Of a DNA stretch of 51,707 bases, positions 1 to 51,707 are shown one piece after another; the first letter of the stretch is position 1, and each line of letters begins with the position of its first letter. The position numbers and the translations under genes are program-made. This DNA is from a virus. The stretch is from IMG/VR virus record IMGVR_UViG_3300037155_000078, positions 1-51,707 of that record, one strand, 5' to 3'. The notes beneath the pieces were generated by a model. The model was not told where the DNA came from. It did not search any database and worked only from the letters and a program-made list of their open reading frames with translations.

Positions 1-127
1 CCGGTAGGATGGGGTCTTACCGCGCTTTGGGGTTGGTTGCGTCTTGTGCTAGTCTATTAGCCCTTGACCGACATTCAAGAAGATGGGAAACCGTCCAAGA
101 AGCAGCTCTCCGTCAGACTCGACTGGA
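1..127. repeat. Left copy of 127-bp terminal direct repeat
   Basis: These 127 bases are identical to the last 127 bases of the window. An exact overlap of this length at contig ends is what de Bruijn assemblers leave when closing a circle, so it most likely means a circular or circularly permuted molecule rather than true phage terminal repeats. It covers the end of the MuF-like gene and its downstream spacer. Confidence 0.95.
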
Positions 128-963
128 GTGCACGTTCCGGCCGCGACCCATCCCCGGCCGTCCACCCAGGCCCGGCCTTTCGCGGTGAGCAGTTCGGGCG
201 GGATATCGCGCGGCGACGTCGCGTACTCATACGAGCAACTGCAGAATGGCAGTTCGGCCGGCTGCTCGATCTCGTCGGTGTACGCGAGGCCGCCCTTCTT
301 GACGAGCCCCTCGGTCATCGCCCACGAGTCGCGCACGAGAAAGAGCTTCCCCGAACGCGCGAGATGCTCGGGCCGGGCGTCATATCCCCGATCGTGCTCG
401 CCCCGATCGTGCCAGATGCCGGCGACGGCGCCCTGACCGGTTGCGACCACATGCGCGACGGCGGCGCTCAACTTGTGCCCCTGGTCGATCGCGACGCGGC
501 GCCGTTCGAACTTCAGTTGCGCGATCGGCTTGCCGATGTCCCCGACGACGTCGCGGACGTTTGTCGTGGAACGTCCCCCGCGCGGCATCGAAGTCACCCA
601 CCCCGAGAAGCGCTGCAACGTCTTCTGAACGGCCGCCGCCTTGTTCAGCCGGATCAGGTCGACGCCGGCGAAGATCCGGCGATCGAGCTCGGCGCGCAGC
701 GTTGGAGCGATCCGGTCGAGCGTGTACCGGCTGACCCCGGGGACGCGCTTTTGGACGCCCTGGCGGTCGACGTCGCGCTTGTAGATCGTCGCCAGGATGG
801 TCGCGAGCTCGCGCCGGGTCGCATCATCACTCGGTAACTCTTGCTCTAGCGCACGGTGTAACCGTAACAACCAATCTTGGAGGTCGGCCTCGCTTGTATA
901 TCCATTGGCACTGAAAAACTGCAGTGCCTCTCGCAATAGTTCCTTGAAGCTGGCGGGCTTCAT
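49..963 (-). CDS. MuF-like head morphogenesis / minor capsid protein
   Basis: A 304-residue protein, placed after portal and two HNH genes in the head module. An alpha-helical, charged N-terminal region (about 1-200) is followed by a C-terminal segment with FCSCSYEY and a PPELLTAKGRAWV stretch, which resembles the cysteine-containing C-terminal region of phage Mu gpF / SPP1 gp7 minor head proteins. Those proteins bind the portal and help DNA delivery. I chose the ATG at 963 because it overlaps the upstream HNH stop as ATGA; an in-frame GTG at 1005 would overlap that gene by 46 bases. The family call is by motif and position and is moderately sure. Confidence 0.6.
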   Translation of the reverse strand: MKPASFKELLREALQFFSANGYTSEADLQDWLLRLHRALEQELPSDDATRRELATILATIYKRDVDRQGVQKRVPGVSRYTLDRIAPTLRAELDRRIFAGVDLIRLNKAAAVQKTLQRFSGWVTSMPRGGRSTTNVRDVVGDIGKPIAQLKFERRRVAIDQGHKLSAAVAHVVATGQGAVAGIWHDRGEHDRGYDARPEHLARSGKLFLVRDSWAMTEGLVKKGGLAYTDEIEQPAELPFCSCSYEYATSPRDIPPELLTAKGRAWVDGRGWVAAGTCTPVESDGELLLGRFPIFLNVGQGLID

Positions 964-1427
964 CGGAGACGTTTGCGGCGTTCGCGCTGCCTGATAATCG
1001 CGCACGGCTTACAGTGCCGATGGCCGTCCTTTGAATGAAATACGTTATCGCCAGAAAAATTGTGGCCGTGTTTGCAACGAGTAATGCGTGCGCGAGCGCC
1101 TCCTGGTCCTGGTCTCCCTCGCCCCTTTGCAAACATATCGCGAATGTTGTCGGTGCGCGTGCCTAAGAAAAGATGCCTCGGGTTCACGCAAGGCGGGTTG
1201 TCGCATTTGTGCAAGACCCATAGGCCATCTGGTATCGGCCCGTTGTGAATCTCCCACGATAGGCGATGAGCGCGCGGTCCTTTCCCACCGAGGCAACCGT
1301 ACCCAAGTTCTCCTGCCCGCGCGCCGGTCCACTCCCAGCACCCGCGATCATCCATTGACGGAGCGACAAAGCGCCAGAATCTAGTTTCTAGCGGCGTAAT
1401 GGTGCGCGAAAAAGCAGTGTTTGGCAT
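960..1427 (-). CDS. HNH homing endonuclease (HNH_3 type)
   Basis: A 155-residue protein with the HNH_3 signature: a WEWTG motif near residue 30, HRLSWEIHNG, then VLHKCDNPPCVNPRHLFLGT with following DNI. This is the zinc-binding beta-beta-alpha metal fold of phage-borne HNH nucleases. The C-terminus carries a second putative zinc knuckle (CKHGH, then HCKPC) as in DNA-binding tails of these enzymes. It is a free-standing selfish nuclease gene between the portal and MuF-like genes, both usually adjacent. It overlaps the MuF gene by ATGA. Confidence 0.88.
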   Translation of the reverse strand: MPNTAFSRTITPLETRFWRFVAPSMDDRGCWEWTGARAGELGYGCLGGKGPRAHRLSWEIHNGPIPDGLWVLHKCDNPPCVNPRHLFLGTRTDNIRDMFAKGRGRPGPGGARARITRCKHGHNFSGDNVFHSKDGHRHCKPCAIIRQRERRKRLR

Positions 1428-1444
1428 GCCTTTATTTTACCATA

Positions 1445-1948
1445 TTATGCGACCGCGAGTTCGAGCGGGATGCGATTCCGGCGACGATCAGCCCGATCGC
1501 GCGCCTGCGCAGCCGTCACCTTTGCATGACAACCGTGGCAGAGAGTCTCGAGGTTGTCGAGATGATGATGGCAACCCATCTCGCCGTGCTTTACGCCTTG
1601 CTCTACGAGCGGACGAATGTGGTTCACCTCAAGGCGATGTCGCGCATATAGCTGGTCGAGCGTCATGTAGCCAGTCGACTTAGCAGCTTCGCGCAATTCC
1701 TTCGAGGGTCGTCCGTTGGATTTGCATTTCACGCAACGGCCTCCATCGCGTTTGAGTGCCGCGGCGCGGGCTGCACCGAAGTCATGGTTATCGTAGATCG
1801 CGTGAAAATGTGCATCGGCACAATCGTCGGAGCACCAGCGACGGCGCTGTTTGGGAAGCGGCTTCCCGCATGACGCTAGATCGCAGCGCCCCTTCTCGTT
1901 GAGCAGCTTCGGGATCAGCGGACAGTCGGCCGCATAGCGCATTGGCAC
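1445..1948 (-). CDS. HNH endonuclease with zinc finger
   Basis: A 167-residue protein with an N-terminal cysteine cluster (CDLASCGKPL, then WCSDDCADAH) and a C-terminal HNH core: LEVNHIRPL followed by HHHLDNLETLCHGCHAKVT. The His-Asn-His residues and CxxC zinc ligands are present. The GTG at 1948 shares one base with the portal stop; an in-frame ATG lies at 1942. It sits directly behind the portal gene. It may be a homing nuclease or, less likely, a packaging-associated HNH protein; those normally sit beside terminase, which this one does not. Confidence 0.85.
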   Translation of the reverse strand: MPMRYAADCPLIPKLLNEKGRCDLASCGKPLPKQRRRWCSDDCADAHFHAIYDNHDFGAARAAALKRDGGRCVKCKSNGRPSKELREAAKSTGYMTLDQLYARHRLEVNHIRPLVEQGVKHGEMGCHHHLDNLETLCHGCHAKVTAAQARDRADRRRNRIPLELAVA

Positions 1949-3423
1949 TAGGACCTCGCTGAGAAGGTCGCGGGCTCGCGCGGCTCTTTCTCGAGATCCC
2001 CGGGCGCCGGATCGTTCGCGTGCTCCTCGAGGTACGCCGCAAGCGCATCCTCATCGAGGTCGAGCTTGCTCGCGAACAGCTCCTCGCGCTCGTTCGCGTT
2101 CTCAGCCGCCCACATAAAGAGCTTCGCTTTGTTCTCGGGATCGAGTTGCGGCCCCATCGTTTCGAGCAGCGCGACGACGGCCTTGAACTGAACGTCGGCC
2201 GTTTTGCTCTTCTCCGACTCCGGCTCAATTAAGACGTTCGGCCAGGTCGCAGAGAACGCGCGCGTCCATTCGTGCAACGCCGTCTCGTAATCCATCGCCC
2301 GGTACTCGCGATAGTCCGACTTCAGCGATTCATAGAACTCAGTCGACCACGCGATTCGCTGCACGAGCCGATCGAGGAACGCATACGCGGGTTCCATCTC
2401 CTCGCGGATGTCGTTGAGATACGACGCCTCTTTTTTCGCATCTTCGGTTCCCTCGCCGAACCCTTCGGTGAGGGTTTCCTGGGCGATGATGGACGCCGGC
2501 ATACCGGCCGCAGTCGCGATGTTCTTGATGCAGTTCTCGCGCGCAAAGCGGGCGGCCGGCTCGAGATGCTCGAGTTTTAAGGCTTCGACCTCTTCCTCGA
2601 TTCCGATCTGCAGAACCTGATTCGTGACGCCCGCCTTGATCTGCTGGCGCTTCCACCCGAACATCGAGGTCATGATGTTGTCGATGAAACTGCCCGGAGA
2701 CACCATCTTGGCAACCAGTAATCCGGCTTTTTGCGTCACCATCTGATCGGTCACCATCGTCTGGATGAACGTCTTGAGCGGGTAGAGCGCGCCCTGATAG
2801 ACGCTTCTGCCGACAAACCCAAAGGCCGAATTCGTCCATTCGATGTACAGCGGATCGCCGTTCATCCTTGCGACGGTGCGGCTCGGATGCCACCGCTTGC
2901 CGTTCACGAATAGCTCGCCCTGCTTGAGAAAGAGCGCAGAGTTCGGGTCCTGGTTGAGCACGAGACTCCCGGCCGTGTTCAAGGGGTCGAACACGTTGAA
3001 GTAAAGTCGATCGGGGTCGAGCTTGCTCAGATCGAGCGGCGTTGCGGAGTCTTTGTCGCGCTCGCCGGCGGCGATCGAAGCGATACCGTACGCGCGCGAA
3101 AGCGTCATCAGGTTGCGGATGATCTTGGTCGCGCCGATCTTGCCGATCGTTTTCCACGTCTCTTCGAATTGCTGGATGATCCGCTTCTCGCCCAAGACCG
3201 GAATGCTGAGGATTCTGGCTTGCCCTTGCGCGCGCTTGATGGGAGCCTCGGCAAGGACTATTCCGATTGGGTGGTACGCGAGGATCGTCTTGCAGGTTTG
3301 GTACGACGGCGCTGTGCCCGGCATGATCTCCGGGGCCATGAGCAGATTGACGAGTTCGGAGCCGAGATTGGTGAGCCCAATTGTTGCGAACCCCGCGTCG
3401 GCGTTGACGCCCGCCTCGAACAC
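1948..3423 (-). CDS. Portal protein (DUF1073-like)
   Basis: A 491-residue protein that would form the dodecameric portal ring at the capsid vertex. The family is suggested by the DUF1073-type features: an early YxTCKTILAYHPIGIVLAEAP region, a central DPLNTAGSLVLNQ segment and a C-terminal ASIIAQETLTEGFGEG stretch where DUF1073 portals carry a P-x-T-x-L-F-G-x-S-P-like motif. The C-terminus is acidic and low complexity. It follows terminase and three small genes, the standard place. No internal break is seen. Confidence 0.82.
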   Translation of the reverse strand: MFEAGVNADAGFATIGLTNLGSELVNLLMAPEIMPGTAPSYQTCKTILAYHPIGIVLAEAPIKRAQGQARILSIPVLGEKRIIQQFEETWKTIGKIGATKIIRNLMTLSRAYGIASIAAGERDKDSATPLDLSKLDPDRLYFNVFDPLNTAGSLVLNQDPNSALFLKQGELFVNGKRWHPSRTVARMNGDPLYIEWTNSAFGFVGRSVYQGALYPLKTFIQTMVTDQMVTQKAGLLVAKMVSPGSFIDNIMTSMFGWKRQQIKAGVTNQVLQIGIEEEVEALKLEHLEPAARFARENCIKNIATAAGMPASIIAQETLTEGFGEGTEDAKKEASYLNDIREEMEPAYAFLDRLVQRIAWSTEFYESLKSDYREYRAMDYETALHEWTRAFSATWPNVLIEPESEKSKTADVQFKAVVALLETMGPQLDPENKAKLFMWAAENANEREELFASKLDLDEDALAAYLEEHANDPAPGDLEKEPREPATFSARS

Positions 3424-3702
3424 TTACGCTGTCGCCCGCTCTGCGAGCCAAGAAAAGAGACGCTGCCCCCAATACGTGTGGCAGATGCGGTGATCGATGC
3501 GCTCGCAGAACCACCAAATGAAGCGCTCGAGCAACTCGAAGCCGACGCCGATATACGGCGCGAAACGCGATTCGCGGTACGGGACCGTCGTATCGCAGAC
3601 GCGCTCAGCCCAACGATGCGCCTTTATCTCACGGCCGGCTTCCTCGTAGCCCCGGCGAAACTCGGGGTCCTTTAGGTCCTCCGCGAGACGCGCTTCGAAC
3701 AT
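3424..3702 (-). CDS. Conserved-context hypothetical protein upstream of portal
   Basis: A 92-residue, aromatic-rich protein (VGFELLERFIWWFCERIDHRI stretch is partly hydrophobic) with an acidic, helical N-terminus. I recognise no domain. It is tightly packed between a small membrane protein and the portal gene, so it is co-transcribed with packaging genes. It could be membrane-associated through the amphipathic tryptophan-rich segment near residues 50-70. Confidence 0.6.
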   Translation of the reverse strand: MFEARLAEDLKDPEFRRGYEEAGREIKAHRWAERVCDTTVPYRESRFAPYIGVGFELLERFIWWFCERIDHRICHTYWGQRLFSWLAERATA

Positions 3703-3918
3703 TTAGTCGGCCGCCGGATATGTCTGAAACGGCGGCGACCACTGCGTGTACTGAACATGCACGGTGCCGCAAGCAGCCGAGGTTCGCGGATTGCACGTCA
3801 CGCACGTTCCCGGGTACGGACAGTCAGGTAGCGAGTAGACGCGCTGCCATTCGCGGCCCATCTGAAAACCGATAAACATCACGGCGAGAACGAGGGCGAT
3901 GAATTCGGCGGCGCCCAT
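3703..3918 (-). CDS. Small single-pass membrane protein with cysteines
   Basis: A 71-residue protein. Residues about 4-20 form one hydrophobic segment (AAEFIALVLAVMFIGF), followed by a soluble tail with four cysteines (CPYPGTCVTC plus a later C), suggestive of a disulfide-bonded or metal-binding periplasmic tail. It is adjacent to another membrane protein gene, so the two may act together. No family is recognised. Confidence 0.6.
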   Translation of the reverse strand: MGAAEFIALVLAVMFIGFQMGREWQRVYSLPDCPYPGTCVTCNPRTSAACGTVHVQYTQWSPPFQTYPAAD

Positions 3919-4188
3919 TCAGAGGCTTTCGAGAAGAGGCAAAAACTTCGCCACAAGTATGAGCACGATGATTAGCGCCAGCACGAGGTACGCGAGCTGC
4001 TTGAAGGTCGCATCCATCGGGACTCTATCGATGATCACCTTGACGATCGCGAAGATGATGCCCGCGACGATGAGCCACACTAGAAGCCAGATGAGCGCGT
4101 GGACGCCGACGGCGGCCAAAACAAACGGCGTGGCGCTGGATACTATCGCGACGAACGCGAAGATGAAGATCCCGAGAATTGCAGTCAT
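3919..4188 (-). CDS. Multi-pass membrane protein
   Basis: An 89-residue, very hydrophobic protein with three likely membrane segments (about 3-28, 30-52, 65-84) and an amphipathic linker. Its ATG shares one base with the terminase stop (TAATG). Size and topology are holin-like, but a better lysis candidate lies beside the endolysin at 24.8 kb, so the role here, behind terminase, is open. Confidence 0.65.
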   Translation of the reverse strand: MTAILGIFIFAFVAIVSSATPFVLAAVGVHALIWLLVWLIVAGIIFAIVKVIIDRVPMDATFKQLAYLVLALIIVLILVAKFLPLLESL

Positions 4189-5696
4189 TAGATGCCTTTC
4201 CGTTCGCCGGCGTTCGAGCCGTGCGTGATGCTGACGAGGTATGTGAAAGTGTCGAGTAGGTCATCGGCTTCGTCGCCTTTACGACCGATTCTAAAATCCG
4301 AGACCTGCGTGATGAGATGGTTCGCCGAGTGCCCCTTGTGTACCGTCACCTTATCGAATGCTTCCTTGGTCATCTTGACGCCCCCGGCAATGACGTATGG
4401 GCTCGCCGAGATCGCCCTTTCATCTTTTCCGAGAGCCGTGAGCTTTGAGTCGATTGCATACGCCGGGGCGTGCTTCCCCTGAGCCCGGAGATTCGCGGCC
4501 TGTTGGATGAGGACCGTTCCGGTCGCTTTGTCCTCTATGAAGGCCCCCGCTACGCCCCGCCGAGCACCGCAGTACCGCGCGAGTTCTTCGAGCCGGACGT
4601 AGACATTCGGGAGCCAGTCCGCCTGCGCCGCGCCTTCGATCTGCACGAGGTCCCAATCGAGGATGAGCGTCATTTTCGGCTTTGTGAGCGAGTTGTAACT
4701 GAAATACGTGACGGCCGTTGAGTCGTGCTGCTTGCCGCTCTTGATCGCGGTGTCGATAATCGCCCCAACGCTATCGCATCGGTCGGGCATAGGGACCGGC
4801 TGCCCGTCGACGAGCAGGTCATCGATGTTGAAGAACGATGCGCCGCGCGGTCGCGGATCCTGCTGGTACAGCGCGCCCCAAACGTACTCGCCAACGTTGG
4901 CGCGAATGCGCGCGAGCGCTTCCTCGTCCTGCCATGCTGGCCAGAGTGCCGCGCCGAGCGGACGCCCGAGCGGATCGTCGACCGAGTCGCAGAGCGCCGG
5001 CATGTTCACGACCGTCCACCGGTCGCCGCCGTCCGCTTGCGCAGCTAAGAGGCGACCAGCGAGGTCGTCTGAGTTCCATCGTGTTTGTATTACCACTACG
5101 CGTGCGCCCGGCAAAAGGCGGGTGTACACCTCGGCCTGATACCAATTCCACGCGGTGTCGCGAACGGTTTTTGATTCCGCTTCCGCCGCACCCTTGATCG
5201 GATCGTCGATGATGAAAAGTGCGGCTCGCCGTCCGGTTATGCTGCCGCCGACACCCGCTGCACGGTAGTTGCCGCCGTTGGTCGTTCGCCAATCGGAGAC
5301 ATTCTCGCTTCGCAGTTGGTAGCCCAAGACGCGCGAGAAGTGCCGTATGTAATCCTGGATTCGCCCGCTAAAATTCTTCGCGAGTTCGTCGCCGTGGCTT
5401 GCGCCGATGATGTCCATGTTCGGGCGCTGCGCAAAGAACCACGCTGGGAACAGGATCGAGCAATACGTCGACTTCGCTGACCCTGGGGGAAGCAACACCA
5501 GGAGCCGGTCTATCTCACCGGTCGCGACCTTCTCTAGATTTTGGAGTAGTACCCGGTGGTGCGCTGCCGGTGTCTGCCCCCGCGGCGCCAGCGCCCGAAT
5601 CGTCCACGCGACCAGATCCGTCCGGCACAGGTTGTCCCAAGATTGTGCGCTTGTAAGCCTCGGTCTGGGCTGCGCGCTCGTCGTCGGTGAGCTCAT
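4188..5696 (-). CDS. terL: Terminase large subunit
   Basis: A 502-residue packaging motor. The ATPase domain has a Walker A-like loop LLPPGSAKS (about 68-76), Walker B ALFIIDDP (about 159-166, acidic pair DD) and VVVIQTRW with a following DDLAGRLL, the classic coupling region of phage terminases. The nuclease half carries IIDTAIKSGKQHDST, with a metal-binding aspartate, and later FIEDKATGTVL. Its first about 60 codons overlap the small-subunit gene in another frame; downstream in-frame starts would remove little of this. Family assignment is firm, the exact start less so. Confidence 0.95.
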   Translation of the reverse strand: MSSPTTSAQPRPRLTSAQSWDNLCRTDLVAWTIRALAPRGQTPAAHHRVLLQNLEKVATGEIDRLLVLLPPGSAKSTYCSILFPAWFFAQRPNMDIIGASHGDELAKNFSGRIQDYIRHFSRVLGYQLRSENVSDWRTTNGGNYRAAGVGGSITGRRAALFIIDDPIKGAAEAESKTVRDTAWNWYQAEVYTRLLPGARVVVIQTRWNSDDLAGRLLAAQADGGDRWTVVNMPALCDSVDDPLGRPLGAALWPAWQDEEALARIRANVGEYVWGALYQQDPRPRGASFFNIDDLLVDGQPVPMPDRCDSVGAIIDTAIKSGKQHDSTAVTYFSYNSLTKPKMTLILDWDLVQIEGAAQADWLPNVYVRLEELARYCGARRGVAGAFIEDKATGTVLIQQAANLRAQGKHAPAYAIDSKLTALGKDERAISASPYVIAGGVKMTKEAFDKVTVHKGHSANHLITQVSDFRIGRKGDEADDLLDTFTYLVSITHGSNAGERKGI

Positions 5697-6045
5697 CGTC
5701 AGTCTCTAAGACAATCTTCTGCACGGGGCCGTAGTCCTGCCGGAAGCGGCGCTCCAGGTGAAACTCTGAGTTCGACGATCCCTTCCCGCCGCCCAAGGAC
5801 CGCACGACGAGATTCTTCATAGCCCTCGCGCGCGCGCGCGTCACTTGCGCGGCAAAAGCCGGGAACTTCTCGACCCACTCTCGCACGGTCGCATCGGGAA
5901 CGCCTTCGGCCTCAGCTGCTGGACGAAGAGGCATGGCAAGTTCGAGGTTGTCGCATATCGCCTTAGCGAGTGCGGACTCGACTTCGGTCTTTGGAGGACG
6001 GCCGGTCTTGAGTTTGTCCTCGGGTCGTTTTCGGGGTGTCGCCAT
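5515..6045 (-). CDS. terS: Terminase small subunit
   Basis: A 176-residue protein directly upstream of terL. It has a basic N-terminus (KRPEDKLKTGRPPKT), a helix-turn-helix-like region (LRPAAEAEGVPDATVREWVEKFP, about 42-64) for recognising phage DNA, a helical oligomerisation region, and a proline/glycine-rich tail. The tail (last about 60 residues) is encoded by the same DNA as the TerL N-terminus in another frame. The start is ATG. Confidence 0.82.
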   Translation of the reverse strand: MATPRKRPEDKLKTGRPPKTEVESALAKAICDNLELAMPLRPAAEAEGVPDATVREWVEKFPAFAAQVTRARARAMKNLVVRSLGGGKGSSNSEFHLERRFRQDYGPVQKIVLETDDELTDDERAAQTEAYKRTILGQPVPDGSGRVDDSGAGAAGADTGSAPPGTTPKSREGRDR

Positions 6046-6352
6046 GCAGGCGCTCTGCCTTCCCTCCCGTCAGATGCTGCCACCTTTCGACGACGACGTC
6101 GACATAGGCCGGATCAAGCTCGACCATGCGGCAAACCCGGTCCGATGCCTCGCACGCGATAAGCGTCGACCCCGACCCGCCGAACGGGTCCAGAATGATC
6201 GAACCGTTCGGACTCCCGTCGCCTAGAAGTCGCTCGAGCAAGGCGACCGGCTTCATAGTCGGGTGAAGGTCGGACTTGTGCGGCCTATCGTACTCCAGCA
6301 CGGTCGATGAAGTCGGCGGCCCATAAAACCTATGCCGCTGCGGCCAGCCTTT
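5963..6352 (-). pseudogene. C-terminal fragment of a DNA amino-methyltransferase
   Basis: The open frame encodes a typical C-terminal half of a beta-class DNA methyltransferase: FYGPP, then YDRPHKSDLHPTMKPVALL, then the SAM-binding motif LDPFGGSGSTLIACE and ELDPAYVDVVVERW. The catalytic DPPY/NPPY half is missing. Conserved residues continue upstream of the first possible start (GTG at 6301) to a stop at 6353-6355, inside the neighbouring gene. It is therefore probably a truncated remnant with no methyltransferase activity of its own. Its last 83 bases overlap terS. Confidence 0.8.
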
Positions 6353-6482
6353 TCAGCGTGTCGCCATATAAGGCGACGATGCGCTCTGCGTGCCGAGCCA
6401 ACGGGTCGCGGTATCCTTCCGATGAGTTCGGCTCAAGGTAGTGCGCCTCGCCGTCTTCGTCAATGAAAACGAACAGCGTCAT
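6330..6482 (-). CDS. Small hypothetical protein
   Basis: A 50-residue protein starting MTLFVFIDEDGEAHYLEPN, with a mildly acidic first half and an alanine-rich end. The ATG at 6482 overlaps the upstream stop (ATGA), which favours it over an in-frame start at 6533. Its 3' end overlaps the methyltransferase remnant, probably marking the deletion junction. No family is recognised. Confidence 0.55.
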   Translation of the reverse strand: MTLFVFIDEDGEAHYLEPNSSEGYRDPLARHAERIVALYGDTLKRLAAAA

Positions 6483-6670
6483 CAACTCGGCTCCAGCGCG
6501 GCGTCGATTTCGGCGGCGTCGTACACGTCCCATTCGTAGCCGTCGTCGTTAACGACAACCTTGCCAGGCACCGCCCGCACCCGCTCGACCGCAGCCCGTA
6601 AGCGCGCGACCTCGGCTTGTGCGGCTTCAAATTTCTCATAAGCGATGCCGAGCGAGCGAGGCCGTTTCAT
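6482..6670 (-). CDS. Small coiled-coil protein, Ea22-tail paralogue
   Basis: A 62-residue protein: a helical AAQAEVARLRAAVERVRAV segment followed by WDVYDAAEIDAALEPS. This C-terminal part is clearly homologous to the end of the 253-residue Ea22-like protein at 9755-10516 (ERVRAV, then WRVYDADEIDAALEERP). It is a shortened duplicate of that gene's 3' end. The ATG at 6670 overlaps the upstream stop by ATGA. Confidence 0.65.
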   Translation of the reverse strand: MKRPRSLGIAYEKFEAAQAEVARLRAAVERVRAVPGKVVVNDDGYEWDVYDAAEIDAALEPS

Positions 6671-6876
6671 GTTGCCCACGAATCGTAGCAGCTAGGTCCT
6701 CGGCTATGTTCGCAGCTCATAATCGGGCAGCGGCATGGAACATAGTTGACCGACAGGAAATGTGGGCCGTAGTTGGTGGTGGCATTAACCTGCGCTCCGA
6801 GTATGCAGGTCGGATTCATGCACACGACTGTTCCGGGGCCGTTGACGGTTTGGCAGCGCGGACAAATCCAGGGCAT
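6667..6876 (-). CDS. Small zinc-ribbon-like protein
   Basis: A 69-residue protein with an N-terminal MPWICPRCQTVNGPGTVVC motif followed by CxxxxxC, i.e. a rubredoxin-like knuckle, and a further C-x-C-x5-C group near the end. It probably binds one or two zinc ions. It begins right after the methyltransferase stop. The role is unknown; cysteine-rich small proteins are frequent in this phage. Confidence 0.6.
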   Translation of the reverse strand: MPWICPRCQTVNGPGTVVCMNPTCILGAQVNATTNYGPHFLSVNYVPCRCPIMSCEHSRGPSCYDSWAT

Positions 6877-7557
6877 TTACTCACTTACCTTTCGTTGCCG
6901 GGCATACTCTTGGTTTGACACCCTCGCATCGTCTTCATCTTTGTGGACGGCGCGGAGAAGAGCATCTGAGTACAACAATCTTGGGCCCCCGCGCTTTCCG
7001 GTCGTAGGGATTTCGTCTGGCTTAGGAAGCGGAACGTATTGCGTTGGGCCACCATATCCTCGAATCCAGACGCTCCACGCAACCTCCATTGTTAGAGCGC
7101 CGCCCTTCGACCCAAAGAGGAAGTCTGGTCGCCAAGTTAGCGGCATAATAGCACTAGGCGGATGTTCGTGAAACAATTTATAGCGACGAGCCGCGTGCCA
7201 ATACTGACTCTTCAGGAGAAGCGCAACTCCGATGCGCGGATTCCACGCAAGGGCAGATTTAATGAACGCTTCTGACTGTGAAAACGGCGGGTTTGTAATA
7301 ATCCAATCAATCCCGGCGTAAGGCGTCCTTTTTGTGAAATCGAACCCGTCCGGGTAAAGATCACCAAAAGTCAGAATAGCGCCAAGTTCCTGCAAGGCAT
7401 GCACCATGTGCCCTTTCCCCGCCGCGGGTTCATAGACTCGCTTCCCCGCAAGGTTGAGAACATAAGCCAGCGCGATTGTGGCTTCGCGCGGCGTAGCGTA
7501 AAAGTCGGTTCCGTTCCGATCTGCCGCAGAAGCATTGGTAAGCGTTCGGCCATTCAT
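6877..7557 (-). CDS. N6-adenine-type DNA methyltransferase
   Basis: A 226-residue SAM-dependent methyltransferase. DFYATPREAT at about 18-27 is the usual N-terminal signature of phage Dam-like adenine methylases; motif I is VYEPAAGKGHMVHAL (about 41-55) and the catalytic motif IV is WIITNPPFS (about 84-92). It is short and lacks a large target-recognition domain, as is common in phage enzymes. It likely methylates phage DNA to escape restriction. It is followed without gap by the zinc-ribbon gene. Confidence 0.85.
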   Translation of the reverse strand: MNGRTLTNASAADRNGTDFYATPREATIALAYVLNLAGKRVYEPAAGKGHMVHALQELGAILTFGDLYPDGFDFTKRTPYAGIDWIITNPPFSQSEAFIKSALAWNPRIGVALLLKSQYWHAARRYKLFHEHPPSAIMPLTWRPDFLFGSKGGALTMEVAWSVWIRGYGGPTQYVPLPKPDEIPTTGKRGGPRLLYSDALLRAVHKDEDDARVSNQEYARQRKVSE

Positions 7558-7567
7558 AGTGTCACCA

Positions 7568-7610
7568 TCACACCGTCTCCTGGTGGTCGCTGCTGGCTGG
7601 CTGTTGGGCG
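7568..7610. repeat. 43-bp dispersed repeat, copy 1
   Basis: These 43 bases recur at 8805-8847 with two differences. Both copies form the 3' end of a gene, on the same strand and in the same frame. A 16-17-base part (ccgtctcctggcggtc) occurs a third time at about 8606-8622, at the end of the zinc-knuckle gene. Confidence 0.9.
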
Positions 7611-7822
7611 GGCTTCAGAGGAGGGTACGGCTCCAATGCGTTCCATTCGTCGCGCCCGAAGGTGAACGTGTTGAGGTAGTCGTCGCCGCTCCAATTATTG
7701 TTGCGCGCGATTACCCGCGCGTCCGGCGGCGATGACTCGTCTGGGACGAACGAAGCCGTCCAGACTATATAGCCGTCCTGGTGAGTCGCGCAGTTGAGGC
7801 AGCGACAAATACGGGCGCTCAT
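7568..7822 (-). CDS. Hypothetical protein with repeat-derived C-terminus
   Basis: An 84-residue protein with an N-terminal CRCLNC knuckle. Its end, AQQPASSDHQETV, is almost identical to that of the protein at 8805-9095 (AQQPASSDRQETV) because both genes end in the same 43-bp DNA repeat, while the upstream parts differ. The ATG overlaps the preceding membrane-protein gene by ATGA. No family is known to me. Confidence 0.6.
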   Translation of the reverse strand: MSARICRCLNCATHQDGYIVWTASFVPDESSPPDARVIARNNNWSGDDYLNTFTFGRDEWNALEPYPPLKPAQQPASSDHQETV

Positions 7823-8043
7823 TTCACCCTCCGTGCTCGTCTTGCTGCGTCGGCGTCCCAGGCAACGCGTTCACTTGGGCTCAGAAGGCGACGCGCGGCG
7901 GCGTCGGCGCGGAACCACTGCTCGGCCGAGATCGAGCGCGCTCGGCGCATCCGCGTCGATACCCAGCGGGGTACGTGGTGGGTCGCCAGCATGACCACGA
8001 CGACGACGGCGAGCACGATGGGGACGACGGCTAGGCCGTTCAT
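7819..8043 (-). CDS. Small membrane protein, MNG family copy 1
   Basis: A 74-residue protein: MNG start, one membrane helix (about 4-22), then a basic tail ending AWDADAARRARRVK. It is paralogous to the protein at 9092-9298 (tail AWDAEAARRARRVK) and to the plus-strand protein at 13305-13511. It overlaps both neighbours by ATGA. Topology suggests an inner-membrane anchor with a positively charged cytoplasmic tail. No function is known. Confidence 0.65.
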   Translation of the reverse strand: MNGLAVVPIVLAVVVVVMLATHHVPRWVSTRMRRARSISAEQWFRADAAARRLLSPSERVAWDADAARRARRVK

Positions 8044-8150
8044 GGCTTGCCCTCGGTCAGACGCGCTGCTAGGGTGGCGAGGACGGTGCGGGCCTGGTCG
8101 TGATACGAGTGCGACAAGTCGCGCCGCAGCGCCTGAGAAACCGTGATCAC
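8040..8150 (-). CDS. Short protein, end-paralogue of 9295-9675
   Basis: A 36-residue protein read from a GTG at 8150 that overlaps the upstream stop as GTGA. An ATG at 8225 in the same frame would overlap that gene by 79 bases and is less likely. It ends LATLAARLTEGKP, matching the end of the protein at 9295-9675 (IAALAARLKP), and both precede an MNG membrane protein gene. It is probably a shortened duplicate. Confidence 0.5.
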   Translation of the reverse strand: MITVSQALRRDLSHSYHDQARTVLATLAARLTEGKP

Positions 8151-8602
8151 GAATGGTTTGAGGGGGTCGAAAAGAACCGTAGCAGGTCGCCGCGCTCGGT
8201 AAAAATCTTCGTCCCCATCAGCCACATTAGTTCAGGCTCGAATGAGCGACCATTGGCATACGGTGCATCGGGTATGTACGCAACCGCTATTTTCGCCGCG
8301 CCTTTCGCCCAGCCGAACTCCATGTTAGCCGAGATTCCGGCAGGCATTACAAGAACGCAAGCATCACACCGTTCCAACGCGCCCATGTCCTCTTTGAATC
8401 CGGCTATCGCGATGGGGTCGGCAAGCGTCTTGAGAAGCGTGGACGGTTTATCCGGTCGTCCAGTCCAGGTTTGTTCCCAGCCGAATCCAGAACGGTTCGG
8501 CGGGTTCTTGAAGTCGTAGACCTCATGGCCGAGATCACGCAGCAATCCTACAATCTCAGGTTGTTCTTCGTTGCGCCAGGACGACGCGACGTATATTTTC
8601 AC
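8147..8602 (-). CDS. Nucleoside 2-deoxyribosyltransferase-like protein
   Basis: A 151-residue protein. MKIYVASSWRNEEQPEIV matches the first strand and loop of the Rossmann-like deoxyribosyltransferase / DUF4406 group, and CDACVLVMPAGISANMEFGWAKG (about 96-118) carries the conserved S-x-x-x-E-x-G-x-A active-site region including the nucleophilic glutamate. Such enzymes cleave or exchange N-glycosidic bonds of nucleosides; in phages they may serve nucleotide metabolism or counter nucleotide-based defence (inference). GTG start, GTGA overlap with the upstream gene. Confidence 0.75.
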   Translation of the reverse strand: MKIYVASSWRNEEQPEIVGLLRDLGHEVYDFKNPPNRSGFGWEQTWTGRPDKPSTLLKTLADPIAIAGFKEDMGALERCDACVLVMPAGISANMEFGWAKGAAKIAVAYIPDAPYANGRSFEPELMWLMGTKIFTERGDLLRFFSTPSNHS

Positions 8603-8805
8603 AGCCCCGTCTCCTGGCGGTCCTGGTTTGTGTTCATCGCTTGTTCAGCCGCGTCGTCTTCCGCGGCAATCGAGCACTCTAAGCATAACCCAGAAGCACC
8701 GAGGTCGTCCTCGCAACCAAATCCGTTGCCGCATTCTTCGCAGTAGCCTTCGCCGTCGAGAAAGTTGTTGTACGCCCTATACGCCATAGCGGGCCAAACA
8801 AGCAT
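8599..8805 (-). CDS. Small acidic zinc-knuckle protein
   Basis: A 68-residue acidic protein with CEECGNGFGC and a later CLEC, giving a four-cysteine zinc knuckle (about residues 22-44). Its last residues DRQETGL come from the third, shortened copy of the local DNA repeat. Its start abuts the stop of the gene at 8805-9095. The function is unknown. Confidence 0.6.
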   Translation of the reverse strand: MLVWPAMAYRAYNNFLDGEGYCEECGNGFGCEDDLGASGLCLECSIAAEDDAAEQAMNTNQDRQETGL

Positions 8806-8847
8806 TACACCGTCTCCTGGCGGTCGCTGCTGGCTGGCTGTTGGGCG
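8805..8847. repeat. 43-bp dispersed repeat, copy 2
   Basis: This is the second copy of the repeat at 7568-7610 (two mismatches). It encodes the shared AQQPASSD-x-QETV C-terminus of the gene at 8805-9095. Confidence 0.9.
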
Positions 8848-9095
8848 TATTCGCCGCCGAGGTCCTCGCGCATCGTCAGCGGTTTCATGTTCCCTAATTG
8901 CGGCGTTCGCCCGCGTTGACGAATCTCGCCATTCGGCATAATCTCGATCTCAATGGACTCATCGTTCTCAAGCAATGTGGTCAGTTCATCAATCGTCGGC
9001 TTCGGTTCGACCGTGCGCCAAGACGGGTCAAGGCCACGGGCCTTCTTAGCCGCGTCGGCGCGCTTCTTACGCCGTTTTGAAGGGGACTCGCTCAC
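8805..9095 (-). CDS. Basic/acidic hypothetical protein
   Basis: A 96-residue protein read from a GTG at 9095 that overlaps the upstream stop (GTGA); longer in-frame starts to 9413 run through two real genes. The N-terminus is lysine/arginine-rich (KRRKKRADAAKKARG) and resembles a nucleic-acid-binding tail, followed by an acidic middle (LLENDESIEIEIMPNGEIRQ) and the repeat-encoded end. No family is recognised. Confidence 0.6.
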   Translation of the reverse strand: MSESPSKRRKKRADAAKKARGLDPSWRTVEPKPTIDELTTLLENDESIEIEIMPNGEIRQRGRTPQLGNMKPLTMREDLGGEYAQQPASSDRQETV

Positions 9096-9298
9096 TTCAC
9101 CCTCCTTGCTCGTCGCGCTGCCTCGGCGTCCCAGGCGCGTTGAGGGCGGCGCTGGTCTCCGTCGCGCCGCGCGAACTGCGCGTCCGAGATCGGTGCGCCC
9201 CGCATCCGGCGACGGGCGAGATGATCGCATAGCGCGGACCAGGCGAGCGCGAGCAGCATGATTCCGGCAGCAAGGAGGAGCACGCCAAAGCCGTTCAT
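9092..9298 (-). CDS. Small membrane protein, MNG family copy 2
   Basis: A 68-residue protein with one membrane helix (about 4-24) and a basic tail ending AWDAEAARRARRVK. Its WSALCDHLARRRMRGAPI stretch is closer to the plus-strand copy at 13305-13511 (WSALMDYLAQRQMRRAPI) than to copy 1. ATGA overlap with the upstream gene. Confidence 0.7.
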   Translation of the reverse strand: MNGFGVLLLAAGIMLLALAWSALCDHLARRRMRGAPISDAQFARRDGDQRRPQRAWDAEAARRARRVK

Positions 9299-9675
9299 GG
9301 CTTGAGACGCGCTGCGAGGGCGGCGATATGCAGGCGCGCTTCTTGCCGGTCGCCTTCTCGTTCATTTGCGTACTCACGTTTTGCGCCTCGGATTTGACTC
9401 TCGGCTTTTCCATCCGCCACGTCGTCGCGAAACTTCACTATTCCGACCGCCTTATCGCGCGGAAAGCCGCGCATTATGGCCGCCAACACGCGGACCTCAA
9501 TACGAACGTATTCTACTAGCTCCTCACTCGGTTCCAGCACATCGGCGGCGCTCGTGAAGGCGCGGCTCTTGAATCGCTCTGCGCGTTCGGCTTTTGGCTC
9601 GCCTTCGTCGCGGTAGCGTTCGGCTTCAATGCGCGCTTCCTCCGCGAGCATCCGGTATATCGCAGCGGCCGTCAT
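9295..9675 (-). CDS. Helical hypothetical protein
   Basis: A 126-residue, mostly helical, highly charged protein (AEEARIEAERYRDEGEPK and ANEREGDRQEARLHIAALAARLKP). The ATG at 9675 overlaps the stop of a 28-codon membrane-peptide gene (ATGA), which decides the start against in-frame codons further upstream. Heptad-like spacing suggests coiled coil. No family is recognised; its end is duplicated in the short gene at 8040-8150. Confidence 0.6.
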   Translation of the reverse strand: MTAAAIYRMLAEEARIEAERYRDEGEPKAERAERFKSRAFTSAADVLEPSEELVEYVRIEVRVLAAIMRGFPRDKAVGIVKFRDDVADGKAESQIRGAKREYANEREGDRQEARLHIAALAARLKP

Positions 9676-9758
9676 GGCGTCCCCGCCCGAAAACCCATCC
9701 AGAACGCAAAGACGGCAAAGAGGAACAGCAGGACGCTCGGGTTCCACAGCGCCCTCAT
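9672..9758 (-). CDS. 28-residue membrane peptide
   Basis: A very short gene: ATG at 9758, TGA at 9674-9672, overlapping both neighbours by exactly ATGA. The product has a single hydrophobic helix (VLLFLFAVFAFWMGF) with a short basic end. The double 4-base overlap matches the rule seen all along this operon, which supports it being translated. The role is unknown. Confidence 0.55.
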   Translation of the reverse strand: MRALWNPSVLLFLFAVFAFWMGFRAGTP

Positions 9759-10516
9759 GGCCGTTCCTCCAGCGCGGCGTCGATTTCGTCGGCGTCATAC
9801 ACGCGCCAATCTTGGTTGCGCCCATCCAACACGACATCCGCCTCCACCGCCCGCACCCGCTCGATCGTCGCCTGTGCGCGGTGTAATTTCGCCTCTACAC
9901 AATCGCATAGTGGGTTCGTACAAGAACCGTCTGTATGGCGCGACACAAATACTTTCAGGCGCGCGACCTCGGCTTCGGCTCTCTCGGCACGCTCGGCGCG
10001 CCGCTCCATGTTCGTCCATTCGAGCGCCATCCTAACCTGCGCGTCGCCTTGACTCAGCGCCATTTCCTTAGCGCGTTGTTCGGAAACTAAAGCAGCGCCC
10101 AACCGCTCGCGCAGTTCTCGGCACTCGGCAATGAGGTCAGGCACGGCTTCGCGAGCAGCGGCGACGAAAGCGGCGTTTTCGGCCGACTTGTAGCGCCGAT
10201 TGGCTTCAATCGTGCGCGGATCTTTTGGCCCCGAAGCCGCCGCGCAGTTTACGACAGGCGTGTACCGCGTGGGAATGATACCTGCCGGGTCAACGCCGCC
10301 CTCGCGAACGACAACATTGAACGGCCCCCAGCCGTGAGGTTGGGAGTCAATCTCCCACGGTCCCGGCGTAGCGGCGTCCGCCAACGCCTGAAGCGCGTCG
10401 AGATCAAGGGCGCTCACAGCAGACTCCCGACCCGAACCAAACCCGACCCCCGGCGCTGAGGCGAGGTAGCGGTCGGCCATGAGGTCGGCGCGGGTCGCGT
10501 CGTCGGTTGCTTTCAT
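9755..10516 (-). CDS. Ead/Ea22-like protein
   Basis: A 253-residue protein. ALADAATPGPWEIDS (about 45-60) and NAAFVAAAREAVPDLIAECRELRERL (about 115-140) are the hallmark of the Ead/Ea22-like phage accessory family. A long coiled coil follows (ERRAERAERAEAEVARLK), then a CTNPLCDC knuckle and the WRVYDADEIDAALEERP end shared with 6482-6670. The family is variable, accessory and of unclear function. ATGA overlap with the upstream gene. Confidence 0.8.
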   Translation of the reverse strand: MKATDDATRADLMADRYLASAPGVGFGSGRESAVSALDLDALQALADAATPGPWEIDSQPHGWGPFNVVVREGGVDPAGIIPTRYTPVVNCAAASGPKDPRTIEANRRYKSAENAAFVAAAREAVPDLIAECRELRERLGAALVSEQRAKEMALSQGDAQVRMALEWTNMERRAERAERAEAEVARLKVFVSRHTDGSCTNPLCDCVEAKLHRAQATIERVRAVEADVVLDGRNQDWRVYDADEIDAALEERP

Positions 10517-10719
10517 GCGTCCTCGCCAAATTGCACCGTTTCTCCGTTGAGGAACACCGCGACGATCCTAAGGCGCTCGTCGCGTTCATGCGGCAAAACT
10601 TGCGCGTGGTCTTTGGCTTGCACGATTGCGTCACGAAGGCTCCGCGTGTCTTCGTCACAAGTGAAATTAAGATTGACGACGTAACGTGCGGGATGCTTAG
10701 ACGTGTACTGTGCGCTCAT
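10513..10719 (-). CDS. Hypothetical protein, first of an accessory run
   Basis: A 68-residue protein (NLNFTCDEDTRSLRDAIVQAKDHAQ, then RIVAVFLNGETVQFGEDA), predicted alpha/beta. A clear ribosome binding site, AAAGGAG, lies about 10 bases before the ATG. It overlaps the Ea22-like gene by ATGA. No family is recognised. Confidence 0.65.
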   Translation of the reverse strand: MSAQYTSKHPARYVVNLNFTCDEDTRSLRDAIVQAKDHAQVLPHERDERLRIVAVFLNGETVQFGEDA

Positions 10720-10749
10720 ATGTTGTTAACTCCTTTGAGCTTTCATGGT

Positions 10750-10980
10750 TCACTCAGACGCGCTGCCGCGGGCCTTCTCGTGCGCGGCGCCAGGCACGTG
10801 CGGCGTCGGCGGTTCGATTTGCGGCGCCTTGTGCGCGGCCGCGTGGGTCGCGCCCAAGATCTCTTCGCTCCGCGCAGGGGCGTCAATCGACCTCGGTCCC
10901 GTCGTAATCGGCGGCGGAGGCGTTCTCCGTACCGCGGGTCTGCGCGGTTTAGGCTTGGGTTTCATCGGTTTGCGTGCCAT
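10750..10980 (-). CDS. Proline-rich basic protein
   Basis: A 76-residue, probably disordered protein with an N-terminal KPMKPKPKPRRP block and PPPPITTGP. AAAGGAG lies 5-6 bases before the ATG at 10980, a strong ribosome binding site that decides the start. Its first 32 bases overlap the upstream gene. The composition fits a nucleic-acid-binding tail; the function is unknown. Confidence 0.6.
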   Translation of the reverse strand: MARKPMKPKPKPRRPAVRRTPPPPITTGPRSIDAPARSEEILGATHAAAHKAPQIEPPTPHVPGAAHEKARGSASE

Positions 10981-11116
10981 CGTTTCTCCTTTGGTCCGAA
11001 AGCGGTGTACCGTCCTGGCAAAAGACGCCGTACCCGGCGTCGGCGAGAATCTCTAGCGTGCGGCCGAGCATGATGTACGTTCGCCGGCAGCGCGCGCAGG
11101 TGAGCAGGAAGGCCAT
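10949..11116 (-). CDS. Small cysteine-containing protein
   Basis: A 55-residue protein: LLTCARCRRTYIMLG (CxxC knuckle), a short helix, then FCQDGTPLSDQ. In phages such C-x-x-C proteins are often zinc-binding regulators. The ATG at 11116 has no strong ribosome binding site; it is the first gene after the divergent control region. Moderate confidence. Confidence 0.5.
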   Translation of the reverse strand: MAFLLTCARCRRTYIMLGRTLEILADAGYGVFCQDGTPLSDQRRNDGTQTDETQA

Positions 11117-11217
11117 TCTGCGGGAGTCGTTTCGCCCCGGAGGAGGCGCTTTCCCGCCCTCCCTCGTCGTTTCTCGTCGGGGGAGGAATCTCCACAACGA
11201 GGCGTAAAGGGGCGGGT
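11117..11217. promoter_or_regulatory. Divergent control region between the two gene blocks
   Basis: This is the only junction where the minus-strand block (downwards from 11116) and the plus-strand block (upwards from 11218) start head to head, so it should hold divergent promoters. I see a GC-rich imperfect inverted pair (ccctccc near 11157 and gggggagg near 11186) but no convincing -35/-10 pair. Confidence 0.4.
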
Positions 11218-11907
11218 ATGAGAGAGTCAAAAACCTATGCAGCAGCCCTCGCCCGCGGGGGAGTGCCGATGGCACTTCAGTGGCGCATGGATCATACGGC
11301 CGGCGAGTATCCAGAAGCCCTCGCGGCTTTGAAACAATTGGACGATTCCGTGATCGCGGCCATCTACGCCGACAACCGCGCCGATAGCGCCGACGTTCGC
11401 GATCGCCACGCGCAGGAGCTGGCACCGTTCGAGCATTTGGAGCAGGCGCTCAAGCTCGAGATCGAACGTCGCCTTAAGGAACGGCGCACCGATCCCGACT
11501 CGAAGGTCGCGCTTCCGCACCCGGAGCTCGTGATCGAACTCGAGCCGCAATTCGGCGCGTACGTTTTCAGCGTCGACGGATTGAAACAGGCGGCGGCCAT
11601 GCTGGCCGACGACGAAGCGCGAAAACTCGTCAAGCATACGCCCGAGCACACCGATACGATCCCCGAAAAATGGGAAGCGGGCTCGACGGCGAGCATCAAA
11701 GCGCTGCGCGATAAGTACCCGGGCTCCGACGTCGCGAAGATCCTCAGCGAGTCAATGGATCGCCCCCGGCTTGGCGATCGCCTGACGATCAAGCTACGCG
11801 AGCCAGCGCCGAAGAACGTGACGGGGACGGTTGCAATCGCTCGCGATCTTCAGCGCGCAGAGCGTGAGCAAGAGAACCGTGAACTTGACGAGATGCACGG
11901 CGCATGA
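11218..11907 (+). CDS. Hypothetical protein heading the replication block
   Basis: A 229-residue charged protein, helical in the first half (LAPFEHLEQALKLEIERRLKERR) with a mixed second half (HPELVIELEPQFGAYVFSVDGLKQAAAMLADDEARKLVKHTPE). I recognise no domain. AAAGGGGCGGG precedes the ATG at 11218; an in-frame ATG at 11269 after GGGGGAG is an alternative start. It opens the operon with the KTSC and SSB-like genes, so a role in DNA metabolism is plausible but inferred. Confidence 0.65.
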   Translation: MRESKTYAAALARGGVPMALQWRMDHTAGEYPEALAALKQLDDSVIAAIYADNRADSADVRDRHAQELAPFEHLEQALKLEIERRLKERRTDPDSKVALPHPELVIELEPQFGAYVFSVDGLKQAAAMLADDEARKLVKHTPEHTDTIPEKWEAGSTASIKALRDKYPGSDVAKILSESMDRPRLGDRLTIKLREPAPKNVTGTVAIARDLQRAEREQENRELDEMHGA

Positions 11908-12110
11908 ACGCAGCAGACCGGCAGGCTGTTTTAGGCGCTTATGCTGAGGCATTCGAGCAAGCCGCCTACGAGCACGACGATCAATCGGTTTTCAGTATGA
12001 CGTTCCGGTACATGACGCCAGATGCTGCTAGGCTACTCGGTCGCGTACTTCGCAGCGGTCTTCGATTGAAAGCCGTCCGCGAAGATGATCAAGAAAGGCG
12101 TGCGCTATGA
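11904..12110 (+). CDS. Small helical hypothetical protein
   Basis: A 68-residue helical protein (AYAEAFEQAAYEHDDQSVF, then PDAARLLGRVLRSGLRLKAV). It overlaps both neighbours by ATGA, so it is translationally coupled in the replication operon. No family is recognised. Confidence 0.6.
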   Translation: MNAADRQAVLGAYAEAFEQAAYEHDDQSVFSMTFRYMTPDAARLLGRVLRSGLRLKAVREDDQERRAL

Positions 12111-12406
12111 ACCGCGAGCCCGTGAAGTCGTCGAACATCGCCGCGATCGGCTACGATGCCGGCGCGCAGCTCCTCGAAATAGAGTTCCACCCGAGCCGCG
12201 AGGGCCGCGTCGACGTGTGGCGATATTCGCCCGTCGACGCGGCCTTGTACGCATCCCTCGTCGGCGCCCCGTCGATCGGCCGCCGTTTCAATGCGCTCAA
12301 GCGCGACCCGGCCCTCAAGGCCGAACTCGTCGAGCGCTTCTATCGCGCCGCCCCGAAAGAGGAAATTCCCGTCGCCAATGATGCCGCGACGAACGGGCAA
12401 ACCTAA
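12107..12406 (+). CDS. KTSC-domain protein
   Basis: A 99-residue protein. VKSSNIAAIGYDAGAQLLEI, then VWRYSPVDAALYASLV and SIGRRFNALKRD, matches the KTSC domain (about residues 6-70), a small fold common beside phage and bacterial DNA-handling genes, often fused to nucleases. The biochemical role is not established. ATGA overlap with the upstream gene. Confidence 0.8.
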   Translation: MNREPVKSSNIAAIGYDAGAQLLEIEFHPSREGRVDVWRYSPVDAALYASLVGAPSIGRRFNALKRDPALKAELVERFYRAAPKEEIPVANDAATNGQT

Positions 12407-12445
12407 CTCACTCGGCATCGCAATCTGAAAGCAGGAAACCACACT

Positions 12446-12997
12446 ATGAGCAGCACCCCGGAAGTCTACGGAGAATACGCTCCGACCCCCGCCAACAAAA
12501 TCGATCTGCCCGATGGAACATACGAGGCCATGATCGAGTCGACCACGCTGGTACGCAACGAGCAAGGCGAACCGGTTGCCAACCGCGACGGCAAGCATCA
12601 GGTCGATGTGTACTTTCGCGTCGCCAATGCAACCGACAGCGGAAACGGACCCGTGAGCGTGCGCCGACGGTTCACGATCAGCTATGGGAAGAACCAGCAG
12701 AACGGCAAATGGGCGCAATGGGCGCAATTCCTTGCGACCGCGCGGCCGGAAGTCCAAGCCGGCGACGAGCGGCAGAAGAAAATCTCGAACATGCATCTCC
12801 AGGGTAAGATTGTGCGGATCGTCGTGGCCGAGAATGAACGCGGCTACGTCGACATCGTGCGGCTGCTGCCGAAGAAGGCCGCCGAGGCGCAGCCCAGCGA
12901 GCAGCGCGCGCCGACGGCGCAGCAGCAGCGCAAACCGGACCCCGAACCCGGGGAGCGATCGTTCCTCGACGACGATCCTGACAGCATACCGTTTTGA
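12446..12997 (+). CDS. SSB-like single-stranded DNA-binding protein
   Basis: A 183-residue protein. Residues about 20-140 form a beta-rich domain (QVDVYFRVANATDSG, VSVRRRFTISYGKNQQNGKW, HLQGKIVRIVVAENERGYVDI) as expected of an OB-fold. A disordered Q/P-rich linker ends in LDDDPDSIPF, which mimics the acidic ...DDDIPF tip by which SSB recruits host replication and repair proteins. The family match is indirect; the tip plus location near the origin make SSB likely. AGGAAACC precedes the ATG. Confidence 0.7.
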   Translation: MSSTPEVYGEYAPTPANKIDLPDGTYEAMIESTTLVRNEQGEPVANRDGKHQVDVYFRVANATDSGNGPVSVRRRFTISYGKNQQNGKWAQWAQFLATARPEVQAGDERQKKISNMHLQGKIVRIVVAENERGYVDIVRLLPKKAAEAQPSEQRAPTAQQQRKPDPEPGERSFLDDDPDSIPF

Positions 12998-13308
12998 TGG
13001 CTAACCAGGCCGGGGGCGGCGCGCAAGCGCCGCTCCCTCCCGACCGATCGCCAATCTTCGAAGCTGCGATCGAACAAGAGGTCCAGAAGCGGCACTACCG
13101 TCTCAAATTTGGGCGCTTCGCGGTTGGAGCCGAGGCGTTCCGCGAGGGCGCGCGTTGGGCGTTTGCGTTCCAACCTTGCTCGGCAGCATCATACCTGAAT
13201 CTCGCGATCCTCCAAGCGAGAGCGCGCACAAACGGCGACCCGCGCGAGGTGCGTCGGCTCGGAGTTTTACTGCGCCAAATCGAGCGCGCATGGAAGCAGA
13301 CAGGATGA
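12997..13308 (+). CDS. Hypothetical protein after SSB
   Basis: A 103-residue protein, ATG at 12997 sharing one base with the SSB stop (TGATG). Helical and basic in its second half (LNLAILQARARTNGDPREVRRLGVLLRQIERAWKQ is interrupted by turns). FGRFAVGAEAFREGARWAF suggests an amphipathic helix. No family is recognised. Confidence 0.6.
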   Translation: MANQAGGGAQAPLPPDRSPIFEAAIEQEVQKRHYRLKFGRFAVGAEAFREGARWAFAFQPCSAASYLNLAILQARARTNGDPREVRRLGVLLRQIERAWKQTG

Positions 13309-13511
13309 ACGGGTGGTGGGTTTTGGGCCTGACTGTTTTCATCACGGTTCCTATGCTCGGGTGGTCCGCGCTCATGGACTACTTGGCCCAACGGCAGATG
13401 CGCCGTGCACCGATCGCCGCCTCTCAGCGGTTTCGCAGAGAGCACGTCCATGAATTGCCCGGATTCGAGGCAACGTACGACGACCTGCCGCAGCCCCGGA
13501 AGAAACCATGA
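13305..13511 (+). CDS. Small membrane protein, MNG family copy 3 (plus strand)
   Basis: A 68-residue protein from the ATG at 13305 that overlaps the upstream stop (ATGA). One membrane helix (about 4-22) is followed by WSALMDYLAQRQMRRAPIAA, closely related to the minus-strand copy at 9092-9298. The C-terminus differs and is not the AARRARRVK type. A longer in-frame reading from 13155 would run through the previous gene. It is unusual as a paralogue placed in the opposite transcription block. Confidence 0.65.
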   Translation: MNGWWVLGLTVFITVPMLGWSALMDYLAQRQMRRAPIAASQRFRREHVHELPGFEATYDDLPQPRKKP

Positions 13512-13754
13512 CGGCCCCCGCTCTGCCCTGTGAACAGGCTGCGAATAACCTGTGGACAACCCGGGGTCTTATCCACAGGTTTTTATGTTTTTCACGGTCC
13601 GAAAAAGTTGTCCACTTTACTCACAATTACGTCCACAGGCTTGCTCGCAAGCCATCCACAGGTGGAAAATGACGGCATGTAAAGAGGGGCCGAATTTATC
13701 CACTTTGCTCACCGTACGGCCACCACCGTTACCGTTCTTTATAGGTATATCTCT
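13512..13754. other. Candidate replication origin with DnaA boxes
   Basis: Spacer of about 240 bases without a convincing gene. It contains a perfect DnaA box TTATCCACA (13569-13577), near-matches TTGTCCACA (reverse strand, 13551-13559), TTGTCCACT (13608-13616), CCATCCACA (13652-13660) and TTATCCACT (13696-13704), and a looser one ending at 13637. AT-rich stretches lie at about 13578-13630 and 13735-13760. The next gene encodes a DnaA domain-IV-like protein. Together this looks like a DnaA-type origin or a DnaA-controlled promoter. Confidence 0.7.
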
Positions 13755-13871
13755 CTGAAAACGGCAGCAACGGCGGGACCCTTCGACCTGTGGGCAACCG
13801 CCTATCTGAGCGGCAAGACCAAAGAGAAACCGCCGCCGCGACCGAAAGACGGCAAACCGCCGACCGAGTTC

Positions 13872-14186
13872 GTGATCGCGCACATCGAGGGCATCTTCGG
13901 AATGAAGCTCGCGGAGGTCATGCGCCGGCGCGGGAACGCTGGGCGGCCGAACCGACAAACGATTCAGGTCAAGAGCTATGCGATCTGGCTCGCAACCGAG
14001 GTCACCGCCGATTCCCTCATGGAGATCGCGCGCGCATTCGGATACCGCGACCACACGACGGTTATGTACTTTCGCAATATCGTGCGCGCGCAGTTCAAGA
14101 CCGGATACGATCGCGATCGGCTCGAGGCGGCGTGCGAGACGTTACGCCGAAGCTGGGATAAATTCGTCAAGAACGGAGCATCATGA
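13872..14186 (+). CDS. DnaA domain IV-like DNA-binding protein
   Basis: A 104-residue protein equal to little more than DnaA domain IV. After IIEAVA-like helices (VIAHIEGIFGMKLAEVM) and AIWLATEVTADSLMEIARAF comes GYRDHTTVMYFRNIV (RDHTTV at about 59-64), the DnaA signature contacting DnaA boxes. It lacks the AAA+ ATPase, so it should bind boxes without loading helicase by itself. Start is GTG at 13872, but the frame stays open upstream to 13683 and reads protein-like from about 13755 (PFDLWATAYLSGKTKEK); a CTG at 13755 is a possible non-standard start. Confidence 0.8.
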   Translation: MIAHIEGIFGMKLAEVMRRRGNAGRPNRQTIQVKSYAIWLATEVTADSLMEIARAFGYRDHTTVMYFRNIVRAQFKTGYDRDRLEAACETLRRSWDKFVKNGAS

Positions 14187-14488
14187 GCCAACAGGATCCA
14201 CCGAACATCCTCGAGCTCGAGCGACGCGCCAGCGAAGATGACGGCGCGGGATTTCTCACGCTCTCGCCCGAGAAGGCGCAAGCCAAATGTCACACGGGCG
14301 AAGGCGCGCGCTGCTGCCGCTATCTTTTCAGAGGTTCCTCTGGACTCGAGTGCGGATATCGGAACGAGATCGCTCGAGCGTGGGCCGATGCGAAGGTGGC
14401 GCGTTTTGAATTCCTCGCGCGCAGCGGGCCGTGCGCCGATCCCGACGACGACCTCTCGGAAGCGAAACCGTACGAGGGGCCAGCGTGA
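14183..14488 (+). CDS. Hypothetical protein with cysteine cluster
   Basis: A 101-residue protein with CHTGEGARCCRYLF and a later GLECGY, perhaps a metal site, and an acidic end (CADPDDDLSEAK). ATGA overlap with the DnaA-like gene, GTGA overlap with the nuclease-like gene. No family is recognised. Confidence 0.6.
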   Translation: MSQQDPPNILELERRASEDDGAGFLTLSPEKAQAKCHTGEGARCCRYLFRGSSGLECGYRNEIARAWADAKVARFEFLARSGPCADPDDDLSEAKPYEGPA

Positions 14489-14814
14489 TCGCTCGCGGCA
14501 ACCTGCCCACGAGCGGCATGAACCGCCTTGAAGCAGCCTGGGCATCCGACCTCGAAGTGCGCCGACGCGTGGGCGAGATCGCCTGGTTCAGGTACGAAGG
14601 CGTAACCCTTAAACTCGCCCACGACACGCGCTACACGCCCGACTTTGCCGTCATGCTCGCTAACGGAGAAATGGAGATGCACGAAACGAAGGGCGGATTC
14701 ATGCGCGAAGATTCGTTCATCAAGATCAAACTCGCGGCGAGCCTTTTCCCGTTCCGGTTTTACCTCATCCGTCGCGACAAGAGCGGCCTGACCATCAAGG
14801 AGATTTCACCGTGA
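14485..14814 (+). CDS. PD-(D/E)XK nuclease-like protein
   Basis: A 109-residue protein from a GTG at 14485 (GTGA overlap). The core TRYTPDFAVMLANGEMEMHETKGGFMREDSFIKIK (about 50-85) has the P-D-(x)n-E-x-K layout of PD-(D/E)XK nucleases, here PDF...HETKG, and matches the DUF1064 / Vsr-like / phage Holliday-junction resolvase type. It would cut or resolve DNA branches in replication or packaging. Confidence 0.7.
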   Translation: MIARGNLPTSGMNRLEAAWASDLEVRRRVGEIAWFRYEGVTLKLAHDTRYTPDFAVMLANGEMEMHETKGGFMREDSFIKIKLAASLFPFRFYLIRRDKSGLTIKEISP

Positions 14815-14988
14815 CCAAACGCCAGGCAAACGCAATCGCCGCCCAACTACGACGCGCCGGCCTCTCTCCTCGAGATGGCCGAAGGCGATCCTACCCCCAC
14901 AGTTATCCTCGCTGCCGCCGTGCTGGCAAGCGAAGCGACGGCGAAGATCGTGTCTGACCTCTACGCGAAACCCGACGCGAAGGCGTGA
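14811..14988 (+). pseudogene. Small gene split by an apparent frameshift
   Basis: A GTG at 14811 (GTGA overlap) opens a frame that reads well for about 17 codons (TKRQANAIAAQLRRAG) and then turns arginine-rich until a stop at 14955-14957. The +1-shifted frame reads SLLEMAEGDPTPTVILAA up to 14988 and overlaps the next start by GTGA. The two halves fit one about 57-residue protein if a base is lost or gained near the CTCTCTCCTC run at 14861-14870. Alternatively the ATG at 14875 starts a separate 37-residue gene. Confidence 0.45.
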
Positions 14989-16359
14989 GATTCGGCAGCG
15001 TCTGCTCAGGGATCGAGGGTGCATCGGTCGCGTGGGAATCGCTCGGTTGGAAACCGGCGTTCGTCGCGGAGATCGATCCCTTCGCGAACGCAGTACTCGC
15101 CCATCACTATCCCGACGTCCCAAACGTCGGAGACTTCACAAAGATCGGAACGAACGATGTCGGATCAGTTGACCTTCTTATCGGCGGAACGCCCTGCCAA
15201 GATTTCTCCGTGGCGGGACTTCGCGCGGGCCTTGCTGGCGATCGCGGTGCGCTCACCGTTGAATTTGTGCACCTCGCTGAACGCCTTCGCCCCCGCTGGC
15301 TGGTATGGGAGAACGTCCCCGGTGTCTTGTCGGCTGACGGGGGGGGGGGCATTTGGAATCTTCCTCGGGGCGCTGGGGAAACTCGGGTATGGGTTCGCTT
15401 ACCGAATTCTTGACGCTCAGCACTTCGGAGTTCCACAGCGACGCCGTCGCGTGTTCGTTGTCGGATATCTTGGAGATTGGCGACCTGCCGCAGCGGTACT
15501 ATTTGAGCGCGAAAGCCTGCGTCGGGATTCTGCGCCGCGCAGAGAAACGCGGGAGATCGTTACCGCCCTTACTGCAAACGGCCTTGGAGGGGGCGGCCCG
15601 GACGACAACCTAGCGCAAGGCGGCCAACTGTTGGTCGCCTACGAGGTCGCCCATTCGCTGCGCGCCGATGGGTTCGATGCGAGCGAGGATGGCACCGGAC
15701 GCGGAACGCCGCTTGTCGCGACAGTTCTCGGCGACGTTTCGCATACGCTCACGGCGTACAAGGGGCGCGGGCCAGTTCAAGAGGACGGCACCGGGCGAGG
15801 TGCGCCAATCGTCGCGTTCTCATGCAAGGATCACGGCGCAGACGCGGGTGACCTCGCACCCACGTTGCGAGCGATGGAGTTCGATGGTTCTCACGCGAAC
15901 GCTGGCGGTCAGTTAGCAATCGCGTACGGAATCTCAAGCGATGCGATCGACCGATCCGGCGAGGGCGCGGATGGCACGGCTGCGGTTCGAGCTGGCCTTG
16001 GCATCGTCGAGGACGCATCTCCAACCCTTCGCGCAGGGCATGCGAACGCGGTAGCATTCAATCTTCGTGGCAGAGAAAACGGCGCACAACCTGAGATCGA
16101 CGGCGATGGCCTGGCCGCCATACGCGCCGCATCTGGAGGCTCGTCACGATCCTACGTCGCGACGAGCGCCGTTCGCCGGCTCACTCCCGTCGAGTGTGAA
16201 AAACTCCAGGGATTTCCGCCCAACTATACGCTCGTCCCGTACCGCAAGAAGCCCGCTGCCGACGGCCCGCGCTACCGAGCTTTGGGAAACTCGTTCGCCG
16301 TGCCCGTCGTCCGCTGGATTGGCGAACGGATCGCCGCGATCGAAACCCTGCTCGACTAG
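14985..16359 (+). CDS. C5-cytosine DNA methyltransferase, frame broken at poly-G
   Basis: The 5' frame (GTG 14985, GTGA overlap) has motif I FGSVCSGIEGASVAWESLGW, motif IV GGTPCQDFS with the catalytic cysteine, and motif VI WENVPG. The 3' frame, shifted by one, has motif VIII QRRRRVFVVG, a target region with repeated S-P-T-L-R-A units, motif IX RLTPVECEKLQGFP and motif X ALGNSFAVPVV. The break is at 11 consecutive G (15339-15349); ten would give one intact 457-residue enzyme. As read, translation stops at 15411-15413. Either a sequence error or a genuine on/off tract. Confidence 0.85.
15339..15349 (+). repeat. G11 homopolymer tract inside the C5 methyltransferase
   Basis: Eleven consecutive G residues between motifs VI and VIII. 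Loss of one G restores the full methyltransferase frame. It lies at codons for a glycine run (SADGGG then AFG), which tolerates length changes. Confidence 0.9.
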
Positions 16360-16592
16360 GCCCGAACCCGCCGATCCGCCGCCCAGGCCGCCCGGAGTTT
16401 CGCAAGCGGCGTCCGCGTCACGCGAGCCAGCACCGGCAACTGCTCCAACTTGGGAAGATTGTCGTTCGCCCCGGTCCCCCCGGAGCGCCAGCGTTGGGCC
16501 GTCCTGACCGTTACCCCGCACCGGCGAGCCAGAAGGGCGCTCGGGTAGGGGAGGAGGATGGCGGCGAGCTTGGAGCCGGGTTTCTGGGCCAT
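16356..16592 (-). CDS. Helix-turn-helix regulator, repressor-like
   Basis: A 78-residue protein, the only clear minus-strand gene inside the plus block. PSALLARRCGVTVRTAQRWRSGG (about 20-42) is a good helix-turn-helix, with LPKLEQLPVLARVTRTPLAKLRAAW behind it. ATG at 16592 has no visible ribosome binding site (leaderless translation is common for phage repressors); TTG at 16601 is an alternative. Its end overlaps the C5 methyltransferase stop by 4 bases, tail to tail. It probably controls the divergent plus-strand promoter, itself, or both. Confidence 0.7.
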   Translation of the reverse strand: MAQKPGSKLAAILLPYPSALLARRCGVTVRTAQRWRSGGTGANDNLPKLEQLPVLARVTRTPLAKLRAAWAADRRVRA

Positions 16593-16672
16593 ACGACACA
16601 ATACGACGAGGGGGAGATTAAATCTTTGCCGGACCCCTTGCGTTGCGGTATCCGATGCTGTAACGTAAGGAC
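16593..16672. promoter_or_regulatory. Divergent regulator/early-gene control region
   Basis: An 80-base gap between the minus-strand regulator and the plus-strand operon beginning at 16673. Two ATACGAC direct repeats at 16591-16597 and 16601-16607 are spaced exactly one helical turn at the regulator's start and could be an autoregulatory operator. For the plus strand, TTGCCG near 16626 followed by TATCCG about 17 bases later is a weak promoter candidate; GTAAGG precedes the ATG. Confidence 0.45.
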
Positions 16673-16849
16673 ATGAAGACGACCCCGCCGCTGTCCACTC
16701 CGGTTTGCGACGAAGCGCGTACCCTACCGACGTTCAAGCAACGGCTGAAGCATTACCGGACCTGCAGCGATCCACGATGCAAGGCGCGCAGCGCAGCAGC
16801 GTCCGAAGTAGGGCGCATGATAGCGCGCGACAATCGGGCACTGCGATGA
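16673..16849 (+). CDS. Small basic cysteine protein
   Basis: A 58-residue protein (LPTFKQRLKHYRTCSDPRCK, then ASEVGRMIARDNRALR), preceded by AAGG. It has a CSDPRC knuckle and a basic helical end, so nucleic-acid binding is possible. It overlaps the next gene by ATGA. It is the first gene after the regulator's divergent region. No family is recognised. Confidence 0.55.
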   Translation: MKTTPPLSTPVCDEARTLPTFKQRLKHYRTCSDPRCKARSAAASEVGRMIARDNRALR

Positions 16850-17010
16850 AGGCGACCTGCCAGCGATCGCGCATCGGCCCGAAGCGTTGCCGGCGCAAGG
16901 CGTCGGTCACGCGCCAAACGTCGGGCGGATTACGGATCGCGCTCTGCGAGGCATGCGACAAGAAGCACGGCTGGATAGTTGGAAGGAACGACCAAAGTGG
17001 CGGACACTAA
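16846..17010 (+). CDS. Small zinc-knuckle protein
   Basis: A 54-residue protein with two cysteine pairs, TCQRSRIGPKRC and LCEACDKKHGW, the pattern of a treble-clef or ribbon zinc site. ATGA overlap with the previous gene; its end overlaps the next gene by 14 bases. Confidence 0.55.
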   Translation: MKATCQRSRIGPKRCRRKASVTRQTSGGLRIALCEACDKKHGWIVGRNDQSGGH

Positions 17011-17833
17011 AAAGCGGCCAGCATATCAAGCGCTCCTCTCATTAGATGAGAACAATACCGTCAAGAATCAGTTCGGCTGGCTTCCCGTAAGCGTCTATAA
17101 GCCTGGGCACGCTGCGGCGTGGAAAGACATTATCGGCGACGAAGGAGACCAAACCACACGACGCAGCGCCGAGTCGAAATATCTGCCTGGGCTACGGTTC
17201 AGCCAATTCCACCCTGACTTAGCCGAAATCGTGGTTCGCTATTGGAGCCTCCCCGGGGACCTCGTTTGTGACCCATTCGCTGGCCGAGCGACGCGAGGCA
17301 TCGTGGCGTTGACATTGGAGCGGAGATACCTAGGCTTTGAGGTCGCTCCGTCAACCTTCTCTCAAACGGCAGCCAAGATCGAGGCGCTTGGCGGCAGGCT
17401 CGTCAATGCCGATGGTTGCCGAATGGCGGATGCATTGGATTGCAGTGCCGACTTGGTTTTTTCGTGCCCGCCGTATTTCAATATCGAAAAATATGAAAGC
17501 GCGCCAGGGCAATTATCCGACCTGCCCACTTACGAGGCGTTTGTCGCTCGAATGGGAGTAGCCGCGCAGAATGCCGCGCGCGTTCTAAAGCCTGGGAAGT
17601 TTCTGTGTTGGGTTGTTGGGGATTTTCGCACGGGTGGAAGCCTGCGCGTATTTCATGCTGATACGATCCGCATGTTCGAGGCCGCTGGTTTGAACACGCA
17701 CGACATCGTAATCATCCACAATAATAGCCCCTTCGCGCCCTTGCAGGCCGGGAAGGTTGCGGCGAAGCGGTACACGGCCAAAGTTCACGAGTACCTTTTG
17801 GTATTTCGTAAACCGGAATCAAAAGCGTCATGA
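16997..17833 (+). CDS. DNA amino-methyltransferase (CPPY type)
   Basis: A 278-residue enzyme. SAM-binding motif LVCDPFAGRATRGIVAL (about 87-103) precedes the catalytic motif LVFSCPPYFNIEKYES (about 152-167), so it is gamma-like in motif order; the P-P-Y site suits N4-cytosine or N6-adenine methylation. The C-terminus KRYTAKVHEYLLVFRKP is also typical. GTG at 16997 has GGAAGGAAC upstream; TTG at 16979 is less likely. It likely protects phage DNA. Confidence 0.85.
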   Translation: MADTKKRPAYQALLSLDENNTVKNQFGWLPVSVYKPGHAAAWKDIIGDEGDQTTRRSAESKYLPGLRFSQFHPDLAEIVVRYWSLPGDLVCDPFAGRATRGIVALTLERRYLGFEVAPSTFSQTAAKIEALGGRLVNADGCRMADALDCSADLVFSCPPYFNIEKYESAPGQLSDLPTYEAFVARMGVAAQNAARVLKPGKFLCWVVGDFRTGGSLRVFHADTIRMFEAAGLNTHDIVIIHNNSPFAPLQAGKVAAKRYTAKVHEYLLVFRKPESKAS

Positions 17834-17994
17834 CCTCAACCGAGCGAAGCCGCAAGCGGCGCGCAATACTCAAGCAGAAGCACCGCTGCCTGTGCGGCGC
17901 GAAGCCGAAGCGCGGGCTCAAGACCTGCGCCGGCTGCCTTAAACGCGGAGGCGAGCGCGTGAAAGCCTGGCGCGCAGCGCAGCGGGTCGCATGA
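17830..17994 (+). CDS. Small zinc-ribbon protein
   Basis: A 54-residue, arginine/lysine-rich protein with CLCGAKPKRGLKTCAGC, a four-cysteine zinc ribbon, flanked by basic helices. It overlaps both neighbours by ATGA. Zinc-ribbon microproteins of this kind are common in phage replication operons; the target is unknown. Confidence 0.65.
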   Translation: MTSTERSRKRRAILKQKHRCLCGAKPKRGLKTCAGCLKRGGERVKAWRAAQRVA

Positions 17995-18323
17995 GCGGCA
18001 AGACGCCGATCGACGCCTGCCCGGTCCCCGAGGGCTGGGCTGTTGAAGATATTGACCAAACCGAGGACCGCGATTCGATCCGACTCGCTCTCCACCCGCC
18101 GATTGACGGCTGCTGCCCACCGGACACTCTGCGAAGGTCGCCGGTGGGAGCGGACGGAGTAGCCAAACGCGACGAGGCGACGCAATGCGCGGCCGGTGCA
18201 ACCAAGACGTGCGGGCTGCACCCCACCCTAACCTTCAGGAAAGCAGGAACGCATGAACAAGCAAGAAGCCGAAAGCCTAGCCGCAACGCTCAACGCAAAC
18301 GGCGTACAGCCCTGGCAAGATGA
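17991..18323 (+). CDS. Hypothetical protein
   Basis: A 110-residue protein. The first part (CPVPEGWAVEDIDQTEDRDSI) looks structured; the last third is basic and overlaps the next gene by 71 bases. Several cysteines (GCCPP, TQCAAG, TCGL). No family is recognised. The ATGA start is well supported; the true extent of the 3' part is less so. Confidence 0.5.
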   Translation: MSGKTPIDACPVPEGWAVEDIDQTEDRDSIRLALHPPIDGCCPPDTLRRSPVGADGVAKRDEATQCAAGATKTCGLHPTLTFRKAGTHEQARSRKPSRNAQRKRRTALAR

Positions 18324-18438
18324 CAAGAACGAACTCGACCACTGCCACCTTGTCTCCAAGAACTACGACCCGGACGGGGACGCGCGATACCTAGTGCGCT
18401 GGCACGATACTTTCGATCGCTGGGAGGCGGGCGTATGA
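18253..18438 (+). CDS. Small hypothetical protein
   Basis: A 61-residue protein (NKQEAESLAATLNANGVQPW, then DARYLVRWHDTFDRWEAGV), with AGGAAAGCAGGA before the ATG. It overlaps the previous gene in another frame and the next by ATGA. The fold is perhaps a small alpha/beta domain. The function is unknown. Confidence 0.6.
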   Translation: MNKQEAESLAATLNANGVQPWQDDKNELDHCHLVSKNYDPDGDARYLVRWHDTFDRWEAGV

Positions 18439-18773
18439 GTACGACGTCGCTCCTTTACGACGCGCACCGCGCAGCGGACGGCAACCTCGCCGCCGCCGGC
18501 AGATATCTGCTCGAGGTCAACACCGTCGACGCGCACGCCGCGATCCACGTGCTCGACGTGCGCCTGAACAAAGCGCTCGAGCGCCGACCCGGCTCGGTCG
18601 AGACCGGCCGCTTCACGATGGGTCGAAGCGGCTTAGTCGAGATCGAAACGATCGAATGCCCGCACGATCGCGGGACGCTCGAGACGGAAGTCTGGATGGC
18701 GATGTACCCGAACGAGACGCCGCACTGCCAACGCTGCCGAAAAGACATGCCTGCAATGAGGCTGGCACCGTGA
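18435..18773 (+). CDS. Hypothetical protein with terminal zinc knuckle
   Basis: A 112-residue protein: a helical first half (LLYDAHRAADGNLAAAGRYLL, LNKALERRPGS) and a C-terminal IECPHDRGTLE ... TPHCQRCRKDMPAMR, a Cys/His set that likely binds zinc. ATGA and GTGA overlaps with its neighbours. No family is recognised. Confidence 0.6.
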   Translation: MSTTSLLYDAHRAADGNLAAAGRYLLEVNTVDAHAAIHVLDVRLNKALERRPGSVETGRFTMGRSGLVEIETIECPHDRGTLETEVWMAMYPNETPHCQRCRKDMPAMRLAP

Positions 18774-18908
18774 GCGCGCTCGTCCACCCCGGCAAGCATC
18801 CGACCTTCCCATTTTTCTGGAGCTGCCCCGCGTACGAATGCAGAGTCGAACGGCGCGCTCCTCGTGTACGCGATCGCGATCTGGATCCTCGGAGAGATGC
18901 TGCAGTGA
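18770..18908 (+). pseudogene. Possible frameshifted small membrane-protein gene
   Basis: The GTG at 18770 (GTGA overlap) reads SALVHPGKHPTFPFFW and then becomes arginine-rich. The frame shifted by one carries a clean membrane segment (ALLVYAIAIWILGEMLQ) ending in TGA at 18906-18908, which overlaps the next gene by GTGA but has no start of its own. One small indel around 18820-18850 would join them. The zero frame could instead simply extend into the next gene (103 residues). Confidence 0.35.
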
Positions 18909-19081
18909 CAACTCGAGAATATGCCACAGTGATGGCGGAGGCTGCTGAAAAATCGGGCGCGACTGACGCCGAGATATTGAAGGCCGCGCAATTCATTCTG
19001 GATTTCGCGACCGCCGTCTACGAGCGCCAACTCCTCGAAAGCGTGGTCGGCCCGCACCTGGCACAGAGGCTGCTACCGTGA
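18905..19081 (+). CDS. Small helical protein
   Basis: A 58-residue helical protein (YATVMAEAAEKSGATDAEIL, then ILDFATAVYERQLLESVV) from a GTG at 18905. The same frame is open back to 18770, so a 103-residue version is possible, but its middle looks like the shadow of a membrane segment in another frame. No family is recognised. Confidence 0.5.
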   Translation: MTTREYATVMAEAAEKSGATDAEILKAAQFILDFATAVYERQLLESVVGPHLAQRLLP

Positions 19082-19284
19082 GCGGCGGAAGGAAGCCGGG
19101 CATGATCATCATCGATGATCCAGTCCCGACCGACGAGCGCGCGACCGCGGAAAAGCGCGCGAAAGTGCGTGCTTGGTACGAACGAGCCAAGGTGTTCTTC
19201 CCCGAGTTGCATCACGTGGCGCAGCTACCGTGGCATAACGAGGACTTGCTCGAGCGGCTCGGACGCGACGAGAACGACGCGTGA
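19078..19284 (+). CDS. Terminase-like Walker-B fragment
   Basis: A 68-residue protein whose GMIIIDDPVPTDERATAEKR ... VRAWYERA ... PWHNEDLLERL aligns in order and spacing with the TerL stretch FIIDDPIKG ... WNWYQAE ... QTRWNSDDLAGRLL of this same phage. This is the Walker B to coupling-motif region of terminase ATPases without Walker A or nuclease. It may be a relic or a small protein that interacts like terminase. GTG start, GTGA overlaps on both sides. Confidence 0.55.
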   Translation: MSGGRKPGMIIIDDPVPTDERATAEKRAKVRAWYERAKVFFPELHHVAQLPWHNEDLLERLGRDENDA

Positions 19285-19811
19285 AGGAAACGATGGAAGT
19301 CCTGCGCGTTCGGATCGTCGGTGGTCCGAAGGACGGCGTCGCGTTGAATTGGGTCGGCCCGCTGAAGTCGACGATCTCCTTCGCCGAACCTGGCGGTCGC
19401 GTCTTCGAGTATGCGATGGAAGCAACCAAGGCCGGCGTCGTCGCGCGTTACCTGAGCGGGCCGCCAGGCCACGAGCCTCCTCCGCTGCAACTCGACCTCA
19501 TGACGCCGCTCGGCCCGGCGCCGGCGCGACGTCTGCCGCTCGACGAACGCTTCCGTCGCTTTCACGCCGTGAACCCAAGCGTGTACCGGAACCTGGTCAC
19601 GCTCGCGCGTCGTGCGCTCGCCGCCGGCCGCGAGCGAATCGGCATTAAGCAGCTGTGGGAAGTGCTGCGCTGGGAGTATTCGCTCGCGGTCAACAGCGCT
19701 GACGAGTTTACCTTGAATAATGATTTTACGTCTCGATATGCGAGGCTTATCATGGACAGCGAGCCGGACCTCGCGCAGATGTTCGAGACGAGAAAGTTGC
19801 GCGCAGCATGA
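19281..19811 (+). CDS. Conserved phage protein
   Basis: A 176-residue protein. The first about 75 residues are beta-rich (LRVRIVGGPKDGVALNWVGP); the second part, ERFRRFHAVNPSVYRNLVTLARRAL ... LWEVLRWEYSL ... LNNDFTSRYARLIMDSEPDLAQMFETR, is a unit I recognise as widely shared by phage early proteins of unknown function. It may be two fused domains. GTG start with GTGA overlap. Confidence 0.7.
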   Translation: MKETMEVLRVRIVGGPKDGVALNWVGPLKSTISFAEPGGRVFEYAMEATKAGVVARYLSGPPGHEPPPLQLDLMTPLGPAPARRLPLDERFRRFHAVNPSVYRNLVTLARRALAAGRERIGIKQLWEVLRWEYSLAVNSADEFTLNNDFTSRYARLIMDSEPDLAQMFETRKLRAA

Positions 19812-20137
19812 GCCGGCCGCCCGACGCTGTCAAAGAAAAGCTGCGCGGATTCTTCCCGAGCAACGGTACCGAAGGCGACATGTTTCGAGAGCAATTCTGC
19901 GAACGCTGCATCTATTGGAACCAAACCAAAGACGAAGCCAGCGGCGAGGACGTCGGATGCCCGATTTGGGATTCAGCGTTATGGTTCGGATCGCATGACA
20001 ACCCGCCGAGCCAATGGGTCGAGGACAAGAGCGGACTCTCCGGGAGCTGCGCAATGTTTCAGGAGGCGAGCAAGAGTTACGCGGTCCGCGCGGAACGCGA
20101 GCGGCTCGCGTACGAACGAGTAATGCGCGGCGAATGA
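19808..20137 (+). CDS. Hypothetical protein with cysteine knuckle
   Basis: A 109-residue protein with EQFCERCIYWNQ and downstream VGCPIWD and GSCAMFQ, four cysteines that could form a metal site; charged helical C-terminus. ATGA overlaps on both sides. No family is recognised. Confidence 0.6.
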   Translation: MSRPPDAVKEKLRGFFPSNGTEGDMFREQFCERCIYWNQTKDEASGEDVGCPIWDSALWFGSHDNPPSQWVEDKSGLSGSCAMFQEASKSYAVRAERERLAYERVMRGE

Positions 20138-21066
20138 GCGACCCCGAATACGTCGGCCGCTGCTTCGCGAAGTCCTGCGAGAGCATGGACGAGATCCCCG
20201 ATGGCGCGATCCAAACCTGCGTGACCTCGCCGCCGTATTTCGGCCTGCGCGACTACGGCGTTGAAGGGCAGATTGGACTTGAGGCGAGCGTGGGCGAGTA
20301 CGTCGAGCGCCTGGTGGGCGTGTTCCGCGAGGTGCGGCGGGTTCTCCGGGACGACGGGACCCTCTGGCTTAACCTGGGGGATTCCTACGCCTCGGCGTTT
20401 TCCTGCGCTCGAAGAAACGTCGTCGGTAACGGCAGCCCTGCGCCCGAGGTAGAGCGCCCCAACAGGCTTGAAGGCGGCAGGCTAAAAGAAAAGGACCTCA
20501 TCGGAGTTCCGTGGTCGGTTGCGTTCGCGCTCAGGGCGGACGGATGGTGGCTGCGCGACGCGATCGTGTGGCACAAGCCGAACCCGATGCCGTCTAGCGT
20601 CGAGGACCGATGCACTGCGTCTTACGAGTTTGTTTTCATGCTGGCTAAGTCGGCGCGGTATTTTTCCGATATGGACGCGGTTCGTGAGGACCCGAAGCCC
20701 TGGAACGAAGGACGCATGAGCGCGCCTGCCCTAAGCGGCTCGGCTCGGGAAACAAACTCGGATGGCTATAAACAGCGCACGGTCCAATACGAGGAAGTCA
20801 AGGGGGCCAACCGCCGCAACGTCTGGACGATAGGCTCAGAGCCATACGCCGACGCGCACTTCGCGACGTTCCCGATAGAGTTGCCCTCGCGCTGCATCCG
20901 CATCGGCTCGCGCCCAGGCGACGTTGTGCTCGACCCGTTCGCGGGCTCAGGCACCACCTTCCAGGCCGCCGAGGCGATCGGCCGGCGTTGGACCGGCTAC
21001 GAGCTGAACCCCGAATATCACGCGCTCATCGCCGAACGCACGCGCCAGGCCGGGCTGTTTTCGTGA
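20134..21066 (+). CDS. DNA amino-methyltransferase (SPPY type)
   Basis: A 310-residue, complete beta-class-like enzyme: catalytic motif TCVTSPPYFGLRDYG near the N-terminus (about 29-43), a central DAIVWHKPNPMPSSVEDR and EFVFMLAKS region, and the SAM motif VVLDPFAGSGTTFQAAEAIGR near the C-terminus (about 267-287). Such phage enzymes are N4-cytosine or N6-adenine methylases. The ATG at 20134 is set by the ATGA overlap. Probably anti-restriction. Confidence 0.9.
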   Translation: MSDPEYVGRCFAKSCESMDEIPDGAIQTCVTSPPYFGLRDYGVEGQIGLEASVGEYVERLVGVFREVRRVLRDDGTLWLNLGDSYASAFSCARRNVVGNGSPAPEVERPNRLEGGRLKEKDLIGVPWSVAFALRADGWWLRDAIVWHKPNPMPSSVEDRCTASYEFVFMLAKSARYFSDMDAVREDPKPWNEGRMSAPALSGSARETNSDGYKQRTVQYEEVKGANRRNVWTIGSEPYADAHFATFPIELPSRCIRIGSRPGDVVLDPFAGSGTTFQAAEAIGRRWTGYELNPEYHALIAERTRQAGLFS

Positions 21067-21341
21067 AGCGCGCAGCGACGCCCAAGCCCTTCTCGCCGTA
21101 CATCCAGCTCTGCCGAAAGTGTCGCGAGCGCACGTTCTGGGCGAAGGTGTCGCCGAGCCTCGCGCTCGTGCTGCTCGAGCGCGATCCCAATCCGTACGGA
21201 ACGTACACCGTCGCGAGAATGGAGCGGCGCACGCCGATCGTCATGTGGGCGTACGCTGGCGCACCGTACGAGGCCGCACCGGAGGGCGAGACGAGGCCGC
21301 GCTACAGCGCACACCTCGGCCGCTGCCCGGGACCGCGGTGA
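21063..21341 (+). CDS. Hypothetical protein
   Basis: A 92-residue basic protein with IQLCRKCRERTFWAKV (CxxC) and a beta-rich middle (LALVLLERDPNPYGTYTVARM). GTG at 21063 and the end at 21341 both overlap neighbours by GTGA. It could be a small zinc protein. No family is recognised. Confidence 0.6.
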   Translation: MKRAATPKPFSPYIQLCRKCRERTFWAKVSPSLALVLLERDPNPYGTYTVARMERRTPIVMWAYAGAPYEAAPEGETRPRYSAHLGRCPGPR

Positions 21342-21685
21342 TTCGCGTCGGCAACGTCAAGAAGGAACCCGGCGTCTACATCGGCCGGTTCGTCCGGCGC
21401 TACAATCTCCGAGCCTCCCCGCTCCACAACCCCTTCCGAATCGGGCGCAACCGGGACGGCCGGACGCTGAATCGGACGGAAGCCATCGCCGAGTTCGAGC
21501 GCATCTTCAGGGCCGAGGTTCGGGTCGGATGCTTGGGAGAGGAGGCGCAACGCTTACTCGGCGACCTCGTGCGGCGCGAGCGCGCCGGCGAGGAGATCGT
21601 GCTCGTCTGTTGGTGCGCCCCGCTCGTTTGTCACGGCGACGTCGTCGCGGCGGTCGTTCGCGAACTCGCGCGACGTTCCACGTGA
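21338..21685 (+). CDS. DUF4326 protein
   Basis: A 115-residue protein from a GTG at 21338 (GTGA overlap). It shows the DUF4326 pattern: IRVGNVKKEPGVYIGR, SPLHNPFRIGRN, EAIAEFERIF and the C-terminal IVLVCWCAPLVCHGDVVAAVV with its conserved C-W-C-x(4)-C-H motif, a likely metal site. The family is frequent in phages and its reaction is not established. Confidence 0.82.
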   Translation: MIRVGNVKKEPGVYIGRFVRRYNLRASPLHNPFRIGRNRDGRTLNRTEAIAEFERIFRAEVRVGCLGEEAQRLLGDLVRRERAGEEIVLVCWCAPLVCHGDVVAAVVRELARRST

Positions 21686-21824
21686 CGATCGCTTAAGCAC
21701 CCCCAGGATTCGGCTCGGGTAGCGCCCAAGCGTCCGTCTGTGAGTCCGGTTCTTGTCTCGCGGCAAACACCGGGCTCGCGCTTTTTCCCAGGCGGGCTTT
21801 GGGGGCGTCCTGGGCGCGTAGCGA
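21686..21824. other. Spacer without a supported gene
   Basis: A GTG at 21682 gives only four codons. The stretch has a CCCAGG...CCTGGG hairpin (21787-21792 with 21809-21814) and a T5 run before it, but no confident gene, promoter or tRNA. Confidence 0.4.
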
Positions 21825-22133
21825 GTGAACCCCGACGCCGGCGACTATCCGGCCATCCGGCGGCGCCGAGCGCCCCAGGGGCCAGGAAACGGCCCGGTCG
21901 AAACCTGGCCCACGATGAATGCCGGCATGAGACGCCCACGATCATGCTGGAACGCGGACGGCTCGCGCAAGCGCGGGTGGCCGCACAAGGCCGACGCCAA
22001 GCGCGCCGCGCTCAAGCATCAGAACGTCTACCGCTGCGCGCTGCATGGCGCGCTGGTCTGGCACGTTGGCGGCCAGCGACGCAAAAGGACCGGCCACCCG
22101 AAAGTGAGCCGGTCCCCTCGCACTCTCCCCTGA
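21825..22133 (+). CDS. Basic hypothetical protein, last plus-strand gene
   Basis: Up to 102 residues from a GTG at 21825; a shorter version starts at the ATG at 21915. The best-looking part is RPRSCWNADGSRKRGWPHKA ... QNVYRCALHGALVWHVGG, with Cys/His residues that might bind metal. The tail runs through the terminator-like hairpin. No family is recognised. Moderate to low confidence. Confidence 0.45.
   Translation: MNPDAGDYPAIRRRRAPQGPGNGPVETWPTMNAGMRRPRSCWNADGSRKRGWPHKADAKRAALKHQNVYRCALHGALVWHVGGQRRKRTGHPKVSRSPRTLP
22087..22115. terminator. Hairpin between converging gene blocks
   Basis: GGACCGGC (22087-22094) and GCCGGTCC (22108-22115) form a perfect 8-bp stem with a 13-base loop. It lies where plus- and minus-strand transcription converge. 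There is no U-tract, so a terminator role is inferred. Confidence 0.5.
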
Positions 22134-22152
22134 CGGGAAGGTCTTCGGGCGG

Positions 22153-22491
22153 TTAGGCCCCGGCCGCGACGGCCGCGGATGCTGCTGGCACCGACGGTGC
22201 GGCGGTCGGGTTGACTGCGGCGAGAGCGGTCGCAAGACCGGCGCTGGCGCTCGCCACTTGCGCATCCTCGGCCGAGAAGTCGGATCCGGCCGGCGCCACG
22301 GCTTCGAGCGCGGTGAACTTCGCCTGGGCGGCGGTGACGTACGCGGTTTGTGCCTTCAGGAGGGCGTCGAGGTCCTGATCGAAGGTTGCCTGGGTTACAG
22401 CCATAGTGGTGATCGCTTTCTGCAGAAAGTGGTGAGAGGTGGCGATCGCGAGCAGCACGACGCCGCAGGCGATCCAGACCGTTTCATTCAT
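22153..22491 (-). CDS. Membrane protein with coiled-coil, lysis-module end
   Basis: A 112-residue protein: N-terminal membrane helix (WIACGVVLLAIATSHHFL, about 5-22), a helical soluble part (TFDQDLDALLKAQTAYVTAAQAKF) and an alanine/proline-rich end. Topology resembles an i-spanin, or a membrane-anchored accessory; not proven. The ATG at 22491 overlaps the endonuclease stop (ATGA). An internal MAVTQATFDQ start could give a soluble form. Confidence 0.6.
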   Translation of the reverse strand: MNETVWIACGVVLLAIATSHHFLQKAITTMAVTQATFDQDLDALLKAQTAYVTAAQAKFTALEAVAPAGSDFSAEDAQVASASAGLATALAAVNPTAAPSVPAASAAVAAGA

Positions 22492-23306
22492 TGTACCCCA
22501 CCTTTGAATCCTCGCTGCGCGCCGGACCACGCCCAATCGAACGTGGCCGGCAACCCGGCGATGTTCTTGGCGGGCCGCCGGTTTCTTGCCGAGGCGCTCA
22601 TTTTAGCGCGAGTTTCGGCTGAAGCCTTTGAACCGAGGCGACTGGTATTGCGTAGTGCGGCCGCCCTCATGTTGGCTCGCGCTTCCGACGAAACGAGTCT
22701 GCCGCGTTGCGCTTGGCTCATCCTGGCACGGCTTTCAGGTGACGCCTTTTTACCAAGGTTCCCTCTTCGTATTTTCTCCTTAGTTTCAGGCGTATGCGCT
22801 TTCCCTAACCGATAGGAGTTGCCTAGGCTCGCCTTGCCAATTTTGGCTTTAGCGGCGTCGCCGTGCCTGTACCCGGACTTCCTATTGGCATGTTTATACC
22901 CAAGAGAATTCCGGTTCCCAATTCTAGCAACGCTCATCCTAGCGCAAGTCTCAGCACTGAGCTTTTTACCGATTTTCGCCGCTCGCATTTTTATCTTCGC
23001 GGCATCGCTATGTCGGTATCCTAATTGACTTCCAGCGCTCGGCGCGATGTTGTAACCGGGCTTGCGCGCATCCAGCCAGTGCTGCTCGCGCTCGATTAGC
23101 TTGGCGGTGTCGCTAATCTCTTCCAGAATCTCGAATACAAAAGAATCTGCGCCGTACTTCAACCAAGCGCGTTGCAAGTAGCGGCTATGATGACGCCCGC
23201 AACCTAGCGTGCGGCGATGCTCACGAAAGCGCTTCTTGAATAAAGCGGCGCTGCCGATGTACTCAACGCCATTCACAAGATTACGAATCCGATAGACGCC
23301 TCCCAC
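22488..23306 (-). CDS. GIY-YIG homing endonuclease with fused host-gene tail
   Basis: About 272 residues from a GTG at 23306. N-terminal GIY-YIG nuclease (GVYRIRNLVNGVEYIGSAAL, then RFREHRRTL and an FxxLE-like VFEILEEI). Middle: many NUMOD3-type DNA-binding repeats (SAETCARMSVARIGN, SPESRARMSQAQRG, SSEARANMRAA, SAETRAKMSASARN). The last about 27 residues, AKNIAGLPATFDWAWSGAQR and GFKGGVQ, are homologous to the end of the preceding gene at 23309-23599, so the element is fused in frame to a copy of its target gene's 3' end. Confidence 0.88.
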   Translation of the reverse strand: MGGVYRIRNLVNGVEYIGSAALFKKRFREHRRTLGCGRHHSRYLQRAWLKYGADSFVFEILEEISDTAKLIEREQHWLDARKPGYNIAPSAGSQLGYRHSDAAKIKMRAAKIGKKLSAETCARMSVARIGNRNSLGYKHANRKSGYRHGDAAKAKIGKASLGNSYRLGKAHTPETKEKIRRGNLGKKASPESRARMSQAQRGRLVSSEARANMRAAALRNTSRLGSKASAETRAKMSASARNRRPAKNIAGLPATFDWAWSGAQRGFKGGVQ

Positions 23307-23308
23307 GG

Positions 23309-23599
23309 CTACTTGAAGCCCTTCTGTGCGCCGTTCCAAAACCAATCAAAAACCGCTGGCAGGCCAGCAGTCAGGTTTTTGGCGGTGTCGCTCACCTCTT
23401 GGTTCAAGTTTCCCCGCGCCATCCGCTCGAACAGCGTCGCGTGCGGGGTCGAGCCTTCGGCGACGCGGTCGACCAGCGCAATCACGATCGTCGCGTTGCG
23501 AACGAACCAGGCTTTGAAGAGAGCCGCGTCGCCGGAGGCGGTAAGCTGCGCCGCGCCGACCGCGATCGCGGTCGACGCGGCTTCGAGTATCCGCAGCAT
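23309..23599 (-). CDS. Helical protein, target gene of the GIY-YIG element
   Basis: A 96-residue helical protein with small hydrophobic stretches (AASTAIAVGAAQLTASG, NATIVIALVDRV). It ends LTAGLPAVFDWFWNGAQKGFK, of which a diverged copy ends the neighbouring endonuclease. It lies in the lysis / membrane gene group. The function is unknown. Confidence 0.65.
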   Translation of the reverse strand: MLRILEAASTAIAVGAAQLTASGDAALFKAWFVRNATIVIALVDRVAEGSTPHATLFERMARGNLNQEVSDTAKNLTAGLPAVFDWFWNGAQKGFK

Positions 23600-23608
23600 T
23601 GAGGCGCG

Positions 23609-23941
23609 CTAGGCGCCGGCGGCTAGCGTTGGCGCGCTCGGCGCGCTGGCACCGGAAATGAGTCCGGGAAGCATCGCCGCGATTGGCGGCGGGGCCGAGA
23701 TCGGGGCCGAGTGCGCCGTGATCGAAACGGTCACATCGCCGACCTGGATGGCGCCGGTCTTACCGCTGAGCGCAGCGAGTCCCGCCTGCAGGATCATGTT
23801 GAACGTGAGGTGCGTCGGCGCTCCGGTTGTCGTCGCGGCCGTGATGTCGACGGGGCCGAGGCGAATGGTCAGCGCGTGGCTGAAAAACGCGCCAACCGCG
23901 GCGGAGATGACGAGTGACCAGTTGATGGATTGAAGGTTCAT
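23609..23941 (-). CDS. Small membrane-anchored hypothetical protein
   Basis: A 110-residue protein with one weak N-terminal membrane helix (WSLVISAAVGAFFSHAL), a beta-rich middle (DVTVSITAHSAPIS) and an Ala/Pro/Ser-rich end. ATGA overlap with the 53-residue gene upstream. It belongs to the run of membrane-associated genes after the endolysin. No family is recognised. Confidence 0.6.
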   Translation of the reverse strand: MNLQSINWSLVISAAVGAFFSHALTIRLGPVDITAATTTGAPTHLTFNMILQAGLAALSGKTGAIQVGDVTVSITAHSAPISAPPPIAAMLPGLISGASAPSAPTLAAGA

Positions 23942-24099
23942 TTCGGTTTCGTTTCCACCGCCGAAGCGGCAGGAGAGGGTGCGGATGCCGATGCTTCGAC
24001 GATTTTCTGCGCGGAGTCGGCCGCTTCGATTGAAGCGCGCCGGCCACCGAAACGCGCATCGAGCGCGGCCTGGACGGGATTGAGATTGGGCTGTGGCAT
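23938..24099 (-). CDS. Small hypothetical protein in the lysis group
   Basis: A 53-residue protein (NLNPVQAALDARFGGRRASI, then SAPSPAASAVETKPK), helical with a disordered tail. A strong ribosome binding site AAAAGGAG precedes the ATG at 24099, and its stop overlaps the next ATG (ATGA); both support translation. No family is recognised. Confidence 0.6.
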   Translation of the reverse strand: MPQPNLNPVQAALDARFGGRRASIEAADSAQKIVEASASAPSPAASAVETKPK

Positions 24100-24112
24100 G
24101 AGGATTCTCCTT

Positions 24113-24823
24113 TTACTTACCCACTATTGCGGACTGAACGATCGGATGCGACAAAACATAGGTGACGACGACGGCGCCGATTGCGATGAGGCTCGTGATC
24201 ATCCAGCGACCGCCCTGGACGTTCGAGGTTTTTTCGACCTGCTCTCCCTGCCGATTGAACAAAACGTAGGTCAACACCACCGCGCCAAGAGCGATCGCGG
24301 ACGTGAGCAGCCATTGGCTGTCGCCGCGCCCCTCGGTTCGTTGCGCCGCTTGCCCCTGCTGCGTAAACTGAGCTGCGCGCAGCGCTTCGATCGCCGTCGT
24401 GATCGGCTGCAGTTGCGTCGCCAAGGTCTGCTGCAGCGTGCTGGCCGTCGTTGCAACGAGACCACGCAGCGTATCGGCGGCAACCGTAGCCTGAGTCGCG
24501 AGCGCCTGTTGCGCAGTCGCCAGCACGTCGGCCGCGCGCGCCGCCGTGCCAACGTCAACGGAGCGAATGGCATCGATGCGCGCGCTTTCAGCGGAACCGA
24601 GTTCCTTTTGGTGCCCCGCGAGCGTAACGATGAACCCGACGATCCCCGCGACCACGACCGAGCCCATGCGCAACATCCACCGGGCCTCGAGCTCGCGCAG
24701 ATCGTCTTGCCGCGCGAGCCCGGCTTCATTCAGCGCCTTGACATTGACGGACGGATCGACCACCTCGCGACCCTGCAAGTCCACGCCGGGGCCAGGGCGG
24801 CCTCCGTTTCCCCGATTCGCCAT
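24113..24823 (-). CDS. Three-helix membrane protein with long coiled coil
   Basis: A 236-residue protein: disordered N-terminus, one membrane helix (MGSVVVAGIVGFIVTLAG, about 53-70), a long helical region (AARAADVLATAQQALATQ through IEALRAAQF), then two membrane helices near the C-terminus (WLLTSAIALGAVVLTYVLF and WMITSLIAIGAVVVTYVL), which are repeats of each other. It lies beside holin/endolysin, so a role in envelope disruption is plausible. Confidence 0.6.
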   Translation of the reverse strand: MANRGNGGRPGPGVDLQGREVVDPSVNVKALNEAGLARQDDLRELEARWMLRMGSVVVAGIVGFIVTLAGHQKELGSAESARIDAIRSVDVGTAARAADVLATAQQALATQATVAADTLRGLVATTASTLQQTLATQLQPITTAIEALRAAQFTQQGQAAQRTEGRGDSQWLLTSAIALGAVVLTYVLFNRQGEQVEKTSNVQGGRWMITSLIAIGAVVVTYVLSHPIVQSAIVGK

Positions 24824-24826
24824 CGG

Positions 24827-25168
24827 CTACTGTCCGGATGCCACGAGCGTCGCGGTAGCAGTGTGCGGCGACGGCGGCTGGGTTGTCGGCTGAAGAACGG
24901 CCGAGCCGCCGCCCTCGAGCGGAACCGTATTCTGAGATCGACTTCTGGCTTCAGCGCCACGCGCATAGGGACCAATACCGAATACGAGCGCAACGAACAC
25001 CGAGAAACTCGACGCCTCAAGAAATGCGAAGAACGTCTGCCATCCGTGAATCTGTCCCTGAGTCACGCCCCACGTGACAGCGAAAACAAGAATCGACCAC
25101 AGCGCGTACAGTTGCGAGACGAGCCAGGCTTTGATCGCGGCCCAGCTGGCCGGGCTTACCTTCGTCAT
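24827..25168 (-). CDS. Putative holin
   Basis: A 113-residue protein with two membrane segments (about 15-37, AWLVSQLYALWSILVFAVTW; about 45-66, FFAFLEASSFSVFVALVFGI) and a hydrophilic tail. Size, topology and position directly after the endolysin gene fit a class II holin that would permeabilise the inner membrane. No sequence family was recognised. Confidence 0.55.
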   Translation of the reverse strand: MTKVSPASWAAIKAWLVSQLYALWSILVFAVTWGVTQGQIHGWQTFFAFLEASSFSVFVALVFGIGPYARGAEARSRSQNTVPLEGGGSAVLQPTTQPPSPHTATATLVASGQ

Positions 25169-25187
25169 AGGGTGTGGTCCTTCGTGA

Positions 25188-25739
25188 CTAGGGCTTCCAG
25201 GTACTCCAATCGACAGGGACGCCTTGCGTCGCGGCCGTGAAGTTCACGAAACGGGTGAACACGTCGAGGCCGTAGTCGTGATCGGTCGTCCAGGCATCCG
25301 GCGATATGCCAGCGGCGATCTCGCGAGCAACCGCTCCGCCACCCAAGTTATAGGCTGCGAACGCGGCTACGTGCGAGCTCGGGAACTGCTCGAGCACGCC
25401 CTCGAGGAACTCGTGCGCGGCGACCCGCGCGTTCACCATGACGTCGGTGAGGTCACCGTAATTCGGGAACGTCGGATGGGCAAGATCCGTCCAGTCGACG
25501 CCGCTTGTGATCTGCCACGGCCCGACGCCGCAACCCGGCCCGCGGGGGACGCCGAGCTGGAAGATATTCTGGCCGTTGGTTTCCCGGTCTGCGACGGCCG
25601 CCATGATGCACGGCGTGACGAGCCTCGTCTCGCTTGCGACATTGAAGGCGGAGACGAGGGCCATGAGCGCAGGCCGCCACGGCACGTGGAACGCAGGTCG
25701 GGCTTGTGCGTCGGCTGCGACGATCTCAGTAACGGTCAT
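25188..25739 (-). CDS. Endolysin, lysozyme / transglycosylase-like
   Basis: A 183-residue protein. AAVADRETNGQNIFQLG (catalytic Glu in D-R-E-T-N-G) followed by GPGCGVGPWQIT and later SSHVAAFAAYNLGGGAV follows the order of the lysozyme-like / SLT fold (E, then G-x-x-Q-I, then A-Y-N-x-G). It would cleave peptidoglycan at lysis. No export signal. The ATG at 25739 overlaps the upstream stop (ATGA). Confidence 0.75.
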   Translation of the reverse strand: MTVTEIVAADAQARPAFHVPWRPALMALVSAFNVASETRLVTPCIMAAVADRETNGQNIFQLGVPRGPGCGVGPWQITSGVDWTDLAHPTFPNYGDLTDVMVNARVAAHEFLEGVLEQFPSSHVAAFAAYNLGGGAVAREIAAGISPDAWTTDHDYGLDVFTRFVNFTAATQGVPVDWSTWKP

Positions 25740-26155
25740 AGCTTCGTTACTTTCGTCGGAGCATCGACGCGCCAGCGATCGCGGACGCAGGTTACGACGA
25801 CCGGGTACACCGGCGCCTCGGGCTTCCCGCTCAGGGCAATGGATGAGATTTTGTCGTTCGCCTTGCAATACGGTGCGAACACCGCGAATAGCAGGTTCGT
25901 TAATACCGCCTGCTGCGTTTGGAGTCGGTACGCGATCTCGGCCTCACTCGGCGGCGGAAGTGTCGGCATAGGGAGAGGGCTCCACGCTGCGCGAGGCGTT
26001 GCGCTCGGGGATGGAGTTGGGAGCGGCATCCTGTTTGTGAACGGGCTGAGAGCAGGCGCAGGAGTTGGGCTCGCCGTTTGCGCGATTCCCGGAACCGCCT
26101 GGAAGATCGCCATAACAGCGATGACGATGAGCAGAACGAACTTATCGAAGCGCAC
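25736..26155 (-). CDS. Exported hypothetical protein
   Basis: A 139-residue protein with a signal peptide (FVLLIVIAVMAIFQAVPGIAQ, cleavage near residue 26), then a proline/serine/threonine-rich linker (TASPTPAPALSP, TPSPSATP) and a small C-terminal domain with two cysteines (APYCKAND, VVTCVRDRW) that may form a disulfide. Located just before the endolysin; could be a periplasmic lysis helper (spanin-like), inferred. Confidence 0.6.
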   Translation of the reverse strand: MRFDKFVLLIVIAVMAIFQAVPGIAQTASPTPAPALSPFTNRMPLPTPSPSATPRAAWSPLPMPTLPPPSEAEIAYRLQTQQAVLTNLLFAVFAPYCKANDKISSIALSGKPEAPVYPVVVTCVRDRWRVDAPTKVTKL

Positions 26156-26171
26156 TAGGAGCCTTCCTTTC

Positions 26172-28211
26172 TTAGAAACCTTTGCAACCCGCTATGAGCG
26201 TATCTATACCGGATACGATTGTGAGGCCGACTTCGTTCAACGTGACGACCGTGGTGCTGGTGTTCACGGCAAACGTACCTGTGAGCGTTCCGGTGACGGA
26301 CGCCCCGGTTGCTAGGCTGACGCTGCATGAATAGGACGTAGTCGATGTGAACGGTGAGGCCCCGCTCAATGTTGCCGTGCAGGTCGTTTGTCCCGCCCCA
26401 ATCGTGCAGCTCCCAACCATGTCATGCGTCGTGCTTCCGAGTGATGCTCCCGCCAAACCGTAAGTTGGAGCGACGTACGCGACTGCGCTTCCGTTAGACG
26501 AACCTTGCACCGTTCCGGTTCCGGCGGTCAATCCGACAAACGTACCGAGTCCAGAGGCATTAAGAGTGGTGATGTTTGTGAGCGCGTCCGCGCCCATATC
26601 AATCGAGCCCGATTGCGAAGTCAGTTTCAGCCGTCCGTCGCTCGACATACGAAACACGGTGCTGCCGTTTCCTAAATCTAAGCCGTTATCTGCGCCAACG
26701 GCGACGATCGGTCCGTTGATCGTTGCGCTTGTCGGTCCGTAGGTGGAAGAGCCTGTCTTAAACGAACCCTTAATACCGAGATTTCCCGAAGCATCCATAG
26801 AAGCAAGTTGCGGCGACCCAAGCCCTACGCCGTAGATGGAAAAAGCCGTCCCTGTTACCCCTGAGACGGTGCCGCTATTCGCGTACAAGGCGGTAATGTT
26901 CGAGCCGCCTGCAACGTTGGTAAACTCGTAGAACGCGGTCCCGGCTGCGGCGTTCGCAAGGAACGTAGACCCAGTTACGGCCCCCGCGCCTGATACCGTA
27001 AAGGCACCAGGAAAATTAAAAATGTTTCCGGTGACGGTCAGATTAGTTCCGTCGATGTACGTTCCGATGGTGGCGACCGTACCGTCGGTTCCGATGAAGG
27101 TCCCCGTTGTTCCGATTCCAAAAGCACCGCCGCTTCGTAACTCAATCCCCTTCTTCCAACCTACGTTGAGGCCATAGATAGGCAACGCAACGTCGGAGCC
27201 GATGGCTTGCAAGTTGCCGTTGCTAACGAGCGAGAGTCCCCACCGATTTTGAGCAGACGCGCCCGTATTTATCCCAGTGTCTATTTCAATTCCGGTGAGT
27301 TGATTGATGTAGGTCGCCCCGGAGAGAGCGAAAGTGTTAAAGTTTCCGCCGAAGAAGTTGCCGGTGGGAACGCCTGCCGTTCCGCCATCGGCAGACGCGG
27401 CTGTCGCCGCCCCTATCACGCCAACATAATCATACTGAGCAAGTGAAGCCGGTGACGTAAGCGTTGTCACCCCGTAGATGGCGGTTCTGCTTCCCGTTGC
27501 TCCTCCGCCAAAGTTAAGGTTTACTCCAAACCCGTTCACAGCGGAGTTTCCACGCAGCATTGAACTATTGACTGCGTCGTTGTTGATCGTGAACAGGTTG
27601 TAGTAGAACAACGTTGATGGCGTGGCGCTGCTACCGGTCTGCGCTCCTGTGAACGGGCCGCCGCTGGATAGCCCTGAAGTCGCCGTCACCAAGCCTGAGA
27701 ACGTAGGCGCGGCGACCGTTGACCAAGAGCAAGTGTTAGGGAACGCACCAGAGACGTTGATGTTGGTCCCGTTAACTCCGCAGATCGGTGAACTCGTCCC
27801 GGTGCCGCCGTTCGCGAGAGGGAGCACGCCCGTAATCGCCCCGACCGGCACGGTGCAACCGGAAGTTATTTCGTTCCCGCCACCATCGGTGCAAAGCGGC
27901 GAGGAGATCGCCCACGCCGACGAATTGAAGTAGCCGCCCGTCAAGGACACGCCGTTGCTAAACGTAAGCGGATAATTCAGCGGAGCAACGCACTCTGGTT
28001 GGCTCGTGCAATTCCAAATCCAAGGCTTGGTCATCTGCCCGACCGTGATTTTCTTGGTTACGCCCGCGTTGACGATCGGGAGAACGTCGGTTTGCGTGGG
28101 CGTTCCACTGAGGGCGGGCAAACCGCTAATCGGAATATTCTGCGCGAGAGCGACGGAGGGGAGCGCAAGAAAAACAGCGAGAGCCGATACGGAGCGCAGG
28201 ATGCGTTTCAT
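26172..28211 (-). CDS. Large tail-fibre-like protein with signal peptide
   Basis: A 679-residue protein rich in G/T/S/A/N beta-repeats, without cysteine clusters, as in phage fibre shafts, and placed at the end of the tail module. Unusually it begins with a good signal peptide (RILRSVSALAVFLALPSVALA, cleavage before QN), followed by ISGLPALSGTPTQTDVLPIV, a GLPALSG motif seen in many fibre proteins. No intramolecular chaperone motif was visible. It is either a fibre with a coincidental hydrophobic N-terminus or an exported surface protein. Confidence 0.65.
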   Translation of the reverse strand: MKRILRSVSALAVFLALPSVALAQNIPISGLPALSGTPTQTDVLPIVNAGVTKKITVGQMTKPWIWNCTSQPECVAPLNYPLTFSNGVSLTGGYFNSSAWAISSPLCTDGGGNEITSGCTVPVGAITGVLPLANGGTGTSSPICGVNGTNINVSGAFPNTCSWSTVAAPTFSGLVTATSGLSSGGPFTGAQTGSSATPSTLFYYNLFTINNDAVNSSMLRGNSAVNGFGVNLNFGGGATGSRTAIYGVTTLTSPASLAQYDYVGVIGAATAASADGGTAGVPTGNFFGGNFNTFALSGATYINQLTGIEIDTGINTGASAQNRWGLSLVSNGNLQAIGSDVALPIYGLNVGWKKGIELRSGGAFGIGTTGTFIGTDGTVATIGTYIDGTNLTVTGNIFNFPGAFTVSGAGAVTGSTFLANAAAGTAFYEFTNVAGGSNITALYANSGTVSGVTGTAFSIYGVGLGSPQLASMDASGNLGIKGSFKTGSSTYGPTSATINGPIVAVGADNGLDLGNGSTVFRMSSDGRLKLTSQSGSIDMGADALTNITTLNASGLGTFVGLTAGTGTVQGSSNGSAVAYVAPTYGLAGASLGSTTHDMVGSCTIGAGQTTCTATLSGASPFTSTTSYSCSVSLATGASVTGTLTGTFAVNTSTTVVTLNEVGLTIVSGIDTLIAGCKGF

Positions 28212-28220
28212 GGCAAAACC

Positions 28221-28616
28221 TCAGAGACCGTGAACATTGAAGTTGTGACCACCGGTCGCGCCGCCCCCGCCTTTTGCGGGACCGCCGAGGCCCGAGTATG
28301 ACCCGCCCGTGTAGTTCGCAATCGCCGCCGCGCAGAGGTTCTGGATGGTCACATAGAGCCCAGCTATTGACGCGGCTGCTGCCACGGCCTGGTTGTAGGT
28401 CACGTACACGACCACGCTGTTGCCGTCGCCCATAGCGATCGAAAAACTCGATGTTCCGCGCGTGCTCGTGGTGGCGGTCACCGTTAGGCTCGAGACCGTA
28501 AATGAACCGGGGACGCTTGAGTAATTGACCACCGCGGCGATCCCGTCGACGTCGGCCTGGAGAAGCGTTCCCTTTGCAACAAGGAGCGCAGCGAGATCGG
28601 ATACTTCAAAACTCAT
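28221..28616 (-). CDS. Small structural / fibre-associated protein
   Basis: A 131-residue protein with a helical N-terminus (SDLAALLVAKGTLLQADVDG), Thr/Ser-rich beta region and a glycine-rich end (GGPAKGGGGATGGHNFNVHG). It lies between two fibre-like genes. The end may be flexible or fold against a fibre. No family is recognised. Confidence 0.6.
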   Translation of the reverse strand: MSFEVSDLAALLVAKGTLLQADVDGIAAVVNYSSVPGSFTVSSLTVTATTSTRGTSSFSIAMGDGNSVVVYVTYNQAVAAAASIAGLYVTIQNLCAAAIANYTGGSYSGLGGPAKGGGGATGGHNFNVHGL

Positions 28617-28628
28617 GCCATGCCCCTT

Positions 28629-29492
28629 TTAAATGCCGCCACAGAGAATCAGGAACGTCGCAGCGTTGCTCGTAAAGATGTGGAAGCTGGTTGTCCCGAC
28701 CGCGGTAATGACCGCGTTCGCGTTCGCTGTGTTCGTGGACGTAACCACCGCCGGCGGATTCGTGTACGATGCTCCGAAGCTGATCGTCGACGATCCGCCA
28801 CCTCCGAGAGAAACGCCGCTGAAAATCTCGATGTGAACCTGGCCGAGCACGATCGACCCGTTGATGTAGAGCTTCGCAATCGCCGCGGCGAGATTGATCG
28901 TTGTGCCCGAGGGCGTGATCGTAACGCTGCCATCGGAACTCGCCAGATTGAGCGCGCCGAGCAGTGTATTGAGACTCGAAACAATGCTCGAGAGAGCTGC
29001 CGGCGCGACCGATCCCGCAAGAATCGACCCACCCGACATGACGGGCGCCGATGAAAAGGTTTTGATGCCCCCGATCGTCTGAGGGTTGGCAAGATCGACG
29101 TAGCCGCTCGGAATCACTGCATTGGTGAATGTCTTGATGCCGCCGATGGTCTGATTGGTCGTGAGGTCGACGAATCCAGTCGAAGTCGTTAAGAAGCTTG
29201 CGAGTTGCCCTGCCGTCAAGGCGCCATAGGCAAAGTCGCCAGTCAGCCAGGTCGTCGCGGCCGTGCCTTCTTGTCCGCGAACAACGGTGAGGTTCGCGCC
29301 GGCGATCGCGGTCACAGTCAAGATTTCAAAGACGCTCTGGGTTGCCGCATCATTAAGCGTGAGATTAAAGGTCTGCCCGGCAGTAAGCGTCGGCAGGTGC
29401 GCGCTCGATGCGAGCACGATCGTCGTCTGCCCTGTCGTGGTGATGGGCGCCGCGAGCGTGGTCGAGCAGTTATTGCTGAAGACAAACGGCAC
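28629..29492 (-). CDS. Tail fibre / collar-like structural protein
   Basis: A 287-residue protein. The N-terminal part (NCSTTLAAPITTTGQTTIVL ... VVRGQEGTAATTWLTGDFAYG) is the phage fibre head found in many tail fibre N-termini; then two repeats of VDL-x(2)-x-QTIGGIKTF, common in fibres, and a beta-rich end. It attaches at the baseplate after the gpI-like gene. Confidence 0.75.
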   Translation of the reverse strand: MPFVFSNNCSTTLAAPITTTGQTTIVLASSAHLPTLTAGQTFNLTLNDAATQSVFEILTVTAIAGANLTVVRGQEGTAATTWLTGDFAYGALTAGQLASFLTTSTGFVDLTTNQTIGGIKTFTNAVIPSGYVDLANPQTIGGIKTFSSAPVMSGGSILAGSVAPAALSSIVSSLNTLLGALNLASSDGSVTITPSGTTINLAAAIAKLYINGSIVLGQVHIEIFSGVSLGGGGSSTISFGASYTNPPAVVTSTNTANANAVITAVGTTSFHIFTSNAATFLILCGGI

Positions 29493-29526
29493 GGCTATCC
29501 CTTACTTCCTGTGACTTGCAGAGTGC

Positions 29527-30651
29527 TCAAGAAACCACGACCGTCGACGTGAACTGAAACGGGAACGCAAGAAGCCCTTGCGCCATCGCCTGCTCAAAGA
29601 ACTGCGATGACGTCCCGCCTGGGATTTTAATGATGAAGTTTCCCACCTTATTGCTGGTATTCGCGCTCGGGAGCGGCGCTCCCACGACCAGCCCAGAAAT
29701 CGGTTCCGTCCAGTTCGTTCCGATCGGAATCGGGAATGCGTTCTGCCGGGTCGGCGGCGAGCCTCCGAACTTGTTGGTCCCATTGAGGGAGAAGCCATTG
29801 ACGGGCATGGAATTGAGCCCGGCGGTGAATTTTGCGGGGTTCGTCGAGAGAACGCTGGCGTAGATATCGTAGTCGTCGGCGCCGCTCATCGGGGGCGGCG
29901 TACCGACCACAAGCAGGTAATCGAGGGGAACCGTCAGCGTCGACGGCGGCCCGACCAGCGTCTCGCCAAGCGGGGTGACGTAGGAAAGCCAGACGCCATA
30001 TTGTTTCGATGTAAGCGTTCCCCCACTTCGCGAAGAAAGCGTCGGCGCCGGGGGCGAGGGTAATAACGCCGGCTGGATCTGCACGCTCTGCGCTTGCGAA
30101 AGCGTTACGTCTGTCCCACCGACGCCGTAGAGAAAACGCGCGACTTTTAATCTCAGCAACTCGACGTTAAAATACCGCCCGTTGCCGGCGTACAGCCACC
30201 AGGTGAGAACGCGCTTGTAGTAATCGTCGGTCGCGATCGTCGCCGTGCCGCTTTGGAAGTATTCTCGTCCGTTGACCGCACCGACGTTGAGCGGCAAAGA
30301 ATTCAGTCCGGCGACGTATTTGATCGACAGCGATGAGAAGACGGGCCGTTCGAGTCCGTAGATCCCGGTGGCAATCCAGTCCAAGAGCGGACCTGAGACA
30401 TTCGGGTTCGTGTAGACGGCGAGCGGCGTTGAGTTAAACCAGTCCAGGTACGCCTGCGCGAGTTCGTTGAAAGCCGTGAAGAATGCGACGATATTTTCGT
30501 CGTCGCTGTATTCTTGATAGGGATACGACGGGATGATGGTTTGAAGCGGCAGCGGACCAGTGTACGGGACGGGGGTATACCCCTCGATGAGAATCTTCTC
30601 ACCGGACTCTGTTGTGAGCGGCTGCCCGCCTTCAGTTAGAAGCCAACTCAC
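29527..30651 (-). CDS. Baseplate / tail protein (DUF2612-like region)
   Basis: A 374-residue protein following baseplate J. YLDWFNSTPLAVYTNPNVSG and LLDWIATGIYGLERP resemble the DUF2612-type baseplate proteins that link J to fibres; then YYKRVLTWWLYAGNGRYFN. The second half is beta-rich. Position (after J, before fibre) supports a tail-wedge role like gpI of P2. The family call is tentative. Confidence 0.65.
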   Translation of the reverse strand: MSWLLTEGGQPLTTESGEKILIEGYTPVPYTGPLPLQTIIPSYPYQEYSDDENIVAFFTAFNELAQAYLDWFNSTPLAVYTNPNVSGPLLDWIATGIYGLERPVFSSLSIKYVAGLNSLPLNVGAVNGREYFQSGTATIATDDYYKRVLTWWLYAGNGRYFNVELLRLKVARFLYGVGGTDVTLSQAQSVQIQPALLPSPPAPTLSSRSGGTLTSKQYGVWLSYVTPLGETLVGPPSTLTVPLDYLLVVGTPPPMSGADDYDIYASVLSTNPAKFTAGLNSMPVNGFSLNGTNKFGGSPPTRQNAFPIPIGTNWTEPISGLVVGAPLPSANTSNKVGNFIIKIPGGTSSQFFEQAMAQGLLAFPFQFTSTVVVS

Positions 30652-30654
30652 CGA

Positions 30655-31857
30655 TCAGCCCTGTACTGACGTGGCGCCGCTCGCCGAAATATAGAATGAC
30701 GATTCCGGATCACTCGCGATGACGGATGTCCCCGCGGTCGGCGAGACCGGCACGCTATTGATCGTCACCGCAAATTGCAGGGTCGTGAGATTATTCGGGG
30801 CAAGCACAGGTGCAATGGCGAGCTGAATTTGCTCGGTCATCATCAGAAGATTGATCGGCTGCCCGACGAGGATCGAATTGGTGTATGCCTGCACCGCGCC
30901 GACGATATATTGATTGACCAGAGCGGAAGCTGTGAAATTAGCTAACGTCGTATTCCACGTGACCGCGACCGTGACGGTCTGCTGGGGCGGACTCACATAG
31001 ACGATCGTGTACGTGTCAGGCGCGTCGTAAATCGAGACGGTGACGTTTCGTAGGCTGCTGATCGACGAGCCGGCGAGTAACCCGATCTGACTTACGCCCG
31101 CATAGATTGCGCCAGCGATCTGAAACGGATCCCCTCCGCCGCAGATGACTTGCCACGATGAGCCGGACTGCCGAACAGAAACAAGTCGAGGCGAGACCCC
31201 GGGAAGAGCAAGGAGGAGCGTCTTGAGATAGCTCGGTGTCCCTTGAATCGAGACCGCGAATGCCTCGAGAACGCGGCTCCGATACGCCTCCATCGTCTCG
31301 GCGGCTGTAGCGGGAACGCCGGCCAGTGGGTTCGTCACCGTCAGGGAATAGGGGCTCGGCACGGAGGTGACGGGCGTGACAATCGAGTTCGCCGGGATTG
31401 CGAACGTGCCAGAGTTGGTCGCGACAACGTAGATGGATTGCGAGCTGCCGCCGGTCCCGATCGTGCCGCCGTCTTGCACGGCGTACTGATTGGTCCCATC
31501 CGAGACGAGGAAGCCCGGCGGGATCACGTAGCCGGGCGAGCCGCTAAAGACGACGTTCGCGTTCCCGTTCGCTGAAACACCGCTCGGCACGCCGAACATC
31601 GCGCCGAGCTGCGCGAGGATGTACGGATTGGCGGCGTAGGGCGAGACGTTGTTGACGGCGTCGACGCGCGCCTGATCGACTACCACGAGCGCGCCGACGT
31701 CGGTGCTCGACATATCCTCGATCATTGAACCGGGCAACGAGGCGGTGTAGTTCGGCACCATCGCTGCGACGGACGCGATGAGCGCCTGCTGAAGCGTTGC
31801 CGGCGGCGTAGCTACGGGACCACTAGCGGAAAAGAGCAGCGGGGTAGAACCGGCCAT
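30655..31857 (-). CDS. Baseplate J-like wedge protein
   Basis: A 400-residue protein with baseplate J features: an N-terminal SMIEDMSSTDVGALVVVDQAR, VSPYAANPYILAQLGAMFGVPSG, VVFSGSPGYVIPPGFLVSDGTNQY and ETMEAYRSRVLEAFA. It follows the gp25-like gene with one shared base. It would build the baseplate ring that triggers sheath contraction. Start MAGSTPLLFSASGP. Confidence 0.88.
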   Translation of the reverse strand: MAGSTPLLFSASGPVATPPATLQQALIASVAAMVPNYTASLPGSMIEDMSSTDVGALVVVDQARVDAVNNVSPYAANPYILAQLGAMFGVPSGVSANGNANVVFSGSPGYVIPPGFLVSDGTNQYAVQDGGTIGTGGSSQSIYVVATNSGTFAIPANSIVTPVTSVPSPYSLTVTNPLAGVPATAAETMEAYRSRVLEAFAVSIQGTPSYLKTLLLALPGVSPRLVSVRQSGSSWQVICGGGDPFQIAGAIYAGVSQIGLLAGSSISSLRNVTVSIYDAPDTYTIVYVSPPQQTVTVAVTWNTTLANFTASALVNQYIVGAVQAYTNSILVGQPINLLMMTEQIQLAIAPVLAPNNLTTLQFAVTINSVPVSPTAGTSVIASDPESSFYISASGATSVQG

Positions 31858-32234
31858 TATGAGGGCACCTCGAGCTGCCCGGTTACGACTTGCACGCCGA
31901 CGATCGCTCCATTATGGCAGACGGCCTGTACGTTGTAGGTCGGCGGGAACGAACCCTGGATGCGCGTGATTGCGAGCGAGGCGAAGTAGGGCGAGAACTG
32001 CGTCTGCGTTTGCGCGGCATAGTAGTCGGGAAAAACCTGCGTCACGACCGACGGCTGCGCCGGGATCCCGTAATTCGCGAAAAAAGGTGACTCGCCCAGG
32101 TTCAGCTTCAGGCACTGAACGAGCGTCGTGAGATAGACGGCGTCGTTGAGGCCGTCAGCGTCCGTGGTGATCTCGACCCAAGTGCCGCCGCTCCCCTTGG
32201 TTTGATTGATGCGGCCGTACGTTCTAAGCGCCAT
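31857..32234 (-). CDS. Baseplate wedge gp25-like protein
   Basis: A 125-residue protein between the spike and J genes. WVEITTDADGLNDAVYLTTLVQCLKLNLGESPFFANYGIP is the characteristic core of gp25/gpW-like wedge proteins (DUF2634-like), which form the inner baseplate and start sheath assembly. A beta-rich C-terminus follows. Confidence 0.8.
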   Translation of the reverse strand: MALRTYGRINQTKGSGGTWVEITTDADGLNDAVYLTTLVQCLKLNLGESPFFANYGIPAQPSVVTQVFPDYYAAQTQTQFSPYFASLAITRIQGSFPPTYNVQAVCHNGAIVGVQVVTGQLEVPS

Positions 32235-32240
32235 CGGTCA

Positions 32241-32855
32241 TCACGTGATCGGTGGCCCCGTGTCGTCGGGGCCGGTTTGCACGCCGGGATGCAGATGCGT
32301 CTCGGCGACAACGCCGGTCGACATCGTGAAGCCAGCGCTGGTAAATGTCCATGTCTTGCTGCCGAGCTGCACAGTGATCGTCCCCGTTTCTCCGTCGACG
32401 TCGATATAGTTCGTATTCGCCGCATCGCCGATCCTTACACCCTTCGGCCCGTTCGCCCACACCTTGTCCGGATTCGGTGTATCGCTGAAGTTGACCGAGC
32501 CGACCGGCACCCAAACCAGCGCCGACATGTTCCCGTAGTCGACGGTCAGATCGGCGACCCCCGAGCCCAGGCCGCTAATCCCGCCCAGGAACGTATCGGC
32601 CGGCAGGGTCAATCCGAAGTCCCCGACCTGCGTCGGCGCGCGCAGCCATTGGCTTTCGGCCTTCGGCAGCGTGAGCGGCGGCAGCGTCCAGGGGGCGTTC
32701 GCAACCTCGAAGGTGACCGTCACGATCGAGCCGTCGACCGCGGTCACCTTGCACGGAAGCGCGCGACCGATGCGCTCAATCTCTTGCAGCGCGCGGTTCG
32801 TCGCCAGCGCATTGAGGTTCTGCTGAAGCCAGAGGGTCTGATAGTTGTCGGGCAT
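32241..32855 (-). CDS. Baseplate spike (gpV / gp138-like)
   Basis: A 204-residue protein. An OB-fold-like N-terminal half (LPCKVTAVDGSIVTVTFEV) is followed by a beta-helix (YIDVDGETGTITVQLGSKTW) and the tip motif ETHLHPGVQTGPDDTGPP, with the HxH iron-binding histidines of phage spikes. As a trimer it would pierce the outer membrane. This points to a Gram-negative-type (double-membrane) host. Confidence 0.85.
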   Translation of the reverse strand: MPDNYQTLWLQQNLNALATNRALQEIERIGRALPCKVTAVDGSIVTVTFEVANAPWTLPPLTLPKAESQWLRAPTQVGDFGLTLPADTFLGGISGLGSGVADLTVDYGNMSALVWVPVGSVNFSDTPNPDKVWANGPKGVRIGDAANTNYIDVDGETGTITVQLGSKTWTFTSAGFTMSTGVVAETHLHPGVQTGPDDTGPPIT

Positions 32856-32858
32856 CTT

Positions 32859-33806
32859 TTAGCTCGCCGGCGTCTGCGGGACGCATTGGAAGATCGTCGC
32901 CCACGACGCGCCGTTGGGATCGCGGAAGTTGCCGATCTGCCGCACTGACTGCACGAGAAACGTGCCCTGGAAGGCGGTCTTATATTTGAGCTGCGACGGG
33001 AAGGCTGCGGCCGTCGTCGTCACGATCCCCGGTACGTCCTGGAGTCCCTGTGGCATCTTGATAACCGTGCCGACGCCGATGTCCGCGCGCATGACGGTCG
33101 TGAACTGCATGACGTTCACGTCGGTCCAGGTCGGCTGCCCGATCAAGTCGGTGAACTGAAGCTGGGTCGGATTCGTTTGCACCGAGCCATCGAGCACAAT
33201 AATCGTGTTCGCCGTATTGAGGTAGACGATATCGACGCCCGGCGACGTCGGGCTCTTCGTGACCGACTTTACATGCTTGGCGAGATTGCTCAGAGTCGAA
33301 TAGGCGCCAATGTCGTCGTGCGAATTAATGTGCTGCGCGATGCGAAAGACCGCCGTCGTATTGGGATAGGCAATCGAAAGCGTCGTCGCGAGCGCCTGCT
33401 GAAGCGTCGTGCCTTTCTTCCAGTTGAGCACAATGTTGCCCGGACTCGAGACCGTGTAGAGTGATGGGATGACGACGAAGTCGAGCGTCATTTCCGTGCC
33501 GGCCCAGTTCCCGAAGCTCTGGAAAATCTGGCCTGCAAGGACCAGGCCCGCCTGCGTCGGGTTCGCGAGCGGCAAGCCGGCAGACATTCCCGCCTTCATG
33601 CTGAGCTGCTGTCCGGCGAATTGGGGCGCCTGCTGGAGATCCTCGAGCGAGACGCCCTCGATCGTCAGCGTCGAGTTGCCCATCGGGATCGCGTAGACAT
33701 ATTCGAAGAAGTCGAATTCGATGTTCAGCGCGCCTGGATCGTCGACGCCCTTCTGCTGCGAGCTCCAGGTCTTGCCTCCGACCGTGATGTTGTATAAGCG
33801 TCCCAT
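32859..33806 (-). CDS. Baseplate hub protein (gpD/gp43-like)
   Basis: A 315-residue, beta-rich protein between the plug and the spike, the place of the late control D / hub protein that joins tube and spike. Typical strings: DFVVIPSLYTVSSPGNIVLNW, VKSVTKSPTSPGVDIVY. No catalytic motif. The family is deduced from position and size. Confidence 0.65.
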   Translation of the reverse strand: MGRLYNITVGGKTWSSQQKGVDDPGALNIEFDFFEYVYAIPMGNSTLTIEGVSLEDLQQAPQFAGQQLSMKAGMSAGLPLANPTQAGLVLAGQIFQSFGNWAGTEMTLDFVVIPSLYTVSSPGNIVLNWKKGTTLQQALATTLSIAYPNTTAVFRIAQHINSHDDIGAYSTLSNLAKHVKSVTKSPTSPGVDIVYLNTANTIIVLDGSVQTNPTQLQFTDLIGQPTWTDVNVMQFTTVMRADIGVGTVIKMPQGLQDVPGIVTTTAAAFPSQLKYKTAFQGTFLVQSVRQIGNFRDPNGASWATIFQCVPQTPAS

Positions 33807-33809
33807 CGG

Positions 33810-34085
33810 TTAGGGCGTCTGCTCGAATTGTCCGGTCGACGGTCGATAGACCAGCGTCGATGTCTTGAAGACTCCCGGGAAGAGCAGGATGTTCGAATTC
33901 GGCGGCGAGCCGATCAGCGGCTGATTCATCACGACGGTCCCGCTTTGGTCGGTCAGCGATACGTACCAGAAGCGCCGATACAGATTCCACCGCGCGGCGA
34001 GCACGTAGGGATTGCCATCAAGGATGACCTGCGCCTGAAACGGCGGCGTCGCTGCGTTGTTCGGTAGGAACGGGATCGTCGTCAT
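33810..34085 (-). CDS. Baseplate plug-like protein (DUF6983 type)
   Basis: A 91-residue protein from the ATG at 34085, which overlaps the upstream stop (ATGA); longer in-frame starts run through the previous gene. PFQAQVILDGNPYVLAARWN and RRFWYVSLTDQSGTVV match the small baseplate plug domain found between a tape-measure-proximal protein and the hub in many myophages. Confidence 0.75.
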   Translation of the reverse strand: MTTIPFLPNNAATPPFQAQVILDGNPYVLAARWNLYRRFWYVSLTDQSGTVVMNQPLIGSPPNSNILLFPGVFKTSTLVYRPSTGQFEQTP

Positions 34086-34798
34086 GTCCGACCTGCTCCC
34101 GGAATCGAGATCGGTGCACCGGAGAGGCCGAGACCGCTCGAGAGACCCGGCGTCACGGGGGGATTCTGGCTTTGCAGATTCCCGGACCAAGCCGGCGTCC
34201 CGCTGAACGCAGCTCCGCTCGAGACCTTCGACATCAGGTTGCTCTGCGCAGCGGCGGCGCCCTCGAGCGTGAGGAGCGGCTGGATGAAGTCGAGCTGCCA
34301 TTGGATCTGCTGCTGCTGAGTCTCGCCGTGCGTGACGTCGGTCATCCCAGTCAGGATAAGATTGTTGTAGACGAACGCCGGCGTCGCGACGGAATAGGTT
34401 CCCGCCCCGATCGAGTGATTGTAGAGCGACTGTCGCAACGATGTGAACATCGACTGCTTTTGGGAATAGCCGCCTGGCTGGTTCACCGGCGCGATCATCA
34501 GCATCGAAAGCGTGAGTGGCTGCACGATGATCGCATTCGCCGCGACTTGCTGGTTGGCGAACGGATACATGCCGACCTGATTGTTGATGAGCGTGCTGCC
34601 GGGCAGCGGAACGTAGCGTGCGAAAAAGGCGTTCGGGTCGGTGGTAGGATTATTGAGAAGCGCGAGTTGACCGTACAGGAATACGATCGGCAGCGACCCG
34701 CCTTGCGCGGACGATGCAATCCCGCCCACTAAGATGATTGGCGAAACTTGGAAGGCGAGATCGTATCGCGAAATCGCCGATTGCGAGAGATCGGCCAT
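34082..34798 (-). CDS. Tail protein between tape measure and baseplate hub
   Basis: A 238-residue protein. ARYVPLPGSTLINNQVGMYP and IVQPLTLSMLMIAPVNQPGGYS followed by YNNLILTGMTDVT, plus a glutamine-rich QQQQIQWQLDFIQPLLTLE, resemble conserved baseplate proteins that sit in front of the plug gene. Proline/glycine-rich C-terminus. Function by synteny. Confidence 0.65.
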   Translation of the reverse strand: MADLSQSAISRYDLAFQVSPIILVGGIASSAQGGSLPIVFLYGQLALLNNPTTDPNAFFARYVPLPGSTLINNQVGMYPFANQQVAANAIIVQPLTLSMLMIAPVNQPGGYSQKQSMFTSLRQSLYNHSIGAGTYSVATPAFVYNNLILTGMTDVTHGETQQQQIQWQLDFIQPLLTLEGAAAAQSNLMSKVSSGAAFSGTPAWSGNLQSQNPPVTPGLSSGLGLSGAPISIPGAGRT

Positions 34799-34801
34799 AG
34801 G

Positions 34802-36652
34802 CTATCCTGCCGCCAGAGCATTCGCACTCACGGCGACGCGCGCCGCGGTCGAGTTCGTGATATTGACGTGAACGGGCTTTACTCTGTTTCTAGCTTGTTC
34901 GACTTTCAATATGCGCCGGAGTATTGCATCGCTCGACGCCGCGCCAGATCCGTAGATATCATGGACGTAGCCGCGCGTGTCTGACGGCACGTAACGCAGC
35001 CAGTCTTTCGCATGCCGTGCTAGGACCGCATCCAGAGCGCCCGGCCCCATATTGTACGCCGCGAGTGCCTTGCCCCAGTCGTGATATTTTGCGTACATTT
35101 GCTGAAGGTACTTCGCACCTCCAGCGATGCTCTGAGCGGGATTCGTCCGATCAGTTACACCGAGGCCCTTCGCCGTCTCGGGCATGAGTTGCGCGAGTCC
35201 CAACGCTCCCGCGCTAGAAGTGCCCGGATTCCGACCGTAGCCGGATTCAGCGAGCAAAAGGCGGTCGAGTATTTGAACAGGGATGCCCGTAGCTGCACTC
35301 ATCATTTGATTGAATGCGTGAATCCCGGTCGGAGATCGGAGCGCGTCGAGAGCTTTCTTCGGAAGGCTCTTGGCCCAAGCTAACGGGCCACTGACATCTA
35401 AGCCGATTTTTGCATGACCGAATACGTCGCCCAACCATTTCGCGTCTCTCTTGAGTTTGTCCGGGAATCCTAGGGGATCGTATGGCTTCGACGGATCGCC
35501 TGTCTGTTGCGGGAGGAGCCAAGCGAACTTTTTCGCGATGACTGCGATCTCGGAACCGAGGAGCTTGAAGTCCTCGCCGACCGCTTTCCAGTTGGTTTTC
35601 GTGAGAAAGTCGCCGAAGTCTGAAAGACCCTGCTTTATCCCCCCGACACCGATCGTATTGACGAACGAGGCAATGGCATCCGTGACCCATGCCGAGAGTT
35701 TCGTGAATTCGGGCGCGAGCGGGGCGAGTTTGTTGATGAAGATCGTCTCGATCTCTTTCCCCGCCCGATCGAGTTGAACGTAGAACTGCGTCCAAGCGTC
35801 GCCCGTCTTTTTATCGAATCCGAGCACGCCGACGTCGCGTTTGTACGCACCCTGCGCCGCGTTGATTGCCGGTAGTCCCGCCAGCGCCGCCCGGCGCACG
35901 TCCTCGAGGTTTCCACCGAGCTCCTGATAGGCTCGCACAAACGGCGACGACGCTGGCGGCGTACCGCTCTTTTGCGCGCTTTGCCATGCCTTCACCGCGC
36001 CCTTGAGCTGTTCGAAGGCGAGATCGGCGGCCGACATGCCCTGCGCGTTGCGGAAGTCGATCCCGAGCATCGAGAGGTACGGGGCACTCTGATAGGTCAA
36101 CTGAGAGGCCGCGGCGGCCTGTAGCGCGCCTTCCCCGAGGAACGGCTTGGCGTTCACCCCGAAGCTCGCAAGCTGCCCAGGAGAGAGTCCTAGGCCCCCA
36201 GCGGCCCGCTGGCGCGAGAAGGCCGCGCTCGCGAGCTCGCCGACGCCGAAGCCGCCCAGGAGCGCCCCCAGGCCCAATCCGGCCAGCGCCCCGGCCCCGA
36301 GCTTCAGCACCCACTTGCCGACCCCGGCGATCTCGCCGCCCAGGCTCTTAGCCGTCTTGGCGAGTTCGCCCATTTTCTTGTTGGTCGAGTGGCTCGCGTC
36401 GCCGAGCGCGTTCTGGGCTTTCGCCGCTTTCGAGAGCGCGCCGCCGATCAACTCGGCCTGCGCGAAGGCGAGCGCAAGCGCTTCCTTGCCGGTCAGCGCT
36501 CCCGAGGCGAGCGCGTTCCCGGCGTCGCCAGCCCCTTCCATCGCAGCGTTGAGCCGACGCCAAGACTCGGGTTGCTTCTCGAGCTCAGCACTGTAGTCTG
36601 CGAAGGCAGCGGCGAACCTTTTGAAAGATTCGTCATTGACCTGAATATCCAC
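34802..36652 (-). CDS. Tape measure protein with lytic transglycosylase domain
   Basis: A 616-residue protein. Helical N-terminal half with a hydrophobic glycine/alanine stretch (about 108-140, LGAGALAGLGLGALLGGFGV). An SLT-type lytic transglycosylase domain lies at about 440-560: LLLAESGYGRNPGTSSAGA with the catalytic Glu, GLAQLMPETA and ALAAYNMGPGAL. It sets tail length and digests peptidoglycan at DNA entry. It is short for a tape measure, implying a tail of roughly 90 nm (using about 1.5 Å per residue). Confidence 0.88.
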   Translation of the reverse strand: MDIQVNDESFKRFAAAFADYSAELEKQPESWRRLNAAMEGAGDAGNALASGALTGKEALALAFAQAELIGGALSKAAKAQNALGDASHSTNKKMGELAKTAKSLGGEIAGVGKWVLKLGAGALAGLGLGALLGGFGVGELASAAFSRQRAAGGLGLSPGQLASFGVNAKPFLGEGALQAAAASQLTYQSAPYLSMLGIDFRNAQGMSAADLAFEQLKGAVKAWQSAQKSGTPPASSPFVRAYQELGGNLEDVRRAALAGLPAINAAQGAYKRDVGVLGFDKKTGDAWTQFYVQLDRAGKEIETIFINKLAPLAPEFTKLSAWVTDAIASFVNTIGVGGIKQGLSDFGDFLTKTNWKAVGEDFKLLGSEIAVIAKKFAWLLPQQTGDPSKPYDPLGFPDKLKRDAKWLGDVFGHAKIGLDVSGPLAWAKSLPKKALDALRSPTGIHAFNQMMSAATGIPVQILDRLLLAESGYGRNPGTSSAGALGLAQLMPETAKGLGVTDRTNPAQSIAGGAKYLQQMYAKYHDWGKALAAYNMGPGALDAVLARHAKDWLRYVPSDTRGYVHDIYGSGAASSDAILRRILKVEQARNRVKPVHVNITNSTAARVAVSANALAAG

Positions 36653-36675
36653 GACCGCGCGGTTTGGCGTAGGAC

Positions 36676-36987
36676 TTACCCTCCGAGTGCTTTCGTGAGC
36701 CTATTCAACGCACGCACGATGTGGCGCTGCCGGTATTCGCTCGGAGTCGTGAATTCGTCGAGCCCGTACCGATTCAGCGTTTCGGCGAAACCCTCGCCGG
36801 ATGCCCAATCTAGGACGGAACTGACGATGGTTCCGGCGGTGCGGAAGTCTCGGTTTTCGTCGACTGCACCAAGGAATCTGCGAATTCCGTAGGCGCTAAG
36901 GATGTAATCGAGCCCTTCAAGACTGACGCGAGGGCGCTGTTCTTCATGCCCCGCTTTTCGCGGCGAGCCATCCACGATCCGCAGGTA
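36676..36987 (-). CDS. Tail assembly chaperone, frameshifted C-terminal part
   Basis: The frame reached by a -1 shift at the T8 run (36994-36987) of the upstream chaperone. It continues YLRIVDGSPRKAGHEEQRPR ... LEGLDYILSAYGIRRFLGA to 36676 and gives a fusion of about 254 residues. It has no convincing start of its own (GTG at 36975 lacks a ribosome binding site). This G/GT arrangement is standard in phages: the long form binds the tape measure. Confidence 0.75.
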   Translation of the reverse strand, partial: YLRIVDGSPRKAGHEEQRPRVSLEGLDYILSAYGIRRFLGAVDENRDFRTAGTIVSSVLDWASGEGFAETLNRYGLDEFTTPSEYRQRHIVRALNRLTKALGG

Positions 36988-37439
36988 AAAAAAACGATGG
37001 ACGACTCCGCCTCCTTCCAGTCCTCGGCGTCGATGACGTTACGCGAGAGCGCGATGTCGACGGGGACGGTATCATAGCCCTGCGCTGATGGGGCGAGGAT
37101 CATCGTAAGCCGTTTGATCTCTAAGAGAACGGGCGTCGCCGGATCGCCTGCGATCTCGACCCCATTTTCGATTGCGTCCGCTCGTGCGGCGTCGCGCAAT
37201 GCGAGCGTACCGATGATCGGGCCTGACTCGGCTGCGAAGCCGATACCCTTTGAAAAGAGCGTCATATTGGCGGCGGCGATCGCGCGGTAGTTCGCTTCGA
37301 ATACCTCGCGGCCGAGCGGGGTGTGATACGCCCAAATGAGCGGCTGCAAGACAGCATCATCGCTGCCGTTCTTCGAGACGCTTGTCCAGCGAATCGGAAA
37401 CACCAGCTTCAGATCGGCGGAGATCCTGTTGAGTTCCAT
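36810..37439 (-). CDS. Tail assembly chaperone (short form)
   Basis: A 209-residue protein between the tail tube and tape measure genes, the fixed place of gpG-like chaperones. A T8 tract in codons 149-151 (GTT TTT TTT) allows -1 shifting; without it translation ends in a Ser/Pro/Thr-rich tail at 36810, overlapping the shifted frame by about 170 bases. Confidence 0.75.
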   Translation of the reverse strand: MELNRISADLKLVFPIRWTSVSKNGSDDAVLQPLIWAYHTPLGREVFEANYRAIAAANMTLFSKGIGFAAESGPIIGTLALRDAARADAIENGVEIAGDPATPVLLEIKRLTMILAPSAQGYDTVPVDIALSRNVIDAEDWKEAESSIVFFTCGSWMARREKRGMKNSALASVLKGSITSLAPTEFADSLVQSTKTETSAPPEPSSVPS

Positions 37440-37454
37440 GCGCTATACGGTCCT

Positions 37455-37937
37455 TTAGACCGTCGGTGCGCCGGCCGGCCCTGTCAGTGCTGCCCAGAGG
37501 TTCGCGTTGATGTAGAACGTGCCTTTTATCGTCACTTTCACGGCCGGATCCATGCCGTCGAAAGCTCCTGGGTCGATCTCCGTAATCGAGGCGTTCGTCA
37601 ACGAGATCGGCGGAAAGACGTTCGAATCGGGGTAAGCGACAACCGTTCCGAGATATGTTCCCGCCTGTACCTGCGCGATCCACAGACTCGCGAGGATCTG
37701 CGAGCGCAAGAGGCTCACGACGATGTGTCCCATCACGAAGGGCTTGGGCGAATTGACGATGCCGGTCGCCGTCTCTATCTGGTCGGTAAACGGCCCCTCG
37801 AATGTGGCGACGGCGAGTGATTTGCCCATGTACCCGGCGTTCGCACTCAGGCCCGGATAACTCGCGACGACGATGTGCGTTGCGACGCGGTTCAGGTTGC
37901 CTTGCGTGACGGTCGGATTGAAACCGAGGAAGCTCAT
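37455..37937 (-). CDS. Tail tube protein
   Basis: A 160-residue protein directly after the sheath gene. FTDQIETATGIVNSPKPFVMGHIVVSLLRSQ is interrupted only by turns and matches conserved features of myophage tube proteins; AYPDSNVFPPISLTNASI and AVKVTIKGTFYINANLW are beta-rich, as expected for the tube beta-barrel fold. Assigned by order and size. Confidence 0.75.
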   Translation of the reverse strand: MSFLGFNPTVTQGNLNRVATHIVVASYPGLSANAGYMGKSLAVATFEGPFTDQIETATGIVNSPKPFVMGHIVVSLLRSQILASLWIAQVQAGTYLGTVVAYPDSNVFPPISLTNASITEIDPGAFDGMDPAVKVTIKGTFYINANLWAALTGPAGAPTV

Positions 37938-37950
37938 CTCTTAACCGCCC

Positions 37951-39042
37951 TTATGCGAACGTCGTCGCGTTGAGGTAAAACACGATGCTCTCGAAACCAA
38001 GCTGCGGTGTTGCGACGCAGGAGAATCCGCCGTAGATGCCCGCCGCGTAGTTGGCCGGGTTCGCCGCCGTATACGTTATGAACGGAATGGCGGTGAACGT
38101 CACGGCCAGCAGGAGGCCAAGCGATACGCCGGTCGTCCCGAGGTTGTGCAGAACCGCGAGCAGTTGGTTGATGCCAAACTGATTGTAGAGCAGCGGCGGA
38201 TTCGAATTCGACCCGTTGATGATAGTATTTGCCAGGCGCAAGTCTGCGTTGATCAATATCCAATCGACGGCGTACCAGAACATCGCCTGGTTTCCATCGG
38301 CCGTCGTACCGTTGCGCAGCGTCGCGGTGGAGATGCCGCCTTCGGCCCCGGTGATGATGAGGTTGCCGTACGCCGAGAGGATCGTGTTGATCGTGGCCGC
38401 GTTTCCGCTGAGCACCCAGGGCGTCACGCCGTAGACGAATCGGAAATTCATCGGAGCTGCGGGAGCGGCGAGCGACGGGTTGTTCGCGAGCCACTGATAG
38501 AACAGCGCCGCAGCTTGGAATTCGCCCACGGCGGCCGTCGGGCTCGGGACCGTAGCGAAGATCGATTTCGCGAGATACGCGGCGATGTTCGTGCTCGAGG
38601 CCGTAACGAAAAAGTACGTCTTGCTCGTCGGGCTCGCATAGTTCGCGGCCATCGTCTGCACGCCGGCCGAGTTCGCCGTATCCCACGCCGCCGGCACGAG
38701 ATATGCGTAAAAAACGTTCGGGTTGGCGGTGACCCAGGTACCCAGCAGCGTGATCTGCGTCGGGACGCTCGCTTGAATGCCAAGTTCGAGAACGTACACG
38801 CCGACCGAACTGCCCTGCGCGAAGAAGGTCGTCGCCATCGTTGTGAGTTCGGCGAAGTTGCCGGTGGCGCTCAGAATTGCCGTAACGGCTGCGGCGTTAC
38901 CGCAATAGAGATAGGTGCCGGTCGTCAGGGTCGTGCCGCCGTACGAAACGAGCGCACCGCTCTGTTGAAGAGTCGACGGCGCCGGCGCGGTCGTAACGGT
39001 CGCGTTGATGTCTACGATCTGGGGCGTGATGGTGACCGGCAT
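37951..39042 (-). CDS. Tail sheath protein (DUF3383-like)
   Basis: A 363-residue protein. The start MPVTITPQIVDINATVTTAP and a SGALVSYGGTTLTTGTY stretch fit the DUF3383 sheath family; the middle AYLVPAAWDTANSAGVQTMA and LNPQLGFESIVFYLNATTF-like end are conserved in these. It forms the contractile sheath and so marks the phage as myovirus-type. Size is at the short end for a sheath, suggesting few insertion domains. Confidence 0.8.
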   Translation of the reverse strand: MPVTITPQIVDINATVTTAPAPSTLQQSGALVSYGGTTLTTGTYLYCGNAAAVTAILSATGNFAELTTMATTFFAQGSSVGVYVLELGIQASVPTQITLLGTWVTANPNVFYAYLVPAAWDTANSAGVQTMAANYASPTSKTYFFVTASSTNIAAYLAKSIFATVPSPTAAVGEFQAAALFYQWLANNPSLAAPAAPMNFRFVYGVTPWVLSGNAATINTILSAYGNLIITGAEGGISTATLRNGTTADGNQAMFWYAVDWILINADLRLANTIINGSNSNPPLLYNQFGINQLLAVLHNLGTTGVSLGLLLAVTFTAIPFITYTAANPANYAAGIYGGFSCVATPQLGFESIVFYLNATTFA

Positions 39043-39080
39043 ACGTTACGCTCCGTTCGGCAAGGTAGAAAAGCGCCCTG

Positions 39081-39374
39081 TCACGAGAACGCGACGCTAA
39101 CGACTTGGCCCGTGCCTACGATGTAGGTGATCCCGGTAGAGCAGGGCCAATTCAGTTCGATCGGACTCGTCGCCGTCGTGGGGATATTCGCGACGAGGGT
39201 CGCGGCCGTGTTTCCGGTCGACGTCGAATTGTTATCGTAGATCGCGCCGGCGGCGCTGCCCGCGGTCACGACGTTGACCGTCACGATCGTCCCGGGCGTG
39301 CCTTTGATGACCTTCGACGCTGCGACGTTGAGCGCCGTGGAATTACCGCCGAGGGTCGGACCTAATCCAGCCAC
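39081..39374 (-). CDS. Small structural protein
   Basis: A 97-residue beta-rich protein (TALNVAASKVIKGTPGTIVT, SAAGAIYDNNSTSTGNTAAT). The VIKGTPGTIVTVNVVTAGSA stretch is typical of small beta-sandwich phage virion proteins. It lies between sheath and neck genes. The function is unknown. Confidence 0.65.
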   Translation of the reverse strand: MAGLGPTLGGNSTALNVAASKVIKGTPGTIVTVNVVTAGSAAGAIYDNNSTSTGNTAATLVANIPTTATSPIELNWPCSTGITYIVGTGQVVSVAFS

Positions 39375-39377
39375 GGT

Positions 39378-39968
39378 TTAGCTCGACCCCGCGCCCACTT
39401 CTTCCCAAACGAAATTGCCGAAGAACGACGACGCGGTTCCGGCCGCAGACGATGTGAAAACGCAGTACGCGCCCGGCGTCAAGATGATCCCGCCGGCGAT
39501 GTCGCTTTCGCCCTGGAGGCTGCCCAGGCCAGTCGTCGGTGTGACGGTATCGACGCTGCCGAGCACGCGCGCGAGATACGGTGCGACCGGGAGCGTGACG
39601 CTCGCCGACGAGTACAGTTTTCCCTGCGCGGTTGCGGCCGAGCCAACGTTGTTCGAAGCCGAGGCGACCGCGGTTAGGGTTCCGGTGAGCGCCGTGCCGC
39701 TCTGCGCAACGCCGAGGCCGATGACGGCGACGTTGGTTTGCGGCAAAACGAACCTGAAACTCGCGCGTAGGATCGAGAGGTTGACCGTGCTCGCGACCGG
39801 GTTGTAGAGCACTAGGCCGCCCGTATAGGCCGTGGGCAGTCCGGCTGCAAGCGCCGTTGCGACGACGGCTTGATTCCCGGCGGAAAAGAGCCGGGCCGAA
39901 GATGCGGGCGTATAGAGCAGCCCGTGGTTCATAACGCCGTAGTAGCCGAGCGCGTTCTGGATCGCCAT
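39378..39968 (-). CDS. Structural protein of the virion
   Basis: A 196-residue, Thr/Ser/Gly/Ala-rich beta protein (YYGVMNHGLLYTPASSARLF, SVTLPVAPYLARVLGSVDTV, ESDIAGGIILTPGAYCVFTS). It is similar in style to the virion proteins at 41237 and 41777 and probably decorates the head, neck or tail surface. No family is recognised. Confidence 0.65.
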   Translation of the reverse strand: MAIQNALGYYGVMNHGLLYTPASSARLFSAGNQAVVATALAAGLPTAYTGGLVLYNPVASTVNLSILRASFRFVLPQTNVAVIGLGVAQSGTALTGTLTAVASASNNVGSAATAQGKLYSSASVTLPVAPYLARVLGSVDTVTPTTGLGSLQGESDIAGGIILTPGAYCVFTSSAAGTASSFFGNFVWEEVGAGSS

Positions 39969-40061
39969 CAGGTTCCTCCAACAACAACAAGTGGACCGAT
40001 GAGGTGGGTTCGTTCGGCAAGCGAGCCGGGCGACCTGTTCGGCGGGCTAAGTTGGCGGCGG
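39969..40061. other. Spacer between two structural genes
   Basis: A 93-base gap, long for this operon. I see no clear hairpin or open frame. It may carry an internal promoter but no motif is convincing. Confidence 0.3.
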
Positions 40062-41225
40062 TCAGCTCGCGTCGAGCGTGGGCGAAATCGGCGTTTCGAT
40101 CCCGATCGTCGACAAGATTTGACCCGAGGCGGAGACCGTTGGCGAGATGGGAAGGCCCACGAACAGGGACTCGTTTGGCGGGTCAATGACCTTGACCGCG
40201 CCGAGGACGAACTGCGGAGCCTGCGCGATGGCTGCAGTGCCCGTCATCGTCTCGCTGTCGTAGGCCGTAATGGTCTGAGCGGCTTGGACAACGGCGGCTG
40301 GGCCGATCACCGGAACGAGCCCCGACGCCGCCACGACCTGAACGTCCTGTGCGATGGCGCCGATCGCTTGGACGGCGAACAGCGCTTTCACGCTCGCCGT
40401 CAGCGGTACCGTGTGGGATAAGGCGACCCTGACGAGCGCCTGGATTTTCGCGCCGAGGACCGTCGTCGCCGAACGGCTCACGATCGCGAGCGCCTTCGCC
40501 GAGGCGAGGATGCTCAAGGCGCGCGAACTCGAGGCCGAGACGAACGCCTTCACCTTCGCCGTCAATGACGTCGACGCCAAGAGCGGCGCGTTCACTCGGA
40601 CCTTGATCGTGCCCGAGATGGGCGTCGTCGCGCGCTGCGCAGCGAGCTCGAGGACGCCCATCTTCGCCGTCTGCGCCGTCGTCGCGCGTTGCGCCACATT
40701 CGCCCGGGCCGCGATCTTGGCCGCAAGCGCGGTCGTTGCTACCTGCTTCGATGGTACGACCACGAGGATCTTCGCCGCGAACGCAATCGTTTTGGAGAGC
40801 GCCGCAATCGCGAGCGCGACAACCTTAGCCGAGAGCGGAGTCGTTTTGGATTGCGCTGCCGAGACGAGGACGCTGACCTTCGCCGTCTGCGCTGTCGTCG
40901 CGCTCCACTTGACCTTCGCAAGTAGGCCGAGCACCGCCGAGATCGGCGTACTCTTAGAGACGGTCGCTGTGGCGAGCGCGAGCAGCTTGGGTGTCGCCGT
41001 CGACGTCGCTTTCGCCGACGCCGACACTTGAACGACCAGCTTCGGCGTCGCCGTCGTCGTCGCTGAAAGTTTCCCGCTCGCAAGAGCCTTCTCGAGTGCG
41101 GTGATCGCCGTCGTCGCGGAAGCCGACAGCGTTACAATATTGGTATAGCTATGGACGCTTGCAAGGAACCTGCCCGGCATCGCACCTTTACCGGGGCCTT
41201 TGCCGGGATGAAACCGGACCGGCAT
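40062..41225 (-). CDS. Repeat-rich virion protein
   Basis: A 387-residue protein. Residues about 30-290 consist of roughly 13 degenerate repeats of 17-20 residues with a T-x-x-L-x-A-K-(V/I)-x-A-L-V-x-A-x-x-S-K pattern (for example TTPLSAKVVALAIAALSKT, TTAQTAKMGVLELAAQRA). It is Ala/Thr/Lys-rich with no aromatics in the repeats. The C-terminal part (PPNESLFVGLPISPTVSAS) is a separate domain. It may form a solenoid fibre on the virion. No family is recognised. Confidence 0.7.
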   Translation of the reverse strand: MPVRFHPGKGPGKGAMPGRFLASVHSYTNIVTLSASATTAITALEKALASGKLSATTTATPKLVVQVSASAKATSTATPKLLALATATVSKSTPISAVLGLLAKVKWSATTAQTAKVSVLVSAAQSKTTPLSAKVVALAIAALSKTIAFAAKILVVVPSKQVATTALAAKIAARANVAQRATTAQTAKMGVLELAAQRATTPISGTIKVRVNAPLLASTSLTAKVKAFVSASSSRALSILASAKALAIVSRSATTVLGAKIQALVRVALSHTVPLTASVKALFAVQAIGAIAQDVQVVAASGLVPVIGPAAVVQAAQTITAYDSETMTGTAAIAQAPQFVLGAVKVIDPPNESLFVGLPISPTVSASGQILSTIGIETPISPTLDAS

Positions 41226-41236
41226 CTTTTAGCCGC

Positions 41237-41773
41237 CTAGTTCATCGACTCTAAAGTATATTCGTTGCAGACAAGCGTTTGACCGGTCAGCGAAAAGTTT
41301 GCGCGAAGATCGATCAACTGCGAGGCGGTCGAGTCGAAGCCGGTGCCGACTACGGGAGCAGACGTCGGCATCATAAACGTGGTTACTGCGCCGGCGGCGC
41401 CGAAGATGCCAGAGACGATCCTGCCGACTCCCATGAGCGTTGTGGCCGTACCAGAACCGAGCGTTCGAGCCGTGAGCATGATCTCGATCTCGAACGTGAG
41501 ATTTGTCAAAGTCGTGACGACGGTGTACGCGGAGCTCGTAAAAACCTTGACGGCGCCAAAATACACGGTGATCGTCAGCGTGCCGGCCGCCGTGGTCGTT
41601 ATCTTTCCCCACGCTTCGATGCGAAAAACCTTACCGATCTTCTCGATGAAGTTGCCGGGCAGCAAGAATACCGCGGGCGTCGGGAGCATCGACGTATCGG
41701 CGCCGTTGGTCGTAACATTCGGGCCATCCGCTTGTCCGGAGACGAGCGTCTCGACCCATCCTAGCGCAGACAT
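41237..41773 (-). CDS. Structural protein of the virion
   Basis: A 178-residue beta-rich protein (IEAWGKITTTAAGTLTITVY, TFEIEIMLTARTLGSGTATT, SLTGQTLVCNEYTLESMN). The IEAWG...TTAAGTLT and NLTF-x-IEI strings are common in phage minor virion proteins with jelly-roll-like folds. Exact role unknown. Confidence 0.65.
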   Translation of the reverse strand: MSALGWVETLVSGQADGPNVTTNGADTSMLPTPAVFLLPGNFIEKIGKVFRIEAWGKITTTAAGTLTITVYFGAVKVFTSSAYTVVTTLTNLTFEIEIMLTARTLGSGTATTLMGVGRIVSGIFGAAGAVTTFMMPTSAPVVGTGFDSTASQLIDLRANFSLTGQTLVCNEYTLESMN

Positions 41774-41776
41774 AGG

Positions 41777-42181
41777 CTACCCCGCCACGATACTTTGGGT
41801 CAGCTGAATCCCAAACGTCGGGGCGAGGTTGATCGCCGAAAAGACGCAATGGAAGAACATGTTCCCGGCCGACACGGCATCGAACAGGCCGCCTTCCGTG
41901 ACCGCGATCGTGTTCGCCGAGAGTGTGGGGTTCGTCCAAGTCGCGACCGCTTGCATCGTATCGTTCGCAACGGTCGTCGTCTGCTGTGTATTCGTCGTCG
42001 AGGCGCGCGCATAGGTGCCCGAGCCGCCAAGCGAGGCCGTCGTTACCTCGGTCCCGAGTGCCGTGTCGGCGTTGAGCGGTGTCGTCGTGGCGATCCCGAC
42101 CCCAAGCCAAAGCGAATCGGCCTGAAGATCCCCGGATATCGTGCTGCGGGCGAAGTTTGTGACGACCTGACCGTTTGCCAT
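41777..42181 (-). CDS. Structural protein of the virion
   Basis: A 134-residue beta-rich protein (MANGQVVTNFARSTISGDLQ, ALGTEVTTASLGGSGTYARA, TWTNPTLSANTIAVTEGGLF). The sequence pattern LG-x-E-V-T ... YARA is one I associate with small phage head/tail surface proteins. Close in style to its neighbour at 42397. Confidence 0.65.
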   Translation of the reverse strand: MANGQVVTNFARSTISGDLQADSLWLGVGIATTTPLNADTALGTEVTTASLGGSGTYARASTTNTQQTTTVANDTMQAVATWTNPTLSANTIAVTEGGLFDAVSAGNMFFHCVFSAINLAPTFGIQLTQSIVAG

Positions 42182-42184
42182 TGC

Positions 42185-42397
42185 TTACGACCTCGTGATG
42201 GGGAAGCGGCGGTTATGGGCCGCGGTGTTGAACTCGAGACGCGTTCGCTCGAACCAATCGCGCAGACGATGAATGAGCTCGTTGCGGTGCCAGCGGCCGG
42301 AGTCGAGCCTATGCCCGATCACGCGGCGGTCGCCCGCTGGGCCGATGACTGCAATAGTGAGAACCGAGCCGACTTTACTCTTGCCTGATGCGTGCAT
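42185..42397 (-). CDS. Small hypothetical protein in the virion gene run
   Basis: A 70-residue basic protein (SKVGSVLTIAVIGPAGDRRV, then RWHRNELIHRLRDWFERTRL) from an ATG at 42397 sharing one base with the previous stop. Unlike its Thr/Ser-rich neighbours it is basic and helical at the end, so it may be a regulatory or assembly protein. No family is recognised. Confidence 0.6.
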   Translation of the reverse strand: MHASGKSKVGSVLTIAVIGPAGDRRVIGHRLDSGRWHRNELIHRLRDWFERTRLEFNTAAHNRRFPITRS

Positions 42398-42804
42398 TAC
42401 GTCTCCGTCACAGTGTACGTTAAGCTCGAGCACGAGACCGTCGCTCCGGTGACGATCGAGGTCGTGTTGAGATTCAAGCCGGCGCCGCTCGTGCCGACCT
42501 GAATGTCCATGACGACAGTCGTGGCGTCGCTTTTGAAGATGCGCGCGAAGGTTGCGGTTCCGGTCGCAACTCCGGTTCCCGAGGTGATCGGGTTCGCAGT
42601 GATGATCCCACCCGCGGTGGCCGCTCCGAACGCCGTCGCGCCGAAGGTCATGGTCGCGAGCAGCGTGTTCCCCGAAAGCGCCGCGTTGGCGTTCACCGGC
42701 TGCGTCCCCGAGTAGAGAAGGATCGTGCCCGAATTCATCAGCGGCGCGAGCGCGTTGGCTTCGGCGGCGGCGGCGACGTCGGATAGGAACGCTATGTTAC
42801 TAAT
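42397..42804 (-). CDS. Structural protein, probable ATT start
   Basis: The obvious part starts at the ATG at 42738 (113 residues: SGTILLYSGTQPVNANAALS, GATAFGAATAGGIITANPIT), but the frame is clearly coding upstream (SNIAFLSDVAAAAEANALAPL) as in homologous phage proteins of this type. No ATG/GTG/TTG exists before the TAA at 42819-42817; AAGGA sits 9 bases before an ATT at 42804, the best initiation site. That TAA is the stop of the preceding gene in the same frame, so readthrough is another option. Confidence 0.65.
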   Translation of the reverse strand: MSNIAFLSDVAAAAEANALAPLMNSGTILLYSGTQPVNANAALSGNTLLATMTFGATAFGAATAGGIITANPITSGTGVATGTATFARIFKSDATTVVMDIQVGTSGAGLNLNTTSIVTGATVSCSSLTYTVTET

Positions 42805-42816
42805 GACGCTGTTTCC

Positions 42817-43146
42817 TTACAGGAGTGGAAAGACATAAATCTCGGTCTGCGGTGCGGTGTACTTTTGGGCCTGGAGCGTCGGAACCTGTAATTGGAGCTG
42901 CCACGCGCCGCCTTGCAAAAAGTCCGTTCCCGTCGTGACGTATATTCCGTACCCGCCGGTCACGATCGGGTAGGTGGTTCCGCCGATGACGCCGCCATTA
43001 GATATCGAGACAGGGGTGAGTATCAGGGCCTTTCCCGTCTTCCCCGGTTTCCCAGGGGCCGCCCGAAGCGTCACTGTCGTCAAGCCGGTCATGTTGTAGC
43101 CGCCTGAACCGCAGACGATCGCGACGCCTATATCGCCCGCAGTCAC
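42817..43146 (-). CDS. Structural protein of the virion
   Basis: A 109-residue beta-rich protein (GYNMTGLTTVTLRAAPGKPG, TGGYGIYVTTGTDFLQGGAW, LQLQVPTLQAQKY). Likely an Ig-like or jelly-roll surface domain. ATGA overlap with the gene before it. It ends in TAA directly followed, in the same frame, by the start-less beginning of the next gene. Confidence 0.65.
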   Translation of the reverse strand: MTAGDIGVAIVCGSGGYNMTGLTTVTLRAAPGKPGKTGKALILTPVSISNGGVIGGTTYPIVTGGYGIYVTTGTDFLQGGAWQLQLQVPTLQAQKYTAPQTEIYVFPLL

Positions 43147-44186
43147 TCGAGGACCATTCCGATCGCGTTCACGACCTGACCATCCTGCACAAGCGCGGCC
43201 TGTCCCTCTGGCGCCACGCCGCCCGGCTCCGTGATGCTCGAGACAAACGCGGACAGGATAAGCCTACGCGCCATCGCATCCGCCGCGCTTTGATAGTAGT
43301 TCGCCGAAACGTGGATCGTCTTTTTCTGCGCGAGCGCCGCGATCTCGACCTGCACGCGCTTGGCGTCTTGGATCGCCGGCGAATTCGCAAACCCGAAATT
43401 CGCGGTCGTGAGCGAAGCGTCGATCAGGCTCCAGAGATACTGAATCGCCTGCTGGTTTGTGAATCCGTAAAGTATGAGGTCGACCTCGTCACGCATGAGC
43501 TGCGAGGACGCGAGCTCGTGCATGGGCGACGCGCCTGAATTCGGAACGGTGCGGCCCGGCCAGGTGAGGATCGGGGCGGCCGCAAGCGCCTGCGTGCCGG
43601 CGGGATCGATGTGCGCGACGATGTACGGCGGCGCGATGTTGTCGGGCACGAGAAACGAGGGGTACACGGGCGCCATCGCGTTAAGCGCGAGCCAGATCGG
43701 CAGAGAATTTGAGACGAGCGGCCCTTGCGGCAGGTCGTCAGCCGAGTCGACGATCTGAACACTGAGCGCCGGATAGACGGCGAAGCCGACGTAATGAAAC
43801 AGGTCGGCTTCTTTGAAAAAACTCGTCTGCGATGCGAAGGCGACCTGAAGGTTCTGCGTCGGCGAAAGCGGCCAGGATCCGATCCACATCGTGCCCGGCG
43901 CGATCGCATTGAATTCGGTGACCGGCGTCTCGGCAGTAAATAGCACCTGATTGGTTGCAATCGTCTCATCTTCTGATTGCTGGCGATCGGTCGCATAGTG
44001 CAGCGCGCCACTGACGTTCATCGTTTGGGGTGAGGCCACCCAAAAAACGAAGCCGTCTTGCGAAAAGACGAACTTGTTGTAGAGCCGAAACTCGACGTTC
44101 TGCTGAACAGAGAGTTGCTCGACGCCAGCGTCGAGCGCGGATTTTAGCTGGCTCTGCTCGCCGAGCGCTTCAGTAGCGGTGGGCAT
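43143..44186 (-). CDS. Conserved virion protein, neck/tail region
   Basis: A 347-residue protein. Strings such as FVFSQDGFVFWVASPQTMNV, LHYATDRQQSEDETIATNQV and HPD-like VAHIDPAGTQALAAAP belong to a conserved structural protein of myophages with this gene order. The C-terminal half is helical. Possibly part of the tail terminator or neck. Function by synteny only. Confidence 0.65.
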   Translation of the reverse strand: MPTATEALGEQSQLKSALDAGVEQLSVQQNVEFRLYNKFVFSQDGFVFWVASPQTMNVSGALHYATDRQQSEDETIATNQVLFTAETPVTEFNAIAPGTMWIGSWPLSPTQNLQVAFASQTSFFKEADLFHYVGFAVYPALSVQIVDSADDLPQGPLVSNSLPIWLALNAMAPVYPSFLVPDNIAPPYIVAHIDPAGTQALAAAPILTWPGRTVPNSGASPMHELASSQLMRDEVDLILYGFTNQQAIQYLWSLIDASLTTANFGFANSPAIQDAKRVQVEIAALAQKKTIHVSANYYQSAADAMARRLILSAFVSSITEPGGVAPEGQAALVQDGQVVNAIGMVLE

Positions 44187-44747
44187 TTAGATCAGTACCG
44201 CTCCGGATTGTGAGCGAGCGAGATAGCCGGCGGCGGTTGCTCCCGATTGCACGGAAGCGAACCTGTTTGCCGCACTCGTGTCGCCGCTGGGGGCGACGGT
44301 CGTCCACGCGCGGAACGAGATTCTATAGAGGCCCGTGTCGATGAACGCGGGCCGCGCTTTGTTCGCCTGCGCGTACGGATGCTTCTTCCGATGAGAGACG
44401 CCGGCTTCCGCCGCGGCTGACAGTCCGACGCCGGTGAACGCTTTTTGAAGCCGCGACATTTCGTTCGCATCCAGGAAGCTGCGGAACATCGCTTCGATCT
44501 TCTGGTCCGCCCCGTAGGTGAGGCTGCTGCGCTTGTCGATTGCTGGGCCGCCGTTCACGAGGCGCTGAATCGACGCGGCCATATCGTTCGCGAGGAACCC
44601 GGCGATCTTCTCACGCCGTAGCTCGAAAAAAGTCGCCATTATGTGGTAACGATCCTCGAGCAACTCCGCGACATCTCCGGTCGTCTTTGCCACCGAACTG
44701 CTTGCGTCGGAATATGCGACGTCGACCACGCCGAGCGAGAGGATCAT
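44187..44747 (-). CDS. Putative neck / tail completion protein
   Basis: A 186-residue protein, helical at first (AELLEDRYHIMATFFELRRE, FLANDMAASIQRLVNG) then basic (HRKKHPYAQANKARPAFIDT with GLYRISFRAW). The order helical N-terminus, K/R-rich loop, beta end recalls HK97-gp10-like tail completion proteins. ATGA overlap with the small zinc protein gene. Confidence 0.6.
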   Translation of the reverse strand: MILSLGVVDVAYSDASSSVAKTTGDVAELLEDRYHIMATFFELRREKIAGFLANDMAASIQRLVNGGPAIDKRSSLTYGADQKIEAMFRSFLDANEMSRLQKAFTGVGLSAAAEAGVSHRKKHPYAQANKARPAFIDTGLYRISFRAWTTVAPSGDTSAANRFASVQSGATAAGYLARSQSGAVLI

Positions 44748-44908
44748 GCCGGTGCGTTCGGCGTCGCGGGCTTATAGACCATCCACTCGGTGCCGCAGTT
44801 CTCGCATCGGAACATAACGAGGAGGTTGCCGATCACGCGGTCGACGCGCCAAGGCCCGGGGCAAGGCGCCGGCAGAACGTGGGCGCTCTTCTCGACCCGG
44901 GACGCCAC
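44744..44908 (-). CDS. Small zinc-ribbon protein in the neck module
   Basis: A 54-residue protein: GTG at 44908, VLPAPCPGPWRVDRV, then MFRCENCGTEWMVYKP. CxxC-G-T-x-W is half a zinc ribbon; the other ligands may come from the first CP motif. Its stop overlaps the next ATG (ATGA) and it starts just after the preceding stop, so translation is likely. A shorter form from the internal ATG is possible. Confidence 0.6.
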   Translation of the reverse strand: MASRVEKSAHVLPAPCPGPWRVDRVIGNLLVMFRCENCGTEWMVYKPATPNAPA

Positions 44909-44912
44909 CCGA

Positions 44913-45434
44913 TCAGCTCAGGCCGACGATCGTCGGACCGTACGATTGCTGCCAGGAAAGATATTCGCGCCCCCAGGGCGTCTTGTAGTAGCCGAGCTGG
45001 CTCACGGTGAGGCCCTTGGCCCACTTCGGCTCCGCGAGCCCGGCGCTCGTACCCTGGTCGGAACTCGAGACGACCAGGCCCGTCGACGGCGCGTTCAGCC
45101 CGAAGCCGGGCGGATCACTGCTGCTGTTATTGCCCCGAGCGTTCTTGAAGTACGTCTGCCCGTCTTGGTCCGGCGTGATCACAAACAGGAGATGCGTCGC
45201 GCAGTTGTAGCAGGCGAGCGAATACATGACGCCCGGATACCCCGCGCCAGGCGGAAACGTGACGCCAGGAAACATCGCACCGGACGGGTTGAGCACGAGC
45301 GCGATCGCCTGGTTGAGCGCGTACCCGGGATAGGGCGAATTGGCTGGCAGCGCCGCGACCGGGATCTGAACCGTGTCAGCCAGGAAGGTAAGAAAATCCG
45401 CGAGGTTCGGCGTCGTCGGGTTGACGAACGGCAT
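44913..45434 (-). CDS. Head-tail connector-like structural protein
   Basis: A 173-residue protein. The start MPFVNPTTPNLADFLTFLAD and ALNQAIALVLNPSG are conserved in head-tail adaptor-like proteins following the capsid genes in related myophages. A middle YSLACYNCATHLLFVITPDQ and an aromatic end (LGYYKTPWGREYLSWQQSY). Assigned by position. Confidence 0.6.
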   Translation of the reverse strand: MPFVNPTTPNLADFLTFLADTVQIPVAALPANSPYPGYALNQAIALVLNPSGAMFPGVTFPPGAGYPGVMYSLACYNCATHLLFVITPDQDGQTYFKNARGNNSSSDPPGFGLNAPSTGLVVSSSDQGTSAGLAEPKWAKGLTVSQLGYYKTPWGREYLSWQQSYGPTIVGLS

Positions 45435-45440
45435 CGGAAG

Positions 45441-45956
45441 CTAGTTCTTGTCCTCGGTGCGAATACGGCCCGCGCGCCGCGATGGCTTCGAACTGACGAT
45501 CACTTCCGCATTGACCCCGTTTTTTACCGGGCCCCGATCAGTCGTTTCGACCACTTCCACGGATGTCTCGACCACGTTCGCGCCTTGCGCGCGTTCTTGA
45601 GCGACCTTGAAAGCGGCCAATCCGGCCTCTTCCATCTTTACCCCGGAGACTTCTTGACGCGCCTGCTCGTCGCGCTCCAGCCCCTCTTCGAGCCGGTCGG
45701 AGGTGATCGGAGTCGGTGAGACGTTGTAAACGAGCGCCTTCGGTAGAGCGATAGCGCCAATGTCACTCGCCGGTACGGCTCCGAGTTGTTCGAGTTGGGT
45801 GATGACGGATTGAAGATCGCTCCCGGAGAGATTGTCGGGGAGCAGCTCTTGCCCGCCAGCGGCAATTTTTACGACTCGCGCCGTCTTGTGCTGCGGAAGG
45901 CGATAGTGCAGTTCGCGATGCTGCTGAGTTGGATTTCCAACGAATACTTGACTCAT
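45441..45956 (-). CDS. Hypothetical head protein
   Basis: A 171-residue protein. N-terminal VFVGNPTQQHRELHYRLPQH and VVKIAAGGQELLP form a beta domain seen in phage head genes after the capsid; the rest is helical and Glu-rich (RLEEGLERDEQARQEVSG) with a charged tail. It is the first gene after the capsid gene and its terminator-like hairpin. Confidence 0.6.
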   Translation of the reverse strand: MSQVFVGNPTQQHRELHYRLPQHKTARVVKIAAGGQELLPDNLSGSDLQSVITQLEQLGAVPASDIGAIALPKALVYNVSPTPITSDRLEEGLERDEQARQEVSGVKMEEAGLAAFKVAQERAQGANVVETSVEVVETTDRGPVKNGVNAEVIVSSKPSRRAGRIRTEDKN

Positions 45957-46017
45957 GGTGTGCGGCTCCTCGGATGCGGACTGATTGCGTTAGCCTACAC
46001 CTTCGGGTAACGAAGAA

Positions 46018-46035
46018 GCCGCCCTTTCGGACGGC
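46018..46035 (-). terminator. Intrinsic-type hairpin after the capsid gene
   Basis: Read on the minus strand: GCCGTCC GAAA GGGCGGC, a 7-bp stem with a GNRA tetraloop followed by TTCTTCG. It sits 30 bases after the capsid stop. It could end or attenuate transcription so that capsid mRNA is more abundant. A close relative lies at 49941-49959. Confidence 0.6.
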
Positions 46036-46064
46036 CCTTCGGATCGGCCTCCCCAGCAAGTCGG

Positions 46065-47084
46065 TCAGTAGGGGATTTGCGCGATCGTGATGGCCTGGCT
46101 GCGAATACACCACCCGGCGCTCACGCGCATCGTGCTCGTCACGTCGAGCCCCTCGGGGATCGGCGTGGTGACTTCGACCGGCGCGATGACGTCGGAATAC
46201 TGAAGCGTATTCCCACTGATGTTCGGCGCGACCATCGCGAACTCGTTGGTGTTGATCCCGCCCATCGTCGGGACGTTCAGTTCGGGGAACACCACGAGCA
46301 CGGCGTCCGTCGTCGCTGAGCCGCCTTGACCGATCAGCGTGTCGTCGAATGCCCACTCGACCGTGTACCCGAACTCTTTGTTGATCGTGGTGATGGTCTG
46401 CGCGGTCGTCGCCGTACCGGCGCCCGGGCGCTGATACGAAGTGAGTTGGATGATGTCCTGAAGCTGCATCGTACCGAGAATGCGCTGCGGCCCGAGAATC
46501 ACTACGCGCACCGGCGTCCCCATGAGGAACATGCGGGAGAGTCCGGCCTGAATGACGCCGTTGAACCAGATCGCGAGCTGGCCGGCGTCGTACGTCCGCA
46601 GAGTCGTGTTGCCGAAACTGTCCGGCGGAAGATTCGAAGTCGTAGCGCCCGGGGTATTGATGAGCCCCTCGGAGTTTGCCGCATTGACGCCGTACAGCCC
46701 AGCGTTTCGAATGAACTGAAAGGCGCCCTGGCGTTGCGCGTACCGATAGGCCATCGGCAGCGCCACATTGTACTCGCCGGCCTCGGCCACGTCGAATTCG
46801 TTATACTCGTTCCGCTGCCGAACCGTGTAGGTCGCGGTCTGAATGAAGTCGGCGGTCAGCGTTGCGCCAGGGAGCGCGTTGTGCGTCGCCTGATTCGCGG
46901 CGATCTGGGTGCGAACATCGAGCCGATTCGCATAGACCACCTTGTCGATCGGGCCGAGTTGAACGCGCAGTCCCTCGCCGGCAAGCACATCCATGTAGCC
47001 GGAAGCCTGAGACTGCGTGATGATCAGGCCCGGTTCGTAGTGGTGCGGGTGAACGAGGGTCCGAGCGTTGAAAACTCCTGGCAT
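46065..47084 (-). CDS. Major capsid protein (DUF2184-like)
   Basis: A 339-residue protein after protease-scaffold and decoration genes. IQTATYTVRQRNEYNEFDVA, ALPMAYRYAQRQGAFQFIRN, AGLYGVNAANSEGLINTPGA and MFLMGTPVRVVILGPQRILG match capsid proteins of the DUF2184 type with an HK97 fold. No N-terminal scaffold of its own. A spacing before ATG typical of strongly expressed genes (GGCCGCTAC) but no perfect ribosome binding site. Confidence 0.85.
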   Translation of the reverse strand: MPGVFNARTLVHPHHYEPGLIITQSQASGYMDVLAGEGLRVQLGPIDKVVYANRLDVRTQIAANQATHNALPGATLTADFIQTATYTVRQRNEYNEFDVAEAGEYNVALPMAYRYAQRQGAFQFIRNAGLYGVNAANSEGLINTPGATTSNLPPDSFGNTTLRTYDAGQLAIWFNGVIQAGLSRMFLMGTPVRVVILGPQRILGTMQLQDIIQLTSYQRPGAGTATTAQTITTINKEFGYTVEWAFDDTLIGQGGSATTDAVLVVFPELNVPTMGGINTNEFAMVAPNISGNTLQYSDVIAPVEVTTPIPEGLDVTSTMRVSAGWCIRSQAITIAQIPY

Positions 47085-47099
47085 TGTAGCGGCCTTTCT

Positions 47100-47690
47100 T
47101 TAGACGCGGACGACGATAACCGAGCCGCCACCGGCCCAGTTCGCAGTGATCGGAGGACCAGCCACATACGTTATGGTCTTGCTGTTGGTGTTGAGGCTGA
47201 TGATCTGTAAGCCGAGCGCACCCGTACCGGCGGCCGCGACCCAGTTGTTGGTGTAGTCCCAATAGATCGCCTGATTCGACGCGCCGCCCGCGAGCGTGTT
47301 GACGTCCGCGGCCTTCACCGGCAGCACGACCCAGAGGCCCGAGCCCACTCGCACGAAGTTGAGCGATTGGCCGGCGTAGTACAACGGCACGTTCGAGGTC
47401 GCCGAGATGAGGCCGGCCGATGCTTGGTTAAAGACGCACCAGGCGTCGATGTTCGCCACGGCGGTTGCTGCGACCGCGGACTCGCCCAACCCTGAAGATG
47501 CCCCGCTACTCGTCGGAGCGGTGACCGTCAGGGTGAGCGGGAGGCTTCCGTAGAGCGGGGTCGTTTGTGCCGCGCCGACGACGCCACCCTCGAGCTGATA
47601 GCGTTTGGCCGGGTCGTCGATGAACGTGCCAGCGACAAATCCGTCGCTTTGGAGCAGGAACGAGCTTCTCGAGACTGAGGTTGCGTACAT
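47100..47690 (-). CDS. Capsid decoration (cement) protein candidate
   Basis: A 196-residue, Ala/Thr/Ser/Gly-rich beta protein (GFVAGTFIDDPAKRYQLEGG, PLYGSLPLTLTVTAPTSSGA, GLGESAVAATAVANIDAWCV, QAIYWDYTNNWVAAAG) located between scaffold and capsid genes. This location and composition fit capsid cement proteins; the W-D-Y motif is a frequent element. Assigned by context. Confidence 0.7.
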   Translation of the reverse strand: MYATSVSRSSFLLQSDGFVAGTFIDDPAKRYQLEGGVVGAAQTTPLYGSLPLTLTVTAPTSSGASSGLGESAVAATAVANIDAWCVFNQASAGLISATSNVPLYYAGQSLNFVRVGSGLWVVLPVKAADVNTLAGGASNQAIYWDYTNNWVAAAGTGALGLQIISLNTNSKTITYVAGPPITANWAGGGSVIVVRV

Positions 47691-47710
47691 AGTGTGACCT
47701 TCCTACTGCC

Positions 47711-49201
47711 TTAGCTGTAGACGTTGCCGCTGGGACGGTTGATCTTCGCAATCGCGAACTTCGTCGGATGCATGAACGGGAGCCACGGAGTGCGATGATC
47801 CCCGATGAACTCGGTGCGCGTCTTTCCATGCGGGTGGGTAACCACTTCCCGTAGGAATCCGGGCTTGTCCATGATCGGCTTTTTCGAGTGCGCAAGCGCT
47901 TCGGCGAAGATCGCATCGGCAACGAGCCCGAAATCCGTCACTTGCTGCGCATCGTGGAATGCGTAGTTGGCGAAGCTCTGCGTGTACTTGCGCACGCCAT
48001 CGGCCAGCCGGCGCAGGTATGCGCGCGGCGCCTCGCCCGGATACGCTCGCGGCGTCTGGTCGCCCAGCATTTGATAGAGCGAATCCCAGCGAGCCCAGGC
48101 TTTGGCGATCTCGTTCGAATCATCGATCGACGGCTGCACGTTCATCGCGTCGAGCCGCCGTAGCATTTCGGCGTTTTGCACTTGCAGCGCATTGTGCTTC
48201 GTGGTGAGCTCGGCGAACTTCGAATCGTGCAGTTGCGTGCCGCGCTCGGCGTCGACCTCTGCCTGTTTGGCTGCGGCGGCGTCTTTCTTGGCCTTGTCGT
48301 CGCGCTCTTTTTCCTCGCGCTCTTTCTCCTCGGATTCCTCGGAGTCGCAACGCGCGCAATCCATGACGTTGCCGTCGTGCTTCGCGTGACGATCCTTGCG
48401 CGAATCGCGCTTCTTCGAGTCGGCCGCGTCCTTTTTGTCCTTCTCTTTTTCGGCCGCCGCGATCGCCTCTTTATCGGATTCGTCCTTGCGACGCTTGTCG
48501 TCGCGCTCTTTTTCGTCGGCGTCTTTGCGCGCGGCGTCCGCTCTTACCATCGCGTCCATTTTCGAGTTCGCGGAGTCGAGCGCGGCTTTCGCGTCGTCGC
48601 GCTCTTTCTTGACTTTTTCGAGATCCTCGTCAGCCACGCTAAGGTCCTTTCGGTCGAGCCTAATGCCCTCGGGTGGTCCGTCCTTATCCCAAACACCGGC
48701 GGCACAGATAGCGAGGTGATCGAGAACGAGCGGAAGCCCTTCGGCCAAAACTTTGCTTCCATCTTTCAATTCTGCGGCCACAGACCCTTTAGGGGGCGTT
48801 ACCCCGGGGCTCGTCGACCGATGCGTCGTCTGCATCACCTGGGCGGCGTCGGAGTTGAAAATCTTGGCGATGCCCCAAACTTCGTCGCCTTTGACGTAGG
48901 GGAGCACGACCGTCCCGATCGCCCGCTCCCCGAACTCCTTGCTATCCAAGCCGGAGCGCTCGGGATGCTCGAAGATGACCGGCAGTCCGTTGCAGCGGTT
49001 GACGAAGTCGTCGTGGAGCCACTCCTTCGGGTCGCGCACCGCCCACTCGTCGAGCGCGTCGCGGTAGGCGGCGCCCGTGCCGGTGATTCGAAGATCGAAC
49101 AGCCAGAAGTCGCCGTATTTGGTCGGCGAGGCCATCTTGCCGTCGCGGATCGCTTCCGCCGTCTCGTGGTCGGTCAAGTCGTCGGCGCGCGCGGATTCCA
49201 C
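47711..49201 (-). CDS. Prohead protease-scaffold fusion (DUF2213-like)
   Basis: A 496-residue protein. N-terminal protease-like domain (about 1-190): WLFDLRITGTGAAYRDALDE, PVIFEHPE, GTVVLPYVKGDEVWG, VMQTTHRSTSPGV and LPLVLDHLAICAAG, the DUF2213 pattern. Middle (about 190-350): extremely charged coiled coil, scaffold-like, with an odd CARC. C-terminal about 140 residues (SLYQMLGDQTPRAYPGEAPR) are globular. Start is GTG at 49201, after a TGA at 49210-49208; CTG at 49207 is possible. Confidence 0.8.
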   Translation of the reverse strand: MESARADDLTDHETAEAIRDGKMASPTKYGDFWLFDLRITGTGAAYRDALDEWAVRDPKEWLHDDFVNRCNGLPVIFEHPERSGLDSKEFGERAIGTVVLPYVKGDEVWGIAKIFNSDAAQVMQTTHRSTSPGVTPPKGSVAAELKDGSKVLAEGLPLVLDHLAICAAGVWDKDGPPEGIRLDRKDLSVADEDLEKVKKERDDAKAALDSANSKMDAMVRADAARKDADEKERDDKRRKDESDKEAIAAAEKEKDKKDAADSKKRDSRKDRHAKHDGNVMDCARCDSEESEEKEREEKERDDKAKKDAAAAKQAEVDAERGTQLHDSKFAELTTKHNALQVQNAEMLRRLDAMNVQPSIDDSNEIAKAWARWDSLYQMLGDQTPRAYPGEAPRAYLRRLADGVRKYTQSFANYAFHDAQQVTDFGLVADAIFAEALAHSKKPIMDKPGFLREVVTHPHGKTRTEFIGDHRTPWLPFMHPTKFAIAKINRPSGNVYS

Positions 49202-49488
49202 GCGCAGTCATTCGCTCAAAAATGGTGCAAGGCCCCCGTTCGAGAATCGCTACGGAGTCGAGAGGTCCGATGGGCTCGACGAACATCGGCGAGTTCGGAT
49301 CACCGCCGAGCCTTCGCACCCGGCCGCTGACGAGCGGAAGGCACTAACAGTTCTGCGATCGACAACCGGCTCGCCCGAAAAGGCGGGCCGCTGTCGTTCA
49401 CGCCAACTTAGGCCATTTTCGCCATTTTCGCCATTTAAGGCATTTAAGGCGCTGACCGCAAACCGGATAGATGATCGTCATGGGAAAA
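49202..49488. other. Spacer with tandem repeats and possible start region
   Basis: 287 bases upstream of the protease gene. It contains tandem repeats GCCATTTTC x2 and (G)CCATTTAAG/GCATTTAAG at 49412-49448, a CGCCC...GGCG hairpin about 49377-49395, and a minus-strand open stretch (MFVEPIGPLDSVAILERGPC, from 49286) that runs into the protease gene in another frame. It is probably a promoter region for the head genes. Confidence 0.45.
49412..49450. repeat. Short AT-rich tandem repeats
   Basis: GCCATTTTC at 49412-49420 and 49421-49429, then GCCATTTAAG (49430-49439) and GCATTTAAG (49440-49448). The period of 9-10 bases and AT-rich content stand out in GC-rich surroundings. Possibly protein-binding sites at the head-gene promoter. 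Confidence 0.75.
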
Positions 49489-49674
49489 TCAGTTCGCGCC
49501 GACCCAGTGCGTGAATACGCGGCGCGCGTGGATGACCTTCGTCTGCTCGTCGCCTTCCCACGAGATCGCCGTGATCAGCGAGATGGCGACGATGATGTGA
49601 GGCGGCTCGTCCTCGAGGCACGTCTTGATCGTCAAGAGCCCGTCGCCCGGCTTGAGTTTCTCCCCGTTCAGCAC
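49489..49674 (-). CDS. Small hypothetical protein
   Basis: A 61-residue protein (KLKPGDGLLTIKTCLEDEPP, HIIVAISLITAISWEGDEQT, ARRVFTHWVGAN). GTG at 49674 abuts the preceding stop. Beta-rich and small; no family is recognised. It is followed by the repeat-bearing spacer. Confidence 0.55.
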   Translation of the reverse strand: MLNGEKLKPGDGLLTIKTCLEDEPPHIIVAISLITAISWEGDEQTKVIHARRVFTHWVGAN

Positions 49675-49911
49675 TTAGGTCGGGTGCGGCGCTGGCGTCG
49701 CGCTCGCGCTCGGTGCCGGCGAAGGCGCGACATGCTTGATCGCCTTCGAGGCTTTGTGTGCGGTGAACGCGTACGAGCCGATCTTCGCGAGCCACCCGAG
49801 GTCGATCCGGCCTGAGATCGTGATACCGCCGATCTTCACCTTCGCGGCGACGGGCGGCGGGATCGCGAGCAGCAGCGCGCATACCGCGACGAGTAGGGCG
49901 ATGGTTCTCAT
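49675..49911 (-). CDS. Exported small protein
   Basis: A 78-residue protein with a signal peptide (TIALLVAVCALLLAIPPPVA, cleavage near residue 23), a small globular part (VKIGGITISGRIDLGWLAKI) and a Pro/Ser/Ala-rich tail (VAPSPAPSASATPAPHPT). Odd in a head-gene cluster; may act in the periplasm, e.g. in superinfection exclusion (inference). Confidence 0.6.
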   Translation of the reverse strand: MRTIALLVAVCALLLAIPPPVAAKVKIGGITISGRIDLGWLAKIGSYAFTAHKASKAIKHVAPSPAPSASATPAPHPT

Positions 49912-49940
49912 TGAGCCCGGTTATTCGTAGAACGGAAAGA

Positions 49941-49959
49941 GCCGCCCTTGCGGAACGGC
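49941..49959 (-). terminator. Intrinsic-type hairpin
   Basis: On the minus strand: GCCGTTC CGCAA GGGCGGC (7-bp stem, two G-U pairs) followed by TCTTTCCG. It is related to the hairpin at 46018-46035 and lies just after the end of the frameshift extension at 49971. Confidence 0.55.
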
Positions 49960-49970
49960 CCCTTCGGTAT

Positions 49971-50132
49971 TTAGTGGTTTTGGAGGAAACTCGCAGCGGT
50001 GTAACTTTGCGAGTTGCTCGTCCCTGTCAGCGTGTAGCTGATACCGTTTTGAAGCGTGTGGGTATAGGGCAGAGCCGTGATTGCTGTCGTCGCCGCGCCG
50101 ACGAGCCTTTGTTGTAGCTTCGCGGCGGCTAG
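49971..50132 (-). CDS. Probable -1 frameshift extension of the gene at 50129-50362
   Basis: A 53-codon open frame (LAAAKLQQRLVGAATTAITA, then SYTLTGTSNSQSYTAASFLQ) with coding character but no ATG, GTG or TTG. It is entered exactly by a -1 slip on C CCT TTC (50138-50132), the codons just before the TAG of the upstream gene. A GC-rich stem can form right behind. The fused product would be 130 residues. Confidence 0.55.
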   Translation of the reverse strand, partial: LAAAKLQQRLVGAATTAITALPYTHTLQNGISYTLTGTSNSQSYTAASFLQNH

Positions 50133-50362
50133 AAAGGGCGGATCAGAATCTCCACGTCCTCTAACTTATCCTCGTAGGCGGTCCCGACCGAGCGGGCGGC
50201 CAGCATTCCGACCTCTTGCTCGCTGCCCGCGAGGATCGTCGTGATATCGGTCACGACGACGGACTTCGGACGCTCGCCCGTTTCGATCTGGTCTTTGGTC
50301 GGCTTGGGATGAAAAAGGACCGCGTACTGAAAGAGTTGCTGGCGCGGCTTAGCGTCTGCCAT
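50129..50362 (-). CDS. Small conserved-type structural protein
   Basis: A 77-residue protein (QLFQYAVLFHPKPTKDQIET, SVVVTDITTILAGSEQEVGM, LAARSVGTAYEDKLEDVEIL). This pattern occurs in short phage proteins of unknown role near head genes. It ends IRPF-stop with the slippery CCCTTTC immediately before TAG, giving a possible longer form. Confidence 0.65.
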   Translation of the reverse strand: MADAKPRQQLFQYAVLFHPKPTKDQIETGERPKSVVVTDITTILAGSEQEVGMLAARSVGTAYEDKLEDVEILIRPF

Positions 50363-50367
50363 GTAAA

Positions 50368-50697
50368 TTACGCTCCCTCTTCTTCGACGGTTTCCTTGGG
50401 CTCTGGGACGTCTTCCAACATGCCGCGCTCGCGCGCTTTATCCCAGAACATTTGAGCCACCGTAAAGGCGCGCTCGATCAACTCCCCGGGCGTTTGTAGG
50501 CGCGCCTTCGAGCGGCCAGCCGAGTCTTCGCCGTCGATCTCTGCTGCGACCATGCCCCACTTCGTGGTCAGTTCCGAAGCCATTGCGCCGGGACCGGTTA
50601 CAATGGACTTGTTCACGATTCTGTAGCCATCGTAGTTGGCTTCGAACCTGACGTGTTTTCCGTCGACGCGAGGGAATTTTTCCTTAGTCAGACTCAC
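50368..50697 (-). CDS. Hypothetical protein
   Basis: A 109-residue protein (FEANYDGYRIVNKSIVTGPG, SELTTKWGMVAAEIDGEDSA, ELIERAFTVAQMFWDKARER) with an acidic tail. GTG at 50697 overlaps the ribbon-helix-helix gene (GTGA), so the two are translated together. No family is recognised. Confidence 0.6.
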   Translation of the reverse strand: MSLTKEKFPRVDGKHVRFEANYDGYRIVNKSIVTGPGAMASELTTKWGMVAAEIDGEDSAGRSKARLQTPGELIERAFTVAQMFWDKARERGMLEDVPEPKETVEEEGA

Positions 50698-50837
50698 TTC
50701 GAACCATCCTGTTTCAAACAGCGTTGAATATAGATCGCAATCTGCGCCGAGATAGACCGCTTCTCAGCGGTGGCCGCGCGCTCAAGCCTCTTGGCAATTT
50801 GAACGTCCAGGCTAACCATCAATCGGCGCAACGCCAT
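50694..50837 (-). CDS. Ribbon-helix-helix (Arc-like) regulator
   Basis: A 47-residue protein. MVSLDVQIAKRLERAATAEK with RSISAQIAIYIQRCL is the beta-strand-helix-helix layout of Arc/MetJ/CopG dimeric repressors. Starts: ATG at 50837 or the inner ATG at 50819; a longer start at 50894 lacks support. It may regulate the head operon or be an antitoxin-like partner; no toxin gene directly adjoins, although a VapD gene lies 290 bases upstream. Confidence 0.7.
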   Translation of the reverse strand: MALRRLMVSLDVQIAKRLERAATAEKRSISAQIAIYIQRCLKQDGSK

Positions 50838-50872
50838 GCAACACTCTACAACGCCCAGATACGCCCTGTCAA

Positions 50873-51034
50873 CTAGGCGAGCACCGGTCCCCACCGCTTG
50901 AACTCGTCCACGCCCATCTCGCGCACGCCCCCGATCCGAGCGCCCCCCATCCCATCGCTGAACCCGAGTGTGTACGCACCGACCGCCTCGGCGCGCGAAT
51001 CGAAACCGATCAGGAAAGTCGTGGCTGGGATGAT
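50873..51034 (-). pseudogene. Start-less gene fragment
   Basis: The minus frame ending with TAG at 50875-50873 reads like real protein (FLIGFDSRAEAVGAYTLGFS, GGARIGGVREMGVDEFKRWG) but has no normal start before the TGA at 51043-51041. Its coding look stops near 51020, where a small plus-strand gene begins. Probably the C-terminal remnant of a gene cut off by recombination. Confidence 0.4.
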
Positions 51035-51104
51035 CCCGGTTCAGAAGGCCAAGATCGACCGGGACAGCCCCAAGAAGCCGAAGCGCAAGCGGAAGCGCCC
51101 CTGA
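51021..51104 (+). CDS. Possible 27-residue basic peptide
   Basis: GTG at 51021 preceded by AGGAAAG, reading AGMIPVQKAKIDRDSPKKPK and then KRKRKRP to TGA at 51102-51104. A lysine/arginine tail is typical of small phage nucleic-acid-binding peptides. It is the only plus-strand candidate in this minus-strand region. Low confidence. Confidence 0.35.
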   Translation: MAGMIPVQKAKIDRDSPKKPKRKRKRP

Positions 51105-51125
51105 AGCCTGTTTTAGGCCAGGGTC

Positions 51126-51431
51126 CTAGCTAAGCGGCAGAACGGGTTGCGGGATCGCTGGCTTGAGGTCGTTGTCCTCTTCGATCCTGAGCATCCGAAT
51201 GTCGCGGACCGCATCCCCGAACCACGGTAGTTCGCGAGCCATTCGCTGGACCAAAAGGACGCACGTAACCGGGTCGGTGCCCTTCTTGCCAAAATAGACG
51301 CTACCTTGAACGCCCGTGAACCCCTCGTCTTCAAGGATGCGGCGGACTAAGCGATAGCCGGTCTGGTAAGATTGCTCTCCAAAAACGGTTTCGAGGACCT
51401 TCGTATCGAGGTCGAAGGCGATGGCGTACAA
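51126..51431 (-). CDS. vapD: VapD-like endoribonuclease
   Basis: A 101-residue protein: YAIAFDLDTKVLETVFGEQS, GYRLVRRILEDEGFTGVQGS with VYFGKKGTDPVTCVLLVQRM and VRDIRMLRIEEDNDL match VapD, a Cas2-related ferredoxin-fold endoribonuclease, end to end. TTG at 51431 has AGGGAG 7 bases upstream and gives the usual VapD N-terminus; the frame is open to an upstream start at 51536. VapD acts as a toxin in VapDX-type systems. It sits alone between MuF-like and head genes; I see no VapX. Confidence 0.85.
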   Translation of the reverse strand: MYAIAFDLDTKVLETVFGEQSYQTGYRLVRRILEDEGFTGVQGSVYFGKKGTDPVTCVLLVQRMARELPWFGDAVRDIRMLRIEEDNDLKPAIPQPVLPLS

Positions 51432-51561
51432 GCGGACACTCCCTAGCGGCAGAGTTCCCAAGCCGCTTTTTGGCTGTATTTCCGCCAGGAGTCGGTCAAG
51501 AACTTCCATTCCAGAAACCTCTTCGAGCACGATCAAGTTGCCGAAAAGGCTTCGCCTGATT

Positions 51562-51579
51562 TCATAGGATTCCCTATGA
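51562..51579. promoter_or_regulatory. Palindrome upstream of vapD
   Basis: TCATAGG ATTC CCTATGA, a perfect 7-bp inverted repeat with a 4-base centre. It lies in the gap between the MuF-like gene and vapD, and could be an operator. A second imperfect inverted repeat (GGTAGGA / TCTTACC) follows at 51583-51601, which equals 3-21. Confidence 0.45.
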
Positions 51580-51580
51580 T

Positions 51581-51707
51581 CCGGTAGGATGGGGTCTTAC
51601 CGCGCTTTGGGGTTGGTTGCGTCTTGTGCTAGTCTATTAGCCCTTGACCGACATTCAAGAAGATGGGAAACCGTCCAAGAAGCAGCTCTCCGTCAGACTC
51701 GACTGGA
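51581..51707. repeat. Right copy of 127-bp terminal direct repeat
   Basis: These 127 bases are identical to positions 1-127. Joined there, the MuF-like gene at 49-963 lies directly upstream of vapD, so the minus-strand operon runs through the junction. Confidence 0.95.

Follow-up and report, generated by a model that had tools for sequence, protein, structure and literature searches.

What is the role of a phage gene that encodes the DNA-binding domain IV of DnaA and lies directly behind a cluster of DnaA boxes? This question is raised by the window analyzed here, the full 51,707 bases of IMGVR_UViG_3300037155_000078, a complete virus record with a 127-bp direct terminal repeat. As it encodes a large terminase, a portal protein, a tail sheath and baseplate proteins, we assign the window to a contractile-tailed phage (myophage); when genome contigs were scanned for the host, neither the domain IV protein nor TerL retrieved a relative. 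The gene is part of an early operon on the plus strand (about 11.2–22 kb), which also holds DNA methyltransferases and a gene for a Holliday-junction-resolvase-like protein. Pfam and PHROGs searches with a few dozen ORFs of the window, including part of the small ones, identified no helicase loader, primase, polymerase, helicase or Rep/plasmid-type initiator. Weak side hits inside methyltransferase matches were not counted in this tally of replication proteins.

The protein encoded by this gene gives the single PF08299 (Bac_DnaA_C)/DnaA match in the record (E = 5e-10; 39.7 bits compared to a cut-off of 31.5), and the DnaA equivalog model TIGR00362 aligns with it over positions 372–421 of 437 only, which correspond to domain IV. 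The AAA+ domain III is absent from the 143-aa frame and no further DnaA match occurs in the record, which bears out the initial annotation in its description of a domain IV without the AAA+ ATPase. An AlphaFold model (pLDDT 81) superposes on two structures of the DnaA DNA-binding domain bound to box DNA, with target-normalised TM-scores of 0.86 to 3pvp_A and 0.79 to 1j1v. The length of 104 residues given initially is probably too short. The frame is open from about 13683 (upstream stop at about 13680) and contains no ATG, GTG or TTG between that stop and 13872, and a start at GTG 13872 (104-aa ORF, 13872–14186) would truncate the first domain IV helix. Since the homologue in a related record, IMGVR_UViG_3300050138_000561 (hereafter L002; 72% identical over 143 residues, 34.3 bits to PF08299), has an ATG exactly at CTG 13755 of the window, the protein probably starts at this CTG and comprises 143 aa.

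Whether such a protein would read a DnaA box depends on residues that, by E. coli DnaA numbering, we take to be R399, R407, Q408, P423 and D433–T436. The DNA-reading D433, H434, T435 and T436 are intact, position 399 is ambiguous because of an insertion, and three residues are changed (R407K, Q408S and P423M). The resulting K/S pair at 407/408 is confined to the window and L002 among 97 sequences. With R407, Q408 and P423 altered, it is not certain that the phage protein binds the boxes. The N-terminus keeps the motif F-x-LWAT-x-Y-x-SGK, followed by a proline/lysine-rich linker, an arrangement that may recall a short tether replacing DnaA domains I–III.

Near the gene, the early operon has a single long gap, the spacer directly before it (13512–13754, 243 bp), where GC content drops to 44–50%, compared to 61% for the genome. 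Within 13540–13705, the spacer contains eight sites that differ from TTATCCACA at no more than two positions (Table 1). One perfect and four near-perfect boxes had been described; the perfect box stands, while the near-perfect count has to be replaced by two boxes with one mismatch and five with two. This is the densest box place in the 51.7-kb genome. Genomes simulated with a dinucleotide Markov model (n = 40) held at most four such sites per 280 bp, and none of 5000 spacer shuffles (mean 0.7) equalled the observed number, so that the predicted excess over shuffled sequence holds. The spacer combines two kinds of sites: single sites followed by GG (TNTCCACAGG), and 18-bp head-to-tail pairs of the form TTRTCCAC-TTTRCTCAC, present in two copies. 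Their 17-mer TTRTCCACTTTRCTCAC occurs exactly twice (13608 and 13696; expected 0.01) and nowhere else at up to two mismatches. DnaA-trio-like repeats after the boxes were unconvincing by eye, and the two TTTRCTCAC stretches read better as the second, weak box of a tandem. The AT-rich stretch directly before the gene start is, judged by its composition, a candidate unwinding element or leader.

Table 1 Features of the spacer and its neighbouring genes (window coordinates)
Feature	Position	Strand	Basis or remark
Early gene with SSB-like acidic C-terminal tail DDDPDSIPF	12446..12997	+	Tail only
Two CCTGTG(A/G)ACA box-like sites, 22 bp apart: 13527 TGTTCACAGG, 13549 TTGTCCACAGG	13525..13561	- (sites)	Kept in L002 with identical spacing
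Box with one mismatch, TTGTCCACA	13551	-	Match to TTATCCACA
Perfect DnaA box TTATCCACA, GG after	13569..13577	+	Box match; no counterpart at equivalent L002 position
Boxes with two mismatches	13540, 13661	-	Matches to TTATCCACA
Boxes with two mismatches	13608, 13617, 13652	+	Matches to TTATCCACA
Composite tandem site, copy 1: TTGTCCACT-TTACTCACA, a head-to-tail pair of box-like 9-mers	13608..13625	+	Kept in L002 5866-5883
Box-like site ACGTCCACAGG	13629..13639	+	Core kept at L002 5887 (CTATCCACAGG)
Box-like site CCATCCACAGG	13652..13662	+	Within stretch missing from L002
Box with one mismatch, TTATCCACT	13696	+	Match to TTATCCACA
Composite tandem site, copy 2: TTATCCACT-TTGCTCACC	13696..13713	+	Kept in L002 5932-5948
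AT-rich stretch before gene start, CGTTACCGTTCTTTATAGGTATATCTCT	13727..13754	+	Partly kept in L002 (TCTTTATAnnTAT); sequence only
Stand-alone DnaA domain IV gene, probably 143 aa from CTG	13755..14186	+	PF08299, TIGR00362 domain IV only, relative's ATG, AlphaFold model
Ninth box match	13789	-	Inside domain IV gene
Holliday-junction-resolvase-like gene	14485..14814	+	phrog_190, E 1.3e-18; downstream of domain IV gene, common early operon

L002 keeps cluster and gene together, with equal composite sites and spacing. Its spacer retains CCTGTG-ACA--CTGCGA-TAACCTGTGGACAACC, TCCAC--TACTCACAATT, TCCACAGG and TTATCC-C-TT-CTCACCG, and the architecture is conserved even though the perfect box is not. 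Over its whole length, the spacer is about half identical between the two phages. The idea that the box columns are better conserved than the remaining spacer had to be discarded: 54% versus 49% is not a significant difference, as 65 of 256 circular shifts were as good. A further relative, L024, is linked to the window by its terminase (56%) and equivalent capsid genes. In place of the window's module it carries another replication module, whose ORFs were assigned by eye as helicase, RecT-like and exonuclease-like, and it has neither the domain IV gene nor the box cluster.

We tentatively favor, at slightly less than an even chance, a phage origin or control region that is bound by the 143-aa protein and whose boxes are probably shared with host DnaA. 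The spacer and the following gene would then form a replication-start module, with the single TNTCCACAGG sites and the two 18-bp tandem sites as an origin-like site to which the protein would bind through its DnaA domain IV. Because the AAA+ motor is missing, the protein would not build a DnaA filament alone; most likely, it would mark or shape the origin and work with host DnaA, itself able to bind these boxes. Alternatively, it may bring in the host replisome via its N-terminal motif on the proline-rich tether. Box binding, origin activity and partner recruitment are steps that we infer. A bolder version, in which an AAA+-less DnaA with a tethering peptide takes the place of host DnaA on a dedicated box/tandem-box origin and supplies the host helicase there with no ATP-driven filament, seems to us distinctly unlikely.

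The initial annotation had likewise read the region as a phage replication origin with a dedicated box-binding protein. The box cluster and the AAA+-less protein are real and their arrangement is conserved in L002, which supports this description in part; origin function of the spacer is plausible. The suggested check by cumulative GC skew gave a divided answer. The curve reaches its lowest point at 14.9 kb, runs flat between 10 and 28 kb and has a whole-sequence range exceeding that of 500 block shuffles, which is weakly consistent with an origin near the spacer. Skew at third codon positions does not reverse and lends no support to a replication switch, and we therefore do not treat GC skew as proof of an origin.

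The strongest rival to the origin reading, possible but rather unlikely in our estimate, is autoregulation of the gene's own promoter, much as DnaA regulates its own: the spacer would be an operator instead of an origin, with the protein and host DnaA acting on it to control transcription of this gene and of the downstream operon. The boxes stop about 40 bp short of the start codon, within the one long gap near the gene, and autoregulation usually has this layout, a helix-turn-helix protein whose sites lie in the 5' region of its own gene. DnaA is an established transcription factor with dnaA first among its targets (PMC8203912). Against an operator, a scan of 13300–13900 for promoters of the sigma-70-like type found none; at least seven sites over 170 bp, including tandem pairs, also exceed what a simple operator needs.

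A further line of evidence is how often the two halves occur together in phages. An alignment query confirmed 490 loci with short DnaA domain IV genes in viral contigs, whereas single-sequence patterns of E. coli domain IV gave no matches there; many further short domain IV proteins are found among annotated phage genes and in a viral structure library. In other phages, these genes adjoin replication genes (SSB and Sak, replisome organizer, replication proteins, primase, DUF1376). A box cluster within 2.5 kb that lies well above shuffles was seen in only three of the 97 loci scored: the window, L002 and L005, the last being a contaminating Acinetobacter oriC that acts as a positive control. 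Two other loci reached the nominal threshold, each with a single one-mismatch box, and a whole-record search of 38 records gave no other cluster elsewhere among the matches listed. Of about 96 phage loci that encode the domain, only the window and L002 showed the pairing. We reject the view that domain IV phages generally carry boxes, since most have none near the gene. About 1.66 Mb of other viral DNA contained no cluster with the window's score, so that accidental adjacency to a box-binding gene is unlikely, with the reservation that the finding was chosen for that feature.

Box arrays also occur on their own. A 16-base probe from the spacer retrieved viral contigs with strong arrays, several of them carrying terminase or portal genes, and a PF08299 gene was present in none of the 13 checked, many of which are fragments. 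Very dense examples without the domain IV gene (L256, 5052–5352; L251, 846–1007; L261, 3904–4056) hold up to ~20 boxes per 300 bp; they may be either phage origins that depend on host DnaA or decoys. As the protein mostly occurs without nearby boxes and strong arrays occur without the protein, neither needs the other: box arrays and domain IV proteins are separate recurring phage features, which the window lineage combines.

This separation is relevant to a reading that we consider unlikely, in which the boxes form a phage origin that recruits host DnaA only, while the protein has an unrelated role, such as covering the boxes of the host origin and thereby halting host initiation. Strong arrays in terminase- or portal-bearing contigs lacking a domain IV gene imply that arrays work without the protein, and many phages have the protein without boxes. 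Yet dense clusters are rare, this lineage has kept gene and cluster side by side, and a box-blocking protein would also block the phage boxes unless it preferred different sites. The same protein-free arrays would fit a decoy rather than an origin, one that titrates host DnaA and so blocks host initiation in infected cells. We regard this as very improbable here, given that a handful of boxes is few compared to those of the host chromosome, except at a high phage copy number, and that the adjacent domain IV gene would be left unexplained.

Several observations concern the surrounding genes. The early gene upstream of the spacer had been called SSB-like, an identity we do not uphold: profile searches found no OB-fold or family match, a low-confidence model of its product gave no significant structural match, and only the tail resembles SSB. 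L002 has a gene at the equivalent position (4224–4610) whose product shows no detectable sequence kinship; both proteins end in an SSB-like acidic tip, DDSELPF in L002 and DDDPDSIPF in the window. Further downstream, a C5 cytosine methyltransferase gene (about 14985–16359) is split into two frames at a G run (15341–15349), either by a sequencing slip or by a real frameshift. A segment of 322 bp (16356–16677) is 96% identical to L021 3388–3709, compared to ~76% for the remainder of both phages, which reflects either recent exchange or strong constraint; a minus-strand frame in this segment resembles a small helix-turn-helix regulator. Between the early and structural regions lies a GIY-YIG homing endonuclease with NUMOD3 repeats (22491–23345).

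Among known systems, the closest likeness is to the stand-alone PF08299 proteins of other tailed phages, such as Rhizobium phage RHph_N28_2, phage C72C1, Myoviridae ctOK67, Cellulophaga phi46:3, Tenacibaculum Gundel_1 and Pseudanabaena Pam3, which are short, lack the AAA+ part and are encoded in a replication or early region. They differ in having no box cluster within 2.5 kb in those tested and none elsewhere among the matches listed for 37 records. The arrays of L256, L251, L261 and L259 share with the window dense TTATCCACA/TTGTCCACA clusters in phage DNA, but these contigs, many of them fragments, have no PF08299 gene, and their boxes are more numerous and closer to consensus. Bacterial oriC with DnaA offers boxes, an AT-rich stretch and domain IV, and the oriC control L005 gives a similar cluster; the window, in contrast, lacks domains I and III (AAA+) and has fewer, weaker boxes. 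In phage lambda, the origin-binding protein O is encoded beside its own repeated sites at ori lambda and tethers the host helicase. The window resembles it in layout, with the gene of a putative site-binding protein adjoining repeated sites, whereas O is not a DnaA domain and no P-like loader was found among the scanned window ORFs. The Rickettsia plasmids pRF and pRM are likewise mobile elements with their own DnaA-like gene but differ as plasmids with ParA; parA and dnaA are reported to be essential for Rickettsia plasmid maintenance (PMC9004397, PMC1800911).

The initial view that a trimmed DnaA is little described applies to its function and not to its occurrence: the protein is abundant, already annotated in phages and carried by hundreds of them, and we found no paper on its function in the full-text, open-licence literature. 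The window lineage is the one case found with likely sites beside the gene and therefore offers a clean test of initiation versus competition with host DnaA versus gene regulation. Should the protein prove to serve replication with no AAA+ motor, origin recognition would be separated from origin opening in a DnaA system.
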